Origin: Sphaerisporangium perillae
Lineage (GTDB): Bacteria > Actinomycetota > Actinomycetes > Streptosporangiales > Streptosporangiaceae
NCBI RefSeq assembly: GCF_023276435.1
Contig: NZ_JALLPO010000002.1
Location: forward strand, 124,001-188,000
DNA: 64,000 nucleotides
Direction: 5' to 3'
A program made the translations under genes and the position numbers. This document shows, one piece after another, positions 1 to 64,000 of the stretch. Each line of letters begins with the position of its first letter. Within the stretch, counting starts at the first letter, position 1. Below the pieces are notes generated by a model. The model did not search any database. It was not told the DNA's origin and was given only the letters and a program-made list of their open reading frames with translations.

Positions 1-578
1 CCATCGCCGGCGACCTCGGCGAGGCGGCCGACGTGCGGCGGGTGTGCGACCAGGCCGCCGCCCTCTTCGGCGAGATCGACATCCTGGTCAACGTGGCCGC
101 CAACAACATCCGCCGGCCCATGGGCGAGCTCACCCCCGAGGACTACGACCTCACCATGCGGGTCAACATCACCGCCCCGTACACACTCGGCCAGCACTTC
201 GGGCCGCGCATGGCCGAGCGCGGGTGGGGCCGCATCATCAACGTCGGATCCCAGCAGTCCATCAGCGCGTTCGGCGACAGCGGCGCCTACGGCGTCAGCA
301 AGGCCGCCATCACCGGCCTCAGCCGCTCCCAGGCCGAGGCGTGGTCGCGCCACGGGGTGTGCAGCAACACCGTCGTGCCGGGCTTCGTGCTCACCCCGCT
401 CACCGCGCCCGCCCAGGCCATCCCCGGCCGCGTGGAGGCGCTCGCCGCCCGCTCGATGGCCGGCCGCAACGGCCTGCCCGCCGACTTCGCCGGCATCGCC
501 GTCATGCTCGCCGGCGACGCCTCGGCCTACATCACCGGCCAGACCATCTGCGTCGACGGCGGCTTCTCGGTCCACTGA
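1..578 (+). CDS. SDR family oxidoreductase (5' end outside window)
   Basis: This is the C-terminal three quarters of a short-chain dehydrogenase/reductase; the frame is open from base 3 and the Rossmann glycine motif lies off the window. Visible SDR landmarks in order are an NNAG-type strand written NVAANN, the catalytic serine in IINVGSQQS, the YxxxK pair in AYGVSKAAI and the C-terminal ITGQTICVDGG typical of the FabG-like classical subfamily. The expected reaction is NAD(P)-dependent oxidation or reduction of an alcohol or ketone. The substrate cannot be told from sequence. It ends about 235 bp before the MerR gene and shares no visible operon with it. Confidence 0.85.
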   Translation, partial: IAGDLGEAADVRRVCDQAAALFGEIDILVNVAANNIRRPMGELTPEDYDLTMRVNITAPYTLGQHFGPRMAERGWGRIINVGSQQSISAFGDSGAYGVSKAAITGLSRSQAEAWSRHGVCSNTVVPGFVLTPLTAPAQAIPGRVEALAARSMAGRNGLPADFAGIAVMLAGDASAYITGQTICVDGGFSVH

Positions 579-746
579 CCGCCCTCAGCATCGAGCGCGA
601 CCGCATCCTGACCGACGTCTCGCTGTACTGGCTGACAGGCACGGCCGGATCGGCGGCGCAGTGCCGGGCTCGTGGGTGCTCGGTTTGGAACGAGCAGGCC
701 CCGAGGTGACAGCGGTCTCGCTGAAATCCCGCACCCGGCCGAGCGG

Positions 747-760
747 CTTTACAAAGTAAG
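747..760. promoter_or_regulatory. Dyad CTTTACAAAGTAAG, possible TetR-type operator
   Basis: The near-palindrome TTTAC-N3-GTAA lies about 50 bp upstream of the merR start. The identical 14 bp recur at 44557-44570 just before a tetR-type gene, and related forms occur at 16562, 28584 and 45372. An operator role is inference from the symmetry and the recurrence. Confidence 0.4.
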
Positions 761-774
761 TTCACTGGGTGCGT

Positions 775-805
775 TTGACTTGGAGCGCACTCCAAGGGCG
801 AGACT
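775..805 (+). promoter_or_regulatory. MerR-type promoter/operator for the merR-aldo/keto reductase operon
   Basis: A TTGACT -35 box (775-780) is followed by a 19 bp spacer and a weak -10 (800-805). The perfect inverted repeat CTTGGAG-N4-CTCCAAG (779-796) overlaps the -35 end and fills the spacer. An overlong spacer holding a dyad is the hallmark of promoters untwisted by MerR-family activators. It sits directly before the MerR gene, so autoregulation is the simple reading. Confidence 0.6.
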
Positions 806-812
806 GAAGGCC

Positions 813-1189
813 ATGGACGAGGGCATCACCATCGCCGAGGTCGCTCACCGCACCGGCCTCACGGCGCACACGCTCCGCTACTACGAGCGTGCCGGGCTGC
901 TGCCCTCCCCGCCCCCACGGGGAACCGGCGGCCACCGGTCCTGCACCAAGCGCGACCTCGACTGGGTCGTGCTGCCGTCCCGGCTGCGGACCACCGGCAT
1001 GTCGATCGCCGACATGCGCCGGTACGCCGAGCCGGCCCGGGACAGCATGCCGGCCGCCGCCCAGCGCCTGGAGCTGCCGCTCGTCCACCGCGCGCAGGTC
1101 GCCGCCCGCATCGAGCAGTTGCGGGGCGACCTGGCGCTCATCGACCGCAAGATCCAGACCTACCGCGAAAGCATCGAGGAGCACACCCG

Positions 1190-1193
<4 letters not shown>
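813..1193 (+). CDS. MerR family transcriptional regulator
   Basis: A 126-residue regulator. The N-terminal winged helix (about residues 4-70) has the family pattern [26 protein letters not shown], interrupted in the middle here only for length: [12 protein letters not shown] then [15 protein letters not shown] long C-terminal dimerisation helix follows, ending in [15 protein letters not shown]. There is no cysteine cluster, so a metal or redox sensor is unlikely and a drug- or electrophile-type signal is more plausible. The ATG at 813 was chosen because the MerR-type promoter at 775-805 would place transcription just upstream. The stop overlaps the ATG of the next gene by four bases (ATGA), so the two are probably co-translated. 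Confidence 0.85.
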
Positions 1194-2173
<980 letters not shown>

Positions 2174-2190
2174 CCACCCGGGCGCCGCGG

Positions 2191-2778
2191 TCAGGACAGA
2201 TGGCGGCCGAACAGGCGGGCCACCCGGGCCAGCGTCTCGCGCACGTTGGCCTCCGTCGTCGCGGCGCGGGCCTCCTGGACGGACAGCCACCTCAGCGGCG
2301 CCTCGGGGTTCTCCGGGCGGGCCGCGTCCGGGGTGGCGGTCGCCAGCAGGAACCGCAGGTCGGCGTGCTCGTGCGCGGGCTCGCGCGCGCCGGCCGTCAC
2401 CGGGACGACGACGATGTGCGCGATCGAGGCCCGCGAGGGGTCGGGCCACGGCGTCAGATCGCCGAGGCCGGTCTCCTCGCGGCTCTCCCGCAGCGCGATG
2501 GCGAGCGGATCGGTCTCGCCCGGATCGGCGTGCCCGCCGACCTGGAGCCACGCCCGCTGGCGCGCGTGCCACCGCAGCAGCACCCTGCGGGTCGGCGGAT
2601 GGACGATCAGCGCCGAGACGGTCGCGTGCAACGCCGTCGAACGGCCCCAGGGGTCACCGGCCGCCGGCAACGCGCGAGCGCGCTCCAGATCGGCCGCCTC
2701 CAGCGCCGTCGAGGGCCGGTACGCGGCCAGCGCCTCGACCAGCGGATCGACGACCTCCACACCGTCCGGCGCCGCCAT
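2191..2778 (-). CDS. NUDIX hydrolase
   Basis: A 195-residue NUDIX protein. The signature GX5EX7REUXEEXGU is read as GHADPGE, then TDPLAIA, then LRESREETGL around residues 78-100, including the metal-binding glutamates. The N-terminal 45 residues are family-typical padding with the start of the fold at STALHATVSALIV. Such enzymes hydrolyse nucleoside diphosphates linked to another moiety; the substrate cannot be predicted. A G-rich ribosome site precedes the ATG. It converges on the aldo/keto reductase with only 17 bp between stops. Confidence 0.85.
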   Translation of the reverse strand: MAAPDGVEVVDPLVEALAAYRPSTALEAADLERARALPAAGDPWGRSTALHATVSALIVHPPTRRVLLRWHARQRAWLQVGGHADPGETDPLAIALRESREETGLGDLTPWPDPSRASIAHIVVVPVTAGAREPAHEHADLRFLLATATPDAARPENPEAPLRWLSVQEARAATTEANVRETLARVARLFGRHLS

Positions 2779-2906
2779 TTCCCACCCCCGGGATCAGATG
2801 TCCGGCGCGGCCGTCCACGGCCACCGCCGCGTTCCGCGCACGACCGCCCGAGACTCGCATACGGCGGCGCCCGGCGACAAACCGTTTACGCCGCCGCCGG
2901 CCCCGG

Positions 2907-4199
2907 CTACGGCTTCGGGGGCTCGGCGGCCTCCGCCACCGGGGCGCCGCACGCGGCGGCCCGTCGCAGCAGCAGCTCGCGCTCGCGGTCGTTGCGCGTG
3001 AGCGAGGCCGCCCGCTGGAACTCCTCGCGCGCCTCGGCCGCCCGGCCGAGCCTGGCCAGCAGGTCGCCGCGCACGCTCGGCAGCAGGTGGTAACCCTTCA
3101 GGGCGGGCTCGTCGGCCAGCTCCTCCACCAGCGCCAGGCCGGCGGCCGCGCCGAAGGCCATCGACAGCGCCACCGCGCGGTTGAGCTCCACGACCGGGGA
3201 GGGCACCTGCCGCACCAGCGCCTCGTACAGGGCGGCGATGCGGATCCAGTCGGTCTGCTCGGCGGTGCGCGCCCGGGCGTGGCAGGCGGCGATCGCGGCC
3301 TGCAGGCCGTAGGGGCCCAGGGGACCGCCGGGCGCCTCGGCACGCTCCAGCGCCGCCAGGCCCTGCTCGATGAGGGTGCGGTCCCACCGCTCCCGGTCCT
3401 GGTCGAGCAGCAGGACCGGCTCCCCCGACGGCCCGACGCGGGCGCCGGAGCGGGAGGCCTGGATCCGCATGAGCGCGACCAGGCCGTGCACCTCGGGCTC
3501 GGCGGGCATCAGCCCGGCCAGGAGCCGGCCCAGCCGCAGCGCCTCCTCGCACAGCGCCGGGCGCATCCAGTCGTCGCCCGTGGTCGCGGTGTAACCCTCG
3601 TTGAACACCAGGTAGACGACCTCCAGCACCGACGACAGCCGGCCGGCCAGCTCCGCGCCGGCGGGGACCTCGAAGGGGACGCGGGCCTGGGCCAGGGTGC
3701 GCTTGGCCCGCACGATGCGCTGGGCCACCGTCGCCTCCCCCACCAGGAACGCGCGCGCGATCTCCTCGGTCTTCAGCCCCCCGAGCATCCGCAGCGTGAG
3801 CGCGACCCGGGCCTCGGTGGACAGCACGGGGTGGCAGGCGGTGAAGATCAGCCGCAGCAGGTCGTCCTCGATGGCGCCTTCCAGGGAGTCCTCCAGGGAC
3901 GCGTCGTCCTCCCCCTCGGTCAGCAGCTCATGGCCGAGCTCCTCCACCTTGCGCTCCAGCCGCTGCCGCCGGCGCAGCAGGTCGACCGCGCGGCGCTTGC
4001 CGACGGCCATGAGCCAGGCGCCGGGGTTGCGCGGGACGCCTTCGCGCGGCCACTGCTCCAAGGCCGCCACCAGGGCGTCCTGGGCCAGTTCCTCGGCCAC
4101 TCCGATGTCGCGCACGATGCCCGCCAGGCCGGCGGTGACCCGCGCCGACTCGGCTCTCCAGACCGCGTCGACCGCCCGATGTGCCTCAGAGACCGCCAC
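2907..4199 (-). CDS. ECF RNA polymerase sigma factor with C-terminal DUF6596/TPR-like domain
   Basis: A 430-residue extracytoplasmic-function sigma factor. Region 2 occupies about residues 10-80 (AEELAQDALVAALEQWP and NPGAWLMAVGKRRAVDLLRR). Region 4 is near 120-170 (LTLRMLGGLKTEEIARAF with LVGEATVAQRIVRAK). The long C-terminal half carries helical repeats, including FNEGYTATTGDDW and LNRAVALSMA, as in the ECF42-like group. In that group the extension is thought to control activity instead of an anti-sigma factor, and a DGPF/YCII protein usually sits next door; none is seen here. The start is GTG at 4199, with a GATAGG -10-like hexamer about 10 bp upstream, so the message may be leaderless. 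It lies 54 bp downstream of accC. Confidence 0.85.
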   Translation of the reverse strand: MAVSEAHRAVDAVWRAESARVTAGLAGIVRDIGVAEELAQDALVAALEQWPREGVPRNPGAWLMAVGKRRAVDLLRRRQRLERKVEELGHELLTEGEDDASLEDSLEGAIEDDLLRLIFTACHPVLSTEARVALTLRMLGGLKTEEIARAFLVGEATVAQRIVRAKRTLAQARVPFEVPAGAELAGRLSSVLEVVYLVFNEGYTATTGDDWMRPALCEEALRLGRLLAGLMPAEPEVHGLVALMRIQASRSGARVGPSGEPVLLLDQDRERWDRTLIEQGLAALERAEAPGGPLGPYGLQAAIAACHARARTAEQTDWIRIAALYEALVRQVPSPVVELNRAVALSMAFGAAAGLALVEELADEPALKGYHLLPSVRGDLLARLGRAAEAREEFQRAASLTRNDRERELLLRRAAACGAPVAEAAEPPKP

Positions 4200-4253
4200 G
4201 GCGACCTATCAGAGCATCCCGCCGCCGCCCTGGCAACCAGGGCGGGACCGGGT

Positions 4254-5612
4254 TCACCTCATCGGCGTGGACATCATGTGCTCGACCAGCGAGGTGGTGT
4301 GCTTGGCGTACCGGAACAGCGGGTGGGCCAGCACCTCGCGCAGGAACGACAGGTCGGTGCACAGCCCGGGCCCCTGGACGGTGAACTCCTCCAGCGCCCG
4401 GTCGGCCCTGGCCAGCGCCTGCGCGCGCGAGGGCGCCCACACCGACACCTTGGCGATCAGCGGGTCGTAGTCGGCCGTGATCCGCAGGCCGGCGGCGGCG
4501 TGGGTGTCGACCCGGGTGAACGGGCCGCCCGGCGGGACGAACCGCTCGATGAGGCCGGGCGTGGGCAGGAACCCGCGCGCGGGGTCCTCGGCGTTCACCC
4601 GGCACTCGATCGCCACGCCCGAGGAGGCGATGTCGGACTGGCCGAACGACAGCGGCTGCCCGGCCGCGACCAGCAGTTGCTCGCGTACCAGGTCGATGCC
4701 GGTCACCATCTCGGTGATGGGGTGTTCCACCTGCAGCCGGCAGTTCACCTCGATGAAGTGGCAGGCGCCCCGCTCGTCCAGCACGTACTCGAAGGTGCCC
4801 GCGCCGACGTATCCGGCGGTGCGGGCGGCGTGCACGGTGAGCTCGCCGAGGCGTTCGATGGTGGCCATGGGAAGGTTGGGCGGCGGGGTCTCCTCGATGA
4901 GCTTCTGCCGGCGCCGCTGCACCGAGCAGTCGCGTGCGCCCAGGTGGACGACGTTGCCGTGGCCGTCGGCCAGGACCTGCACCTCGACGTGCCGGGCCGC
5001 GTCCAGGTACTTCTCCACGTACACCCGGGGGTCGCCGAACAGGACCATCGCCTCGCGGCGGGTGGTGGCGAACGCGCGGGCGAACTCGCCGGGCTCGTGC
5101 ACCACCGTCATGGCGCGGCCGCCGCCGCCGGCGGAGGCCTTGATCACGACCGGATAGCCGACGGCGTCGGCCGTGCGGGCGGCCTCGGTGGCGCCGGCGG
5201 CGGGTCCGGTGCCGCCCGGCAGTACGGGAAGTTTGGCGGCGATGGCGAACTCCCTGGCCGACACCTTGTCCCCCAGCCGCGCGATCACCTGCGGAGGCGG
5301 ACCGATCAGGGTCAGCCCGTGCGCCTGGCAGATCTCGGCGAACTCGGCGCTCTCCGACAGGAAGCCGTATCCGGGATGGATCGCGTCGGCCCCGGTCTGC
5401 AGGGCGGCGGCGACGATCGCGGCCGGGTTGAGGTAGCTGTGCCGCGGCGCGGCCGGTCCGATCTGGACCGACTCGTCGGCAAGGCGCACCGCCGGGGAGT
5501 CGCGGTCCACCGTGGAGTGGGCGACCACCGTGCGGACTCCCATCTCGCGGCACGTCCGAAGCACGCGCAGGGCGATCTCGCCCCGGTTGGCGATCAGAAC
5601 TGTGGTGAACAT
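4254..5612 (-). CDS. accC: Acetyl/propionyl-CoA carboxylase, biotin carboxylase subunit
   Basis: A 452-residue biotin carboxylase, full length for a stand-alone AccC. The N-terminal domain starts VLIANRGEIALRVLRTCREMG. The ATP-grasp domain has the glycine-rich loop KASAGGGGRAM and the signature GARDCSVQRRRQKLIEETP. The catalytic segment FIEVNCRLQVEHPITEM carries the metal-binding Glu and Asn and the active-site Arg. The enzyme carboxylates biotin on AccB using ATP and bicarbonate. A GGAGCCCG site precedes the ATG. It is the last of the accDA-accB-accC run, 33 bp after accB. Placement opposite a type II PKS suggests it feeds malonyl-CoA to that pathway. Confidence 0.93.
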   Translation of the reverse strand: MFTTVLIANRGEIALRVLRTCREMGVRTVVAHSTVDRDSPAVRLADESVQIGPAAPRHSYLNPAAIVAAALQTGADAIHPGYGFLSESAEFAEICQAHGLTLIGPPPQVIARLGDKVSAREFAIAAKLPVLPGGTGPAAGATEAARTADAVGYPVVIKASAGGGGRAMTVVHEPGEFARAFATTRREAMVLFGDPRVYVEKYLDAARHVEVQVLADGHGNVVHLGARDCSVQRRRQKLIEETPPPNLPMATIERLGELTVHAARTAGYVGAGTFEYVLDERGACHFIEVNCRLQVEHPITEMVTGIDLVREQLLVAAGQPLSFGQSDIASSGVAIECRVNAEDPARGFLPTPGLIERFVPPGGPFTRVDTHAAAGLRITADYDPLIAKVSVWAPSRAQALARADRALEEFTVQGPGLCTDLSFLREVLAHPLFRYAKHTTSLVEHMMSTPMR

Positions 5613-5645
5613 CGGGCTCCAGGCTCCAAGCTGCGGGTGAAGTGT

Positions 5646-6152
5646 TCAGTGACCGTCGTGTGGCACCAGGGCCAGCAACGGCTCCTCGTACTGGACCGGT
5701 GAGCCATCGGTGGCGACGATCCGGCTGACACGCCCGCCCTGTTCGGCCTGGACGGCGTTCATGAGCTTCATCGCCTCGATGATCCCGACCTGCTGGCCGG
5801 GCTCGACGATGTCGCCCACCTCGACGAAGGGCGGCGCGCCCGGCTCGCCGGCGCGGTAGAAGGTGCCGACCATCGGCGAGGTGATCACGATGGTGCCGTC
5901 CTGGCCGTCGCCGGCCTCCTCGGCGCCGTCCGGACCGCTCTGGCCGCTCTGCCCGGTCTGTCCGGCGGGCGCCGGGGCGCCGGCGCCGGGCGGCCCGGTG
6001 TCGGCCCACTCGACCTGCAGCGCCAGGGTGGCGGTGGAGACGGTGATCCTGCGCAGGGGGGCGGGGCCGGCGTGGCCGAGCCGGGCGGCGTGGCGGACGA
6101 CCCAGTCCAGCACGCGCTCACGCTCGTCCACGGGTGCGGGTTCGGCTGACAT
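5646..6152 (-). CDS. accB: Biotin carboxyl carrier protein
   Basis: A 168-residue carrier protein. The C-terminal biotinyl domain (about residues 85-168) has the attachment motif IIEAMKLMN, with the biotinyl lysine at about residue 129. The domain starts TIVITSPMVGTFYRAGEPGAPPFVEVGD, given here in two parts: TIVITSPMVGTFYRAG and PPFVEVGDIVEPGQ; this is the AccB thumb-containing form used in acetyl-CoA carboxylase. Between the N-terminal helix region and the domain lies a Gly/Pro/Gln-rich linker (about 55-85). The ATG at 6152 follows GGAGGACATGC; a nearer upstream ATG at 6156 is out of frame. It lies between accDA and accC in one leftward operon. Confidence 0.9.
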   Translation of the reverse strand: MSAEPAPVDERERVLDWVVRHAARLGHAGPAPLRRITVSTATLALQVEWADTGPPGAGAPAPAGQTGQSGQSGPDGAEEAGDGQDGTIVITSPMVGTFYRAGEPGAPPFVEVGDIVEPGQQVGIIEAMKLMNAVQAEQGGRVSRIVATDGSPVQYEEPLLALVPHDGH

Positions 6153-6202
6153 GCATGTCCTCCTTCGACTGCGGCGGATGCGGGGCGGGCGGGGCCCGCG
6201 GG

Positions 6203-7879
6203 CTAGGCGCTGATCCCGAAGCGGCGGAAGCGCCGCCTGCGCGCGGACACCAGCTCGGCCGGCGCCTGCCGCGACAGCTCGTGCAGCGTCGCGGTGAGGG
6301 CCTGGCCGACCAGGCGGGCGGTGAGCGCCGGGTCGCGGTGCGCGCCGCCGTCCGGCTCGGGGACGACGGCGTCCAGGACGCCCTGGCCGAGCAGGTCGCG
6401 GGCGCCGATCCGCAGGGCGGCCGCGGCGCGCGGCGCGGCGGCGGCGTCGCGCCACAGGATGGCCGCGCAGCCTTCAGGGCTGATCACCGAGTAGACGGCG
6501 TTGCCCAGGGCGAGCACCCGGTCGGCGACGGCCAGGGCGAGCGCGCCGCCGCTGCCGCCCTCTCCGGTGACGACGGCGACCACCGGCACCGGGAGCCGCG
6601 CCATCAGCCGCAGGTTCTCGGCGATGGCGTGCGCCTGCCCGCCCACCTCCGCCTCGACGCCGGCGCAGGCTCCCGGGGTGTCGACGAGCGTGACGATCGG
6701 CAGGCCGAGCTTGGCTGCGAGCCGCATCAGGCGGGCCGCCTTGCGGAACCCGGCCGGGGAGCCCATGCCGAAGCCGCGGGCGACCAGTTCGCGGGTGTCG
6801 TGGCCCTTCTGGTGGCCGACGAGCATCACCGGAACGCCGCCCAGCCGCCCGATGCCGCCCACGATCGCCGGGCAGTCGCCCGACATCCGGTCCCCGTGCA
6901 GTTCCTGGAAGTCCTCCAGCAGGTAGCAGGCGTAGTCCAGGGTGGTGGGGCGGCCGGGGTCGCGGGCCAGCGCGACGGTCTGCCAGGCGTCCTGTTCGGG
7001 GAGCTCGCGCGGGTCGCGCACCAGGTGCGGAGCGGCCTCGCCCCAGGCGGCGGGGACGGTCCGGCCGTCCCTGGCCCACGCGGCGGCCGACAGCAGGTGG
7101 GCCAGCGCCGGCCTGAGCTCGGCGCGCCTGCGCACGCCGTCCACCAGGCCGCCGGCCAGCAGCGTCTCGGCGGTCTGGAATCCCTCGGGCAGCGTCTGCC
7201 CGAGGGTGCCGGCGATGACGCGGGGGCCGGCGAAGCCCATGTGCGCGCCGGCCTCGGCGACGATGACGTCGGCCAGGGTGGCGTAGGAGGCGGCGACGCC
7301 GCCGTAGGTGGGGTCGGTCACCAGCGAGACGGTGAGCAGACCGGCGTCGTCCAGGTCGGCCAGCGCCTGGGCGGTCTTGGCCATCTGCATCAGGGCCAGC
7401 GCGCCCTCCTGCATGCGGGCCCCTCCGGAGGCCGCGACGATCAACAGGGGGATGCGGTTCTCCAGGGCGTGCTCGGCCGCGGCGGTGATGCGCTCGCCGA
7501 CGGCGCAGCCGAGGCTGCCGCCCATGAAGGCGAAGTCCATGACGGCCGCGACGACCGGGTGGCCGTCGACCGACGCCGAGGCGCACACCACCGCCTCCTC
7601 CAGGCCGGTGCCGCGCCGGGTCTGCTCCAGGCGGGCGAGGTAGGGGCGGGTGTCGGTGAACTCCAGCGGGTCGACCAGGGTGGGCGCGGCCGCCAGCGTG
7701 CTCGGCGAGCCGGGGTCGAACAGCTGCTCCAGCCGCTCCCGCGCGCCCAGCCGGTCGTGGTGCCCGCAGCCGGGGCACACCCGCAGGTTCCTGCGGTGGT
7801 GCTCGCCGAACACCGGCCCCTGGCACCCCGGGCAGCGCATCCAGGGCGAGCAGTCGGTGGCGGCGCAGGTCGCGGTCAC
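6203..7879 (-). CDS. accDA: Acetyl-CoA carboxylase carboxyltransferase, fused beta and alpha subunits
   Basis: A 558-residue fusion. Residues 1-50 hold the AccD zinc ribbon (CPGCQGPVF and CPGCGHH), followed by the beta crotonase fold with [17 protein letters not shown]. From about residue 300 an AccA-like half follows, with [28 protein letters not shown] and [13 protein letters not shown]. The pair transfers carboxylate from biotin-AccB to acetyl-CoA. Actinomycete primary metabolism normally uses a different acyl-CoA carboxylase beta subunit, so a heteromeric-type fusion beside a PKS suggests a dedicated malonyl-CoA supply. The GTG start at 7879 overlaps the stop of a small upstream reading frame (GTGA), implying coupled translation. 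Confidence 0.9.
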
Positions 7880-7989
7880 GCGGCGGGCTCCGCGCTCGGC
7901 GCGCCGGCCGTGATGGGGCAGGCGGGCGCGGCGGGCCCCGCGCTAGGTGTGCCGGGCGCGCTCGCCGCCAAGCAGGCGTCTGGTCGCAT
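7876..7989 (-). CDS. Small reading frame translationally coupled to accDA
   Basis: The 37-codon frame starts [13 protein letters not shown] and is rich in Ala, Pro, Gly and Ser. It has a strong GGGAGGA site seven bases before the ATG at 7989; an in-frame ATG at 7995 is too close to that site. Its TGA overlaps the accDA GTG in GTGA. accDA has no comparably good site of its own, so this frame may act as a leader for coupled translation. It has no recognisable domain, hydrophobic segment or family. It could also be an N-terminal extension of accDA separated by a sequence error, but the two are in different frames and the extension lacks any AccD-like character. Confidence 0.45.
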
Positions 7990-7995
7990 GTGCAT

Positions 7996-8475
7996 TCCTC
8001 CCGTGACCTCCCGCGGGTGCGCCGGTGCCTGCGGCGCGCGGCGGACCTCCCTCGTGCCGCCACCATCGCGCGGGCCGCTGGTCGGGCGATGGAAGGGCGA
8101 TGGTGGCGGCCTGGTCCGGGCCCGGGAACCACGGTGCGCGCGGAGAAAGGGAGGCGCGCGATCCTGCCTCGCCGCCGGGACCCCCGCCGACCTATTTATG
8201 CCGAAATAAGATGTTTTTTCATATTAAACGCGGCAGGGCGCGACCGAGATTTCCCGGTGAGGTCCGGTAGATGATTATTCGGAAATCATGCGCAAGGTAA
8301 AGAATATAGTACTAGACCAGGACTTTTTCGGAGATTTTGTGCTCATGAGCCATTTTTCCGGAAGTTCCGATAAGCGGGTTCATCTAAATTCGAGAGGTCC
8401 ACCAGGCGCCGGGCACGTGCCGGCGCCGCGCGCCGGCCGGCCCGGGCGACGTCGCCGATCAACTGCGGAGATCAC
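7996..8475. other. Divergent intergenic region between acc operon and SARP operon
   Basis: About 480 bp without a convincing gene. The stretch 8200-8400 is strikingly AT-rich against its surroundings, with runs such as TATTTATGCCGAAATAAG, TTTTTTCATATTAAA and AAAGAATATAGTACTAG. This is where promoters for both operons and the binding sites of the SARP would be expected. No clean heptameric direct repeats could be fixed by eye. Confidence 0.5.
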
Positions 8476-10524
8476 ATGGAGTTCCGGGTTCTGGGTTCGC
8501 TGCAAGTCGTCGACGACACCGCCGATCTGACGCCGAGCGCCGCCAAGGTCCGCGCGGTCCTGGCGATGCTGGTCCTGCGGCACAACCAGATCGTGTCCAC
8601 GCGCGAGCTCATCGACGAGCTGTGGGGCGAGCGCCCTCCGGCGACCGCCCTGCCCACCTTGCACACCTACGTCTACAAGCTGCGCAAGATGCTCGGCGCC
8701 GGCGACCTGGCCGCGGTCGTCACCAAGCCCTACGGGTACTTGCTGGCCACCGCCCCCGAGACCATCGACGTGTACCGCTTCGAACGGCTGGTCGCCGACG
8801 GCTGGAGCGCCCTGGAGCGCGACGACGCCGGGCACGCCACCGAGGCCCTGTCGGAGGCCCTCGCCCTGTGGCGGGGGCCCGCCCTGGCCAACCTGGCGGC
8901 GGGCGAGCTGCTGTCGGCGCAGATCACCCGCCTGGAGGAGAGCCGGCTGCGCGCCCTGCAGCTGCGCCTGGACGCCGACCTGCGCCTCGGCAGGCACCGG
9001 GAGCTGATCAGCGAGCTCAAGGAGCTCATCGCCACCCATCCGCTCAACGAGGACTTCTACGCCAAGCTGATGACCGCGCTCTACCAGGCCGGGCGGCGCG
9101 GCGAGGCGCTGGAGGTGTACCAGAACCTGCGCCAGACCCTGGTCGGGCAGCTCGGCCTGGAGCCCTCCCCCGCCCTGTGCCGCCTGCAGCAGCGCCTGCT
9201 GTCGGCCAACCCCGGCCTCGACCAGCCCGACCTGGACCCGGCGCCGCAGGCCGCCCCCAGGGCCGCCGCGCCGGCCGCGACCGTCAAACCCGCCCAGCTG
9301 CCCCCCGACATCGCCGACTTCGTCGGCCGCGGCCAGGTCGGCGAGCAGATCGCCGCCGTCCTGGCCCGCCCCGCCGAGTCCGGCACCGCCGTGCGCGTCA
9401 TCTGCATCAGCGGCATGCCCGGGGTCGGGGAGACGACCCTGGCCGTCCACGCCGCCCACCGGGCCCGCGCCGCGTTCCCCTCCGGCCAGTTCTTCGCCGA
9501 ACTCGGCGGGCCGGGCGCCGCCGCCGACCCTGGCGAGGTGCTGGCCGGCTTCCTGCGGGCCGCGAGCGTGCCGCCAGGCGACATCCCTGGCGACCGCGAC
9601 GAGCGCAGCAAGCTCTTCCGCACCTGGTGCAGCGACCGGCAGGTCCTCATCGTGCTCGACGACGCCGCGAGCTCCGCCCAGATCCAGCCGCTGCTGCCCG
9701 GATCGGCGGGCTGCGCGGTGATCGTCACCAGCCGGTTCGCCCTGCACGGATTCGCCGGCGCCCACATGGTGGAGCTGGACCCCCTCGCCCAGGAGGAGGG
9801 CCTGGAACTGCTCGCCAGGATCATCGGCCTGGCACGGGTGGAGGCCGAGCGCGCGGCGGCCGAGCAGGTCGTCCGCCTGTGCGGGCGGCTGCCGCTGGCC
9901 CTGCGGTGCGCCGGCTCGCGCCTGGCCGCCGGCCAGGGGCTGACCCTGGGCAAGCTCGCCGAACGGCTGGAGGACCCCCGTACCCGCCTTTCTGACCTGC
10001 GCGTCGCCGACCTTGACGTGCGCACCTCCTTCCACGCCACCTACGAGCGGCTCGGCGAGCCGGAACGCAGCCTGTTCCGGCTGCTCGGGCTGCTGCAGAC
10101 GCCCTACGTCACCATGAGGCAGGCGGGCGCCCTGCTCGGCTGCGACCCCGGCCACGCCGAGCGGCTGCTCGCGCGCCTGGCCGACTGCTCCCTGCTCTCG
10201 GCGCGGCCCACACCGCTCGGCGAGGTGCGGTACGCCATCCACGAGCTGGCCCGGCTGTACGCGCGCGAGTGCCTGGAGACCGAACTGGACACCTTCGGCG
10301 AGACCGTGGCCGAGGCGCGGGCCACCGAACCCGCCGAGGACGCCCAGCACGCCGAGCCGGAGGAGCCCGCGGTCTCCGGCGGCAACGGGGCTCCGGTTCC
10401 CACCCTCGCCGGGCGCGACGAGGGCGTCCCGCCGGGGCAGGGCACGGCGGAGCGGCCGTTCTCGCTGGTCACGGCGCCCGCCGAATGTGTCAACGGCAGC
10501 GCGGGCCGCGTTCTCGGCCCCTAG
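8476..10524 (+). CDS. AfsR/SARP family regulator with BTAD and degenerate NB-ARC domain
   Basis: A 682-residue pathway-type activator. Residues 1-95 form the OmpR-like winged helix (MEFRVLGSLQVVDD and LIDELWGERPPATALPTLHTYV). Residues 96-245 are the BTAD helical domain (YRFERLVADGW, EALALWRGPALANL). From about 280 an STAND NTPase follows, with Walker B RQVLIVLDDA. Walker A reads GMPGVGETTL at 313-322: Glu319 replaces the invariant lysine through a single-base change of AAG to GAG. The protein stops soon after the winged-helix part of the NTPase (HELARLYARECLETELD), so the TPR array of full AfsR is absent; the tail is acidic and low complexity. SARPs activate biosynthetic operons, and this one is first in the polyketide operon. 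ATG 8476 follows a GGAG site. Confidence 0.9.
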   Translation: MEFRVLGSLQVVDDTADLTPSAAKVRAVLAMLVLRHNQIVSTRELIDELWGERPPATALPTLHTYVYKLRKMLGAGDLAAVVTKPYGYLLATAPETIDVYRFERLVADGWSALERDDAGHATEALSEALALWRGPALANLAAGELLSAQITRLEESRLRALQLRLDADLRLGRHRELISELKELIATHPLNEDFYAKLMTALYQAGRRGEALEVYQNLRQTLVGQLGLEPSPALCRLQQRLLSANPGLDQPDLDPAPQAAPRAAAPAATVKPAQLPPDIADFVGRGQVGEQIAAVLARPAESGTAVRVICISGMPGVGETTLAVHAAHRARAAFPSGQFFAELGGPGAAADPGEVLAGFLRAASVPPGDIPGDRDERSKLFRTWCSDRQVLIVLDDAASSAQIQPLLPGSAGCAVIVTSRFALHGFAGAHMVELDPLAQEEGLELLARIIGLARVEAERAAAEQVVRLCGRLPLALRCAGSRLAAGQGLTLGKLAERLEDPRTRLSDLRVADLDVRTSFHATYERLGEPERSLFRLLGLLQTPYVTMRQAGALLGCDPGHAERLLARLADCSLLSARPTPLGEVRYAIHELARLYARECLETELDTFGETVAEARATEPAEDAQHAEPEEPAVSGGNGAPVPTLAGRDEGVPPGQGTAERPFSLVTAPAECVNGSAGRVLGP

Positions 10525-10617
10525 ACCCACGGGCGATATCCGGCACTAGCGCTACATCAGCAGCAAACCAGGCGTTCCGGACACCATTGCACTCGACGAA
10601 ACGAAAGGAGACTTGTG

Positions 10618-10947
10618 GTGCATCGGACGCTAATCGTGGCGAGGATGGAGCCCTCAGAGACCGAAGCGGTGGCCAAGATCTTCGCGGACTCGGACGCGAG
10701 CGACCTGCCGCATCTCATCGGGGTGTCACGCCGGACGCTCTTCCGCTTCCACGACCTCTACTTCCACCTGGTCGAGGCGGACCACGACATCACCCCGAAC
10801 CTGTACAAGGCGCGCAGCCACCCGCTGTACGGCGAGATCAACCAGCGGCTCAGCGAGCACATCCGCCCCTATGACCCCGGCTGGCGCGAGCCCAAGGACG
10901 CCATGGCCGAACCCTTCTACACCTGGGAGGCCGACGGCCATGAGTGA
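10618..10947 (+). CDS. TcmI/WhiE ORFVII-type polyketide cyclase
   Basis: A 109-residue protein of the TcmI cyclase family, opening with HRTLIVARMEPSETEAVAKI and containing SRRTLFRFHDLYFHLVEADH. TcmI-type ferredoxin-like cyclases close the later rings of tetracenomycin-like and spore-pigment polyketides. Two adjacent GTG codons (10615, 10618) are possible; the second sits seven bases from the AAAGGAG site and yields the usual family start MHRTLIV. The next gene overlaps its end by eight bases. It is the first structural gene after the SARP, with about 90 bp between. Confidence 0.87.
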   Translation: MHRTLIVARMEPSETEAVAKIFADSDASDLPHLIGVSRRTLFRFHDLYFHLVEADHDITPNLYKARSHPLYGEINQRLSEHIRPYDPGWREPKDAMAEPFYTWEADGHE

Positions 10948-11359
10948 GATCCGCCTGAACAAGTTCAACGCCGCCCAGGTCGAGCCCAACCACCGCCGCG
11001 GCGGTGACATCCGCGTCCTGCTCGGCCCGAAGACGGCCGGCGCCACCTCCGGCTTCATGGGCGTCGCCTACCTCAAGCCCGGCGAGCACTTCGTCGAGCA
11101 CTACCACCCCTACTCCGAGGAGTTCATGTACCTGGTGCGCGGGACCGTGACGGCCCGCATCGACGGCGGCCAGGAGATCACCCTCGAGCCCGGCGACGCG
11201 CTCATGGTGCCCAAGACCGTCAGGCACCGGGTCGACAACACCGGCTCGGAGGAGGCGTGCATGGTGTTCCACGCCAGCCCCCTCGCGCCCAGGCCCGACC
11301 TCGGCCACGTCGACACCGAACCGGCCGCACGGGACGCCGCGGCAGGGAGCCCTCGGTGA
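10940..11359 (+). CDS. Cupin domain protein of aromatic polyketide clusters (WhiE ORFII-like)
   Basis: A 139-residue single-domain cupin. Motif 1 is read in GEHFVEHYHPYSEEFMYLVRG, with HYHPYSEE supplying metal-ligand histidines and glutamate, and motif 2 in EPGDALMVPKTVRHRVDNTG. Homologues accompany minimal PKS genes in spore-pigment (whiE) and pentangular polyphenol clusters and are thought to assist cyclisation or oxidation of the poly-beta-ketone; the exact reaction is not settled. It overlaps the preceding cyclase by eight bases and the KS-alpha start by GTGA, so tight stoichiometric expression is likely. Confidence 0.87.
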   Translation: MSEIRLNKFNAAQVEPNHRRGGDIRVLLGPKTAGATSGFMGVAYLKPGEHFVEHYHPYSEEFMYLVRGTVTARIDGGQEITLEPGDALMVPKTVRHRVDNTGSEEACMVFHASPLAPRPDLGHVDTEPAARDAAAGSPR

Positions 11360-12726
11360 ACCTGACCGGCACCCGTCCGACGGCGCGGCGCCGCACCCGG
11401 GCACGACCCGGCGCGCGGCCCGCACCGCGCACGCGGCGCGGCCGCCGGGTCGTCATCACCGGAATGGGCGTCACCGCCCCCGGCGGCATCGGGGTCAAGG
11501 CCTTCTGGGACCTGCTCACCGCCGGGCGCACCGCGACGCGGGCCATCAGCCTGTTCGACGCCACCGGGTTCCGTTCGCGCATCGCCGCCGAATGCGACTT
11601 CGACCCGGCCGCCCAGGGACTCTCCCCGCAGGAGATCCGCCGCATGGACCGCGCCGCCCAGCTCGGCGTGGTCAGCGCCCGCGAGGCGCTCGCCGACAGC
11701 GGCCTGGGTGCCGCCGAACCGCCGCCCGAACGGCTCGGCGTCACCATCGGCAGCGCCGTCGGATGCACCATGGGCCTGGAGGAGGAGTACGTCGTCCTCA
11801 GCGACGGCGGCAGGAACTGGCTGGTCGACCCGGCCTACGGCGTGCCACAGCTCTACGGGTACATGGTGCCGAGCACCATCGCCACCGAGATCGCCTGGGC
11901 CGGCGGGGCCGAGGGCCCCGTCGCGCTCATCTCCACCGGCTGCACCGCCGGCCTGGACTCCATCGGGCACGGCTACCAGCTGGTCAAGGAGGGCAGCGCG
12001 GACGCCGTCGTCGCCGGCGCCACCGACGCCCCGATCTCACCGATCACCGTGGCCTGTTTCGACGCCATCAAGGCCACCTCGCCCAGCAACGACGACCCCG
12101 AGCACGCCTCACGCCCGTTCGACCTGGACCGCAACGGCTTCGTCCTCGGCGAGGGCTGCGCGATCCTGATCCTGGAAGAGCGCGAGGCCGCCCTGCGCCG
12201 CGGGGCGCGGGTGTACGCCGAGATCGTCGGGTTCGCCAGCCGCAGCAACGCCTACCACATGACCGGCCTCAAACCCGACGGCCGCGAGATGGCCGAGGCC
12301 ATCCGGGCCGCCATGCGCCAGGCGAAACTGCGACCCGACGACGTCGACTACATCAACGCCCACGGCTCGGGCACCCGCCAGAACGACCGCCACGAGACCG
12401 CCGCGTTCAAAAGCGCCCTCGGCGACCGCGCCTACGAGGTGCCGGTCAGCTCCATCAAATCCATGATCGGGCACTCGCTCGGGGCGATCGGTTCCATCGA
12501 GGTCGCCGCCTGCGCGCTGGCCATCAAGCACAACGTCGTCCCTCCCACCGCCAACCTGCACACCGCCGACCCCGAATGCGACCTGGACTACGTGCCGCTC
12601 ACCGCCAGGGAGCAGCCCGTGGACGTGGTCCTCAGCGTCGGCAGCGGCTTCGGCGGGTTCCAGACGGCCATGCTGCTGGCCCGCGACCAGGGGGACACCG
12701 GCCGGAGAGGCGACCACCATGACTGA
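11356..12726 (+). CDS. Type II PKS ketosynthase alpha (KS-alpha)
   Basis: A 456-residue beta-ketoacyl synthase that condenses malonyl units on the ACP together with the chain-length factor. The active-site Cys196 lies in STGCTAGLDS and the catalytic histidines in NAHGSGT (His336) and MIGHSLGAIG (His373). The frame starts with GTG overlapping the cupin stop, and no other start codon exists before the conserved RRVVITGMGVTAPGG, so the protein carries about 28 extra Arg/Pro-rich residues that most KS-alpha proteins lack. WhiE ORFIII is the nearest family by context. It overlaps the chain-length factor by eight bases. Confidence 0.95.
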   Translation: MNLTGTRPTARRRTRARPGARPAPRTRRGRRVVITGMGVTAPGGIGVKAFWDLLTAGRTATRAISLFDATGFRSRIAAECDFDPAAQGLSPQEIRRMDRAAQLGVVSAREALADSGLGAAEPPPERLGVTIGSAVGCTMGLEEEYVVLSDGGRNWLVDPAYGVPQLYGYMVPSTIATEIAWAGGAEGPVALISTGCTAGLDSIGHGYQLVKEGSADAVVAGATDAPISPITVACFDAIKATSPSNDDPEHASRPFDLDRNGFVLGEGCAILILEEREAALRRGARVYAEIVGFASRSNAYHMTGLKPDGREMAEAIRAAMRQAKLRPDDVDYINAHGSGTRQNDRHETAAFKSALGDRAYEVPVSSIKSMIGHSLGAIGSIEVAACALAIKHNVVPPTANLHTADPECDLDYVPLTAREQPVDVVLSVGSGFGGFQTAMLLARDQGDTGRRGDHHD

Positions 12727-13960
12727 AGCGACCCGCAGGGCCGGACCCCGCCCGGTGGTGACCGGCATCGGCGTCGCCGCGCCCAACGGCCTCGGCACCC
12801 AGGCCTACTGGGCCGCCACGCTCGACGGCAAGAGCGGCATCGGCCGGATCACCCGGTTCGACGCCGAACGGTATCCGGTCCACGTCGCCGGAGAGGTGTC
12901 GGAGTTCGACGACACCGAGCACGTGCCGAGCCGCCTGGCCGTGCAGACCGACCACTGGAGCCACCTCGGCCTCACCGCCGCCGACATGGCCCTGCAGGAC
13001 GCGGGCGTCCAGCCCGCCGAGTTGCCCGAATACGAGATGGCCGTCGTCACGGCCAGCTCCTCCGGCGGCACCGAGTTCGGCCAGCGCGAGATCGAGAAGC
13101 TGTGGAGCCAGGGGCCGGAGTACGTCGGCGTCTACCAGTCCATCGCCTGGTTCTACGCCGCCACCACCGGCCAGATCTCCATCAGGCACGGCATGCGCGG
13201 GCCGTGCGGGGTCATCTGCGCCGAGCAGGCCGGCGGGCTGGACGTCCTCGCCCAGGCCAGGCGGCTGCTCCGCCAGGACGCCACCGTCGTGGTGACCGGC
13301 GGCACCGACGCCTCGCTGTGCCCTTACGGCCTCGTCGCGCAGATCTCCACCGGCCTGCTCAGCCCGCGTGACGACCCCGAACGGGCCTACCTGCCCTTCG
13401 ACGCCGACGCCTGCGGGTACGTCCCCGGCGAGGGCGGGGCCATGCTGATCGTCGAGGACCAGGCCACCGCCCGCGCCCGCGGCGCCCGTCCCTACGGGGC
13501 GATCACCGGATACGCCGCGACCTTCGACCCCCGGCCCGAGCCGGGCCGCGAGCCGAGGTCCAACCTGGGCCGCGCCATCGCCCTGGCGCTGAAGGAGGCC
13601 CGCGTCACACCCGAGCAGGTCGACGTCGTCTTCGCCGACGCCCTGGGCGTGCGGGAGAGCGACCTGGCCGAGGCCCGCGCCATCTCCGCCGTCTTCGGCC
13701 CCTACGGGGTGCCCGTCACCGCGCCCAAGACCATGACCGGGCGCCTGTACGCCGGCGGGGCGGCGCTCGACGTGGCCACGGCGCTGCTGGCGATCCGCGA
13801 CGGCGTCATCCCGCCCACCGTCGGCGTGCGCGCCGCCGACCCCGCCTGCGAGCTGGACCTGGTGCGCAGCGCGGCCAGGGACGGACCGGTGCGCAACGCC
13901 CTGGTGCTCGCCCGCGGCCACGGCGGTTTCAACGCGGCCCTGCTCGTCACGGCCCCTTGA
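12719..13960 (+). CDS. Type II PKS chain-length factor (KS-beta)
   Basis: A 413-residue KS-like partner of KS-alpha. The active-site cysteine is replaced by glutamine in VICAEQAGGLDV (Gln about residue 170), the diagnostic mark of chain-length factors. The His-containing loops of KS-alpha are also altered; VFADALGVRE takes the place of the NAHGSGT motif. The factor sets chain length and primes by decarboxylating malonyl-ACP. By context (cupin, TcmI cyclase, SchA/CurD) a long chain of 20-24 carbons would be expected, but chain length cannot be read reliably from the sequence alone. Confidence 0.95.
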   Translation: MTEATRRAGPRPVVTGIGVAAPNGLGTQAYWAATLDGKSGIGRITRFDAERYPVHVAGEVSEFDDTEHVPSRLAVQTDHWSHLGLTAADMALQDAGVQPAELPEYEMAVVTASSSGGTEFGQREIEKLWSQGPEYVGVYQSIAWFYAATTGQISIRHGMRGPCGVICAEQAGGLDVLAQARRLLRQDATVVVTGGTDASLCPYGLVAQISTGLLSPRDDPERAYLPFDADACGYVPGEGGAMLIVEDQATARARGARPYGAITGYAATFDPRPEPGREPRSNLGRAIALALKEARVTPEQVDVVFADALGVRESDLAEARAISAVFGPYGVPVTAPKTMTGRLYAGGAALDVATALLAIRDGVIPPTVGVRAADPACELDLVRSAARDGPVRNALVLARGHGGFNAALLVTAP

Positions 13961-13991
13961 CAGACCCGACCTCGCGACAACGGAGGACGAC

Positions 13992-14246
13992 ATGACGACG
14001 ACATTCACCCTCGACGACATGAGAAGCATCATGGGCGGCTGCGCGGGCGTGCCGGACACCATCGACCTCGGCGACGACATCGGCGAAGTGTCCTTCGTCG
14101 ATCTCGGCTACGACTCCCTGGCCGTCCTTGAGATGGCCGCGCGCATACAGCAGCAGCTCGGCGTCCGCATCCCCGACGACGCCGTCGATGAGATGAAGAC
14201 TCCGCAGGCGGCCGTCGACTACGTCAACCGCCGGCTCGCGGACTGA
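13992..14246 (+). CDS. Type II PKS acyl carrier protein
   Basis: An 84-residue acyl carrier protein. The phosphopantetheine site is Ser42 in DLGYDSLAVLEM. The fold continues with RIQQQLGVRIPDDAVDEMKTP, and length and acidic character fit PKS carriers. It lies 31 bp after the chain-length factor, completing the minimal PKS trio, and has a GGAGG-type site before ATG 13992. Confidence 0.93.
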   Translation: MTTTFTLDDMRSIMGGCAGVPDTIDLGDDIGEVSFVDLGYDSLAVLEMAARIQQQLGVRIPDDAVDEMKTPQAAVDYVNRRLAD

Positions 14247-14729
<483 letters not shown>

Positions 14730-14855
14730 CACCCGAGCGCCGTGAAGGCCGTTCAGGCCCTCCAGATCTCCGGGCCCGACTCGCGCCCGGACCGCGCCCC
14801 CGGCACCACCGCCCCCCTTCCTGGCAGACAGCACGACCGAAAGAAGAGAGTGGGC

Positions 14856-15491
14856 ATGAACCACAAGGACAGCGTCTACCGCGTCATGGTCAAAATGCGG
14901 ATCCACCCCGGCATGGAGCGAGACTTCGAGAAGACCTGGCGGGAGGTCGCCTCCACCATCGCCCGCCAGCCCGCCAACGTGGGCCAGTCGCTGGCCAAGA
15001 GCCCCGACGAGGACGGCGTCTACTACATCGTCAGCGACTGGGAGAACGAGGACCGGTTCCACGAGTTCGAGCACAGCGCCGAGCACGCGGCCAACCGCAT
15101 GCGGCTGGACCCCTACCGCGACCCGGCGGGCACCTCCATGACCCCGATGCTCGTGTCCGCCCGGCTGGGATCCCAGCCCGGCCCGGAGCCGGGCCGCGTG
15201 CGCGTCGCGCTGTACCTCAACGAGCCCGAGTCCGACAAGGGTTCGATCGAGAGCGCCTACCACCAGATCAGCACGACGCTCGCCGGCCGGGCCGGGCTGC
15301 GCGGCAACGAGCTGCTGCGCTCCCTGCGCGACCCGCGCCGGTACGCGGTGCTGAGCGAGTGGGACGACGTCCCCACCTACCGCGAGTGGGAGCGCAGCCC
15401 CGAACACCTCCCGACGACCTCGCCGCTCGCGCGCTACCACGACAAGAACCTCGGGATCTTCGGCTCCTACGAGGTCGTGGCCGCGTACTGA
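14856..15491 (+). CDS. Two-domain antibiotic biosynthesis monooxygenase-like protein
   Basis: A 211-residue protein made of two ABM-like ferredoxin folds. The first (about 5-100) reads VYRVMVKMRIHPGMERDFEK to YYIVSDWENEDRFHEFEHS; the second (about 110-205) reads VRVALYLNEPESDKGSIESA to YAVLSEWDDVPTYREWERS. ABM enzymes are cofactor-free quinone-forming oxygenases acting on anthrone-type intermediates, and two-domain forms occur in pentangular polyphenol pathways. Here it may stand in for the FAD hydroxylase of whiE, which is missing. ATG 14856 follows an AGAAGAGAG site; an in-frame GTG at 14850 is possible. It lies 126 bp after the aromatase. Confidence 0.8.
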   Translation: MNHKDSVYRVMVKMRIHPGMERDFEKTWREVASTIARQPANVGQSLAKSPDEDGVYYIVSDWENEDRFHEFEHSAEHAANRMRLDPYRDPAGTSMTPMLVSARLGSQPGPEPGRVRVALYLNEPESDKGSIESAYHQISTTLAGRAGLRGNELLRSLRDPRRYAVLSEWDDVPTYREWERSPEHLPTTSPLARYHDKNLGIFGSYEVVAAY

Positions 15492-15510
15492 CCAGGCGAG
15501 AAACCCGGCC

Positions 15511-15553
15511 GGCCTCGCGGGGTCCCACCCGCCGGCGCGGACCCCGCGAGGCC
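15511..15553 (+). terminator. Strong intercistronic stem-loop
   Basis: A perfect 15 bp stem (15511-15525 with 15539-15553) encloses a 13-base loop. There is no U-run, so it may be an RNA-stability or partial-termination element between the ABM and SchA/CurD genes and not a full terminator. Confidence 0.6.
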
Positions 15554-15559
15554 GCCCAC

Positions 15560-15579
15560 CCGGTGCCGACCGGCACCGG
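15560..15579 (+). terminator. Second intercistronic hairpin
   Basis: The 8 bp stem CCGGTGCC/GGCACCGG with a GACC loop lies seven bases after the first stem-loop and about 20 bp before the next start codon. Together the two form a tandem structured leader in front of the SchA/CurD gene. Confidence 0.5.
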
Positions 15580-15600
15580 TGACAACGACGGAGGTATTCG

Positions 15601-15981
15601 ATGCCGTACGCAATGATCACCTTCCGGGTGAAGCCCGGGCACGAGCAGGAGCTCGCCGAGCTCTTCGGCGAATCACCGCCCCTTGAGTCGCCCGTCGTCA
15701 CCGACGAGCAAGGCCAGGAGACCGCCCGGCTGCTCGGCACGGGGGTGTTCGTCAAGGACGACGTACTGGTACGGCTGATCCACTATGAAGGCGACTTCGC
15801 CGGCATCGCCCGGCACCTCGCCGGCCAGCGGCACGTCCACGTCATCGAGGACCGCATCACCCCCTATCTGGCCGACGCGCGCGACACCGCCACCTCCGAC
15901 GGTTTCGCGGCGTTCTTCCGCAACTCGATGATGCGGTGCATCACGCAGACGTCCAGCGAGACGCACCCGACCCGGCTGTGA
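15601..15981 (+). CDS. SchA/CurD-like domain protein (WhiE ORFI-like)
   Basis: A 126-residue protein whose YAMITFRVKPGHEQELAELF, LLGTGVFVKDDVLVRLIHYEGD and FAAFFRNSMMRCITQ segments match what I know of the SchA/CurD family found in spore-pigment clusters. Its biochemical role is unsettled; a part in late tailoring or complex assembly is proposed. It has a good GGAGG site before ATG 15601. The two hairpins upstream separate it from the ABM gene, so its level may be set independently of the core PKS. Confidence 0.82.
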   Translation: MPYAMITFRVKPGHEQELAELFGESPPLESPVVTDEQGQETARLLGTGVFVKDDVLVRLIHYEGDFAGIARHLAGQRHVHVIEDRITPYLADARDTATSDGFAAFFRNSMMRCITQTSSETHPTRL

Positions 15982-16026
15982 CATCGGCCGCGGAAGGCGG
16001 AGCCGGCACCCGCCGCTCCGCCGCCC

Positions 16027-16062
16027 CGGGGCCCGGGCGGAACGCACCTCGCCCGGGCCCCG
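16027..16062 (+). terminator. GC-rich stem-loop before marR
   Basis: The 12 bp stem CGGGGCCCGGGC (16027-16038) pairs with 16051-16062 across a 12-base loop. It ends 20 bp before the MarR start. No U-run follows, so it could be a terminator for the PKS operon or a processing barrier. Confidence 0.55.
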
Positions 16063-16082
16063 CAGCCGCGAATGGAGTGAGC

Positions 16083-16574
16083 ATGACCATGCCGACCATG
16101 CGCAACGACGATGGCATCGATGTCCTCGAGGCCGTCGAACGCGAGACCACCGGCCTGTTCGAGCAGGCCGACCGCCTGGTGGAGGCCCTGGCCGCGCGCG
16201 CCGGGCTCGACGCCGCGCGCTTCCGGTGCCTCACGCTGCTGTCCCGCCAGGGCCCCCTGCCGGTGCGGCGGCTGGCCTGGCTGGCCGGGCTCGGCGATCG
16301 GGAGGTCGCCGAGGCGCTCGACCGGATGGAACGCGACGGGCACGTCATACAGCGCTGCGAGGAGGAGGGTCGGAGGGTGCTCGTCCACGCGGGCGTCACC
16401 GCCCACCGCGCCCGCGTCGAGCCGGCCCTGAGAGAGCTGCGGGAGGCGTGGTATCCGCTGGTCAGGCACAGGTGCGACGATCTGGCGCTCATCGCGGGGT
16501 TCATGGCCCGCAGCCGCCGCTTGTCGGACCTGGTGGGCACGATGCGCACCCTGCCGGACGCCTTTACATTGTAG
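16083..16574 (+). CDS. MarR family transcriptional regulator
   Basis: A 163-residue winged-helix protein. The DNA-binding part spans about residues 40-105 (FRCLTLLSRQGPLPVRRLAW, LAGLGDREVAEALDRMERDG, wing HVIQRCEEEGRRVLVH), flanked by dimerisation helices. MarR proteins usually repress and respond to phenolic or aromatic ligands, which would suit feedback by the polyketide product; that link is inference from position. ATG 16083 follows GGAGTGAGC. It is the last gene in the PKS orientation and has a hairpin just upstream. Confidence 0.82.
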   Translation: MTMPTMRNDDGIDVLEAVERETTGLFEQADRLVEALAARAGLDAARFRCLTLLSRQGPLPVRRLAWLAGLGDREVAEALDRMERDGHVIQRCEEEGRRVLVHAGVTAHRARVEPALRELREAWYPLVRHRCDDLALIAGFMARSRRLSDLVGTMRTLPDAFTL

Positions 16575-16596
16575 ATTCGAGACTGCCGGTTAGGAT
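16562..16596 (+). promoter_or_regulatory. Promoter with CTTTACATTGTAG dyad, before the recombinase
   Basis: The dyad CTTTACATTGTAG (16562-16574) covers the marR stop codon. A TTGTAG -35-like box and a TAGGAT -10 (16591-16596) with a 16 bp spacer place transcription near the GTG start at 16603, so the recombinase message would be leaderless. The dyad resembles those at 747, 28584 and 44557. Confidence 0.45.
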
Positions 16597-16602
16597 CGGC
16601 GC

Positions 16603-17592
16603 GTGGACGTCCCCGCCGTACCCGGCGACGGCCTCGGCGCCGTCACACCCGCGGGCGACCCCTACGTCGTCTATCTCGGCGCCCTGACCAGCGCCGAGTC
16701 CCGCCGCACCATGCGCGGCTGCCTCGACAGGGTCGCCCGCGTCATCTCCGGCGACCCGGCCGCCACCGGCGCCGGGCAGCCGTGGCACCTGCTGCGCTAC
16801 GAGCACACGGTGCGCATCCGCGCGATCCTGACCGAGCGGGGATGGTCGCCCGCCCACGTCAACAAGCACCTGGTCGCGCTGCGCCGGGTGATGCGCGAGG
16901 CCTGGCGCCTCGGCCTGATGAGCGCCGAGGACTACCACCGCGCCGCCGACCTGCCCACCCTGCCGCACACCCGGCTGCCCGCCGGCCAGCACGTCCCGCC
17001 GGAGGTGGCCGGCGCGGCGCTCGCCGCGTGCGACCAGGACGACTCCCCCGCCGGGGTGCGCGACGGCGCGCTGCTGGCCGTGCTGTACTCCACCGGCTGC
17101 CGCCGCGCCGAGGTCGGTGGGCTCGCCCTCGCCGACTACGACGTCGCCGCGCGATCCCTGCGCGTGCGCGGAAAGCGCGACAAGGAACGCCTGGTCTACC
17201 TCACGGCCGAGGCGGTGGCCCGCACCGAGGCATGGCTGGCCGTGCGAGGGCGGGCGCCGGGCGCGCTGTTCTGCCCGATCAACAAGGCCGGGCGGCTGCG
17301 CGCCCCCGGCGGGCGGCCGGCCGCTATGACCGGGCAGGCCATCGCCGACATCCTCGCCAGGCGCCTGGCCGCCGCCGGGGCCTCCAGACGCACGCCCCAC
17401 GACTTCCGGCGCACCTTCATCGGCGAGCTGCTGGACGCCGGGGTCGACCTGGCCACCACCCAGGCGCTGGTGGGGCACGCCTCGCCGGTCACCACCGCCC
17501 GCTACGACCGCCGTCCCGAGAGCCGCCGCCGCGAGGCCGTGGACCGCCTGCGCATGCCCGACGCGCGTCCCCTGCGCCCAGGCGCCCCCTGA
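16603..17592 (+). CDS. Tyrosine recombinase/integrase
   Basis: A 329-residue tyrosine recombinase. The N-terminal SAM-like core-binding domain (about 20-125) is followed by the catalytic domain with all expected residues: Arg167 in STGCRRAEV, Lys near 191-194 in GKRDKERLVY, His266 and Arg269 in HDFRRTF, His292 in VGHAS and nucleophile Tyr301 in ARYDRR. It is of XerC/D size, shorter than most phage integrases with AMPBD domains. No excisionase, attachment repeat or tRNA is visible next to it. It may be a chromosomal recombinase or a remnant of the event that brought the polyketide locus. The start is GTG 16603. Confidence 0.88.
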   Translation: MDVPAVPGDGLGAVTPAGDPYVVYLGALTSAESRRTMRGCLDRVARVISGDPAATGAGQPWHLLRYEHTVRIRAILTERGWSPAHVNKHLVALRRVMREAWRLGLMSAEDYHRAADLPTLPHTRLPAGQHVPPEVAGAALAACDQDDSPAGVRDGALLAVLYSTGCRRAEVGGLALADYDVAARSLRVRGKRDKERLVYLTAEAVARTEAWLAVRGRAPGALFCPINKAGRLRAPGGRPAAMTGQAIADILARRLAAAGASRRTPHDFRRTFIGELLDAGVDLATTQALVGHASPVTTARYDRRPESRRREAVDRLRMPDARPLRPGAP

Positions 17593-17655
17593 CCCCGAGC
17601 ACGCCGCCGCCCGGGCCCGGTGACCGCCGGGGCGTCCGGCCGCGCCGCGTTCGGC

Positions 17656-18207
17656 TCAGGCGCGGCGCCCGCGCCAGGTGGCGGCGTCCAGGCGGTAGAG
17701 CACGTGGCGGCGCAGCGGGCTGCCCTCCTCCAGCGCGGGGTGGTCGAAGTCGTCGCCGGGGTCGCGGGTCATGCCCAGGCGCCGCATGACCGCCTGCGAG
17801 CGCAGGTTGGTGGTCGTCGTCATGGAGACGACCTGCGCCAGGCCCGCGGCGCCGAAGGCGTGGTCCAGGCTCGCGGTCGCCGCCTCGGTGGCGTAGCCGT
17901 ACCCCCATGCCTTGCGGCGCAGCCGCCAGCCGACCTCCACCGCGGGGGTGAAGTGCGCCTCGAACCGCTGCACCGCCAGGCCGGTGAACCCGGCGAACTC
18001 CCCGGTCTCGCGCACCTCCACCGCCCACAACCCGTACCCGTGCTCCTCGAAGCCGCCCTCGATGCGCTGGACCATCGCGTCGCTCTGGTCCCGGGTCAGG
18101 GTGGAGGGGAGGTGCTCCATCACCTCGGGGTCGGCGTTCAGCTCGGCGAAGGGCGCGAGATCCTCCTCGCGCCACCGGCGCAGGAGGAGCCGCTCGGTCT
18201 GAAGCAT
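17656..18207 (-). CDS. GNAT family N-acetyltransferase
   Basis: A 183-residue acetyltransferase of the RimJ/RimL-like group: TERLLLRRWREEDLAPFAEL at the start, GFTGLAVQRFEAHFTPAVEV for the central strands and the acetyl-CoA loop WGYGYATEAATASLDHAF, with NLRSQAVMRRLGM near the end. These enzymes acetylate N-terminal or small-molecule amines; the target is not predictable. ATG 18207 was preferred over a TTG at 18225 because the family begins at the LQTERLLLR segment. It converges with the recombinase, leaving 63 bp. Confidence 0.85.
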   Translation of the reverse strand: MLQTERLLLRRWREEDLAPFAELNADPEVMEHLPSTLTRDQSDAMVQRIEGGFEEHGYGLWAVEVRETGEFAGFTGLAVQRFEAHFTPAVEVGWRLRRKAWGYGYATEAATASLDHAFGAAGLAQVVSMTTTTNLRSQAVMRRLGMTRDPGDDFDHPALEEGSPLRRHVLYRLDAATWRGRRA

Positions 18208-18313
18208 GAGGACATCATGGCGCAAGGCGGCCGCGTGCGCGCGCGGGGCGGGCGGCGGGACACCGGGCGCGCCGGGAGAGGCGGATGTGGAATAACGACC
18301 CCCTGAAGTGGGT

Positions 18314-18475
18314 TACAGTCGACAGTGCCGATGTGGTTTGTGTCCCCCGGGCCGCAATTACCGCCTTCACGGAATACCGTTCGGCTGGAGCCGTGTTGTG
18401 CATCTCGCCGAGGAGGCGACCGCCACATCGGCCTAAACGAAGCGCCCCGCAAGCTCGCCTTGCGGGGCGCTTCGT
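18314..18475 (+). ncRNA. Candidate structured small RNA with closing stem and terminator
   Basis: A TACAGT -10-like box (18314-18319) precedes GCCGATGTGG (18327-18336), which pairs perfectly with CCACATCGGC (18423-18432), closing a domain of about 106 nt. Inside are short hairpins, including TCGCC-GAGGA-GGCGA (18405-18419), which shows a GAGGA loop. Five bases later a 17 bp stem ends the unit at 18475. No protein fits, and the unit does not match tmRNA, RNase P, SRP RNA or 6C RNA as I know them. Transcription direction is inferred; the stems read on both strands, and no good -35 is seen. Confidence 0.45.
18437..18475 (+). terminator. 17 bp perfect hairpin
   Basis: ACGAAGCGCCCCGCAAG (18437-18453) pairs with 18459-18475 around a five-base loop. 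It is the strongest hairpin in this part of the window. No U-run follows on the plus strand, while the minus-strand reading is followed by TTTAGG, so it could work in either direction. Confidence 0.6.
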
Positions 18476-18571
18476 TGTGCGACGATGTAACACTTTGTGG
18501 GCTGCCGTAACACAAGGTTGCCTCTCCGGGTCGTATGGTTGGCATTGGCCGTCCGCACACCGGGAGAGTCC

Positions 18572-19234
18572 GTGCTGTATCGCATCACCAAGATGATCAG
18601 TAGTCCCTTCCTTCGGCTGCTGTGGCGCCCCCAGGTGACGGGGGCGGCGAACGTTCCCGCCTCGGGGGCGGCGATCCTCGCCTCCAACCACCTGTCCATC
18701 CTGGACTCGGTGTTCCTTCCGCTCATGTTGCCGAGGAAGGTCACCTTCGTCGCCAAGGCCGAGTACTTCACCGGCAACCGCCTGATGGCCATGTACATGC
18801 GGAGCACCGGCCAGGTGTCGATCGACAGGCAGAGCGCCGCCGCGGCGCAGGCGATGCTCGACACGGCCGTCCAGGTGCTCAAGAGCGGGGGGCTGTTCGG
18901 CATCTACCCCGAGGGCACCCGCTCCCCCGACGGCAGGCTCTACCGCGGCAAGATCGGTGTCGCCTGGCTGGCGCTGACCGCCGGCGTGCCGGTCATCCCG
19001 GTCGCCATGGTCAACACCGAGCGCGTGCTCCCGCCCGGGGCGTCGGTGCCGCGGATCGCCCGGATCGGCGTGCGCATCGGCGAGCCGATGACGTTCACCG
19101 GCGACCCCGGCAGGGCCAGGGACCGGCGGGCGGTCACCGACGAGGTGATGAAGGCCATCCAGCGGCTGTCGGGCCAGGAGTACGTGCCCACCTACGCCTC
19201 CAGCCAGAAGGAGCGGGCCGAGGAGGCCGCCTGA
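18572..19234 (+). CDS. 1-acyl-sn-glycerol-3-phosphate acyltransferase (PlsC family)
   Basis: A 220-residue membrane-associated acyltransferase. The catalytic HX4D motif is in ASNHLSILDSVF, the acyl-acceptor phosphate site in GIYPEGTRSPDGRLYRGKIG and the later motif in VPVIPVAMV. It would add the second acyl chain to lysophosphatidate in phospholipid synthesis, although paralogues with other acceptors are common in actinomycetes. GTG 18572 follows a GGGAGAG site. It stands alone downstream of the candidate RNA. Confidence 0.88.
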   Translation: MLYRITKMISSPFLRLLWRPQVTGAANVPASGAAILASNHLSILDSVFLPLMLPRKVTFVAKAEYFTGNRLMAMYMRSTGQVSIDRQSAAAAQAMLDTAVQVLKSGGLFGIYPEGTRSPDGRLYRGKIGVAWLALTAGVPVIPVAMVNTERVLPPGASVPRIARIGVRIGEPMTFTGDPGRARDRRAVTDEVMKAIQRLSGQEYVPTYASSQKERAEEAA

Positions 19235-19319
19235 GCCGATCGGGTCCCGGCAAAGGCGCGAGCACCGGCGATCTGCCGCGCTAGGCTCGTCTCCACGTCG
19301 AGACACCCGGGGGGAACGC

Positions 19320-20951
19320 GTGCCGCGCGGCCGTATCATCGTGATCGCTTCCACGGCCACCGTGCTGGCGGTGGGGGCCGCCGCAGGCGGCGCCTACTAC
19401 GTGCTGCACACCAGGGGCAGCGCCACGGAGACCGCGAGCCACTTCACCGCGGCGTGGGCGCGGGGTGACCTGGCCGCCATGAAGGCCGACCTCGCCTCGC
19501 CGGCGCCCGGGTTCGACACCGCCTACGCCGAGCCGGCCGCCCGGCTCGGCGCCCAGAAGACCGCGGTCAGGCTCGGCGAGGTCACTCCGGCCGGCGACGA
19601 CCGGGCCAAGGCCGCCTACACCGCCACGCTGTCACTGAGGGACATCGGCGAGTGGACCTACACCGGCTCCATCGACCTGGTGGTGAAGGATCACCACTGG
19701 AAGGTCGCCTGGACGCCCGCGGCCGTCCATCCGGCCATGACCGGCTCCACCCACCTGGCCCTGAAGACCTCCTGGCCCCAACGGGCGGCACTCGAGGACG
19801 CGCGCGGCGGCCGCATCGACACCGGCGACGCCGGCGGCTCGGTGCAGCAGCTCGTCGGCTACCTGGACAAGGCCACCGCCAAGGACGTCGCCAAGCTCGG
19901 CTCGCCCTACAAGCCGGGTGACGCGATCGGCAGGGGCGGCCTGCAGGAGACCTTCCAAGAGCGGCTCGCCGGCGTGCCCACCACCGAGATCACGGTGGTC
20001 GACGGCTCGAAGAAGGCCCTCAAGACGCTGAAGACCATCGAGGGCTCCCCCGGCGAGGCCGTGCGCACCAGCCTGGACCCGGGCGTGCAGAAGGCCGCGG
20101 TCGAGGCCGTGCGCGACCTCCCGAAGCCCGCCTCGCTGGTCGCGGTGCGCCCCTCCACCGGCGAGATCCTCGCGGTCGTCAACAACCGCGGCGGCTTCAA
20201 CCGCGCCCTGGACGGGCGCTACCCGCCGGGGTCGACCTTCAAGACCGTCACCGCCGCCGGCCTGCTCGCCGAAGGGCTGACCCCCGGCCAGAAGGTCAGC
20301 TGCCCGGAGAAGGCGAACGTCGGGGGCCTGCCGATCCGCAACTCCGACCACGAGTCGTTCGGCTCGCTGACGTTCCTGGACTCCTACGCCCACTCCTGCA
20401 ACACGACGTTCGCCCCGCTGGCCGCGCAGCATCTCGGCGGCGGCAAGCTGTACGAGATCGCCTCCATGATGGGCTTCAACCAGCCGCTCACCATCGGCGT
20501 CCCCGCCGCCAAGGGCAGCATGCCGAAGCCGACCAGCGAGGCCGACCTGGCCGCGGAGTCCTTCGGGCAGGGTCGCATCACCGCGAGCCCCCTGGTGATG
20601 GCGACGGTGGCCGCGTCCGTGGCCGACGGCACCTGGCGCCCGCCGACGCTCGTGCCCTCGCTCACGCAGAAGGCACAGCCCCGGCAGCTCCCGGCCGCGG
20701 TGACCGAGCAGCTTCGCACGATGATGGCGGCGGTGGTCACCAAGGGAACGGCCAAGGGCGCCGGCCTGCCCAAGGGCACGGCGGGCAAGACGGGCACCGC
20801 GGAGTTCGGCACCGGTCCGAAGCTCGACTCCCACGCCTGGTTCATCGGGTTCCGCGGCGATGTGGCGTTCGCCGTGGTCGTCGAGGCGGGAGGGATGGGC
20901 GGCAAGGTGGCCGCCCCGGCCGCCGCCGCCTTCCTGCACGGCCTGGGCTAG
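19320..20951 (+). CDS. Class B penicillin-binding protein (transpeptidase)
   Basis: A 543-residue membrane-anchored transpeptidase. A single N-terminal membrane segment (about 5-30) is followed by an NTF2-like/MecA-N domain (about 35-145), a dimerisation part, then the transpeptidase with Ser305-x-x-Lys308 in PPGSTFKTV, SCN at 359-361 and KTG at 490-492 in AGKTGTAEFG. It is shorter than PbpB/FtsI and resembles the stand-alone PBPs with NTF2 domains that act in septal or spore-wall peptidoglycan cross-linking. The exact stage of use is inference. The start is GTG 19320. Confidence 0.92.
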   Translation: MPRGRIIVIASTATVLAVGAAAGGAYYVLHTRGSATETASHFTAAWARGDLAAMKADLASPAPGFDTAYAEPAARLGAQKTAVRLGEVTPAGDDRAKAAYTATLSLRDIGEWTYTGSIDLVVKDHHWKVAWTPAAVHPAMTGSTHLALKTSWPQRAALEDARGGRIDTGDAGGSVQQLVGYLDKATAKDVAKLGSPYKPGDAIGRGGLQETFQERLAGVPTTEITVVDGSKKALKTLKTIEGSPGEAVRTSLDPGVQKAAVEAVRDLPKPASLVAVRPSTGEILAVVNNRGGFNRALDGRYPPGSTFKTVTAAGLLAEGLTPGQKVSCPEKANVGGLPIRNSDHESFGSLTFLDSYAHSCNTTFAPLAAQHLGGGKLYEIASMMGFNQPLTIGVPAAKGSMPKPTSEADLAAESFGQGRITASPLVMATVAASVADGTWRPPTLVPSLTQKAQPRQLPAAVTEQLRTMMAAVVTKGTAKGAGLPKGTAGKTGTAEFGTGPKLDSHAWFIGFRGDVAFAVVVEAGGMGGKVAAPAAAAFLHGLG

Positions 20952-21259
20952 CGGGCCGGGCGGCCGGCGAGTCCAGCCGGGCGCCCCATCCCGGTCGCGG
21001 CGCGTCAGAGCCAAGCCCCACAGTCTCCAGGTCGATCGGTGGTGGTCACACGTCCGTGATCATTATCGTAGAAGGCGTTCCCGGAACTGGGCATCACGTC
21101 GCGCGCCGAGTTGCCGGGCATCGATCTCGGTCGTCGCCTCCCCGGAGGACCATCCGATCGCGCGCTCGCGCCGAATGACCGGTGAAGCCGGGCAGGACAG
21201 GGGACCTCCGGGCGCGTCGGCCATGACGGTCGATCGGACGGTTCCGGCGCTCAGCCGGC
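20952..21259. other. Intergenic region without recognised gene
   Basis: About 308 bp between the penicillin-binding protein and the DUF3040 gene. Short frames here have no family features. The only AT-rich stretch is around 21055-21075 (GTGATCATTATCGTAGAAGG). I see no repeat, RNA or clear promoter. Confidence 0.4.
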
Positions 21260-21538
21260 TCACATCGGCAGCGCGGCCGCGTCGTTGTGGAAGACCATGA
21301 TCAGCAGGGTGGCGATCAAGGTGGCGATCAGCATCCAGCTCACCATGATGATGATCGTCGATCTGCTGGGACGGCGCCGGCTCCGGCCCGCCCGGGCGGC
21401 GCGCTTCTGCCGCTCGGTCTCCTTGCGCTCGACGCGCTCGTTGAACGACTCCAGCCGGGCGGCGAGTCGCGGATCCTCATCGGTGAGGTAACTCTCGATC
21501 TGGGCAAGCATTCGCTCCTCGTCCTGCGACCAGGCCAT
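21260..21538 (-). CDS. DUF3040 small membrane protein
   Basis: A 92-residue protein with the DUF3040 pattern: SQDEERMLAQIESYLTDEDPRL shortened here as SQDEERMLAQIESYL and DPRLAARLESF, a basic stretch, and one C-terminal membrane helix (IIIMVSWMLIATLIATLLIM). The family is widespread in actinobacteria, with unknown function. It is divergent from the radical SAM gene. Confidence 0.8.
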   Translation of the reverse strand: MAWSQDEERMLAQIESYLTDEDPRLAARLESFNERVERKETERQKRAARAGRSRRRPSRSTIIIMVSWMLIATLIATLLIMVFHNDAAALPM

Positions 21539-21650
21539 GCCGCACCTCCCGGCAACGCAAGCGGTGTGCCGACGTTCTGCCCAACCACGAAGATCTTTAG
21601 CCGTTTCCAGGCCTGCTTTTTGCCGCCACTTTCCGCGGTTGCGATCTGTG

Positions 21651-21666
21651 TCGAACCTCTGTTCTA
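21651..21666 (+). promoter_or_regulatory. LexA-type SOS box
   Basis: TCGAACCTCTGTTCTA matches the actinobacterial SOS box core GAAC-N4-GTTC, and the TAATCA directly after it could serve as the -10 of the radical SAM gene. It lies 9 bp before ATG 21675. The mycobacterial homologue Rv2578c is, to my knowledge, a DNA-damage-inducible gene with such a box, which supports the call. Confidence 0.7.
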
Positions 21667-21674
21667 ATCAAGCC

Positions 21675-22709
21675 ATGCGCTGGGACAACCTGCGCCTGAC
21701 CGACGCCGGCCAGGGCACTCCTGACGTGCCGCTGTTCGCCCGCGGCGCGGTCACACGGACCTTCGACACCCCCGAGTTCCGCGGCATGACCTTCTACGAG
21801 ATCCATGCCCGCTCGATCGTCAACCGCGTGCCGGGCGCCTCGCACGTCCCGTTCGAGTGGACGATCAACCCCTACCGCGGGTGCTCCCACGCCTGCGTCT
21901 ACTGCTTCGCGCGCAAGACCCACAACTACCTCGACCTCGACTCCGGCCGCGACTTCGACTCCAAGATCGTGGTGAAGGTGAACGCCCCCGAGCTGCTGCG
22001 CAAGGAGCTGGCCTCGCCGCGCTGGGGCGGCCATCCCATCGCCATGGGCACCAACGTCGACTGCTACCAGCGGGCCGAGGGGCGCTACGGCCTGATGCGG
22101 GGCATCCTGGCCGCGCTGAGGGACGCCGGGAACCCGTTCTCCATCCTCACCAAGGGCTCGCTCATCCTGCGCGACCTCGACCTGCTGTGCGAGGCGGCCG
22201 AGCGCGCCGAGGTCTCCACCTCGCTGTCGATCGGCTTCACCGACGAGCAGATGTGGCGGTCGGTCGAGCCCGGCACGCCGCGCCCCGGCGTGCGGCTGGA
22301 GGTCTGCGCCACCCTCACCGGGCACGGGCTGCCGTGCGGGGTGCTGATGGCGCCGATCCTGCCCTATCTCACCGACTCGCCGCGGGCGCTGGAGCAGACG
22401 GTCCGGCTGATCGCCGAGGCCGGCGCCACCCACATCGTGCCGATCGTGCTGCACCTGAGACCGGGGGCCCGCGAGTGGTTCCTCGACTGGCTGGGCCGCG
22501 AGCATCCCCGGCTGGTCCCCCGTTACCTCGAGCTGTACGGCCGCGGCGCGTACGCGCCCAAGGCCTACCAGGCGCGCGTCGCGCGGCAGGTCAAGGAGCT
22601 GGCCGAGCGCCACGGCGTCGGCCGGTCCTCCCGGGCGGGCGCGCGCCACCCGCGCCCCTCGGCGCCGGCGCCGGGGCCGTCCGGGCCGGAGCAGCTCACG
22701 CTGCTGTGA
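21675..22709 (+). CDS. Rv2578c family radical SAM protein
   Basis: A 344-residue radical SAM enzyme. The cluster-binding cysteines are Cys70, Cys74 and Cys77 in RGCSHACVYCFARKTH (CxxxCxxC), followed by GTNVDCYQRAEGRYGLMRGI and SILTKGSLILRDLDLL, as in the SplB/Rv2578c group. Homologues include spore photoproduct lyase-like proteins, so a DNA repair or nucleic-acid role has been suggested but not proven. The LexA-type box immediately upstream fits a damage-inducible gene, possibly with a leaderless message. A Pro/Ala-rich tail (about 315-340) is low complexity. Confidence 0.88.
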   Translation: MRWDNLRLTDAGQGTPDVPLFARGAVTRTFDTPEFRGMTFYEIHARSIVNRVPGASHVPFEWTINPYRGCSHACVYCFARKTHNYLDLDSGRDFDSKIVVKVNAPELLRKELASPRWGGHPIAMGTNVDCYQRAEGRYGLMRGILAALRDAGNPFSILTKGSLILRDLDLLCEAAERAEVSTSLSIGFTDEQMWRSVEPGTPRPGVRLEVCATLTGHGLPCGVLMAPILPYLTDSPRALEQTVRLIAEAGATHIVPIVLHLRPGAREWFLDWLGREHPRLVPRYLELYGRGAYAPKAYQARVARQVKELAERHGVGRSSRAGARHPRPSAPAPGPSGPEQLTLL

Positions 22710-22818
22710 GGCCGAAAGGCCTATATGGGTGATTGACTCCGCTGTTGGGTATTTAACGCGCGTGATGCGTCGAATATGGCGCATTGTCGTGCAAGGAGAC
22801 CCATGAACAGGGGGAATC

Positions 22819-22956
22819 ATGGCCGGAGCGAAGAAGAAGTCCAGCAAGGCCACCGGAAAGGCCAAGAAGGCGGCCATCAAGGCCACGCGCGAGATCAAAC
22901 AGAATAAACGCGAGGAAGAGGACACACGGGCCACCGCACCCGAAGAAGCCCGGTGA
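22819..22956 (+). CDS. Small lysine-rich basic protein
   Basis: A 45-residue frame, MAGAKKKSSKATGKAKKAAI onward, ending REEEDTRATAPEEAR. The N-terminal 30 residues are Lys/Ala-rich like histone tails; the C-terminal 15 are acidic. A GGGGGA site six bases before ATG 22819 and a composition unlike random GC-rich translation (many AAG codons, AAA and AAT used) support coding. It lies about 110 bp after the radical SAM gene. No family is recognised; a nucleic-acid-binding or charge-neutralising role is speculation. Confidence 0.6.
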   Translation: MAGAKKKSSKATGKAKKAAIKATREIKQNKREEEDTRATAPEEAR

Positions 22957-23217
22957 TCGTGACGGTGGCGATCCACCGCGCCGCACCGGCGGGCACCGCC
23001 CGCAGGTAGGGCGTCCGGGTGACCCGCGTGATCAGGCACCCGCCTCGCATCGCCGAGCCGGCGGGTGACCGCGTCCAACGCCCCGGGCGATCCGCGTGGC
23101 ACGTCCGCGGCGCCCGGCGCGCGGCCCTCCGCGGCGCGAGACGGGATCTTTCACGGTCTCGACGCGGCGGCCCGGGTGCCTGATCATGGAGACCCCGGCC
23201 CCCGAACGCGAGGATCG

Positions 23218-26200
23218 ATGTCCGCTTACCTCCGCTTCCCCACGATCTTCGGCGAGGTGGTCGTCTTCGCCGCCGAAGACGACCTTTGGATGGTGTCCGC
23301 CGACGGCGGCAGGGCCTTCCGCCTGACCGCCGGAGTCGCCGAGGCCGGGTATCCCCGCTTCTCCCCCGACGGCACCCAGATCGCCTTCGTCGGGCGGGAG
23401 GAAGGCCCCGAAGAGGTGTACGTCATGCCCGCCGACGGCGGAGCCGCCCGGCGGATGACCTACGACGGAGCCCTGTGCACGGTCACCGCATGGGACCCGG
23501 ACGGCGCGGTGATCTTCGCCAGCGACGAGGGCCAGCCGTTCGACCGGCGCAAGTGGCTGCACCGCGTCGACGCCGACGGCATCACCCGGCGCCTGCCCTA
23601 CGGGCCGGCCAACTCCATCTCCTACGGGCCCGCCGGGGCCATCGTCCTCGGCCGCAACACCGCCGACCCGGCACGCTGGAAGCGCTACCGCGGCGGCACC
23701 GTCGGCGACCTATGGGTCGACCGCGAGGGCAAGGGGCTGTTCACCCGGCTGATCTCCCTGGCGGGCAACCTCGCCTCCCCCTGCTGGGCCGGGCCGCGCG
23801 TCTACTTCCTGTCCGACCACGAGGGCATCGGCAACGTCTACTCCTGCACGCCCACCGGCGAGGACCTCCAGCGGCACACCGACCACACCGACTACTACGC
23901 CCGGAACCTCGCGAGCGACGGCAGGCGGCTGGTCTACCACGCGGCGGCCGAGTTGTACGTGCTCGACCCGGCCGAGGGCGAGTCGCGCCGCGTCGAGGTG
24001 CGGCTCGGCAGCTCGCGCACCCAGCGCAATCGGAGGTTCGTCCCGGCCGGCGGTTACCTCGACAGCGCCCGGCTGACCCCGGACGGCAGCGGCCTGGCGA
24101 TCATCACCCGCGGCAAGGCGTATTCGTTCGGCAACTGGGAGGGGCCGGTCCGCCAGCACGGCGAGCCCGACGGCGTGCGCTACCGCCTGCTCACCTGGCT
24201 GCCGGACGGCGAGCGCCTGGTGGCGGCGGCCAGCGACGACGGCGACCGCGAGGTGCTCGTCGTGCTGACCGCCGACGGCGGCGCCGCCCCGGTGCGCCTG
24301 TCCGAGCTGGACACCGGGCGCGCCATCGGCCTTGAGGTGTCGCCGGCCGGCGACCGCGTGGCGGTGACCAACCACCGCAACGAGCTCCTGGTCGTCGACC
24401 TCCCCCCGGCCACGGCCGCCGGTGACGGGGCGGGCCCCGGTGCGGCGGCGGGCTCCGGGGAGGCGGCGGGTGCGGGCCGGGGAGGGGACACCACGGCCGG
24501 CGCGGCGACGGCTGCGGGCCAGGGCAGGCTGACCGTCGTCGACAGCAGCCGGTTCGGCAGGATCGAGGACGTCGTCTGGTCCCCCGACGGGCACTGGCTC
24601 GCCTACACCTGCCCCGACACCGCGCAGACCACGGCCATCAAGCTCTGCAGGGTCGCGACCGGAGAGGTCTCCCGCGCGACCCGGCCGGTGCTGCGCGACA
24701 GCCGGCCCGCCTTCGACCCCGAGGGCAGGTACCTCTATTTCATCGGGCAGCGGGTCTTCAACCCCGTCTACGACTCCCTGCAGTTCGACCTGGGCTTCCC
24801 GCTCGGCACCCGCCCGTACGCGATCGCGCTGAGGGCCGACGTCGGCTCGCCGTTCGTGCCCGAGCCCCGGCCCCTGTCAGGAGGCGACGGCCCCTCCGGC
24901 AAGGAGTCCTCCACCGGCGAGGAGGCCGCCGGCACGCAGGACGGGGAGCGGCACGGCGCCGCCGCCGAGGCGGAGAGCACGGCCGCGGACGGAGCCGGCG
25001 GTGAGCCGAGGGGACAGGAGCCGGACGGCGCGGCCGAGCCCGCCCTGGAGATCGACCTGGAAGGCATCGAACAGCGGGTCATCGCCTTCCCGGTGCCCGA
25101 GGGCCGCTACGAGCGCGTGGCCGGCATGAAGGACAAGGTGCTGTTCACCTCCTTCCCCGTCCAGGGCAGCCTCGGCGACGAGTTCGTCCCCGAGCCGGCC
25201 TCGGGCACGCTGCAGGCGTACGAGTTCGCCAAGCAGAAGTGCGAGACCCTCGCCTCGGGCGTCACCGACTTCCGGCTGGGCCAGGACGGGACGACGCTGC
25301 TCTACCGCTCCGGGCAGCGGCTGCGCGTGGTCAAGGCCGGCGAGTCGCCGCCCGACGATGACGCCCCCGGCAGGGCCGCCGGGTGGATCGACCTGGACCG
25401 GGTCAAGGTGTCGGTCTGCCCGGAGGCCGAATGGCGGCAGATGTTCCGCGAGGCCTGGCGGCTGCAGCGGGAGAACTTCTGGGTGCAGGACATGGCCGGC
25501 ATCGACTGGGACGGGGTCTACGAGCGCTACCTGCCGCTGGTCGACCGTGTCGGCACCCGTGGTGAGTTCTCCGACCTGCTGTGGGAGCTCCTCGGCGAGC
25601 TCGGCACCTCCCACGCCTACGAGAGCGGCGGCGAGTACCGGCCCCGGCCGCACTACTGGCAGGGCAAGCTCGGCGTCGACTGGTCCTACGCGGACGGCGT
25701 GCACACGATCGCGCGCATCGTCGCGGGCGATCCCTGGGATCCTGAGGCCACCTCCCCGCTCAACCGACCCGGCCTGGACATCCGGCCCGGCGACGCGGTC
25801 GTGGCGATCAACGGCCAGCCCGTCGGGGCCGCGTCCGGGCCGGCCCGGCTCCTGGTCAACCAGGCCGACCAGGAGGTGGAGCTGACGGTCAGGCGCGGCG
25901 ACGGGCCGCCGAGGACGGTGACCGTCAAGGCCATCTCCGACGAGCAGCCCGGCCGCTACCGCGACTGGGTGGAGGCCAACCGCGCCCGCACCCATGAGCG
26001 CACCGGCGGCAGGGTCGGCTACCTGCACATCCCCGACATGGGCCCCGACGGCTACGCCGAGTTCCACCGCGGCTTCCTCGCCGAGTACGACCGTGAGGGG
26101 CTCGTCGTCGACGTCCGCTTCAACGGCGGCGGCCACGTCTCGGGCCTGCTGCTGCAGAAGCTGGCCCGGCGGCGGCTCGGGTACGACTACCCGCGCTGGG

Positions 26201-26634
26201 GCGTCCCCGAGCCCTATCCCGCCGAGTCGCCGCGCGGCCCGCTGGTGGCCGTCACCAACGAGTGGGCCGGCTCCGACGGCGACATCTTCAGCCACACCTT
26301 CAAGCTGCTCGGGCTCGGGCCGCTCATCGGCAAGCGCACCTGGGGCGGGGTGATCGGCATCTGGCCGCGCCACCGGCTCGCCGACGGCACGGTGACCACC
26401 CAGCCGGAGTTCTCCTTCGCGTTCGACGACGTGGGCTGGCGGGTGGAGAACTACGGCACCGATCCGGACATCGAGGTGGACATCACCCCGCAGGACTACG
26501 CGCGGGGAGTCGACACCCAGCTCGAACGGGCCATCGACGTGGCGCTGGAGCGCCTGGCCCAGTACCCTCCGCACACCCCCGACCCGGCCGACCGCCCCCG
26601 GCTGGGCACCCCGATGCTGCCTCCGCGCCGGTGA
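23218..26634 (+). CDS. Tricorn-like serine protease (S41)
   Basis: A 1138-residue cytoplasmic protease. An N-terminal beta-propeller array (about 1-560, repeats such as [16 protein letters not shown]) leads into a Gly/Ala-rich insertion near 400-430, a second low-complexity acidic stretch near 560-610, then the core: C1, PDZ (about 845-905) and C2. Catalytic pieces are Ser798-His799 in LGTSHAYE and the nucleophile Ser1019 in [10 protein letters not shown], with [12 protein letters not shown] after it. Tricorn trims oligopeptides released by the proteasome or other proteases. The start at 23218 ([17 protein letters not shown]) is the usual family N-terminus. Confidence 0.9.
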
Positions 26635-26783
26635 CCGTGCCCGCCGGCGTGCCGGCCCCCGATGGGGTCGCCGTCTACGATCACCCGGACCTGGTCCCGG
26701 GCTCCGGGCACTGCTTCGCCGGCGCCGCCATCTCACCGATCATCGAACGCTCGATCGGCTTCCTGGCCGGCGTGCTCCGGTAG
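26631..26783 (+). CDS. Short coupled frame resembling an alpha/beta-hydrolase tail
   Basis: The 50-residue frame starts with GTG overlapping the tricorn stop (GTGA). The [20 protein letters not shown] segment looks like the catalytic-His strand and final helix of an alpha/beta hydrolase, but the rest of such an enzyme is absent. It may be a gene remnant or a small coupled protein. Evidence is limited to overlap and weak similarity by eye. Confidence 0.3.
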
Positions 26784-26797
26784 GGGATGCCGGCGGT

Positions 26798-27751
26798 TCA
26801 GCGGGCGGCGTAGGAGCGCAGGCGGCCGGCCAGGGCGGTGACCTCCTCGCGCAGGGCGTCCGGGGCGAGCACGGTGAAGGGCAGGCCGAGGCCGGCGAGC
26901 ATCGTGGCCATGCCGTCCAGCCGTTCGGCGCGGGCCACCATGAGCACGCCGTCCTCGGCCTGGCTCAGTGTCGCGACCGTGGGCGGCAGCCGCCGGCGGG
27001 CCTCGGCCAGGGAGATCTCGAGCAGGACGCGGATCTCGTGCCGGTAGGGGACCGACGACAGCGACTCCACCACGCGCGCCACCGGGTCGAAGGCGCCTGG
27101 GTCGGGGAAGCGCTCCTCGAGCGGCGCGGCGGAGACGACGCGGTCCAGCCGGAAGGTGCGGATCGCCTCCCGCAGCCGGTCCAGGCCGGTGACGTACCAG
27201 CGGCCGGCGTGGAAGACCAGGCCGTAGGGGTCCAGCTCGCGCTCGGTCTCCTCCCCCCGCCAGGAGCGGTAGCGCAGCCGCACCCGCCTGCGGGCCCGCG
27301 CCGCGGCGGCGAGGGTCAGCAGGGTGTCGGCGGCCGGGCGCGCCGCCGGGACCGCGCGGGAGGTGTGGCCGACGGTGTCGGTGACCGCTTCCACCCGCTC
27401 GCGGAGTCCTTGGGGAAGCACCCGCCGGATCTTGGCCAGGGCGCTCTCGGTGGCGCTCTCCCCGACCGCGAGCCCGGTGCGGTGGCCGGCGACCAGGCCG
27501 AGCACGACGGCGGCGGCCTCGTCCTCGGTGAACATCAGCGGCGGGAGCTTGTAGCCGGGCAGCAGGCGGTAGCCGCCGTACCGGCCGCGGCCGGCCTCGA
27601 CCGGGACGCCGAGCTCGCCCAGGCGCGCGGCGTAGCGCCGCAGGGTGCGCTCGTCGACCTCCAGCCGCCGGGCCAGCTCGACGCCGGTCAGCCCGGGCCG
27701 CGCCTGGAGCAGCTCCAGCAGGGCCAGCACCCGCGTCACGGGATGAGACAT
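26798..27751 (-). CDS. WYL-domain transcriptional regulator
   Basis: A 317-residue YafY/PafC-type regulator. The N-terminal DeoR-like helix-turn-helix reads TGVELARRLEVDERTLRRYA (about 20-40) with a wing GRGRYGGYRLLPGYKLPPL. The central WYL domain (about 140-215) has RLRYRSWRGEETERELDPYG and FHAGRWYVTGLDRL, and the WCX C-terminal extension follows. WYL proteins sense small ligands or nucleic acids and usually control the neighbouring gene. ATG 27751 follows GGAGATCTC. It is divergent from the alpha/beta hydrolase with 83 bp between starts, so that gene is the likely target. Confidence 0.88.
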   Translation of the reverse strand: MSHPVTRVLALLELLQARPGLTGVELARRLEVDERTLRRYAARLGELGVPVEAGRGRYGGYRLLPGYKLPPLMFTEDEAAAVVLGLVAGHRTGLAVGESATESALAKIRRVLPQGLRERVEAVTDTVGHTSRAVPAARPAADTLLTLAAAARARRRVRLRYRSWRGEETERELDPYGLVFHAGRWYVTGLDRLREAIRTFRLDRVVSAAPLEERFPDPGAFDPVARVVESLSSVPYRHEIRVLLEISLAEARRRLPPTVATLSQAEDGVLMVARAERLDGMATMLAGLGLPFTVLAPDALREEVTALAGRLRSYAAR

Positions 27752-27766
27752 GAGATCTCCTTCTTT

Positions 27767-27802
27767 ATCCGGACGGATTCTGCCCGGATTCGATCCTATG
27801 GT
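27767..27802 (+). promoter_or_regulatory. Divergent promoter/operator between WYL regulator and hydrolase
   Basis: A dyad ATCCG-GA-CGGAT (27767-27778) overlaps the likely -35 region of the hydrolase promoter; the -10 is TATGGT at 27797-27802. A partial copy, CCCGGATTCG, follows at about 27783. A site here would let the WYL regulator control both directions. Confidence 0.45.
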
Positions 27803-27834
27803 GAGGAACGAAGAACCCACCCGAAGGAGAAGAC

Positions 27835-28572
27835 ATGAGCACGTTCGTCCTGGTCCCCGGATACTGGCTGGGCGCGTGGGCCTGGGAGGGCGTCACCGGG
27901 CCGCTGCGCGCCGCAGGGCACACGGTGCACCCGATCACGCCGACCGGCCTCGCCGACCGCGTCCACCTGGGCGGCCCGGGGACCGGCCTGGACACCCACA
28001 TCGACGACATCGCCGGCACGCTGGTCCAGGAGGACCTGCGTGACGTGGTGCTCGTCGCGCACAGCGGCGCCGGGGCGGCGGTCACCGGTGCGGCCGGCCG
28101 GGTGCCCGAGCGGATCTCCAAGATCGTCTACCTGGAGAGCGGCCCGATCGGCGAGGGCACCTCCACGCTGGACCTCTACCCGCCGGAGGGCCGGGGGTTC
28201 GTGGAGGCGCACCTGACCGGCGGCTGGCGCTACGAGCCGCCGAGCTGGGAGGAGCAGGAGATGCTCGGCGCGAGCACCGAGGGCCTCGACGAGGCGGACA
28301 AGGCCCGCGTCGCCGCCCGGATGACCCCGCAGCCCTACGGCACACTCACCGGGCGGCTGCCGGCGGGCACGGAGGCGGGCACCGCGAAGCTCCCGAAGGC
28401 CCTCATCAGCTGCTCCTTCCCGCTCGACGAGGTCAGAGGGCTGATCGAGCAGGGGCATCCCATGTTCGCGCCGCTGTCCGGCCCGGAGTGGGAGTTCCAC
28501 GAACTGCCGACCGGGCACTGGCCGATGTTCTCCCGTCCGGCCGACCTCGCCCGCCTGCTCGGCACGCTGTGA
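27835..28572 (+). CDS. Alpha/beta hydrolase
   Basis: A 245-residue hydrolase of the esterase/pyrethroid-hydrolase-like group. The oxyanion region is VLVPGYWLGAWAWEGV, the nucleophile serine is in VLVAHSGAGAA and the catalytic histidine in LPTGHWPMFSRP. An acidic residue before the last strand (SCSFPLDEVRGL region) completes the triad. The substrate is unknown. It starts at ATG 27835 after an AAGGAGAAG site and is divergent from the WYL regulator, a common sensor-enzyme pairing. Confidence 0.88.
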   Translation: MSTFVLVPGYWLGAWAWEGVTGPLRAAGHTVHPITPTGLADRVHLGGPGTGLDTHIDDIAGTLVQEDLRDVVLVAHSGAGAAVTGAAGRVPERISKIVYLESGPIGEGTSTLDLYPPEGRGFVEAHLTGGWRYEPPSWEEQEMLGASTEGLDEADKARVAARMTPQPYGTLTGRLPAGTEAGTAKLPKALISCSFPLDEVRGLIEQGHPMFAPLSGPEWEFHELPTGHWPMFSRPADLARLLGTL

Positions 28573-28583
28573 CGGCTCCACGT

Positions 28584-28620
28584 CTTTACTTTGTAGATTA
28601 AGAGCGGTCCGCGGTAGTAC
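28584..28620 (+). promoter_or_regulatory. Promoter-like segment with CTTTACTTTGTAG dyad
   Basis: CTTTACTTTGTAG (28584-28596) is followed after 18 bp by TAGTAC (28615-28620), an arrangement close to that at 16562-16596. It lies just before the broken ABC permease, so the promoter may have outlived its operon. Confidence 0.4.
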
Positions 28621-28622
28621 TT

Positions 28623-29031
28623 TTGTCGTGCCGAACAGGCCTCGCGCCCGGCGACGAGCGGCAGGCCGCGCTGTACATCATGGTCGGCATGGCCGCCTAC
28701 GGAGGCATGGGCGCGGCCTTCAACAACGGCACCGGGCTCGGCGAGGACAAGGCCCTCGGCTGGCTGCGCCAGCTGCGGCTCACCCCCTGGCGCCCGCGAC
28801 CATCGTGGCCGGCAAGACCATGACCGGGATGGTGATCGTGGTGCCGGCGATCGCCGCGGTCCTCGCCGCCGGCGCGCTGGTCAACCACGTCACCCTCGCC
28901 CCCGGCCGGTGGATCTCCATCATCATCCTGCTGTGGGCCGGCACGATCCCGTTCACGCTGTTCGGCCTCGGCAACGGCTATTCGGCGCCTACGCGCTGTA
29001 CGGCTACCGGCGGGCCGGCCGCACGGCATGA
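28623..29031 (+). pseudogene. ABC-2 type transporter permease remnant
   Basis: The typical permease segment QAALYIMVGMAAYGGMGAAF and EDKALGWLRQLRLTP appears in one frame. At about 28785 the reading shifts by one base to LAPATIVAGKTMTGMVIVVP and ILLWAGTIPFTLFGLGNGY. At 28980 it shifts again and jumps to the family C-terminus FGAYALYGYRRAGRTA, with the 60-80 residues usually between missing. The first 50 or so residues and any ATPase gene upstream are also gone. I read this as a decayed DrrB/ABC-2 permease that once formed an export operon with the kinase downstream. Confidence 0.7.
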
Positions 29032-29080
29032 GCGGCGGAGCCGGGACGACGCTCCGTCCGGGACCGGTTAGGTTGTCCCG

Positions 29081-29989
29081 GTGAACAAGCCGCACGCCCC
29101 GGGTCCTGGCCCCCTCGACCGCGCCTTCGCGGCGCAGGGCCCGGACGCGCGGGGCATGTCCCCATGGCTGATCCTGCTGGCCGGGCCGCTGTGGGAGGTG
29201 GTCCGGGGCGAGGCCCGCCCGATGTGGCTCGCGATCCCCGGCCTGGTCGCCGCGGCCGCGCTCTACCTCTGGACCATCAGGCTCGCCTTCATCGACCCCC
29301 GCAAGGCGGAACGGGGGCCGCTGCCCGCGATGGGGCTGCTCACCCTGGTGCTGGTCCTTGCGATGCACAGCTTCTGGTACACGCTGTTCCCCCTGTTCGC
29401 GATCGCGTGCGGGGTGGCGATCAAGGGGCTCGGCAGGGCCGCGGCCGTCCTGATGGTGACCATCGCCGTGGCGTGCGCCCTCTCGCTGCGCGACGGCGGC
29501 GACTGGGGCGAGGTGCTGTCCCTCGGCTGGGGGACCTTCACCGCCGGCCTGGTCACCGCGATCATGTTGCGGCTGTTCGAGGTGATCGGCCAGCTCAGGC
29601 AGACCCGGGAGGAGCTCGCCAGGGCCGCCGTGGCCGAGGAGCGGCTGCGCTTCTCCCGCGACCTGCACGACCTGCTCGGCCACACCCTGTCGGTCATGGT
29701 CGTCAAGGCCGAGGCCGTGCGCCGCGTGCTGCCGTCGGACGCCGGCGCCGCCGCCCAGCAGGCCGGCGACATCGAGCGCATCGGGCGCGAGGCCCTGAAG
29801 GAAGTGCGCGCCGCCGTCACCGGATACCGGGGGCGCAGCCTGTCCGCCGAACTGGAGTCCGCCCGCACCGTCCTCGGTGACGCGGGTGTGCGCCTCACCA
29901 CGCGCTTCCCGGTGACCGACCTCGCGCCCGAGACCGACGCGCCGGCGCGCAGACCAGCGAAGGAGAAGTGGACCTTGAGGGTCTCCTGA
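29081..29989 (+). pseudogene. Truncated NarL-type sensor histidine kinase
   Basis: The first 285 or so residues are a normal actinomycete sensor kinase: four to five membrane segments (about 25-170), then HisKA_3 with the phosphoaccepting His196 in FSRDLHDLLGHTLSVMV. Homology stops abruptly after TTRFPVTDLAPETD at about base 29940; the HATPase domain is missing and 15 unrelated residues lead to a stop. Without the ATP-binding domain it cannot phosphorylate. The response regulator expected downstream is absent too. The 5' part, with GTG 29081, is intact, so a rearrangement breakpoint near 29940 is likely. Confidence 0.7.
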
Positions 29990-30241
29990 CTCGGGTCTCC
30001 TGATAGAAGCGGATCGCAGAACGCCACCTGTGAAAACAGGTGCAAAGACAGCCACTTACTTCGCCCGGATCCACGGCCAGGCCGTCACAGTCCGCGACAA
30101 CTACAAGATCAACTACTTGGCGGCTGGTGACACGTTCGTTACCGGCACCCCCAGTAGGGCGAAGCGGTGGCGGTCGCCATCGAACCACCGGCGCGCGTGG
30201 GGCGGGCGCCCTGGCCTCCGGGGCCGGGGCGCGGACGGGCG
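29990..30241. other. Unassigned segment after the kinase breakpoint
   Basis: About 250 bp with lower GC than its neighbours and no recognisable gene on either strand. It contains the repeated decamer GGTCTCCTGA (just before and at its start) and the hairpin CACCTGT-GAAA-ACAGGTG at 30025-30042. It may be imported or rearranged DNA, perhaps the end of a lost mobile element, but no transposase similarity was seen. Confidence 0.4.
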
Positions 30242-31108
30242 TCAGGGGGCGACGGCCTGGGGGTCGGGCGTCGCGGCGTCGGGTGTGAGCGGGGCGGGAT
30301 CCCACGGGAAGCCGTGCTTGAAGGTCGTCTGGGCGAGCGCCCGCTGCCCGTCGGCGTTGGGGTGGAAGAAGTCCCACTTGCTGATGTGGTCCAGCGTGAA
30401 GGGGTAGGCGAACACCGCGCCGCCGTCGGACCGGCACCCGGGGCCGTAGGCCGCGCACGCCTGCTCCAGCTGCTCGTTGTAGTCCTGCACGCGCTCCCTG
30501 ACGCGGTCCCTGCGGGCCTGGTCCTTCTTGGCGTTGGAGGCGGCGTCGGCCAGCATCGTCGGGCAGATGTGGCCGAGCGCCCAGAACGAGCGCGCCACGA
30601 CGTTGTCCTTGCCGATGCGCCACAGGCGCTTGACGTCGGGGATGCTGGCGACGAACACCCTCGCGCCGGTGGGGGCCAGCACGGCGAGGGCGCGGTCGAC
30701 CCGGGCGCGGTAGGCGGCGACCGGCGTCATCCGCGACTCGCTGGACACGCAGGCGTCCTGCGCGCCGATGAGGATCGTGACGTAGGACGCCCTGGCCGCC
30801 ACGGCCTTCTGGGCCTGAACCACCAGGTCGGCGCTGGTGGACCCCGGCACCGCGAAGTTGAGGTTGTGGCCCTTGATGCCCTGGCCGAGGGCGAGCAGCC
30901 GCAGGTAGTGGCTCTCGACCCCCGGATGGTCCCCCGCCGACCACGACCGGGAGGTGCACTTGACGTACCAGCCGCAGGCGTTGAACCCGGCGCTGATCGA
31001 GTCGCCGAGCGCCGCCATCACCACGGGCAGCGGCTCGGCCGCCGCCGTGGCCGTGCCGGGCACGCACACCACCGCGGCGGCGAGAACGAGCGCGATCTTC
31101 CGGACCAT
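30242..31108 (-). CDS. Secreted SGNH/GDSL-family hydrolase
   Basis: A 288-residue secreted esterase/lipase. A Sec signal peptide covers about residues 1-25 (VRKIALVLAAAVVCVPGTATAAA). The catalytic serine is in block I, AALGDSISAG; the conserved Gly and Asn of later blocks are seen as VPGSTSADL and the less typical LIGAQDAC, where an Asn is expected; and the Asp/His pair lies near FFHPNADGQ. Several cysteine pairs (CGWYVKC, CAAYGPGC) suggest disulphides in the mature protein, as in the Streptomyces SCO7513 lipase group. ATG 31108 follows GGAGG. Confidence 0.88.
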   Translation of the reverse strand: MVRKIALVLAAAVVCVPGTATAAAEPLPVVMAALGDSISAGFNACGWYVKCTSRSWSAGDHPGVESHYLRLLALGQGIKGHNLNFAVPGSTSADLVVQAQKAVAARASYVTILIGAQDACVSSESRMTPVAAYRARVDRALAVLAPTGARVFVASIPDVKRLWRIGKDNVVARSFWALGHICPTMLADAASNAKKDQARRDRVRERVQDYNEQLEQACAAYGPGCRSDGGAVFAYPFTLDHISKWDFFHPNADGQRALAQTTFKHGFPWDPAPLTPDAATPDPQAVAP

Positions 31109-31354
31109 GGTCACCTCCACACCTGGGACGATCGATCCCGGGCGGGAGATCGAGAACCCAAGGTAGAGATCGGCAAGGGTGCGCTCTATTACCTCCAGGG
31201 GACGCGTTGCTACCGTTGACCAAGTTCCTATCGCGGCTTGACAGGGCGGGACCTCTGTGGGGACGCCCATGACGCCCGATCACCCGCGGCGGGTGGGACC
31301 GCCGAACCGGGGCCCGATGTCGAACGCGTTCAGTTTCCGCATAAGGTGGGCAGA

Positions 31355-32584
31355 GTGAGTGTCGCGCTCGGGATAACCCGCCCCCCGCTGGTTCGCACCA
31401 TCTCCATCCATCACCCCGGAGATCTGATCGCGCGACTGCCGCAGGCTCCCCCCTACGCCTGGGTCCACCGCGGTGAAGGCCTGGTCGCCTGGGGTGAGGC
31501 GGCACGGGTGAGCGTTCCTCCCGGGCCCGACCGCTTCGACTGGGCCAGGGCGTGGCTGGCGACGGCGTTCGGCGAGGCCCACATCGACGACGACGTGGAC
31601 GTGCCCGGCTCAGGGCCGGTCGCCTTCGGCTCGTTCACCTTCGACCCCGACGCCCCCGGCTCGGTGCTGGTCGTCCCCCGTGTCGTGCTGGGCCGCCGGA
31701 ACGGCCGCGCGTGGCTGACCACGGTCGGCGAGGCGCCGATCGACCTGGTGGCGCCCATCGGCTCCCCCGGCCGCATCGTGTACGGCGACGGGTCGCTCAC
31801 CGCGCCGGAGTGGCAGCACGCCGTGGGCCGCGCGGTGCGCGAGATCAGGTCGGGCCGGCTGGAGAAGGTCGTGCTGGCCCGCGACCTGGTGGCCACGGCC
31901 GAGCACGACATCGACGTGCGGGTGCTGCTGGACCGCCTGGCCGCCGCCTATCCCGACTGCTACACCTTCTCCTGCGCGGGCCTGGTCGGCGCCACCCCCG
32001 AGCTGCTGGTGCGCCACACCGGCAAGGCCATCGAGTCGCTCGTGCTGGCCGGCACCACCTACCGGGGAGCGGGCCCCGCCGAGGACCGTGCGCAGGCCGC
32101 GGCCCTGTTCGCCTCGCGCAAGGACCGCCACGAGCACGCCTGCGCGGTCGCCTCGGTCCGCGAGGCGCTCACGCCCCTGTGCGCCTCCCTCACGGTGCCG
32201 GACGAGCCCGAGCTGCTGGTGCTGCCCAACGTGCAGCACCTCGCCAGCCGGGTGCGCGGCCGGCTGGCGGACGGCGCGTCGGTGCTGGACGTGGTGGCGG
32301 CCATGCATCCGACCGCGGCCGTCGGCGGCACGCCCACCGGCGTCGCGCTGGACGTGATCCGCGAGCTCGAGGGCATGGACCGCGGCGGCTACGCCGGACC
32401 GGTCGGCTGGATCGACGGCCGCGGCGACGGCGAGTGGGGCATCGCCCTGCGCTGCGCCCAGATCGACGGCCGCCGGGCCCGGCTGTTCGCCGGCTGCGGC
32501 ATCATGGGCGACTCCGACCCGGCCGCCGAGCTGGCCGAGGCGCAGGCCAAGTTCCGCGTGATGCGGTACGCCCTGGAGGGCTGA
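31355..32584 (+). CDS. menF: Isochorismate synthase
   Basis: A 409-residue chorismate-binding enzyme. The N-terminal half is the variable pseudo-repeat; the catalytic half (about 150-405) has VGRAVREIRSGRLEKVVLAR, then CAGLVGATPELLVRHTGK, HEHACAVASVREAL and HPTAAVGGTPTGVALD, and it ends GCGIMGDSDPAAELAEAQAKF. This is the isochorismate synthase pattern; salicylate synthase and anthranilate synthase differ in the C-terminal loop. It converts chorismate to isochorismate, the first menaquinone step, consistent with menD, menB and menE a few kb away. GTG 31355 was preferred to an upstream GTG because homology begins there. Confidence 0.88.
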   Translation: MSVALGITRPPLVRTISIHHPGDLIARLPQAPPYAWVHRGEGLVAWGEAARVSVPPGPDRFDWARAWLATAFGEAHIDDDVDVPGSGPVAFGSFTFDPDAPGSVLVVPRVVLGRRNGRAWLTTVGEAPIDLVAPIGSPGRIVYGDGSLTAPEWQHAVGRAVREIRSGRLEKVVLARDLVATAEHDIDVRVLLDRLAAAYPDCYTFSCAGLVGATPELLVRHTGKAIESLVLAGTTYRGAGPAEDRAQAAALFASRKDRHEHACAVASVREALTPLCASLTVPDEPELLVLPNVQHLASRVRGRLADGASVLDVVAAMHPTAAVGGTPTGVALDVIRELEGMDRGGYAGPVGWIDGRGDGEWGIALRCAQIDGRRARLFAGCGIMGDSDPAAELAEAQAKFRVMRYALEG

Positions 32585-32591
32585 GCGCGGC

Positions 32592-33485
32592 TCAGTCCTC
32601 CACCGGCCTCCTCCCCAGCGCCGGCTCCCCGCCCGCGCCCTGGCCCGGCGGCTCGTCGCCGTTCACCGGCTCCTTCTCCGCCGCCGAGCCCTCGGCCGGG
32701 GCCGGCCCCGCCACGCCGTGGCGGTCGAGCTCGTGGGCGAGGTCGTCCAGCTCCGCGCCTCCGGCCATCAGCGAGGTGAGCTCCTCGCGGGTGATCGCGT
32801 CCTTGTCGAACTGCCCGAGGCTGGTCCCCCGGTTGAGCAGCAGGAAACGGTCCCCCACGGGGAAGGCGTGGTGGGGGTTATGGGTGATGAACACCACGCC
32901 GAGCCCCCGGTCGCGGGCCCGCGCGATGTAGCGGAGCACCACTCCGGCCTGCTTGACGCCGAGCGCCGAGGTCGGCTCGTCGAGGATGAGCACCCGCGCC
33001 CCGAAGTACACCGCCCGCGCGATGGCGACCGACTGCCGCTCGCCGCCGGACAGCGTGCCGACCGGCTGGTCGACGTCGCGGATGTCGATGCCCATCGCGC
33101 GCAGTTCCTCGCGTGCGACCCGCTTGGCCAGGGCCACGTCGAAGCGGCGCAGCGGCCCGGCGACCGGCTCGGAGCCGAGGAAGAAGTTCCGCCAGACCGA
33201 CATCAGCGGGATCATCGCCAGGTCCTGATAGACCGTGGCGATCCCGCGGTCGAGGGCCTCGCGCGGCCCGCCGAGCCGCACCGGCGTGCCGTCGAGCAGG
33301 TACTCGCCGCTGTCCTGGGCGTGCACCCCGGAAAGGATCTTGATGAGCGTCGACTTGCCGGCGCCGTTGTCCCCGAGGACGCAGGTGACCTCGCCCGCCC
33401 GCACGAGCATCGAGACGCCCCGGAGGGCGATCACGCTGCCGAAGGTCTTGCCGATCTCGCGGGCTTCCAGCAGCGGCGGGGTCAT
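32592..33485 (-). CDS. Sugar-type ABC transporter ATP-binding protein
   Basis: A 297-residue single-domain ATPase like FrcA/RbsA halves. Walker A is GDNGAGKST, the signature [14 protein letters not shown], Walker [13 protein letters not shown] and the switch His lies in [12 protein letters not shown] Pro/Gly/Glu-rich tail (about 250-297) is unusual for the family. It powers uptake of a sugar or sugar-like compound with the permease and binding protein upstream. Its ATG overlaps the permease stop by ATGA. It converges on menF with a 7 bp gap. Confidence 0.9.
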
Positions 33486-34516
33486 CGTCGCACCTCCTCG
33501 GCGTAACGGCGGACCAAGCGGTTGGCGAGCGTCGCCAGCAGCAGCATCGCGCCCAGGAAGAACTTGAACCAGTCGGCGTCCCATCCGGCGAACACGATGC
33601 CCTTGTCGGCCATGCCGAAGATCACCGCGCCGATGGACGCGCCGATAGCCGAGCCGTACCCGCCGGTCAGCAGGCAGCCGCCGATCACGGCGGCGATGAT
33701 GTAGATGAACTCCTGCCCGATCCCGGCGTTGGCCTGGACCGAGGTGAAGCGCAGCGCCATGATCGAGCCGACCAGCCAGGCGGCGGTGGCCGTGGTCATG
33801 AACAGCGCGATCTTGGTACGGGCCGCCGGCACGCCGACTGCGCGCGCCGCCTGCTCGTTCCCTCCGACCGCGAAGATCCAGTTGCCGGCGCGGGACCGCA
33901 TCAGCACCCAGGTGGCCAGGGCCGTCACCCCGATCCACCAGAGGATCGCCACCCGGAAGTCCACCCCGCCGACCGTCACCGACCCCGCCAGCAGCGCCTG
34001 CGCCCCGTCGTACCCCTCGGCCCGGCGCAGGCCGCTGACCTGCACGGTGCCGGTGAGCGCCTTGGTGACGCCGAGGTTCAGCCCCTGCAGCATGAGGAAG
34101 GTGCCGAGGGTGACGATGAAGCTGGGCAGCTTGGTGCGGACCACGAGCAGCCCGTTGGCGAAGCCGATGGCCAGGGCCAGGACGAGCCCGGCGAGCATGG
34201 CGGCCCACAGGTTCCAGCCGTACTTGGTGGCCAGCGTGACCATCACCAGCCCCGTCGTACCGGTGAGCACTCCGGCCGACAGGTCGAACTCCCCGCCGAT
34301 CATGAGCAGGGCGATGGCCACGGCCATGATGCCCAGCGTGGATGCCGGGTCCAGCCAGTTGGCCACGCCGTCCGCCGACCGGAAGACCGGCGACTGGGAG
34401 GAGAAGAAGGCGAAGACGGCGATCGCGCCGACCACCGAGCCCAGCTCGGGGCGGATCAGCAGGCGCCGGAGCAGCCCGGCGCCCGCGATCCGCTCGTCGG
34501 CCGGGAGGCTGGTCAC
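33482..34516 (-). CDS. Sugar-type ABC transporter permease
   Basis: A 344-residue RbsC/BPD_transp_2-type permease with about nine hydrophobic segments. Family marks are [36 protein letters not shown] and [20 protein letters not shown]. It forms the membrane channel for the substrate delivered by the lipoprotein encoded upstream. The start is GTG 34516, overlapping that gene's stop (GTGA), so the three genes form a tightly coupled operon. Confidence 0.9.
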
Positions 34517-35508
34517 CGGGTGCCGCCCTGCGCCAGCTTGGCGACCTGCGCCGCGTTGTCCTTGGTCACGAACCCCGGGCCGGTGTTGACGGGCAGGCCG
34601 CCGCCGACGGTGTTGAGGTTCTTCTTGTACAGGTAGAGGAAGGTGATCGGCAGCCAGCCCTGCAGGTACTGCTGCTGGTCGACGGCGAACAGGATCTCCC
34701 CCGCCTCGATGGCGTCGACGACGTCGGCCGACAGGTCGAAGGTGGCGAGCTTGGCCGTGGATCCACCGTCCTTGATCGCGTCACGGGCGGCGATCGCGAC
34801 CGCGGGGTTCAGCGTCAGCACGCCGTTCAGCGAGGAGTCCGTCTGGAGCTTCGCCTTGATCTTGGAGGTGGCGTCGGCGAGGTTGCTCACGTCCACCTGC
34901 AGCCGCTCGACGGTGCCGCCGAGGGTCGCCGTGGCGCCGTTGCAGCGCTGGTCCAGGCCGACGTTGCCCGCCTCGTGGATGACGCAGAGGAGCTTGGTGA
35001 CCCCCTCGGCCTTGAGCTTCTCCCCGGCGCCGCGCCCGGCGACCTCCTCCGACTGCCCCACGTGGGTGATCGCGCCGAACTCCTTGGACTTGTCGGCGCC
35101 GGAGTTGATGGTGACGACCGGGATCTTGGCGGCCACCGCCTTGGTGATCGACTCCTTCAGGGCGTCGGGGTTGGCCATGGAGACCACCACGCCGTCGACC
35201 TTCTGGCTGACCGCCTGGTCGATGAGCTGGGCCTGCTTGGCGGGGTCGCCGTCGCCCTGGTAGGTCACCTTGGCGCCGTACTGCTTGCCGGCGGCCTCGG
35301 CGCCGTTCTTCACGACGTCCCAGAACGCGTCTCCGGCGCCGCCGTGGGTGATGACGGCGAAGGTGCCGCCGCTCTCGCCGCCCTGCCCGCCCGCCGCGGA
35401 CGACGCGGGGGCGCCGGACGCCGGGGTGGTCGCGTCACCGCTGGAACATCCGCCGAGCGCCAGCGTTCCCAGGGCTATCGTCGCCATCAACCGTGTGGTC
35501 AACCTCAT
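34513..35508 (-). CDS. Sugar-binding lipoprotein of ABC transporter
   Basis: A 331-residue periplasmic-binding-protein-like lipoprotein. The signal peptide ends in a lipobox, LALGGCSSG, with the lipidated Cys at about 21. The type 1 fold shows [40 protein letters not shown] and [16 protein letters not shown]-like [16 protein letters not shown], close to ribose/inositol/simple-sugar binders. The ligand is unknown. It is the first gene of the operon, about 80 bp downstream of the GntR-type operator at 35590. Confidence 0.9.
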
Positions 35509-35589
35509 GGATTACCTCCCGTACCGTCCCGGGGGACGGGATCGGCCGCATGCCAGCGTTTGTAACCTCAGGTAACCTCCCTGTCAATC

Positions 35590-35613
35590 ATTTGTCGTGA
35601 CATTCTGACGTAC
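35590..35613. promoter_or_regulatory. GntR-type operator, transporter copy
   Basis: ATTTGTCGTGACATTCTGACGTAC matches 36227-36250, before gntR, at 20 of 24 positions. Both contain TGTC-N2-GACA followed by TTCTGA. It lies upstream of the sugar transporter operon and is the best candidate for control by the neighbouring GntR protein. Confidence 0.6.
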
Positions 35614-35685
35614 AGGCCTTTCGCGCCGGATCCGCCGGAAACGTTGCAGGGCAGGACGATGGACTCTGACCTGCGGGAACACGCG

Positions 35686-35715
35686 AAAAAGCCCGGCAAG
35701 AGACTCTCACCGGGC
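35686..35715 (-). terminator. Rho-independent terminator of the coiled-coil gene
   Basis: Read on the minus strand, GCCCGG (35715-35710) pairs with CCGGGC (35696-35691) and is followed by five T residues (35690-35686). It lies about 20 bp after the coiled-coil gene's stop. Confidence 0.65.
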
Positions 35716-35734
35716 CCGGGGGGGACGTCAGGGT

Positions 35735-36094
35735 CTAACTCAACTTGCGCACGATCCGGAGGATCTCGTCCAGCTTCTCCGATTGCTCATCCAGCTTCTC
35801 CGATTGCTCATCCAGCTTCTTGGTGTGCCCTTCGACGGTCGCGGTCAGGCCGTCGAGTCGCTTCGTGTGGCCGTCCAGGATCTCCGAATGCCTTTGCAGA
35901 GTGAGTCTTTGCAGCTCCTGCTCGGACCGGATTCCTTTGACGTCAGCCACCAGGAACTGGTAATACGCACCGACTCCCTCGGCGGCCTTTCTGGCCTCGC
36001 CGGCCACGTAGGACACCGCGATGGTTTGATCCTCCAGCGTGCCGAGCCTCTGCTCGATCTTGGTAAAGCGCTCTTCAAGCTCAGCTGTTGACAT
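35735..36094 (-). CDS. Coiled-coil protein with heptad repeats
   Basis: A 119-residue, almost fully helical protein. The N-terminal ELEERFTKIEQRLGTLEDQ and the C-terminal run of seven-residue units (KLDEQSE KLDEQSE KLDE) have clear heptads with Leu at core positions. There are no membrane segment or known catalytic motifs; it resembles small oligomerising proteins in actinomycetes of unknown role. ATG 36094 is favoured over 36100 because the AGGAGGT site is then eight bases away. It sits between the sugar transporter and gntR but is transcribed on its own to a terminator. Confidence 0.75.
   Translation of the reverse strand: MSTAELEERFTKIEQRLGTLEDQTIAVSYVAGEARKAAEGVGAYYQFLVADVKGIRSEQELQRLTLQRHSEILDGHTKRLDGLTATVEGHTKKLDEQSEKLDEQSEKLDEILRIVRKLS
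35771..35812. repeat. Perfect 21 bp tandem duplication in coiled-coil gene
   Basis: Two identical 21 bp units (35771-35791, 35792-35812), plus the start of a third, encode successive KLDEQSE heptads. Because 21 bp equals one heptad, copy-number change would keep the frame and alter only coil length. Confidence 0.85.
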
Positions 36095-36226
36095 CACCAT
36101 TACCTCCTGCCCCAGAGATTACCGTCCACCGTGACGATGTGCGACGACTTCGCGACCCTACGTGAAGATCTCTCATGCTCGCCGTGATCGCCCCTGCCCT
36201 GACGACGTCGCGCCACCTGGGTGGAT

Positions 36227-36250
36227 ATTTGTCAGGACATTCTGATGTCC
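36227..36250. promoter_or_regulatory. GntR-type operator, gntR copy
   Basis: ATTTGTCAGGACATTCTGATGTCC contains TGTC-AG-GACA and the inverted repeat GGACAT-TCTG-ATGTCC. It lies 46 bp before gntR and is the partner of 35590-35613. Autoregulation is inferred. Confidence 0.6.
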
Positions 36251-36295
36251 GCTAATCTCGTGCCAAAGCGATCAGTTACAGAGCCGGGAGAAGGC

Positions 36296-37036
36296 ATGGG
36301 CACTCGACTCGACATCGACCTCGATCGCTCCAGCCCGGTGCCTCTCTACTTCCAGGTGGCCGAGCAGATCGCCGAGGCGATCCGCAGGGGCGACCTGGTG
36401 CCCGGAGCCCGGCTCGACAACGAGATCTTGCTCGCCGACCAGCTCGGGTTGTCACGGCCCACCATCCGCCAGGCCATCCAGTATCTCGTGGACAAGGGCC
36501 TGCTCGTGCGCAAGCGCGGCGTCGGCACCCAGGTGGTGCACGGCCAGGTGAAGCGGACGGTGGAGCTCACCAGCCTGTACGACGACCTGCGCCGCGCCGG
36601 CCAGGAGCCGACCACCAAGGTGCTGTCGCTGAGTCCCGTCAAAGCGGACGAGCAGGTCGCGGCCGTCCTCGGGCTCGCGACCGGCACCGAGGTGCTCCAC
36701 CTGGAGCGGGTGCGGTACGCCGCCGGAGAGCCGCTGGCGCTCCTGCACAACTGGCTGCCCGCCGGGCTCGGACCGCTGACGGCGCAGGCCCTGGAGGAGC
36801 GCGGGCTGTACGAACTGCTGCGCGCCGGGGGCGTGCGGATGCGGGTGGCCAACCAGCGCATCGGCGCCCGCGCGGCCACCCCGGCCGAGGCGCGACTGCT
36901 CGACGAGCGCCGGGGCGCGCCACTGCTCACGATGGTCCGCACGACCTACGACGACCAGGGCAGGGCCGTCGAGCACGGCTCCCATGTCTACCGGGCCTCG
37001 CACTACTCGCTGGAGGTCACGCTGATCGAGCGCTGA
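36296..37036 (+). CDS. GntR/HutC family regulator
   Basis: A 246-residue regulator. The N-terminal winged helix (about 10-80) reads PLYFQVAEQIAEAIRRGDLV, LADQLGLSRPTIRQAIQYLV and KGLLVRKRGVGTQV. The UTRA effector domain (about 95-240) has GLATGTEVLHLERVRYAAGE, HNWLPAGLG and TTYDDQGRAVEHGSHVYRAS. UTRA proteins bind sugar phosphates or histidine-pathway metabolites and mostly repress. Matching operators before this gene and the sugar ABC operon make it the likely transporter regulator. ATG 36296 follows GGGAGAAGG. Its 3' end overlaps the convergent dedA gene by 34 bp. Confidence 0.9.
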   Translation: MGTRLDIDLDRSSPVPLYFQVAEQIAEAIRRGDLVPGARLDNEILLADQLGLSRPTIRQAIQYLVDKGLLVRKRGVGTQVVHGQVKRTVELTSLYDDLRRAGQEPTTKVLSLSPVKADEQVAAVLGLATGTEVLHLERVRYAAGEPLALLHNWLPAGLGPLTAQALEERGLYELLRAGGVRMRVANQRIGARAATPAEARLLDERRGAPLLTMVRTTYDDQGRAVEHGSHVYRASHYSLEVTLIER

Positions 37037-37695
37037 CCGGCGGCCCGCTCACCGCTCGCGGGCTCCTCTCCGGCCTCGGTCTCGGTCTCGGTCTCCTCGA
37101 CGCGCCCGGCGCGGTGCTTGATGTACAGAGTGGTGCCGATGCCGAACAGCACCGCCACGACGAGCCCCACCCACGAGAAGCCCTTGAGCCACCGGTCGGC
37201 GACGATGCCGAGGTAGTAGATGACCGCGGTCGTGCCGCCCGCCCACATGATGCCGCCGAGCACGTTGGCGACCAGGAAGCGCCAGTACGGCATGCGCAGC
37301 GCGCCCGCCAGTGGCCCGGCGAGGATGCGCAGCAGGGCGATGAAGCGGCCGAAGAAGACCGCCCACATGCCCCACCGGTCGAAGGCCTTCTCGGCCTTGG
37401 CGAGGTGGTTAGGACCGAAATGCTTGGGGAAGCGCCTGCCGAGGCGGTCGAACAGCGGCTGCCCGCCCTTGCGCCCGATGGCGTAGCCGATCGAGTCGCC
37501 GATGATCGCGCCGGCGCTCGCGCACACCCCCACCCACACCGGGCTCACGACGTGCTGCGCCGACAGCAGCGCCGCGCTGACCAGGACGACCTCTCCGGGC
37601 AGCGGGATGCCGAGGCTCTCCAGGCCGATGACGGCGGCCACGATGACACAGATCCAGACAGGGGGGATCGCCTGGAGCCATTCCTCGACATGCAT
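37003..37695 (-). CDS. DedA family membrane protein
   Basis: A 230-residue membrane protein with four to six hydrophobic segments. DedA marks are ESLGIPLPGEVVLVSAALLS, GAIIGDSIGYAIGRKGG and FFGRFIALLRILAGPLAGAL, which hold the conserved Glu and Arg residues. DedA proteins are lipid flippase-like scramblases linked to undecaprenyl phosphate recycling and membrane homeostasis. The C-terminal 35 residues are charged (ETETETEAGEEP). The gene overlaps the 3' end of gntR convergently. Confidence 0.88.
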   Translation of the reverse strand: MHVEEWLQAIPPVWICVIVAAVIGLESLGIPLPGEVVLVSAALLSAQHVVSPVWVGVCASAGAIIGDSIGYAIGRKGGQPLFDRLGRRFPKHFGPNHLAKAEKAFDRWGMWAVFFGRFIALLRILAGPLAGALRMPYWRFLVANVLGGIMWAGGTTAVIYYLGIVADRWLKGFSWVGLVVAVLFGIGTTLYIKHRAGRVEETETETEAGEEPASGERAAGQRSISVTSSE

Positions 37696-37758
37696 GGCTC
37701 ACACCCTATGCCGTGTGATGCCCTTGGCTTTACCGCATCGCGGATCGCCGTGGCCGCT

Positions 37759-39420
37759 CTAGGGCGAGCCGAGGGCGCGGACCGCCTCCTGGGCGGCCTC
37801 GCGCATCGCCGTGTGCACGCGGGCGTTCTCCGCGCGGTCGGTGCGGATCTCCACGATGCGCAGCCCCTCACCCCTGATCGCCTTGGGCAGATCGTCGATC
37901 GAGGGGAGCATGGTGTGCGGGGTGCCCGTGGCGGCGGCCAGGTAGGACAGGTCGACGCCGTGCGGGGTGCCGAAGACCCGCTCGAAGGAGTCAGGCAGCC
38001 CGGCCTGCGGGAGCAGGGAGAAGATGCCGCCGCCGTCGTTGTTGACGACCACGACGCAAAGGTCGGGCCGGGGCTCGCGGGGGCCGAGCACCAGGCCGTT
38101 CTGGTCGTGCAGCAGCGTCAGGTCGCCGAGCAGGGCGTAAGCGGGCCCGTTGTGGGCGAGGGCGGCGCCGATCGCGGTGGAGACCAGGCCGTCGATGCCG
38201 GAGGCGCCGCGGTTGGCGAGCAGCCGCAGGCCCCGCCTGGGCCGCATGGCCTGGTCGAGGTCCCTGATCGGCATCGAGGACCCGCAGAACAGCAGGGCGT
38301 TGTTGGGCAGCGCCTCGGCCAGGTCCCTCGCCAGGCGCGGCTCGGTGGTCCCGGCGTCGTCCAGCACGGCGTCGACGGCCGCGCGGGCGGCAGACTCGGC
38401 CGCCCGCCAGGACCGCAGCCAGGTGTCGTCACCGGCCGCCACGGGGATCTCGACGGCCTCGGCCACCTGGGTGGCCGACCGGGTGGGATCGGGCCAGCGC
38501 GACAGGTCGGGGGTGACCACGATGTGCTCGCCGGCCTGCCGGAGCCACGACAGCAGCGGCCGGGAGAGGCTGGGCCTGCCGAGGGTCACCACCACGTCGG
38601 GACGGTGGGCGTCGGCGAACTCGGGCGTGCCGAGCAGGAAGTGGTAGGCGGAGACGGCGTGGTCGCCGTAGCGGGCTCCCCCGGTGGGCTCCGACAGCAC
38701 CGGCCAGCCGGCCATCCCCGCGGCGGCGACGTACCGCCGCACGTTGGTCGCGCCGTCGCCGACCACGAGCACGCCGCGGCGGGTGGGCGGGACGTGCAGG
38801 CCCGCCGAGGGCGGCGCCACCCGGGCCCGCACCCACGGGCCCTTCGCGTCCCTTTCGAGGGGCTCGCACCAGGAGGAGTCGCCGTCGGGGATGAGCGGCT
38901 CGCGGAAGGCGAGGTTGAGGTGCACGGGACCGGGATCGCCCGGGCCGAGGGACCGCTGGTAGGCCCGGCAGGCCAGCGAGCGCCAGTAGGCCACCTGGCC
39001 CGGCCGTTCCTCCGGCACGCCGACCTCGCTGAACCAGCGGACCGACGCGCCGTACAGCTTGAGCTGGTCGATCGTCTGGCTCGCCCCGGTGGAGCGCAGC
39101 TCCGGCGGCCGGTCGGCGGTCAGCACGAGCAAAGGCACGCCCGACTCGCCTGCCTCGATCACGGCGGGGTGGAAGTTCGCCGCGGCGGTGCCCGAGGTGC
39201 ACACCAGCGCGACCGGGCGCTCGGACCTGCGGGCCAGGCCGAGCGCCAGGAACGACGCCGAGCGCTCGTCGATGCGCACGTGCAGGCGGATGCGCGAGTC
39301 GCCGTGGGCGGCGATGGCCAGGGCGGCCGACCGGGAGCCGGGAGCCAGCACCACGTCGGTCAGGCCGCAGCGCACCAGCTCGTCGATCAGGACACCGGAC
39401 AGCGCGGTGGCGGGGTTCAC
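37759..39420 (-). CDS. menD: 2-succinyl-5-enolpyruvyl-6-hydroxy-3-cyclohexene-1-carboxylate synthase
   Basis: A 553-residue thiamine-diphosphate enzyme. The pyrimidine-binding domain starts LIDELVRCGLTDVVLAPGSR with VALVCTSGTAAANFHPAVIE. The central domain includes GVLVVGDGATN, and the diphosphate domain has ANRGASGIDGLVST and YALLGDLTLLHDQNGL with NNDGGGIFSLLPQ. It joins isochorismate and 2-oxoglutarate-derived succinic semialdehyde in menaquinone synthesis. GTG 39420 is preceded by GAGGAGGG. It is 77 bp downstream of menB on the same strand. Confidence 0.93.
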   Translation of the reverse strand: MNPATALSGVLIDELVRCGLTDVVLAPGSRSAALAIAAHGDSRIRLHVRIDERSASFLALGLARRSERPVALVCTSGTAAANFHPAVIEAGESGVPLLVLTADRPPELRSTGASQTIDQLKLYGASVRWFSEVGVPEERPGQVAYWRSLACRAYQRSLGPGDPGPVHLNLAFREPLIPDGDSSWCEPLERDAKGPWVRARVAPPSAGLHVPPTRRGVLVVGDGATNVRRYVAAAGMAGWPVLSEPTGGARYGDHAVSAYHFLLGTPEFADAHRPDVVVTLGRPSLSRPLLSWLRQAGEHIVVTPDLSRWPDPTRSATQVAEAVEIPVAAGDDTWLRSWRAAESAARAAVDAVLDDAGTTEPRLARDLAEALPNNALLFCGSSMPIRDLDQAMRPRRGLRLLANRGASGIDGLVSTAIGAALAHNGPAYALLGDLTLLHDQNGLVLGPREPRPDLCVVVVNNDGGGIFSLLPQAGLPDSFERVFGTPHGVDLSYLAAATGTPHTMLPSIDDLPKAIRGEGLRIVEIRTDRAENARVHTAMREAAQEAVRALGSP

Positions 39421-39497
39421 CTGCCCTCCTCGGACACGGCCCGCCGGGCGGGCCACCCGGCCAGGCGGGCACTCGCGGGAACGGGGAAGGCCCTCAT

Positions 39498-40325
39498 CTA
39501 GGGGCGGCGCGGGAAGCGGGAGAAATCGGGACGGCGCTTCTCCTTGAAGGCGTCGCGGCCCTCCTGCGCCTCCTCGCTCATGTAGTAGAGGAGCGTCGCG
39601 TCTCCGGCGAACTGCTGCATGCCGGCGGCGCCGTCGCTGACGGCGTTGATGGCCCCCTTGAGCATGCGCAGGGCCAGCGGCGACTTGTCGAGCATCTCGC
39701 GGCACCACTGGACGGTCTCGGCCTCGAGCCGCTCCAGCGGCACGACCGTGTTCACCAGGCCCATGTCGAGGGCCTCCTGGGCGTTGTAGAACCGGCACAG
39801 GTACCAGATCTCGCGGGCCTTCTTCAGCCCGACGGTCTCGGCGAGCAGCCACGCGCCGTAGCCGCCGTCGAAGGAGCCGACCTTGGGGCCGGTCTGGCCG
39901 AACATGGCGTTGTCGGCGGCGATGGTGAGGTCGCAGCAGACGTGCAGCACGTGGCCGCCGCCCACGGCGTAGCCGGCGACCATGGCGATGACCGGCTTGG
40001 GCAGGCGGCGGATCTGGATCTGCAGGTCCAGCACGTTGAGGCGGCCGATGCCGTCGGGGCCGATGTAGCCGTCGTCGCCGCGGATCTTCTGGTCGCCGCC
40101 GGAGCAGAAGGCCTCGGTGCCGGCGCCGGTGAAGATGATCACACCGACGTCGCCGTCGTCGCGGGCGGCGGAGAAGGCGTGCTGCAGCTCGAAGAGCGTG
40201 GTCGGGCGGAAGGCGTTGCGCCGCTCGGGGCGGTTGATCGTGATCTTGGCGATGCCTTCGGCCGTCTCGTAGATGATGTCCTCGTAGTCACCGGACCGCT
40301 TCCAGTCGACAGTGCTCACGGTCAC
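39498..40325 (-). CDS. menB: 1,4-dihydroxy-2-naphthoyl-CoA synthase
   Basis: A 275-residue crotonase-fold enzyme. It has the MenB features [54 protein letters not shown] and [18 protein letters not shown], including the bicarbonate-binding region and the conserved Tyr near [12 protein letters not shown]. It closes the naphthoate ring from o-succinylbenzoyl-CoA, the product of MenE. It is divergent from menE with an 80 bp gap and is followed by menD. Confidence 0.95.
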
Positions 40326-40405
40326 GCTCGCTCCTCACTCACCTGCGCGCCGCCGGGCAGGACCACGGACAGGGGGCGCCTCTCAACGGGACTAACCTTA
40401 CGACC

Positions 40406-41596
40406 GTGAGTGAGCGTCCTGTGCACGCGGTGGTTCTACCTCCCGGTCCGGCCCTGTTCGACCTGGTTCGCCAGGCGCTCCTCTATGACGGCCCCGCCGT
40501 GCTCCCCCTCGCTCCCGACCTGCCCGCCCCGGCGCTGGAGGCGACGATGGAGGCGATGCGCCCGACCCATGTGGTGACCGCCGGGGGCGTGGAGCGCCGT
40601 CCGGACGGGGTGCCGGCCGCCGGGGACACCGCGGTGATCATCGCGACCAGCGGCTCGACGGGCGTGCCCAAGGGCGTGGAGCTGGGCGCCGCCGCCCTGA
40701 CCGCGTCGGCGTCGTCCTCGCTCGAACGGCTCGGCGCCCGGCGGGGCGAGCGCTGGCTGTGCTGCCTGCCGGTCTCGCACGTCTCGGGCCTGCAGGTGCT
40801 GGTGCGATCACTGCTGGGCGGCGCGGAGCCACTGATCCACGAGCGCTTCTCCCCCGGCGCGGTGGCGCGCAGCGGCGCCGACCACGTGTCGCTGGTCCCG
40901 ACCCAGCTCAGGCGGATGCTCGACCTCGGCGCAGACCTGTCGCTGTTCCGCACGATCCTGCTCGGTGGCGCCGCCGCGCCGCCGGGCCTGCTGGAGGAGG
41001 CGCGCGGTGCGGGCGCGCGCGTGGTGACGACGTACGGCATGAGCGAGACGTGCGGCGGATGCGTCTACGACGGCGTGCCGCTCGGCGGCGTTCGCCTGGC
41101 CGTGCGGGATGATCAGCGGGTGCGTCTGGCCGGCCCGGTGCTGTTCTCGGGGTACCGGCTGCGTCCCGATCTCACCGAGGCCGCGATGGACGAGGGCTGG
41201 TACCTCACCTCCGACCTCGGCGCGCTCGAGGAGGGCCGGCTGCGGGTGCTCGGCCGCGCCGACGATGTGATCAACACCGGGGGGCGGAAGGTGGTGGCGG
41301 GGACGGTGGCCGCGATCCTTTCCGGTCACCCCGGGGTCCGGGAGGCCGTCGTCGTCGGCCGGCCGCATCCGGAGTGGGGCGAGGAGGTCGTGGCGGTGGT
41401 GGTGGCCGCCGACCCGGCCGCTCCCCCGGCCCTCGGAGAGCTGCGCGCCCTGGTGAAGAGCCGGTTGCCGGCGTACGCGGCGCCGCGCGCGCTGGCGCTG
41501 CTGGACCGGCTCCCCCTGCTGCCGAATGGCAAGCACGATCTTGTCGCCATACGCCGGGATATTTCCGGGTTTGTTGGCGCAAGGGATGTTTATTGA
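40406..41596 (+). CDS. menE: o-succinylbenzoate-CoA ligase
   Basis: A 396-residue AMP-forming ligase, shorter than typical acyl-CoA ligases, as is normal for MenE. The P-loop is IIATSGSTGVPKGVELG, motif A5 TYGMSETCGGCVYDG, the hinge YLTSDLGAL and VLGRADDVINTGGRKV, and the catalytic lysine LLPNGKHDL. It activates o-succinylbenzoate with ATP and CoA for MenB. GTG 40406 is probably leaderless, since a TAACCT -10 lies eight bases before it (40393-40398). It is divergent from menB. Confidence 0.92.
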   Translation: MSERPVHAVVLPPGPALFDLVRQALLYDGPAVLPLAPDLPAPALEATMEAMRPTHVVTAGGVERRPDGVPAAGDTAVIIATSGSTGVPKGVELGAAALTASASSSLERLGARRGERWLCCLPVSHVSGLQVLVRSLLGGAEPLIHERFSPGAVARSGADHVSLVPTQLRRMLDLGADLSLFRTILLGGAAAPPGLLEEARGAGARVVTTYGMSETCGGCVYDGVPLGGVRLAVRDDQRVRLAGPVLFSGYRLRPDLTEAAMDEGWYLTSDLGALEEGRLRVLGRADDVINTGGRKVVAGTVAAILSGHPGVREAVVVGRPHPEWGEEVVAVVVAADPAAPPALGELRALVKSRLPAYAAPRALALLDRLPLLPNGKHDLVAIRRDISGFVGARDVY

Positions 41597-41674
41597 CCAC
41601 AATGTCCCGTCAAGGGAACCGGAAGCCGCATCCAGCGCGTCATACGGACAGCTGGATCCAGGAAGGACGCCTTG

Positions 41675-42025
41675 ATGAACCCAACCCGCAAGATGTGGAT
41701 CTCCGCCGGAGTGGTGGGAGCGGTCCTCGCCGGAGGCATCTCCGTCGCGGCGGCCGCCGCGTCGGGACGGGTCCAGACCGACAAGGTCAGCCAGGAGAGC
41801 GAGAGCTCCAAGACCTACGCTCCGGGCGAGGCACCCGGCCAGATCCCCGGCCCTGACGTTCCCGCGAACGCCGAGCCGACGCGGGCGCCGAAGGACTTCG
41901 TCGTCAGCGAGGACAACCTGAACCCCGACCCCAAGAAGGTGGCGGAGTTCTGGACCGAGAAGCGCATGGAGAAGGCCGAGCCCCTTCCGATCCCAGTCAT
42001 CACCGGGGAGAAGAAGCCGAGGTAG
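41675..42025 (+). CDS. Secreted protein resembling a protease propeptide
   Basis: A 116-residue exported protein. The signal peptide spans about 1-32 (KMWISAGVVGAVLAGGISVA and AAAAS). The mature part is Pro/Glu/Lys-rich and contains DPKKVAEFWTEKRMEKAEPL, which I associate with the propeptide end of secreted trypsin-like peptidases in related actinomycetes (pattern FWT-ERM-AKPLP), but no protease domain follows; the frame stops and a strong terminator comes 23 bp later. It may be a protease remnant or an autonomous inhibitor-like propeptide. ATG 41675 follows AGGAAGGA. Confidence 0.65.
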   Translation: MNPTRKMWISAGVVGAVLAGGISVAAAAASGRVQTDKVSQESESSKTYAPGEAPGQIPGPDVPANAEPTRAPKDFVVSEDNLNPDPKKVAEFWTEKRMEKAEPLPIPVITGEKKPR

Positions 42026-42048
42026 TAGGTCTCCGGCAACGGACCACA

Positions 42049-42082
42049 GGGAGGCGGGCCGCCTGCGGGCGGCCCGCCTCCC
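42049..42082 (+). terminator. Strong hairpin terminator
   Basis: A perfect 15 bp GC-rich stem (42049-42063 with 42068-42082) and a four-base loop lie 23 bp after the secreted-protein stop. The following CTTCCTGT has only a short pyrimidine run. Confidence 0.7.
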
Positions 42083-42274
42083 TTCCTGTGGGGCGCCGGC
42101 CCGCGCGGGTGTCCGCCGGGCGGGGGGAGCGCGCGATCCCGGGAAGGGGGCGACGGAAGCACCGTCGACGAAGAGAGGTACCGTGGAGCCTCCGCACACA
42201 CCCCGGCCCGCCCGGTGACCGGCGGCGACGTGCGCGGTCGCCACAAGGCGTCCGGCCAGAGCAGTGCGGGCGGC

Positions 42275-42300
42275 GGGAACAAACCACGGCGCCTGACGTT
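42275..42300 (+). promoter_or_regulatory. SigR-like promoter candidate upstream of the principal sigma factor
   Basis: GGGAAC (42275-42280), a 17 bp spacer and GTT (42298-42300) resemble the thiol-stress SigR consensus GGAAT-N18-GTT. Streptomyces hrdB is, to my knowledge, partly SigR-controlled. The rest of the 42083-42380 leader shows no gene. Confidence 0.35.
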
Positions 42301-42380
42301 ATTGATACTGGTGCGCCGAACCTCGAACGCCGCGCCATCCCACTGACCAAAGACGACTCCGTGTAGGAGGAGGTGTGCTC

Positions 42381-43835
42381 ATGCCCCGAACTGCCGCGGC
42401 GACCTCGCCCTCCCGCGAGGCGACCTCGACGGCGCTCGATCAGGTGCTCGACCGAGGGCGAGCGCAAGGTCACCTTTCCCTCGCGGAGCTCCGCGAGGCG
42501 TTCTCCTCGGCGCAGATCAGTCCGGCCAAGGGCCGTTCGATCCTGCGCGAGCTCGCCGAGGCCGGCGTCAACCTGGCCGCGGAGAACGAGCCCACGCCTG
42601 GTGGCCCGGCGCGAAAGACCCGTAAGAGCACTCCAGTGAAGACTACCGCGAAGAGCGCAATGACCCGCACCACGATGACGTCCGCCGACCCGGCGGCCAC
42701 GGCCGAATCCTCCGAGGGAACCGTCGCGACCCGCCGCCGCCACACCACTCGCCGCACGGCCCACAAGGCGCCTGAGACGGCGCCCGCCCCGGCCGCCTCC
42801 ACCGTCCCCGCCCCGGCCAATGCCCCGGCGGCCCAGGACGGGCCGCCGGAGGCCGAGGACGGCTGGAGCGAGCCGGACGAGAACGAGCTGCAGAGCGAGA
42901 CGCTCGACCTGGACGACCAGTCCTCGGTCATGGGCGACTCGGTGCACACCTACCTCAAGTCGATCGGCCGCCGCACGCTGCTGACCGCCGCCGAGGAGGT
43001 CGAGCTGGCCAAGCGCATCGAGGCCGGCCTGTACGCCGAGCACAAGCTCGAGAGCGAGCCGTCGCTGACCGACGACCAGCGCTCCGACCTGGAGTGGGTC
43101 GCCGAGGACGGCAGGCGCGCCAAGGACCACATGCTGGAGGCCAACCTGCGGCTGGTCGTCTCGGTGGCCAAGAAGTACACCGACCGTGGCATGGCCCTGC
43201 TGGACGTGGTCCAGGAGGGCAACCTCGGGCTGATCCGCGCGGTGGAGAAGTTCGACTACTCCAAGGGCTACAAGTTCTCGACGTACGCCATGTGGTGGAT
43301 CCGGCAGGCGATCCAGCGCGGCTTCGCCGACTCGGCCCGCACGATCCGGCTTCCCGTGCACGTGCTGGAGATGCTGTCCAAGCTCTCGCGCATCGAGCGC
43401 GACATGCACCAGCGCTTCGGCCGCGAGCCCACCCCCGAGGAGCTGGCGGTGGAGCTGGACAAGACGCCGGACCAGATCGAGGAGCTGCTGCGCACCAGCC
43501 GGCAGCCGATCAGCCTCAACGCCACCATCGGCGAGGACGGCGAGACCACCATCGGCGACCTCATCGAGGACGTCGACGCCCCCGAGGCCTCGGAGGTCGT
43601 GGACCGGCAGCTGCTGGGCGCGGAGCTGCGGGGCGTGCTGGGCAACCTCACCCCGCGCGAGGCCAAGATCATGGCGCTGCGCTTCGGCCTGATCGACGGC
43701 AAGCCGCACACGCTGGACGAGATCGGCAAGCACCTCGGGCTCACCCGGGAGCGGATCCGCCAGCTGGAGAAGGAGTCGCTGTCCAAGCTGCGGCACCCGA
43801 GCAACACCCGCCCGCTGCTCGACTGGGCCAGCTGA
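42381..43835 (+). CDS. hrdB: Principal RNA polymerase sigma factor, HrdB/SigA type
   Basis: A 484-residue primary sigma factor. The N-terminal 150 residues are a low-complexity, Ala/Pro/Thr-rich region 1.1 equivalent. Region 1.2 is DSVHTYLKSIGRRTLLTAAE, region 2 includes LRLVVSVAKKYTDRGMALLD and YKFSTYAMWWIRQAIQR, region 3 IGEDGETTIGDLIEDVDAPE, and region 4.2 DEIGKHLGLTRERIRQLEKE. The full region set and exact core sequence identify the housekeeping factor. ATG 42381 fits the AGGAGGAGG site better than GTG 42375. It is followed by a bidirectional terminator. Confidence 0.95.
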   Translation: MPRTAAATSPSREATSTALDQVLDRGRAQGHLSLAELREAFSSAQISPAKGRSILRELAEAGVNLAAENEPTPGGPARKTRKSTPVKTTAKSAMTRTTMTSADPAATAESSEGTVATRRRHTTRRTAHKAPETAPAPAASTVPAPANAPAAQDGPPEAEDGWSEPDENELQSETLDLDDQSSVMGDSVHTYLKSIGRRTLLTAAEEVELAKRIEAGLYAEHKLESEPSLTDDQRSDLEWVAEDGRRAKDHMLEANLRLVVSVAKKYTDRGMALLDVVQEGNLGLIRAVEKFDYSKGYKFSTYAMWWIRQAIQRGFADSARTIRLPVHVLEMLSKLSRIERDMHQRFGREPTPEELAVELDKTPDQIEELLRTSRQPISLNATIGEDGETTIGDLIEDVDAPEASEVVDRQLLGAELRGVLGNLTPREAKIMALRFGLIDGKPHTLDEIGKHLGLTRERIRQLEKESLSKLRHPSNTRPLLDWAS

Positions 43836-43939
43836 ACGAGCCCGCCCGGTCCGTCCGCGGCGTAGGGGACCTCCGGCGGGCCGGTCACGACGGACCGGTC
43901 CAGCGGACCAGGCGTAGTCACGGCGGAGCAGGCAAGGTC

Positions 43940-43984
43940 ACATCAGAACGGCCTCCCCCTCACGGGTGGAGGCCGTTCTGATGT
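43940..43984. terminator. Bidirectional terminator between hrdB and the convergent gene
   Basis: ACATCAGAACGGCCTCC (43940-43956) pairs perfectly with 43968-43984 around an 11-base loop. It separates the sigma factor from the minus-strand gene ending at 44032. Confidence 0.75.
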
Positions 43985-44031
43985 CCACGTGCCCGCGGCG
44001 TGCGGACCGCCCGCCGGCGGGCGGTCCTCGC

Positions 44032-44430
44032 TCAGCGCGCGGCGGCGGAGGGGCGCGGCACCCGCGCGATGCCGGTCAGCCGGTTCTCCTCGCGCAGCGT
44101 GCGCAGGTGGTCGACCTCGTCGGTCCACTTGGCGCCCTCAGGCGTCGCCCGGCCCTTGCGCCGCCGGATGCGGTCGTCGTAGGCCTTGACGCCGAAGGTG
44201 GCGCGCTGGGCGGCCTCCGCGGCCCGCAGGGCGTCGGTCAGCGCGCGGTCGTAGGCGAGCCCCGCCGCCCGCAGCTCCATGACGCCGGCCCGGCCCTCCT
44301 GGGCGCGCCACAGCGCGCGCTCGGCCTCGCGGGCCTTCTCCATCAGCTCCGGGAAGCTCTTTCCGACCTCCTGGTCGGCGTGGTGCCTGACCTCCGCCTC
44401 CCGGCTCACACTCGGACGGAAAAACGCCAT
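44032..44430 (-). CDS. Conserved-looking hypothetical helical protein
   Basis: A 132-residue cytoplasmic protein, mostly charged helices: SREAEVRHHADQEVGKSFPE, EKAREAERALWRAQEGRAG and DHLRTLREENRLTG. No signal peptide, membrane segment or catalytic motif is seen, and I do not recognise a family. Good third-position GC bias and a start (MAFFRPSVS) just after an AAAGGGCAGG site support coding. It shares the terminator with hrdB and is divergent from the TetR gene. Confidence 0.65.
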   Translation of the reverse strand: MAFFRPSVSREAEVRHHADQEVGKSFPELMEKAREAERALWRAQEGRAGVMELRAAGLAYDRALTDALRAAEAAQRATFGVKAYDDRIRRRKGRATPEGAKWTDEVDHLRTLREENRLTGIARVPRPSAAAR

Positions 44431-44556
44431 CGCCTGCCCTTTCTCAGCACATCGCCGGTGATCCGGCCTTCGTCGCTCGCCATAGCGTACGCCGCCTCCG
44501 TGCCCGTCCGGACCCGCGGTCCGTCATGGTGGCGGGGTCCGGCACGGCGCGGTGCC

Positions 44557-44570
44557 CTTTACAAAGTAAG
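44557..44570. promoter_or_regulatory. Dyad CTTTACAAAGTAAG before tetR
   Basis: Identical over 14 bp to 747-760. It ends five bases before the first possible start of the TetR-type gene, a typical place for autorepression. Confidence 0.5.
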
Positions 44571-44575
44571 TCATC

Positions 44576-45196
44576 ATGCGGATCATGCCTGGTATGCCAG
44601 CGAAGCGACCTCCCGTCCCCCTGTCCCGCGAGCGCATCATCGACGCCGCCCTGCACATCGCCGACGGCCAGGGGCTGCGCCGGCTGACCATGCGGCGCCT
44701 CGGCGACGCCCTGCAGGTGGAGGCGATGGCGATCTACCACCATCTCCCGCGCGGGAAGGAGGCGCTCATGGACGCGCTCGCCGAGCACGTCACCACGGTC
44801 ACCGTCGAGCCGGTCGCCTCCGCGAGCTGGCAGGAGGTCGCCCGGGCCTGGGCGCACGCCGGCCGGGCGGCGCTGCTGGAACACCCGGGGGTGCTGGCCC
44901 TGGCCCTCACCAAACCGCCCCAGGGCACCGCGCTCATGGCGATCCGGGAGCAGGCGGAGCAGCTGGCCGCCTCGGGGCTCGGCGACGCCGCCCAGGCCGT
45001 CCGGTCCCTGCGCGCCTACGTGATGGGCAGCGTGGCGGTGGAGATCCAGCGCTCGGGGTGGGCCGCCCCGCCGGACGACGCGGACGAGGGTGCGGCGCCG
45101 GTTCCGGCCACCTCGCGTGCCGAGTCCGGCGAGGAGGCCGTGACCGCGTTCGAGCGCGGCCTGGACGCCCTGCTCAGAGGGCTGGCGCGCGCGTAA
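44576..45196 (+). CDS. TetR family transcriptional regulator
   Basis: A protein of up to 206 residues. The helix-turn-helix is IIDAALHIADGQGLRRLTMR with RLGDALQVEAMAIYHHLPRG (about 20-65); the C-terminal ligand domain (about 75-205) resembles TetR_C_1. Starts at 44576, 44585 and 44594 are all possible and none has a clear ribosome site, so the message may be leaderless from the promoter containing the dyad at 44557. Its operator probably is that dyad, with possible distant targets where the dyad recurs. Confidence 0.85.
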   Translation: MRIMPGMPAKRPPVPLSRERIIDAALHIADGQGLRRLTMRRLGDALQVEAMAIYHHLPRGKEALMDALAEHVTTVTVEPVASASWQEVARAWAHAGRAALLEHPGVLALALTKPPQGTALMAIREQAEQLAASGLGDAAQAVRSLRAYVMGSVAVEIQRSGWAAPPDDADEGAAPVPATSRAESGEEAVTAFERGLDALLRGLARA

Positions 45197-45524
45197 CCCT
45201 TCGTTTATCTGTTCGGCGGCGAGTCGTGCCTGGACCGTTATCTTCGGTGGGGCAGGCTTGTGTCGCAGGTCACACCGCCGATTCAGCCCTATGGGGCCCC
45301 CGCGGACCCCCTAATCGAAGGATCCAAACCGTCCCAATGGGCTATGTCGCCCGCGTGTGACCCGCAGCACACTTACTCTGTAGGTGTGCGGTAGCGCACA
45401 CGTCAACCACACAGCGCTCGTCCCCGTCCAACGGGGACCGGGGGAATCGGCGCGAGGCAGAGGTGCCTGGCCACGACGCCCCCTGCCGAGCACCAGACCG
45501 AGAGAGAAATCCGGAGGCACGCCA
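45197..45524. other. Regulatory leader upstream of DUF5999 gene
   Basis: About 330 bp with no gene. It holds an imperfect dyad CACACTTAC-TCT-GTAGGTGTG (45368-45388) overlapping a hairpin GTGTGCG-GTAG-CGCACAC (45384-45401). The core TTAC-N3-GTA again resembles the repeated dyad family. The DUF5999 promoter presumably lies here. Confidence 0.45.
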
Positions 45525-45725
45525 ATGTGCCCGCATGAGCCGTCCTGTCCGACCACCACCGCGCCGGACCGCGAAGCCGCCCGCACGATCGCGGCACACC
45601 CTGAACAGGGGTGGAGCCTGTTGTGCAACGGCATCGTGCTATTCGAGGACACCGGGGAGCTCCTGCCCAACGGCGCGATCATCGCCCCACACCGTCCCAC
45701 CGACCTGGCCATCAGCGCGGCCTGA
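45525..45725 (+). CDS. DUF5999 family small protein
   Basis: A 66-residue protein matching the actinomycete family with the pattern MCPHEPSCPTTTAPDREAAR, then HPEQGWSLLCNGIVLFEDTG and NGAIIAPHRP. Three cysteines near the ends of the conserved segments (CPHEPSC, LLC) could bind metal. Function is unknown. ATG 45525 has a CCGGAGGC site. It stops four bases before the convergent hydrolase gene. Confidence 0.85.
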   Translation: MCPHEPSCPTTTAPDREAARTIAAHPEQGWSLLCNGIVLFEDTGELLPNGAIIAPHRPTDLAISAA

Positions 45726-45728
45726 CGA

Positions 45729-46322
45729 TCACGAGAACCGGGGGCCGAGCCACCGCGCGACGACCTCGCCCACGTGGGCGGGGTCCCTGTTGAGATCGTG
45801 TCCCTCGCCGGCGAGCACCACCAGGCGTGCAGCGTCCGCCTGATCGGGGATCCCGAAGCGATCACGGTCGCCGCTGACCACCAGCACGTCCACGCCCGCC
45901 CCACGCAACTCCTCCGCCCGCGAGCGCTCCGGCCTCCCCGGCGGGTGCAGGGGAAAGGCCAGTGCCACCACCGCCGCCGCTCCGACGGCGCGGGCCGTGC
46001 GGCAGGCCACCCGGGCCCCGTTGCTCCGGCCGCCCTGCACCAGGGCCAGGCCGGGAAACCGCTCCCTGAGCGAGGTCACCAGCGCGGTCCACGCCTCGTC
46101 CTGGCGGGCGGGCGCCCCCGGCGCGCGACCTCCGGCGACCCTGAACGGCTGCAGCACCCGCGCGACCGTGCCCCCGATCTCACGCACCGCGTCGCGCACC
46201 GCCAGCAGGTCGGGCGACTCCACCCCGCCTGCCGACCCGTGGGTGAGGACGAACAGGAACCTCGGCACCCGCGCCTGGTCGATCTCCACGATCGCCGGCC
46301 CCCGCGGCGTCTCGATCTGCAT
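45729..46322 (-). CDS. KANL3/Tex30-type alpha/beta hydrolase
   Basis: A 197-residue small alpha/beta hydrolase. The early strand is RFLFVLTHGSAGGVESPDL, the nucleophile elbow LVQGGRSNGARVACRTA (serine in GRSNGAR) and late residues VLVVSGDRDRFG and AGEGHDLNRDP supply Asp and His. These dienelactone-hydrolase-like proteins have no agreed substrate. ATG 46322 was chosen; a GTG three codons upstream is possible, and no ribosome site is clear. Confidence 0.82.
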   Translation of the reverse strand: MQIETPRGPAIVEIDQARVPRFLFVLTHGSAGGVESPDLLAVRDAVREIGGTVARVLQPFRVAGGRAPGAPARQDEAWTALVTSLRERFPGLALVQGGRSNGARVACRTARAVGAAAVVALAFPLHPPGRPERSRAEELRGAGVDVLVVSGDRDRFGIPDQADAARLVVLAGEGHDLNRDPAHVGEVVARWLGPRFS

Positions 46323-46403
46323 GGCCGACACGGTACTCGCGGCGTACCCCCTTACTTCTCACAGGGGATGCCACCGCCTGCGGATATGTGCCAGGTTAAG
46401 GGG

Positions 46404-46820
46404 GTGCCGGATAACTCACTCCCCCGCGACGAGCTTCGCGCCACCGTCGAAGCCCGCCGAGACCTCGGTCCCGACTACGAGAACGCCCTGATCGAGTCCT
46501 TTCTCGAGAAGATCGACGCCACGATCGATTCCAGGGTCCGGGCCGAAGTGGCCGCGCAGAACGGCTACCGGCCCCATCCCGCGCCGCCCGGCCATCCCGG
46601 GCCGACCGGCCACCTGGGGCCGTACGGCCCTCCGCACGCGGCCGGGCCCGCGCCCAAGCAGTTCGACGGCACGATCCCGATCGCGCTCGGGTCGCTCGGC
46701 ATCGGCATCCCCCTGACCGCGATCGCCGCCAGCGAGGCGGGCCCCGCCGGGCTGTTCCTGGCCTGGACCGGCATCATCCTGGTCAACGTCGCCGCCGCCT
46801 TCGGGCGCCGCCGCCGCTAG
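46404..46820 (+). CDS. Conserved hypothetical membrane protein
   Basis: A 138-residue protein with an acidic N-terminal helix region (DELRATVEARRDLGPDYENA and LIESFLEKIDATIDSRV), a Pro/Gly/His-rich linker (about 55-90), then two hydrophobic segments (GTIPIALGSLGIGIPLTAIA and GLFLAWTGIILVNVAAAF). Proteins with this layout are common in Streptomyces-like genomes, with unknown role. GTG 46404 follows AAGGGG; leaderless translation is possible. It converges on the next gene, leaving 4 bp. Confidence 0.75.
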   Translation: MPDNSLPRDELRATVEARRDLGPDYENALIESFLEKIDATIDSRVRAEVAAQNGYRPHPAPPGHPGPTGHLGPYGPPHAAGPAPKQFDGTIPIALGSLGIGIPLTAIAASEAGPAGLFLAWTGIILVNVAAAFGRRRR

Positions 46821-46824
46821 GCCC

Positions 46825-47667
46825 TCACGGGGCCGCGGGCTGCCGGAGGGGCCGCAGGGCGCTCAGGGCGGCGCCCGGGTCGTCGGCGAAGAAGCGGACG
46901 GTGGTGACCTCGGCGCGCCGGCCGAGGGGGCGCACGATGGTGACCGGGCCTGTGAGCTCGACGACGACGTTGGTCTGGGAGGACACCGCCACGCCGAGCC
47001 GCCCGCCCTCCACGGTCACCATGCCCGGCTCGTTGTAGACGCGAGACAGCCGCACCGACGAGATGAGCTCCCGGGGGACGCGCAGGTCGAAGAACGCGCC
47101 GAATCGGACGCGCAGCTCGCCCGCCGAGACGACGTGAGGACGGGTGGCGCACGCCGCGGCGAAGGCCAGCGCGAACAAGATGCCGTACAGGTCGAGCACC
47201 AGGATCACGGTGCGCAGGCCCGCCGCCACGCCTAGCCCCCGCAGCAGCACCTCCACGACCACCGTCTCCACGGTCATCACGAACAGCATCACCAGGATCA
47301 GCGCGGACTGCTCCCCGGCGTACGGCACCGCGACCGCGCGGGCCGGCACGCCGTCGCGGCGGCGCAGGACCCACAGCACGAGGCTCGCCATGCCCTTCAG
47401 GTCGAACGCCAGCACCCTGCGCACCTGCTCGGGCACCAGGCGGTCGGCGGCCGCGCGCAGCGCCGCGCGGCGGCCCGCGCCGCCCCGGCGTGCGGCCCGG
47501 AACAGCCGCAGGAGGACCGCCACCTCCAGGAGCAGCACCGCCCCGACGGCGGGCTCGGCCACCGCGAGCACCGGGCCGGGCACGGGCACCCCCGACAGGA
47601 GCAGGACCGCGAGCAGCAGCTCCGCGGGGACCACGGCGTACAGGACGGCGCGCGCGATCCGGAGCAT
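46825..47667 (-). CDS. Integral membrane protein of unknown function
   Basis: A 280-residue protein with about four membrane helices: residues 1-50 (VLYAVVPAELLLAVLLLSG, then AVLLLEVAVLL) and 120-185 (SALILVMLFVMTVETVVVEV, VILVLDLYGILFALAFAA). A soluble C-terminal domain of about 90 residues (LRVRFGAFFDLRVPRELISS to VRFFADDPGAALSAL) follows, resembling a PH-like beta fold. No catalytic motif is visible. Its ATG shares the A of the upstream gene's TGA (TGATG), so translation is coupled. Confidence 0.72.
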   Translation of the reverse strand: MLRIARAVLYAVVPAELLLAVLLLSGVPVPGPVLAVAEPAVGAVLLLEVAVLLRLFRAARRGGAGRRAALRAAADRLVPEQVRRVLAFDLKGMASLVLWVLRRRDGVPARAVAVPYAGEQSALILVMLFVMTVETVVVEVLLRGLGVAAGLRTVILVLDLYGILFALAFAAACATRPHVVSAGELRVRFGAFFDLRVPRELISSVRLSRVYNEPGMVTVEGGRLGVAVSSQTNVVVELTGPVTIVRPLGRRAEVTTVRFFADDPGAALSALRPLRQPAAP

Positions 47668-48161
47668 CACGCCCTCGCCTGCAACGTGATCATGACGAGC
47701 CGGAGCACCTCGGCCTGGGCGGGCGACATCTCCGTCGACATCGCCTCGAGCCACCGCCCGCCGTCCCCACCCCCGCCCCTGCTTTCGCTCGCGTCCCGGT
47801 TCCCGGCGGCGTCCGGGCCGGGTCCGGGCGGGAACGCCCGTTCGGGAGGGGTGTCCAGGTTCGCGAGCATCAGGGCGGCCATCTCGTCCGGGATGTGCGC
47901 GGCCAGGTCGGCGGCGAGCGGGGCGACGCGGAGGTCGCCGGGGCTCGCGCCGGCCAGCTCGTCAAGGCGCCGGTACAGGGCGTGTCCCCAGGCGAGCGCG
48001 GCGGGCTCGGTCAGCGGGCTCATCAGGCCGGCCAGCCGGGACCGTTCCTCCGGGCCGGCCAGGCCGTCCACCAGGGCCAGCAGTTCGCGGTCGAGTTCGG
48101 CGAACGCCGAGCCCGGGGCGGGCAGATCGCGCAATACCGCCGCCATCTCGGCCGACATCAT
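47667..48161 (-). CDS. Hypothetical protein behind a MerR-type promoter
   Basis: A 164-residue protein from the start preferred here (SAEMAAVLRDLPAPGSAFAE); longer frames begin at 48200 or 48242. Because the predicted promoter at 48199-48229 would start transcription near 48190, the internal ATG pair at 48158-48161 is favoured. The protein is helical and acidic (LAGPEERSRLAGLMSPLTEP, AAHIPDEMAALMLANL), with a Gly/Asp-rich linker before a last helix. I recognise no family. It is coupled to the membrane protein gene downstream. Confidence 0.6.
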   Translation of the reverse strand: MMSAEMAAVLRDLPAPGSAFAELDRELLALVDGLAGPEERSRLAGLMSPLTEPAALAWGHALYRRLDELAGASPGDLRVAPLAADLAAHIPDEMAALMLANLDTPPERAFPPGPGPDAAGNRDASESRGGGGDGGRWLEAMSTEMSPAQAEVLRLVMITLQARA

Positions 48162-48198
48162 CGCGTCGGGACCCGGGGCGGCCTGCGCCGATGGCTTC

Positions 48199-48229
48199 AT
48201 TAGAAACGTTGACGCTACGTCAAGGTCAA
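48199..48229 (-). promoter_or_regulatory. MerR-type promoter with 19 bp spacer
   Basis: On the minus strand TTGACC (48229-48224) and TCTAAT (48204-48199) are 19 bp apart, and the spacer contains the dyad TTGACG-N3-CGTCAA (48209-48223). Spacer length and symmetry match MerR-family regulated promoters. The cognate regulator is not adjacent. Confidence 0.6.
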
Positions 48230-49038
48230 CCTGGCGGGTCATCGTCGCGGCGCAGGCGCAGGCGGACCTGCTCGGCCACGCTCTCGTCGGGATGGCCGAG
48301 CCCGTACGCCCACACCGCCTCGGCGTCGGCGTCGCGCCCCCGCAGGGGCAGCGTGCGGGCCAGCAGCTCGATGGCGAGCGCGGCGCCGTCGGTGTCCCCT
48401 CCGCCCTCGGCGGCCACGGCGAACTCCCCGCACGCCATGTCGAGATGGGCGATGCCGAGCAGCACGCGCAACCTGCCGGGATCGGCCACCTCCGGCAGCT
48501 CGAGAGCGTCGATGAGCACGTCGGCGGCCTCCCCCGGCTCCCCCACGTCCAGGAGGTACTCGGCCAGGCGCTGCGCCGCCAGGGAGCCCGCCTTGGGGTC
48601 GCGGGTGGCGAGGGCGGCCCGCAGGGACGCCTCCGCCTCGCTGTCGTCGCCCTGCCCTGCGGCGATGCGCGCCAGCGCCAGGTGGGCGGCGGGCAGGTAG
48701 GCCGGGGTGCCGACCCCGATCACGGCCTGCCAGGCGGCACGCGCCTGGTCGGTCATGCCTTCGTCCTCGAACCCGCGCGCCAGGTGGCAGGCCGCCTGGG
48801 CGGCGTACTCGGGGTGGCCGGTGGCCAGGGCGGTGCGGGCCGCGGCCCTGGCCCCGGCGACGTCGCCGCGCCGCTCCAGCACCAGGGCCAGGCCGACCGC
48901 CGCCTGGGCGCGGTCGGCCTCCCGCTCGTCGGCCGCGAGATCGGCGAAGATCTCGGCGGCCGCCTCGAGCTCACCGCTCTCGGCGAGCCTTCGCGCGTCG
49001 TCGATCCGCCGCCCGGACTCGACCTCGTGCGCCGCCAT
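48226..49038 (-). CDS. TPR-repeat protein
   Basis: A 270-residue protein built of tetratricopeptide-like helical pairs, for example GELEAAAEIFADLAADEREA, VGLALVLERRGDVAGARAAA, HLALARIAAGQGDDSEAEAS and RLAEYLLDVGEPGEAADVL. No signal, membrane segment or enzymatic domain is present, so a scaffolding role is likely. The end overlaps the MerR-type promoter of the next gene, making it the upstream member of a loosely linked leftward group with gcvP 104 bp further upstream. Confidence 0.8.
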   Translation of the reverse strand: MAAHEVESGRRIDDARRLAESGELEAAAEIFADLAADEREADRAQAAVGLALVLERRGDVAGARAAARTALATGHPEYAAQAACHLARGFEDEGMTDQARAAWQAVIGVGTPAYLPAAHLALARIAAGQGDDSEAEASLRAALATRDPKAGSLAAQRLAEYLLDVGEPGEAADVLIDALELPEVADPGRLRVLLGIAHLDMACGEFAVAAEGGGDTDGAALAIELLARTLPLRGRDADAEAVWAYGLGHPDESVAEQVRLRLRRDDDPPG

Positions 49039-49142
49039 CGGGACCTCTTCTCCGCATCAGAACTCCCCGGGCCTCGCGACGCGGGCGCGCCGTCGCGCGC
49101 GACATATTATGCCGATCCAGACGGGGTTCCGGAGGTCGTCGC

Positions 49143-52001
<2,859 letters not shown>

Positions 52002-52052
52002 GAGGCCCTCCTGAAGGGATAGAGACCGGCGCTGGACGCGCGCGTATGCCGG

Positions 52053-52290
52053 ATCTCCCCCTCTGTCAGCGCGACATCCTCATCGCGACCTGAGAGCTTC
52101 ATCCCAATATGCGGGATTTGCACCGTCGGTGAGACACGCCTGGCGGGCACGCCTACTTTCCAGAGTCGCCTCACCTGTGCGGTACGTGGGCCTGAGAGAT
52201 TCCGGGGAGGTTGCTCCTTCGGCGCCCCGGTCACTCGCCGGCGCCACGCGGAGCGCGGAGCCAGCCCATGCCGGGGTCTCTCCCGCACAG
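52053..52290 (-). promoter_or_regulatory. Tandem glycine riboswitch
   Basis: On the minus strand the first aptamer runs about 52286-52159: GCGGGAGAGACC, then GCCGAAGGAGCAA, AATCTCTCAGG, GTACCGCACAGG and GACTCTGGAAAG. The second runs about 52138-52055: GTGTCTCACCGACGGTGCAA, AAGCTCTCAGGTC and GACAGAGGGGGAG. These are the conserved gcvT-type aptamer blocks in the usual order, with a short linker. Control is expected to switch gcvP on with high glycine. The 5' boundary and the expression platform were not resolved. Confidence 0.92.
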
Positions 52291-52487
52291 GGTCATCAGC
52301 CTTCGTGGTAATGCTACCGTGCCGCCCGAAGTACGGGCCTCCCCTATTGATCCCCTTTGCCGGGTTTTATCCCCATCCAAGGGGTATGTAGCGATCTACC
52401 CTGATGCAACGGATCTCGAGGGATATGCACGAAAGAGTCCCCGCCCCTCACCAGAGGGAGTCGCCCCGCCCCGAACCTCGGCCCGGG

Positions 52488-53111
52488 TCAGCCGGTCTTG
52501 CGGGCCTTCCTGCGCCGAGCCAGCTCGTCACCTGGGTGGTCCTCCAAGGAGTCACGACCGGCCGGCTCCGCGCGTTCCCCCGGCAGCTCCGCCAGGGATC
52601 CCTCGACCTCGCGCCACACCCCGCCGAGAGCGATGCCGAACACGCCCTGGCCGCCCTCCAGCAGATCGATGACCTCATCCGCCGAGGTGCACTCGTAGAC
52701 GCTCACGCCGTCGCTCATCAGGGTGATCTGCGCCAGGTCGTTGACCCCGCGCTCACGCAGATGCTGCACGGCGGTGCGTATCTGCTGCAGCGACACCCCG
52801 GTGTCGAGGAGACGCTTGACCACCTTGAGCACCAGGATGTCCCGGAAGCTGTAGAGCCGCTGGGATCCCGACCCCTGGGCCGCGCGCACCGACGGCTCGA
52901 CCAGCTGGGTTCGCGCCCAGTAGTCCAGCTGCCGGTAGGTGATGCCGGCCGCCGAGCACGCCGTCGGGCCGCGGTATCCCACGTCGGCGGGCAGCGACGC
53001 CGGCCGCTCGTCGAACAGCAGGCCCTGCTCACCCGCGCGCTCCCGCGCCGACTGGCGCTGGGCCGGATCATGCTGGCCGGCCGTCTTTCCCTCGCCGCTG
53101 CTGACCGCCAC
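52488..53111 (-). CDS. MerR-like regulator (Rv1830 type)
   Basis: A 207-residue regulator with a central winged helix (about 45-110): YRGPTACSAAGITYRQLDYW, RTQLVEPSVRAAQGSGSQRL and YSFRDILVLKVVKRLLDTG, then LMSDGVSVYECTSADEVIDL. The order here, gcvP / this gene / DUF151 / FtsR-like MerR / FHA, parallels Rv1832-Rv1830-Rv1829-Rv1828-Rv1827 of M. tuberculosis. GTG 53111 is preferred because GGAGG lies six bases away; the ATG at 53135 has no such site. A good promoter lies at 53186-53214. Confidence 0.85.
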   Translation of the reverse strand: MAVSSGEGKTAGQHDPAQRQSARERAGEQGLLFDERPASLPADVGYRGPTACSAAGITYRQLDYWARTQLVEPSVRAAQGSGSQRLYSFRDILVLKVVKRLLDTGVSLQQIRTAVQHLRERGVNDLAQITLMSDGVSVYECTSADEVIDLLEGGQGVFGIALGGVWREVEGSLAELPGERAEPAGRDSLEDHPGDELARRRKARKTG

Positions 53112-53185
53112 TGCGGACCTCCGGCTTTCTCTCATCCCACGGTCTGATCTGGGGGTTCGTGAATTACAACCGTGGTTTCCCTTGC

Positions 53186-53214
53186 ACCGTAGGACCGGCG
53201 CGATGCTCAGTCAA
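53186..53214 (-). promoter_or_regulatory. Vegetative promoter of the Rv1830-like gene
   Basis: On the minus strand TTGACT (53214-53209) and TACGGT (53191-53186) are separated by 17 bp, a housekeeping pattern. It would start transcription about 70 bases before the GTG. Confidence 0.55.
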
Positions 53215-53257
53215 CGATCCCGCCCGGCGCGTCGTGAAGCGTAAATGCCCGAAATGG

Positions 53258-53719
53258 TTAACCCGCACGGCCGAAGTCCTCGGGCGTGATCGTGTCAAGG
53301 AACTCCCGGAACTTCTCGACCTCGTCCTCCTGGTCGTCGGGGATGATGACGCCGGCCTCGCGCACCACATCCTCACTGGCGAAGATGCTGGCACCGGTGC
53401 GTAGCGCCAACGCGATCGAGTCGGACGGGCGCGCGCTCACCTCGACCCCGTTGGAGAACACCAGGTCAGCGAAGAAGATCCCGTCTCGCAGCGCGACGAT
53501 GTTGACCGTCTGCAGCCGCACGCCGAGAGCTTCGATCACGTCCTTGAACAAGTCGTGGGTGAGCGGCCGGGGAGGCGGCTCCTCTGCCTGTGCCAGAGCG
53601 ATGGCCGTGGCCTCGGTCATCCCAATCCAGATCGGCAGATAACGCTCACCCTTCGCCTCCTTGAGCAGGACGATGGGCTGGTTGGAGGGCATCTCAACGC
53701 GAACCCCCACGACCTCCAT
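53258..53719 (-). CDS. Bifunctional nuclease family protein (DUF151)
   Basis: A 153-residue DUF151 protein. Family landmarks are VRVEMPSNQPIVLLKEAKGE, RYLPIWIGMTEATAIALAQA, DLFKDVIEALGV and FSNGVEVSARPSDSIALALR. Plant members have DNase/RNase activity; the bacterial role is unclear. The ATG at 53719 matches the usual family N-terminus (EVVGVRVEMPSN), although no strong ribosome site is seen. The position between two MerR genes is conserved with Rv1829. Confidence 0.88.
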   Translation of the reverse strand: MEVVGVRVEMPSNQPIVLLKEAKGERYLPIWIGMTEATAIALAQAEEPPPRPLTHDLFKDVIEALGVRLQTVNIVALRDGIFFADLVFSNGVEVSARPSDSIALALRTGASIFASEDVVREAGVIIPDDQEDEVEKFREFLDTITPEDFGRAG

Positions 53720-53858
53720 CTGCAACACAGGCTGCTCCGTCTCATTGGGTCGCCGGCCCGCTCCGGGCCCGTTCCCTTGCGGCTCTCGGCTCGCGGCGTG
53801 ACCATCGCCGCAAAATTCAACGTAACATCCCCGCACCGCGAATTGTCCGGGCGGCCCG

Positions 53859-54542
53859 TCACCGGCCCAGAATGCCCCGCAGACCACCCCGCACCAGGGC
53901 GGTGTGCAGCTCCTGGAGCAGGCCGGAGAGCTCCCGGGCGGTCTCCTCGGCCCGGTCGACGGCGCCGGGGGCGCGGCGGCGCAGCAGCGGCGCGACGGCC
54001 TGCTCGACCAGCCCGGCCTCCCGCTCGGCGGCGGCCTTCAGCACCCGCAGGTGGCGCGGGTGCAGCCCGAACCTCGCCAGCGCTCCCGAGGCCCTGGCCA
54101 CGGTGAGGGCCTCGGCGTCGTACCACCGGGCGACCGGGGTCAGCAGGCCGTAGTCCTCCAGCTCGACCAGGGTCTCCTCGTCGAGCTCGGCGGCCTCCAG
54201 CAGCTCGGCGCGGCTGAGCCGCACCTCGGCGGGCGGGGAGTCCGCCCCAAGGGCCCGCGGCCGCGTCAGGCCGCCCGGCCCGTCGCGCTCGGCGGTCTCC
54301 AGGTGGTCCTTGATCACGCGGAGCGGCAGGTAGCGGTCACGCTGGGCGGTGAGGATGTAGCGCAGGCGCTCAACGTCGGCATGGGTGAACTTGCGGTACC
54401 CCGACGGAGAGCGCTGGGGCTCGATGAGCCCCTCGCCCTCCAGGAAGCGGATCTTGGAGACGGTGACGTCGGGAAAGTCGGCCCGCAGAACCTCGAGCAC
54501 CTCCCCGATGCTCATGAACGCCCTGGCCACCTGCGCGCTCAT
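53859..54542 (-). CDS. ftsR: FtsR-like MerR regulator (Rv1828 type)
   Basis: A 227-residue MerR-family protein. The winged helix (about 10-75) is MSIGEVLEVLRADFPDVTVS, KIRFLEGEGLIEPQRSPSGY and RKFTHADVERLRYILTAQRD; the C-terminal domain (about 105-225) is the extended ligand or dimer part (SRAELLEAAELDEETLVELE). The corynebacterial homologue FtsR activates ftsZ; direct equivalence is inference from family and synteny. ATG 54542 is better spaced from AGGAGCGG than GTG 54545. It is 12 bp downstream of the FHA gene. Confidence 0.85.
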   Translation of the reverse strand: MSAQVARAFMSIGEVLEVLRADFPDVTVSKIRFLEGEGLIEPQRSPSGYRKFTHADVERLRYILTAQRDRYLPLRVIKDHLETAERDGPGGLTRPRALGADSPPAEVRLSRAELLEAAELDEETLVELEDYGLLTPVARWYDAEALTVARASGALARFGLHPRHLRVLKAAAEREAGLVEQAVAPLLRRRAPGAVDRAEETARELSGLLQELHTALVRGGLRGILGR

Positions 54543-54554
54543 CACCGCTCCTGT

Positions 54555-55058
54555 TCACCCACGCGTGAGGAACACCAGCCGGAATTTGCCGATCTGGACC
54601 TCGTCACCGCCGGACAGCGGAAGCTCCTCGATGCGCTCCCGGTTGACATAGGTGCCGTTGAGGCTGCCGACGTCCCTGGCGGTGAAGTAGCTGCCCCGCC
54701 GGTAGAACTCGGCGTGCCTGCGCGACACCGTCACATCGTCCAGGAAGATGTCGCTCTCGGGGTGGCGACCCGCCGTCGTGAGATCGCTGTCGAGCAGGAA
54801 GCGGCTCCCGGCGTTCGGCCCGCGCATCACGACCAGCAGCGCCGTACCCGGAGGCAGCTGATCGACCGCCGTCCGGTCGGGTATGAGCGTCTGTCCCGTC
54901 GCCTCGCCGTCCATCGCCTCGATCCCGCTCAGGGAGATCGTGGAAGTGGTGTCCCCCGGCGTGTTCTCGACACGGCTCAGCGGCGACCCGCACCGTGAGC
55001 AGAAACGGGCGTCCTCAGGATTGGCATGACCGCACTGCGTGCAGTAGACGCTCGGCAT
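54555..55058 (-). CDS. garA: FHA-domain protein, GarA/OdhI-like with N-terminal zinc ribbon
   Basis: A 167-residue protein. Residues 5-26 form a zinc ribbon (CTQCGHANPEDARFCSRCG). A Thr/Ser-rich linker contains GDTTSTISLSG, where GarA has its kinase-phosphorylated ETTS motif. The FHA domain (about 75-165) shows AGRHPESDIFLDDVTVSRRH and GSLNGTYVNRERIE. Phosphorylated GarA binds its own FHA domain and switches off inhibition of 2-oxoglutarate metabolism. The zinc ribbon is not in mycobacterial GarA, and the motif differs, so functional identity is inferred. Confidence 0.85.
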   Translation of the reverse strand: MPSVYCTQCGHANPEDARFCSRCGSPLSRVENTPGDTTSTISLSGIEAMDGEATGQTLIPDRTAVDQLPPGTALLVVMRGPNAGSRFLLDSDLTTAGRHPESDIFLDDVTVSRRHAEFYRRGSYFTARDVGSLNGTYVNRERIEELPLSGGDEVQIGKFRLVFLTRG

Positions 55059-55158
55059 CGATCGGCTCGGCCTCCTACCGCGAAGTCGCGGCGACGGTGC
55101 TCTGGGCGGCGTGCCTCGGTTCTTCGCTTCTCATGGTTGCTCAGACTGCGAATGCCGC

Positions 55159-55187
55159 AACTTACGCTGATGAGTCGCAAAGGTCAA
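55159..55187 (-). promoter_or_regulatory. Vegetative promoter of the FHA gene
   Basis: On the minus strand TTGACC (55187-55182) and TAAGTT (55164-55159) are 17 bp apart. The start point would be about 95 bp before ATG 55058 and would serve the FHA and ftsR-like genes. The rest of the 55059-55413 gap shows no gene. Confidence 0.55.
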
Positions 55188-55413
55188 GATGAGTGCAGGC
55201 TCGCGGGTTCGGACATGCTGCTGATGGGGCTCGCTCGGGTCCTCGCTGACGGGGGCTCGCGTGTGCTCCTGACGGCGCTCGCCCCTCGTTCCTTCCGACT
55301 CGGCTCGCCTCGCCGGTCCAAAGTTACCGCCCGGCCCGCCCTCCGGTCCATGCGCCGCGCCGTTCGATTGTGCCTGGAATCGGATGGTTCACTGCAGAAC
55401 GTCGTCCCCGCCA

Positions 55414-57915
55414 TCAGGTGCCGACGGCGTGCTCCACGACGCGGGCCCAGCGCTCGAGGAGGCTCTGGGCGACGTCCAGGTCGTCCCCCTCGGCCCACAG
55501 GTGGGTCACGGCCTCGGCGGGGTCGGGCAGGATGAGGGCCCAGCCGCCGTCCTCCTCCACCACCCGGACGCCGTCGGTGGTGTCCAGCTGATGGCCGTCG
55601 GCGGCCTCCACCACCGACCGCATGACCGCCCCCTTGGCGGCCCACGGCGTCGGCACGGTGCGCTTGAGCATCTTGGCCTGCGGGATGCGCGCGTCGATCT
55701 GGCTGAGCGACAGGCGGGTGCGGGCGACCAGCCCGAGCAGGCGCAGGAAGGCGGCCAGGCCGTCCACGGTGGGCGCGAACTCCGGCACGATGAAGCCGCC
55801 GCGCCCGTCGGCGGCGAAGATCAGCTCGGGGTCGGCCGCCGCCGAGGTGAGCGCGTCCAGGGCCGTCGAGGTCCACTGCACCTGGGCGCCGTGGAACCGG
55901 CACACCTGCTCGGCCACCCGGGTGGTGGTCACGGGAAGGGCCACCCGCCCGCCGCGCCGCTCGGCCGCGACGAGGTCGAGGACGACCAGCTGCGCGCGCT
56001 CCTCGCTGATCAGCTGGCCCATCTCGTCGACCAGGGAGATGCGCTCCCCGACCGCGTCGAACCGGACGCCGAACGCGGCCCTGGAGGATCCGACGAGCTC
56101 GGCCAGGCGCTGCAGGTCCCTGCGGCGCTCGGCGAGGGTCTCGGTCGGCGAGGCGTCGTCCAGGCGGTTGTTCACGGTCAGCACGTCCACGCCGACGCGG
56201 CCGAGCAGGCTGGGCAGGACCAGCGAGGAGGTGCCTCCCGCGCAGTCGATGACGACCTTCATCTCGGCGTCGCGCACGCCGGACATGTCGATCCAGCGCA
56301 GCAGCTCGCGGGTGTAGTCCTCGACCGCCCTGGCGGGGAAGCTCAGCTCGGCGATCTCCCCCGGGAAGGCCCGCCGGAACTCCTGGCGGGAGAAGACGCG
56401 CTCGAGCTTGCGCTGCGCGCCCTGGGACAGGTCGGCGCCGTTCTCGTCCATGAAGATGATGTCGACGCTCTGCGGATCGCCTGGGGTGGTGCGCAGCGCG
56501 ATGCCGCCGGAGGCGGTCTCGTTGGAGGTGTGGAAGCGGGCGACCGGCAGCGGGGCGGCCTCCAGGTCGAGCACGTTGATCGCGCTCGCGTTGAGCGCGC
56601 TGATCACCGCGCGCTTGAGCGCGCGGGCGGCCCGGGAGGAGTCGCGCGAGGTGATGACCGACGCGCCCTTCTTCAGGGTGGTCGCGTAGGCGCTCGCCAG
56701 GCGCACGCACAGCTCCGGGGTGATCTCGACGTTGACCAGGCCGGAGACCCCGCGCGGCCCGAACAGGCTGCGCTGGCCGCGCGACTCCCAGATCACGCTG
56801 GTGTTGACCACCGCGCCCGCCTCGATCGTCTTGAACGGGTAGATCTTGACCCCGGAGGAGACGTAGGCCTCGGCCTCGATGACGCACTCGTCCCCGACGA
56901 CGGCGTTCTCCTCGATGCGCGCGCCGGTCATCACGTCGGTGTTCTTGCCGATCACGCAGCCGCGCAGGTGGGCGCTCGGCCCGATGTAGACGTTGTCGTG
57001 GACGACGGCGCGGTGCAGGAACGCGCCCTCCTTGACCACCACGTTGTCGCCAAGGACGGTGTACTCCCGGAGCTCGGCGCCGGCCTCGACCTTGGCGTAG
57101 CCGCCGATGTACAGCGGGCCCTTCAAGATCGCGTCCGGGTCCACGGAGGCGCCCTCGGCCACCCAGACGCCCGGCGAGAGCTCGAACCCGTCGGCGTCCA
57201 GCTTCACCCGGCCCGACAGGGCGTCCGCCTGGGCCTTCAGGTAGCTCTCGTGGGTGCCGATGTCCTCCCAGTAGCCGCTCGCGACGTAGCCGTACAGCGG
57301 GGCGCCGCGGGCGAGCAGCTTGGGGAACACATCGCCCGACCAGTCGACGGGCACCCCCGAGGCGACCTCGTCGAGCACCTCCGGCTCCATGACGTACACG
57401 CCGGTGTTGACGGTGTCGGAGAACACCTGGCCCCAGGTGGGCTTCTCCAGGAACCGCTGCACCCTGCCCTGCTCGTCGACGATGATGATCCCGAACTCCA
57501 GCGGGTTCGGCACCCGTTTGAGGCCGATGGTGACCAGGGCGCCGTTCTCCTCGTGGAACCTGATCATGTCGGTGAGGTCGATGTCGGTCAGGGCGTCGCC
57601 GGAGATGACCAGGAAGCGCTCGTCGCGCAGCTTGTCGGCGGCGTTCTTCACGCTTCCCGCCGTGCCGAGCGGGATCTCCTCGGTCGCGTAGTGCAGGCTC
57701 ATGCCGAGCTCGTCGCCGTCGCCGAAGTAGTTGCGCACCAGGGCGGCCAGGAACTGGACGGTGACGACGGTCTCGGTGAAGCCGTGCCGCTTCAGCAGGC
57801 GGAGCACGTGCTCCATGATCGGCCGGTTGACTACGGGTAGCAGGGGTTTGGGCTGGTTGGCGGTCATCGGCCGCAGCCGAGTCCCTTCCCCGCCCGCCAT
57901 CACGACGGCCTTCAC
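55414..57915 (-). CDS. Mannose-1-phosphate guanylyltransferase/phosphomannomutase fusion
   Basis: An 833-residue fusion. The N-terminal nucleotidyltransferase (1-235) starts [18 protein letters not shown] with [13 protein letters not shown] and [14 protein letters not shown] left-handed beta-helix of hexapeptide repeats follows (about 250-370: [37 protein letters not shown]). The C-terminal phosphomannomutase-like part (about 385-833) has the phosphoserine loop [18 protein letters not shown] and [19 protein letters not shown]. It would convert mannose-6-phosphate to GDP-mannose for glycans and glycolipids, although some fusions of this type prefer glucose sugars. Confidence 0.9.
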
Positions 57916-58011
57916 AGATCACCCTCCGGCTGTTTCGTCACGGTGGGCGCCCGGTCGTGCTCGCGCGGGCAGTCGCCTGCGGGGACCCGCCGGAGCGGAC
58001 CCCGCGATCGC

Positions 58012-58590
58012 TCATGCCCGGCTCGCCCCTCCGATGAGCCGGCGCCCTTGAACCACGTACAGCGCCCCCGCCCACCAATACAGACCTGTTCCCCATATGG
58101 CAAAGGCCCATCCCATGATCCGGGCCACGTCGGCGTACCAGCCCTCATGGGAGGCCAGGAACAGCAGCGGGAAGGCGTAGAGCAGGCAGGCGGTCGCCGC
58201 CTTGCCCAGGAAGTGGACCGGCAGCGCGGGGCCGAAGCCGTGCCTGCGCAGGACGGGCACGCCGAGGAGCAGCACCACGTCCCTGCCGATGATCAGGGCC
58301 GCCAGCCACCAGGGCATGACCTCGCGCAAGGTCAGGCCGATCAGCGTGGCGAGGATGTAGAGGCGGTCGGCGACCGGGTCGAGCAGCCGGCCGAGCCTGC
58401 TGGTCTGGTTCCAGGCCCTGGCCAGCTTGCCGTCGAGCCAGTCGGAGAAACCCGCCAGCATGAGCAGGATGAGCGCCCACCCGTCGGCCTTGGGCCCGAG
58501 CACCAGCCACAGGAAGAGCGGCACGCCGAGCAGCCGGAGCATGCTCAGCACGTTCGGAACCGTCCAGATCCGGTCCTCCGCCGATTTCAC
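58012..58590 (-). CDS. CDP-alcohol phosphatidyltransferase
   Basis: A 192-residue membrane enzyme with about five helices. The CDP-alcohol motif DGX2ARX8GX3DX3D is read in SDWLDGKLARAWNQTSRLGR followed by LLDPVADRLY. The closest types are phosphatidylglycerophosphate or cardiolipin synthase-like PgsA proteins (Rv1822-like in the syntenic mycobacterial region). GTG 58590 follows GAGGGGAG and removes a spurious N-terminal extension. It is separated from the mannose fusion gene by 96 bp. Confidence 0.87.
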   Translation of the reverse strand: MKSAEDRIWTVPNVLSMLRLLGVPLFLWLVLGPKADGWALILLMLAGFSDWLDGKLARAWNQTSRLGRLLDPVADRLYILATLIGLTLREVMPWWLAALIIGRDVVLLLGVPVLRRHGFGPALPVHFLGKAATACLLYAFPLLFLASHEGWYADVARIMGWAFAIWGTGLYWWAGALYVVQGRRLIGGASRA

Positions 58591-58837
58591 CCGTGACTCC
58601 CCTCGTGAACCTGCTGCCGACCCTACCGGGGCGCGGCGCCCGGCGGCGGTGCGGGCGAGCTCGCCACGGCCGTATGGTGAAAGCACAGGTCCCTCCGTGC
58701 GGCCGGGTGGCGAGACGGTCCAGATTCAGGACGAAGACGGCATCCTCCCCAAGGTGGAGATGGCATCCTCCAGAGGACCATGAGATCGGCCGGACGGTGG
58801 AAGCGAGCGGACCGTTTTGTTCTTTAATGTCAGTGCC

Positions 58838-59428
58838 ATGGCCAATGATGCAGCCCTCTTCTTCCGGCAGTTCGTGCGATCACCCGGCACCACGGGGGCG
58901 GTGGCGCCCAGCTCGCGCCGCCTGGCGAAGGTCGTCACCACACCGGTGCCCGAGCGTGGCGAACCGGTCATCGTCGAACTGGGGCCGGGGACCGGCGTGT
59001 TCACCAACGAGATCCAGCGGCGTCTGGGCGGGCGGGGCCACCATCTGGCCATCGAGATCAACCCCCTGCTCGCCGCGCGGCTGACCGAACGGCACCCGGG
59101 GGCCAACGTGATCGTGGCCGACGCGGTGAACCTGCCCCTGCTGCTGGCCAAGCACGGCCTGGAGAAGGCCGACGTGGTGGTCAGCGGGCTGCCGTGGGCC
59201 GCCTTCCCCGCGGCGCTCCAGGACAGGCTGCTCGGGGCGATCAGCGAGGTGCTCACCCCGGAGGGGGCCTTCACGACGTTCGCCTACGTGCACGCCCGTA
59301 CGCTCCCGCCCGCGATCCGCTTCCGCCGCCGCCTGCTGGAGGCCTTCGAGGAGGTCGTGCCGAGCCGCACCGTCTGGGGCAACGTGCCCCCGGCCTTCGT
59401 CTATCACGCGCGGCGCCCGCGCCACTGA
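58838..59428 (+). CDS. SAM-dependent methyltransferase, phospholipid N-methyltransferase-like
   Basis: A 196-residue class I methyltransferase with motif I VIVELGPGTGVFTNEIQRRL, motif II HLAIEINPLLAARL and the post-motif VVSGLPWAAFP in place of NPPY. The N-terminal ALFFRQFVRSPGTTGAVAPS is characteristic of PmtA-like and rRNA dimethylase-like lipid methyltransferases. A phosphatidylethanolamine substrate is inference. The start at ATG 58838 is near a TAATGT -10-like box (58827-58832), so the message may be nearly leaderless. Confidence 0.82.
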   Translation: MANDAALFFRQFVRSPGTTGAVAPSSRRLAKVVTTPVPERGEPVIVELGPGTGVFTNEIQRRLGGRGHHLAIEINPLLAARLTERHPGANVIVADAVNLPLLLAKHGLEKADVVVSGLPWAAFPAALQDRLLGAISEVLTPEGAFTTFAYVHARTLPPAIRFRRRLLEAFEEVVPSRTVWGNVPPAFVYHARRPRH

Positions 59429-59502
59429 CACCGCGCTCCCGCCTCGCCCCCGGACCGAACGTTGTTCTACCATTGCGGCCCGACGGGATTGGAGTGATCA
59501 CG

Positions 59503-60684
59503 GTGGACTACACGCTTCCTGAGAGCGCCCGCGACGTCCAGCGGGGCATCGCCGGCATCTGCTCGCGGTACGACATGGACTACTGGCAGCGGTGCGAGGC
59601 GGAGAAGCGGTGGCCGGAGGAGGTGTGGGCCGAGCTGGCCAAGGGCGGCTGGCTGGGCCTGGCGGTGCCGGAGGAGTACGGCGGCGGCGGCCAGGGCCTG
59701 CTGGAGCTCGCCGTGGCGACCGAGACCCTGTCCGCCTCCGGCTCGGCCGGCGGCTCGGCGTTCACCTACGTGCTCACGCCGGGCTTCGGCGCGCTGACCC
59801 TCGCCCGCCACGGCACGGCCGAGCAGAAGTCGGCGCTGCTGCCCAGGCTCGCCACCGGGGAGGTCGAGACCTGCTTCGCGCTCACCGAGCCGGACGCGGG
59901 CTCCAACGCGCTGGCCATCTCCACCTCCGCCCGCCGCGACGGAGACGACTACGTGATCAACGGCCAGAAGATCTGGATCACCGGCGTCCAGCGGGCGAGC
60001 TGGATGCTGCTGGTGACCCGCACCATCCCCGCCGCCGAGGCCAGGCCGCGCAGCAACGGCCTGACGGTGTTCCTGGTCGACGTGCGCGAGGCGGTGGCCA
60101 GGGGCGGGCTGTCCTACCGCCCGATCCCGAAGATGGGCGCCAACACCACCCCGTCGAACATGGTGTTCCTGGACGATCTGCGGGTGCCGGCCACCAGCGT
60201 GGTCGGCGAGGTGGACCAGGGGGCGGTCGTGCTGTGGGACATCCTCAACCCCGAGCGGATCCTGCTGGCCGCCAGCGCGCTCGGCGGCGCGGAGGTGGCC
60301 CTGCGGGTCGCGGTCTCCTACGCCAAGGAACGCGAGGTGTTCGGCCGGCCCATCGGGGCCAACCAGGCGATCGCCTTCCCGCTCGCGCAGGTCAAGGCCA
60401 AGATCGAACTGGCCAGGCTCATGCTGTACAAGGCGGCCTGGCTGTTCGACCGGCAGGAACCGTGCGGCACCGAGGCCAACATCGCCAAGCTCACGGCCTC
60501 GCAGGCCGCGTGGGAGGCGGCCGACCACGCGTTCCAGACGCACGGCGGGATGGCGTACTCGCTGGAGTACCCCGTCGCGCGGCTGCTCGCCGACGCCCGC
60601 ATCGGCAAGGTCGCACCGGTCACCGAGGAGCTCCTGCTCAACTATCTGGCGACCCAGGTGCTCGGCCTGCCCCGCAGCTTCTGA
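59503..60684 (+). CDS. Acyl-CoA dehydrogenase
   Basis: A 393-residue FAD-dependent dehydrogenase. The N-terminal helical domain leads to the FAD/substrate motif CFALTEPDAGSNALAISTSA, then GQKIWITGVQRASWMLLVTR. The middle and C-terminal domains carry ERILLAASALGGAEVALRVA, FGRPIGANQAIAFPLAQVK and the flavin-binding QTHGGMAYSLEYPVARLL. It removes hydrogens from an acyl-CoA in beta-oxidation or amino-acid catabolism. The catalytic glutamate would lie near residue 368 by family, but its exact identity is not clear here (EYPVARLLADARIG). GTG 59503 is eight bases after GGAG. Confidence 0.9.
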   Translation: MDYTLPESARDVQRGIAGICSRYDMDYWQRCEAEKRWPEEVWAELAKGGWLGLAVPEEYGGGGQGLLELAVATETLSASGSAGGSAFTYVLTPGFGALTLARHGTAEQKSALLPRLATGEVETCFALTEPDAGSNALAISTSARRDGDDYVINGQKIWITGVQRASWMLLVTRTIPAAEARPRSNGLTVFLVDVREAVARGGLSYRPIPKMGANTTPSNMVFLDDLRVPATSVVGEVDQGAVVLWDILNPERILLAASALGGAEVALRVAVSYAKEREVFGRPIGANQAIAFPLAQVKAKIELARLMLYKAAWLFDRQEPCGTEANIAKLTASQAAWEAADHAFQTHGGMAYSLEYPVARLLADARIGKVAPVTEELLLNYLATQVLGLPRSF

Positions 60685-60703
60685 GGTCCCCGCAGCTTCT
60701 GAG
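60670..60703. repeat. 18 bp-period tandem duplication over a stop codon
   Basis: CCCCGCAGCTTCTGAG occurs at 60670-60685 and again at 60688-60703. The first copy holds the acyl-CoA dehydrogenase stop and the second repeats the same four codons and stop in frame. Confidence 0.8.
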
Positions 60704-60719
60704 CTTCTGCGCGACCGGC

Positions 60720-60743
60720 CCGCCATGCCTCACGGCATGGCGG
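60720..60743. terminator. Hairpin between convergent genes
   Basis: CCGCCATGCC (60720-60729) and GGCATGGCGG (60734-60743) form a 10 bp stem. The TCAC loop contains the stop codon of the minus-strand gene. It can serve as a shared terminator. Confidence 0.6.
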
Positions 60744-61416
60744 CCTCCACCAGGGCGTCCACGAGGCGGTTGTCCTCCCCGCGCTCCGGGTGCCACTGGA
60801 CGCCCACGCAGAACCGGTGGCCCTGGAGCTCCACGCCCTCGATGATCTGGTCGTCGGCCCAGGCGACCGCCAGCAGGCCGTCGCCGAGACGCCTGAGGGC
60901 CTGGTGGTGGGGCATGGCCACCTCGATGCGGTCGCCCACGGCCTTGCCGACCTTGCTGGACACGCTGACCTGAATGACGTGCGGCGTGGTGGCGGCGTGC
61001 CGCTCGTGGTGCACCGCGTCGGGCAGCCACCGGATCAGCGTGCCGCCGAGCGCGATGTTCAGGATGTGCATGCCACGGGCCACGCCGAGCACCGGGATGC
61101 CGGCCTGGATCGCCGCGCCGGCGAGCGCGATCTCGAACCGGTCGCGGCGGGGCTGCGGCTCCTCGACCCGCTCGTCGCGCTCCTCGCCGTAGGAGGCGGG
61201 GTCGACCTCGACGCCTCCGGCCAGGATGAGCCCTGACATGCCGCGCACGTAGCCGTCGATCGCGCCCAGGCTCAGCGGCGGTATCAGCACCGGGGCGCCG
61301 CCGGCCTTGTCCACCGCCTTCGCGTAGGCGGGCGGCGAGAGGATGGCCTCGCGTACCCAGGTGCCCCAGCGGGCGGCGTCGAAGTAGGTGGTGATACCGA
61401 TCAGTGGTCGGGACAT
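60730..61416 (-). CDS. Class I glutamine-amidotransferase-like (PuuD/C26 family), catalytic Cys absent
   Basis: A 228-residue protein of the gamma-glutamyl-GABA hydrolase family. The fold is shown by GLILAGGVEVDPASYGEERD, the elbow LGVARGMHILNIALGGTL and the C-terminal FCVGVQWHPERGED with the catalytic His and Glu. The nucleophile position, expected as C in LGICRGMQ, is alanine here (Ala113, codon GCC). As written, the protein should not hydrolyse glutamyl amides by the normal mechanism and may be a binding protein. ATG 61416 precedes SRPLIGITTYFD, the usual family start. Confidence 0.85.
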   Translation of the reverse strand: MSRPLIGITTYFDAARWGTWVREAILSPPAYAKAVDKAGGAPVLIPPLSLGAIDGYVRGMSGLILAGGVEVDPASYGEERDERVEEPQPRRDRFEIALAGAAIQAGIPVLGVARGMHILNIALGGTLIRWLPDAVHHERHAATTPHVIQVSVSSKVGKAVGDRIEVAMPHHQALRRLGDGLLAVAWADDQIIEGVELQGHRFCVGVQWHPERGEDNRLVDALVEAAMP

Positions 61417-61959
61417 GCGGTCTCCAGGGGCTCGCGCAAGGTCGTACCGCCAAACCGCAGCGGCACCCAGCCCATTTGCAGTGGCCAACCCATCATGGCG
61501 CACAACATTTCGGGTATGGCACCTATCCGGGTATCAGTCCCGTCACTTCCACCCCATCCGTCCCGTTGGTCCCACCTGTCCGCCCGCTCGCCCGCTCGCG
61601 CGGGGCCTGCGCCGGGGCGGCCTCCCGGCCCTGCGGGCCGGCGCCATTCACGGCGGCCGGACCGTTGCACGGGGAATGACCAGGGAAAAGGAATGCCGAT
61701 AAAGGCGAATGTGATTCCCTTTCATCTCCACTCCACACCCTCCCGATCGCCCATTACGTGGAATCACGCACCGATTACGAACAGTTCCCTTTCACGGCAC
61801 CTTGTGGTGAAACGGTTGTGAGGCTCACGAGGGAATGGAAGACTCTATTTCGAGCGATCGGTTGAGCCGGGACCGCCGGACGCTCGCGACCCGGACCGTC
61901 AGGGAGGTGGAACAACAAGATCGGATGCTGAATCCGGTCATTTAGGGTGGCGTCAACAA
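61417..61959. other. Long AT-richer intergenic region upstream of the flavohaemoglobin
   Basis: About 540 bp without a credible gene. The 61680-61860 part is AT-richer and holds an inverted repeat TTTCAC-N11-GTGAAA (61790-61812) and two ATTACG-containing segments (CCATTACGTGGAA, CGATTACGAACAG). Regulation of the flavohaemoglobin, for example by nitric oxide, may occur here; no known consensus was matched. Confidence 0.45.
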
Positions 61960-63183
61960 ATGTCGTTGAATCCGCGTCTCGTCAAGGAGAGCTTCTCCGC
62001 CCTCGAGCCCGTCATGGGCAAGGCCGTCGCCTACTTCTACGGGCGGCTGTTCGCTGAGAGCCCACAGCTGCGGTGCATGTTCCCTCCCGCCATGGACGTC
62101 CAGCGCGACCGCCTGTTCGGCGCGCTGACCCGCATCGTCTGGAGCCTGGACAGCCCGGACAGCCTGAGTTCCTACCTGGGCCAGCTCGGCAGGGACCACC
62201 GCAAGTACGGCGTACTCGCCGAGCACTACACCGCCGTGGGCAGCGCGCTCCTGGCCACGATCAGGCGCTTCGCCGCCGACGCCTGGACCTCGGAGGTCGA
62301 GGCCGCCTGGGTCGCCGCCTACACCACCGCGGCCAACATCATGATCGAGTCCGCGGAGAGCGACGCGGGCGTCTCCCCCGCGTGGTGGCTGGCGGAGGTG
62401 ATCGACCACGAGCTGCGCACGCCCGAGATCGCCGTGATCACCCTGCGCCCGGGCGCGCCCATGCCCTTCGTCCCGGGGCAGTACGTCAACGTGCAGGTCG
62501 CCCGCTGGCCGCGGGTCTGGCGCACCTTCTCGATCGCCAACGCGCCACGCCCCGACAACACCATCCGGCTGCACGTGCGCGCCGTGTGCGGCGGCTGGGT
62601 CAGCACCTCCCTGGTCTCCCACACCCGGATCGGCGACACCGTGCTACTCGGCCCGCCCGTCGGCACCATGGCGCCCCCCGCGCAGGACTCCACCCGCGAC
62701 ATCCTCTGCGTCGCGGGCGGCACCGGCCTGGCCCCGCTCAAGGCCATCATCGAGCACGTCATGGCCTCCGGCCACCGGCCCAACATCCACCTGCTGTACG
62801 GGGCCCGCACCGCCGCCGAGCTGTACGACCTGGACGACCTGATCCGCATGGAGGCGACCTACCCCTGGCTGCGGGTGCTGACGGCGGTGTCCGGCCAGCC
62901 GGCCTACGACGGCATGCGCGGGCTGCTGCCGGACGTCGTGCGGCGCTTCCACTCCTGGGCCGACCACGAGGTCTACGTCTGCGGGCCCTCGCCCATGGTC
63001 GCCGAGACCGTGCGCCGCCTCCAGCACGACGGCGTGCCCCTCGCACGCATCCACCGGGACCCCACACAGGAGGTGCGCCGGCCGATCTCCCGCGATCAAC
63101 CAGATATCGCGGGACGATACGGGCGAACTGATCAACCAAATCCCGTGGAGTCCGGCGGCCACTCCGGCAACGTGACACGATGA
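61960..63183 (+). CDS. Flavohaemoglobin-like globin-reductase fusion
   Basis: A 407-residue protein. The globin domain (1-130) starts LNPRLVKESFSALEPVMGKA and includes the proximal-histidine region YGVLAEHYTAVGSALLATIR. The FAD domain (about 145-240) has FVPGQYVNVQV with RTFSIANAPRPD, and the NAD domain (about 250-375) VAGGTGLAPLKAII and VYVCGPSPMV. Such proteins oxidise nitric oxide to nitrate with NAD(P)H. The tail from about 375 is extended and polar. It is an actinobacterial-type member whose FAD motif is RTFS, against RQYS in Hmp, and the true substrate is not proven. Confidence 0.88.
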   Translation: MSLNPRLVKESFSALEPVMGKAVAYFYGRLFAESPQLRCMFPPAMDVQRDRLFGALTRIVWSLDSPDSLSSYLGQLGRDHRKYGVLAEHYTAVGSALLATIRRFAADAWTSEVEAAWVAAYTTAANIMIESAESDAGVSPAWWLAEVIDHELRTPEIAVITLRPGAPMPFVPGQYVNVQVARWPRVWRTFSIANAPRPDNTIRLHVRAVCGGWVSTSLVSHTRIGDTVLLGPPVGTMAPPAQDSTRDILCVAGGTGLAPLKAIIEHVMASGHRPNIHLLYGARTAAELYDLDDLIRMEATYPWLRVLTAVSGQPAYDGMRGLLPDVVRRFHSWADHEVYVCGPSPMVAETVRRLQHDGVPLARIHRDPTQEVRRPISRDQPDIAGRYGRTDQPNPVESGGHSGNVTR

Positions 63184-63282
63184 TGCCGATCCGCGCGCAG
63201 CGGCCGACCACATCGATCGGGCCACCACGCCGGCCGGGGGACCGGCGATGCGAGCCCGGCATCGCGAAAGGAAGGGGCGATC

Positions 63283-63369
63283 ATGCGGCGCACCCTGCTC
63301 GCCGCCGTGACCCGGCGGCCCGCTCCCCCTGTCGGCACCGCCCTTCTCATCGCCCCGGCGGTGCGCTGA
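63283..63369 (+). CDS. Small 28-residue frame upstream of MoaD-like gene
   Basis: The frame MRRTLLAAVTRRPAPPVGTA onward ends APAVR. The AAGGAAGGGG site is well placed and stronger than that of the gene downstream; the stop is six bases before the next ATG. It may be a leader peptide for translational coupling. There is no family evidence, and chance is possible. Confidence 0.4.
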   Translation: MRRTLLAAVTRRPAPPVGTALLIAPAVR

Positions 63370-63374
63370 CCGTC

Positions 63375-63680
63375 ATGGCCCGACCGGTCACGCTCGTGAC
63401 ATTCGTGCTGCCCAGCACCTTCTGGCACTGGGGCAGCGGGGCGACCGAGGTCCGTGTCTTCGCCGTCGCCGACTCCGACGAGGGCCGCCCGACGCTCGGC
63501 GCGGCCCTGCACACCCTGCGCCGCACCCACCCGATGCTCGAAAAACGCCTGTGCGACGAGTACGGCGGGATCCGCCGCCACATCAGCATGTTCGTGTGCG
63601 GGGAGAACGCCCGCCGCCTGGGCGGCCTCGAGTGCGCCTTACCCCCGGGCGCCGAGGTCTACGTCCTGCCCGCCCTCTGA
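63375..63680 (+). CDS. MoaD/ThiS-like beta-grasp protein lacking the C-terminal diglycine
   Basis: A 101-residue ubiquitin-like protein: VTLVTFVLPSTFWHWGSGAT, then GRPTLGAALHTLRRTHPML, ISMFVCGENARRLGGLECAL and PPGAEVYVLPAL. The fold resembles sulphur-carrier proteins such as MoaD, ThiS and CysO, but they end VLPAVAGG or similar, and this one stops at VLPAL without the Gly-Gly needed for thiocarboxylation. It may therefore be a structural member or a truncated carrier. ATG 63375 follows the small frame upstream. No E1-like MoeB/ThiF gene is visible. Confidence 0.72.
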   Translation: MARPVTLVTFVLPSTFWHWGSGATEVRVFAVADSDEGRPTLGAALHTLRRTHPMLEKRLCDEYGGIRRHISMFVCGENARRLGGLECALPPGAEVYVLPAL

Positions 63681-63778
63681 GGCGATCACGGCGCCCACCC
63701 CAGGAAGCCGCCCGGCCGACCCGGCCTGAGCGCAGGGCCACACGGCGCGGACCGTCAGGGGGCGACGCGGCCCGGACG

Positions 63779-64000
63779 TCAGGGGGCGACGCGGCCCGCG
63801 GCGTTGAAGGCGGCATGGGTGAGCGGCATCAGCCCGGCCCAGATCGCCTCCATCTTCTCGGCCACCATCTCGATCTCGCGCTGCGGGAACGACGGCACGT
63901 TCGCGCGCTCGTCCTTGGTGCGCAGGGACAGGAAGTGCATCAGCGAGCGGGCGTTGCACGTGGCGTACATCGAGGAGAACAGCCCGACGGGCAGCACCGC
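63779..64000 (-). CDS. thyX: Flavin-dependent thymidylate synthase (N-terminal part outside window)
   Basis: The C-terminal 73 residues are present: PVGLFSSMYATCNARSLMHF, then LSLRTKDERANVPSFPQREI and MEAIWAGLMPLTHAAFN. The NARSL...HF.S.RT pattern, with the dUMP-binding arginines, is diagnostic of ThyX. It methylates dUMP to dTMP with methylenetetrahydrofolate and FAD. The gene continues beyond base 64000 on the minus strand; the ThyX motif RHRxxS lies off the window. Confidence 0.9.
   Translation of the reverse strand, partial: AVLPVGLFSSMYATCNARSLMHFLSLRTKDERANVPSFPQREIEMVAEKMEAIWAGLMPLTHAAFNAAGRVAP

Follow-up and report, generated by a model that had tools for sequence, protein, structure and literature searches.

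A candidate family of structured small RNAs behind SigR/SigH-type promoter motifs in Actinomycetes

Comparison with described RNAs

Among described systems, the closest are small RNAs under the control of an ECF-type sigma factor: the RpoE-dependent Pos19 of Rhodobacter and the sigma-E small RNAs of E. coli (PMC6767563). The element described here, at positions 18326–18475 of the window (the whole 64,000-nucleotide stretch of DNA analysed), is alike in that an ECF-type sigma factor is predicted to drive it, but it comes from a different phylum and would depend on a different sigma factor; moreover, Pos19 is a coding RNA, whereas this RNA is strongly structured and conserved in sequence. Three structured RNAs also invite comparison. 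The first, the 6C RNA of the Actinobacteria, is catalogued in Rfam and likewise has a conserved C-rich segment, but according to the relevant part of PMC8388888 it forms a pair of stem-loops, both containing at least six C residues, whereas the RNA described here has one strand of four or five C residues in a three-way junction; identity with 6C RNA was rejected, as both the two C-rich stem-loops and an Rfam match are absent. The second, the raiA-motif RNA or ModT, is also a structured noncoding RNA conserved over many species (PMC11706538, partial text). It differs in its type of promoter and in that the present element has no counterpart in Rfam. The third, the bacterial Y RNA (YrlA), has, like this RNA, a folded module inside a closing stem; unlike the pairing of YrlA with Ro60, however, this RNA occurs in genomes from which the TROVE domain is mostly absent (it is lacking in 23 of the 28 RNA-bearing genomes examined across the class), and again there is no Rfam match.

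Scanning of the window with Rfam 15 at the gathering score gave no match on the element, the only hit being a glycine riboswitch aptamer elsewhere (RF00504, 52170–52295, minus strand, 61.9 bits), an ordinary known element. Thirty further loci also gave no match on the element (there is one tRNA elsewhere), and the best sub-threshold matches are miRNA hairpin models that fall on the terminator hairpin. In the portions of article text covered, as distinct from the supplementary tables, the RNA is not named in five Streptomyces small-RNA surveys (PMC3765725, PMC4681348, PMC8388888, PMC11678152, PMC8780764), and the same holds for the text, apart from the tables, of a C. glutamicum transcript study (PMC4046766). 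Six core strings of the RNA have no match in the literature text searched, an unnamed entry in supplementary tables being possible. By these searches the family is judged to be new and is uncatalogued in Rfam, in agreement with the initial annotation, which had stated that no known RNA family explains the element.

Fold, promoter and terminator of the element

The features of the locus are as follows.

18289..18293, plus strand: −35 element GGAAT of a predicted ECF (SigR/SigH-type) promoter, GGAAT-N18-GTT
18312..18314, plus strand: −10 element GTT, 18 nt after GGAAT, the dominant spacing in the copies
18314..18319, plus strand: overlapping TACAGT, a possible housekeeping −10; TANNNT is at the matching place in some copies
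18326..18475, plus strand: predicted RNA gene of about 150 nt, structured domain plus terminator hairpin, from homologues; 5′ end placed near 18322–18326
18327..18336, plus strand: P1a closing stem, 5′ strand, partner 18423–18432; 10 of 10 pairs change on both sides
18340..18343, plus strand: P1b, 5′ strand, from covariation; 18340, 18342 and 18343 with 18421, 18420 and 18419, 18341 bulged
18344..18362, plus strand: J1b/3 junction strand, CCCCCGGGCCGCAAUUACC; 18345–18351 conserved at 99–100% in 106 copies
18363..18401, plus strand: P3/P4 arm, length-variable in relatives; P3 is 18363–18372 with 18391–18401, P4 is 18377–18379 with 18385–18388; 4 of 5 upper P3 pairs covary
18406..18418, plus strand: P5 hairpin CGCC-GAGGA-GGCG, directly adjoining P1b; four invariant pairs, 100% of cells paired
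18423..18432, plus strand: P1a closing stem, 3′ strand, covarying in the same 10 pairs
18437..18475, plus strand: 17-bp hairpin that reads as an intrinsic terminator from its exact stem and from folding downstream of the copies, with no clear T run after it
18572..19234, plus strand: acyltransferase gene (PF01553, profile match), a neighbour and not part of the RNA

The 162-nt stretch carrying the element and its hairpin folds at −86.6 kcal/mol, compared with a mean of −61.5 for shuffled sequences (z −6.2; 0 of 200 shuffles as good). The minus strand folds nearly as well (z −5.4 against shuffles), so that folding energy alone cannot assign the strand, and it is the promoter motif and its constant distance that indicate the plus strand. 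The initial annotation had described a 10-bp stem, inner hairpins and a 17-bp hairpin. Both the closing stem (18327–18336 with 18423–18432, enclosing 106 nt) and the 17-bp hairpin (18437–18475, with a loop of 5 nt) are exact, and of the inner hairpins the one with the GAGGA loop at 18406–18418 was borne out, whereas the hairpin 18338–18342/18353–18357, which comes from an energy model, shows no covariation.

There are several lines of evidence for the fold. First, in a plain MAFFT alignment of 29 copies both sides change in 10 of 26 pairs, in 51 cells as against a shuffled mean of 17.9 (0 of 500 shuffles), although further pair types in the same alignment are not above shuffles (18 vs 17.2; 197 of 500). 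Second, mutual information in an alignment of 106 copies (A4, effective number 52), which was fitted to a covariance model of 29 copies from the window's family and two other families (R1) and therefore leans towards P1a, P3, P4 and P5 as modelled, shows that P1a and upper P3 covary, and it also picks out the unexpected pairs 18343–18419 (U-A, A-U, C-G) and 18340–18421 (G-C, A-U). These lie in P1b, a short inner helix absent from the initially annotated structure and from R1; this signal is not built into the alignment, since R1 paired 18340–18342 with 18355–18357 instead. All three P1b pairs change on both sides (18342–18420 in one copy only). Third, in the final structure with P1b, 97.8% of 2,737 cells in the 106 copies are paired and 19 of 28 pairs change on both sides, in 355 cells; the covariation score is 0.363, whereas shuffles give 0.107 (0 of 500 as high) and sliding the structure by 1–3 columns gives no more than 0.085. 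The P2 hairpin of R1 shows no covariation and was dropped, P1b being put in its place. By energy folding alone the P1b pairs have a mean probability of 0.21–0.24. The initial annotation had named a covariance search in related genomes as the check on its proposal of a new structured RNA; that search recovered the family, and the compensatory changes at homologous loci, together with the lack of an Rfam match, support the proposal.

Conservation is highest where the helices meet. The strand 18345–18351 (CCCCGGG), A18356 and the P5 stem are conserved at 99–100%, and P5, whose loop is a GNRA tetraloop in most relatives, is invariant in sequence as well as in pairing, so that covariation cannot test its pairing; J1b/3 is near-invariant, while P1a, P3 and P4 vary freely. 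The near-invariant three-way junction is likely to be the active site. A further helix is possible between the conserved GGGC at 18349–18352 and GCCY at 18363–18366, competing with the base of P3, and might constitute a switch. Inspection by eye gave no support for homodimerisation through CCCGGG, for pairing of J1b/3 with the P5 loop or for a kink-turn between P3 and P4. The element does not read as a gene for protein, as the initial annotation had also held: no frame is open in all 141 copies (the best is open in 102) and the copy lengths ignore codon phase (54/45/42); a coding gene was therefore rejected.

The promoter motif was counted over 136 distinct copies (from 141), in preference to a looser text-pattern set of 205 that includes false elements (e.g. 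L064). GGAAC or GGAAT followed at 18 or 19 nt by GTT lies within 70 nt upstream of 113 of the 136, compared with 237 of 27,200 positions drawn at random from these loci (0.9%). The spacing is 18 in 108 matches and 19 in five, the distance from the end of GTT to the first model position is 8–15 nt in all 113, and the two −35 variants are about equally common (GGAAT 58, GGAAC 55). In the parts of the literature that bear on this, the SigR consensus of S. coelicolor is GGAAT-N18-19-GTT (PMC9205884), SigH and SigH/SigE promoters of C. glutamicum are of GGAAT or GGAAC type (PMC10012870), and 44 start sites with a SigH-type promoter are reported for C. glutamicum (PMC4046766). On the strength of these published consensus sequences the RNA promoter is predicted to be of SigR/SigH type, that is, of the thiol-stress ECF sigma factors, possibly with SigE for the GGAAC copies. 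Of the 394 class genomes, 378 have a SigR-type gene scoring above the family cut-off; such factors are so nearly universal that their co-occurrence with the RNA is uninformative.

The remaining 23 copies, including all four distinct copies of one family (f15), have no ECF motif. TANNNT occurs near the start in 12 of these 23 and in 30 of the 113 with the motif (1.1% at random), and its presence in the motif-less copies suggests that part of the family may use a housekeeping sigma factor; a sigma-70 scan of 18200–18620 gave no promoter. In two genomes of f15 (at G052:C1 and G075:C19) the RNA and the best SigH-type sigma gene are about 17 kb apart. The Rhodococcus plasmid copies L266–L268 and L270 carry the same ECF motif.

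At the other end, a terminator scan of 18200–18620 found one weak terminator-like site, which is part of the 17-bp hairpin. The 70 nt 3′ of the copies fold at a mean of −38.3 kcal/mol, compared with −27.2 at random positions, and an uninterrupted stem of at least 8 bp is present there in 75 of 136 copies, as against 146 of 680 random positions; a strong 3′ hairpin is not obvious in the Rhodococcus plasmid copies L266, L268 and L270. The sequence of the hairpin differs between species, and because relatives often have a different strong hairpin at that place, the 17-bp hairpin is most naturally taken for a terminator belonging to the RNA itself.

Distribution and variants

In a DNA search, 42 of 60 relatives (own genome counted) match at E≤0.01, the weakest matches including chance ones (e.g. 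G050, which reads as coding). The best copies in ten other genomes of the same genus are 90–97% identical over the aligned part, and there is a second, more divergent copy in the window's own genome (G000:C53); the number of paralogous copies per genome ranges from one to several. The pattern of the two stem arms occurs in at least 119 stretches over named genomes; among the matches listed, Streptosporangiaceae (Nonomuraea, Planobispora, Streptosporangium, Microbispora, Planotetraspora and others) share the inner sequence, and unrelated bacteria share the arms only and look like chance matches.

Covariance searches extend this range, with E-values that are rough and with family and genus counts made by hand. 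The model R1 matches 96 of 394 class genomes at E≤1e-3, and R2, built from the alignment A4, matches 113 of 394 at E≤1e-5, in 51 of 138 genera, although the genomes with copies in A4 match R2 by construction (many of these were found by R1 first). More than one in four of the Actinomycete genomes sampled thus has the RNA, mostly behind a SigR/SigH-type promoter motif, and 281 lack it at this threshold. The R2 matches span 24 families by the hand count (in 17 a match reaches E≤1e-7) and take in every one of the 41 genomes sampled from the window's family, together with 20 of 39 genomes of a genus (g46) taken as Streptomyces from the 98% match of one of its copies (L242) to an S. chartreusis plasmid. 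Among 296 genomes of the phylum, the window's class included, there are 11 matches, all within that class. Plasmid copies occur in 68 records, from Streptomyces (49), Rhodococcus (12), Prescottella (5), Kitasatospora (1) and Nonomuraea (1). A search of phages gave no match to the RNA, and a phage element was rejected on that ground.

Several types can be distinguished. Type 1, that of the window, has the GAGGA loop and a short P4; type 2, in paralogues, has GAGA; and type 3, of about 140 nt, has a long variable P4 hairpin. Two more were read: a Streptomyces type, and an 84-nt type that lacks P4 and in which the pair 18343–18419 is mostly A-U or C-G. Tandem copies are seen at three loci, with two copies in L164 (3009–3118, 3251–3358), two in L230 (3001–3086, 3183–3268) and three in L212 (1501–2796); each of the two in L164 has its own GGAAY-N18-GTT promoter motif.

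Possible modes of action

The features found family-wide are P1a–P1b, the three-way junction with P3/P4 and P5, the ECF-type promoter motif and, often, a strong 3′ hairpin. We consider it probable that 18326–18475 is a free-standing small-RNA gene, a member of a new and widespread actinomycete family that is driven by SigR and acts in trans via its near-invariant junction. Thiol-oxidative (perhaps antibiotic) stress would free SigR, the RNA would accumulate and act in trans, and its active part would be the strand CCCC(C)GGG together with the GNRA-capped P5 adjoining P1b. The C-rich strand may pair with G-rich ribosome-binding regions of target mRNAs and repress them during stress, with the folded scaffold stabilising and presenting it. 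Such pairing with G-rich mRNA starts is our likeliest single mechanism, put forward tentatively and at well under an even chance. Energy folding leaves CCCC unpaired with a probability of 0.49 and GGG with one of 0.13, so that a freely exposed seed is not favoured, and an invariant P5 is more readily explained by tertiary or protein contacts than by antisense pairing alone. In broader terms, and again with rather less than even confidence, the SigR/SigH thiol-stress response may have an RNA arm, so far uncatalogued, that many Actinomycetes share, from Streptosporangiaceae to Streptomyces and Rhodococcus; the invariant junction of this RNA would then be more than an antisense seed, namely a putative site for binding a protein, a small molecule or G-rich mRNA starts. 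To our knowledge, accounts of the SigR/SigH regulons deal with proteins (thioredoxin, mycothiol, proteases); if the proposal is true, a well-studied stress and antibiotic-tolerance response would gain an RNA layer through this structured RNA. Streptomyces sigR mutants exist (PMC4921905, partial text).

A protein bound at the junction is almost as likely as mRNA pairing. P1b, the P5 GNRA loop and CCCC(C)GGG would then bind a conserved actinomycete protein that is titrated or guided in stress, a possibility with perhaps one chance in three by our judgement, and one in keeping with an invariant P5 and a near-invariant J1b/3 amid freely varying P1a, P3 and P4, and with the several copies per genome, some in tandem. 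No general partner emerged, however. TROVE (Ro60) matches are found across the class in five of 28 RNA-bearing and three of 22 RNA-free genomes, and outside Streptomyces in one of the 24 RNA-bearing genomes examined, and the Y RNA/Ro60 pairing was rejected as a general one on the class-wide counts. Within the 39 sampled Streptomyces, 15 of 20 RNA-bearing genomes have a match as against 6 of 19 RNA-free ones, which goes against plain dismissal of Ro60 there; the matches listed nonetheless cover only about 61–66 of 442 profile positions, and the association tracks genome size by eye, making genome size a likely confounder.

It is improbable that the junction is instead the ligand pocket or active site of a stand-alone sensor or ribozyme. 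A near-invariant unpaired strand set within freely varying helices is what such a small-molecule-binding or catalytic RNA might show, but there is no regulated gene downstream, no Rfam ribozyme or riboswitch family matches the element, and trans-acting metabolite sensors are rare.

The initial annotation had placed the RNA upstream of an acyltransferase, and a co-directional PF01553 gene does lie about 100 nt 3′ of the element, as a neighbour and not as part of the RNA. That the RNA is a cis-regulatory leader or riboswitch of this gene, with the 17-bp hairpin as expression platform, is very unlikely. Adjacent genes were called by a simple GC3-based script. Of the 136 distinct copies, 62 are followed by a co-directional gene and 62 by an opposed one, the other 12 having no called gene downstream, and the even split over the 124 with a called gene points to a stand-alone RNA gene and not to an acyltransferase leader; the next upstream gene is co-directional in 77 and opposed in 50 (none called in nine). 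The neighbour families also differ: clustering of the 251 adjacent genes gives 188 groups, of which 154 have a single member, and the largest, a short-chain dehydrogenase-like group and the acyltransferase, have eight members each, the latter adjoining eight of the 136 copies (six downstream, two upstream). Moreover, the hairpin lies outside the conserved domain, and a non-systematic inspection showed no alternative antiterminator pairing. Fourteen plasmid loci were taken, three of them without annotation; the 11 annotated ones have no neighbour common to all, and related plasmids share some (L265 with L271).

A DNA-level element (a mobile element end, or a replication or recombination hairpin) is the least credible reading, since despite the plasmid copies, the tandem copies and an integrase gene nearby in the window, in 113 of 136 copies the promoter motif and RNA domain stand in the same order and orientation and at a constant distance, with G-U pairs on the plus strand and no phage match.

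Other genes in the vicinity can be read as well. A phage-integrase-type tyrosine recombinase (PF00589) is encoded at 16603–17592 on the plus strand, about 0.7 kb upstream of the RNA promoter, and a GNAT acetyltransferase gene (17656–18225, minus strand) lies between the two. At four other loci (L026, L223, L226 and L293) the next downstream gene is presumably that of the nucleoid protein Lsr2, from the start of its sequence. Further upstream in the window, open reading frames at 13992–15981 on the plus strand look by eye like genes for an acyl carrier protein, a cyclase and monooxygenases and may belong to the end of a type II polyketide cluster.
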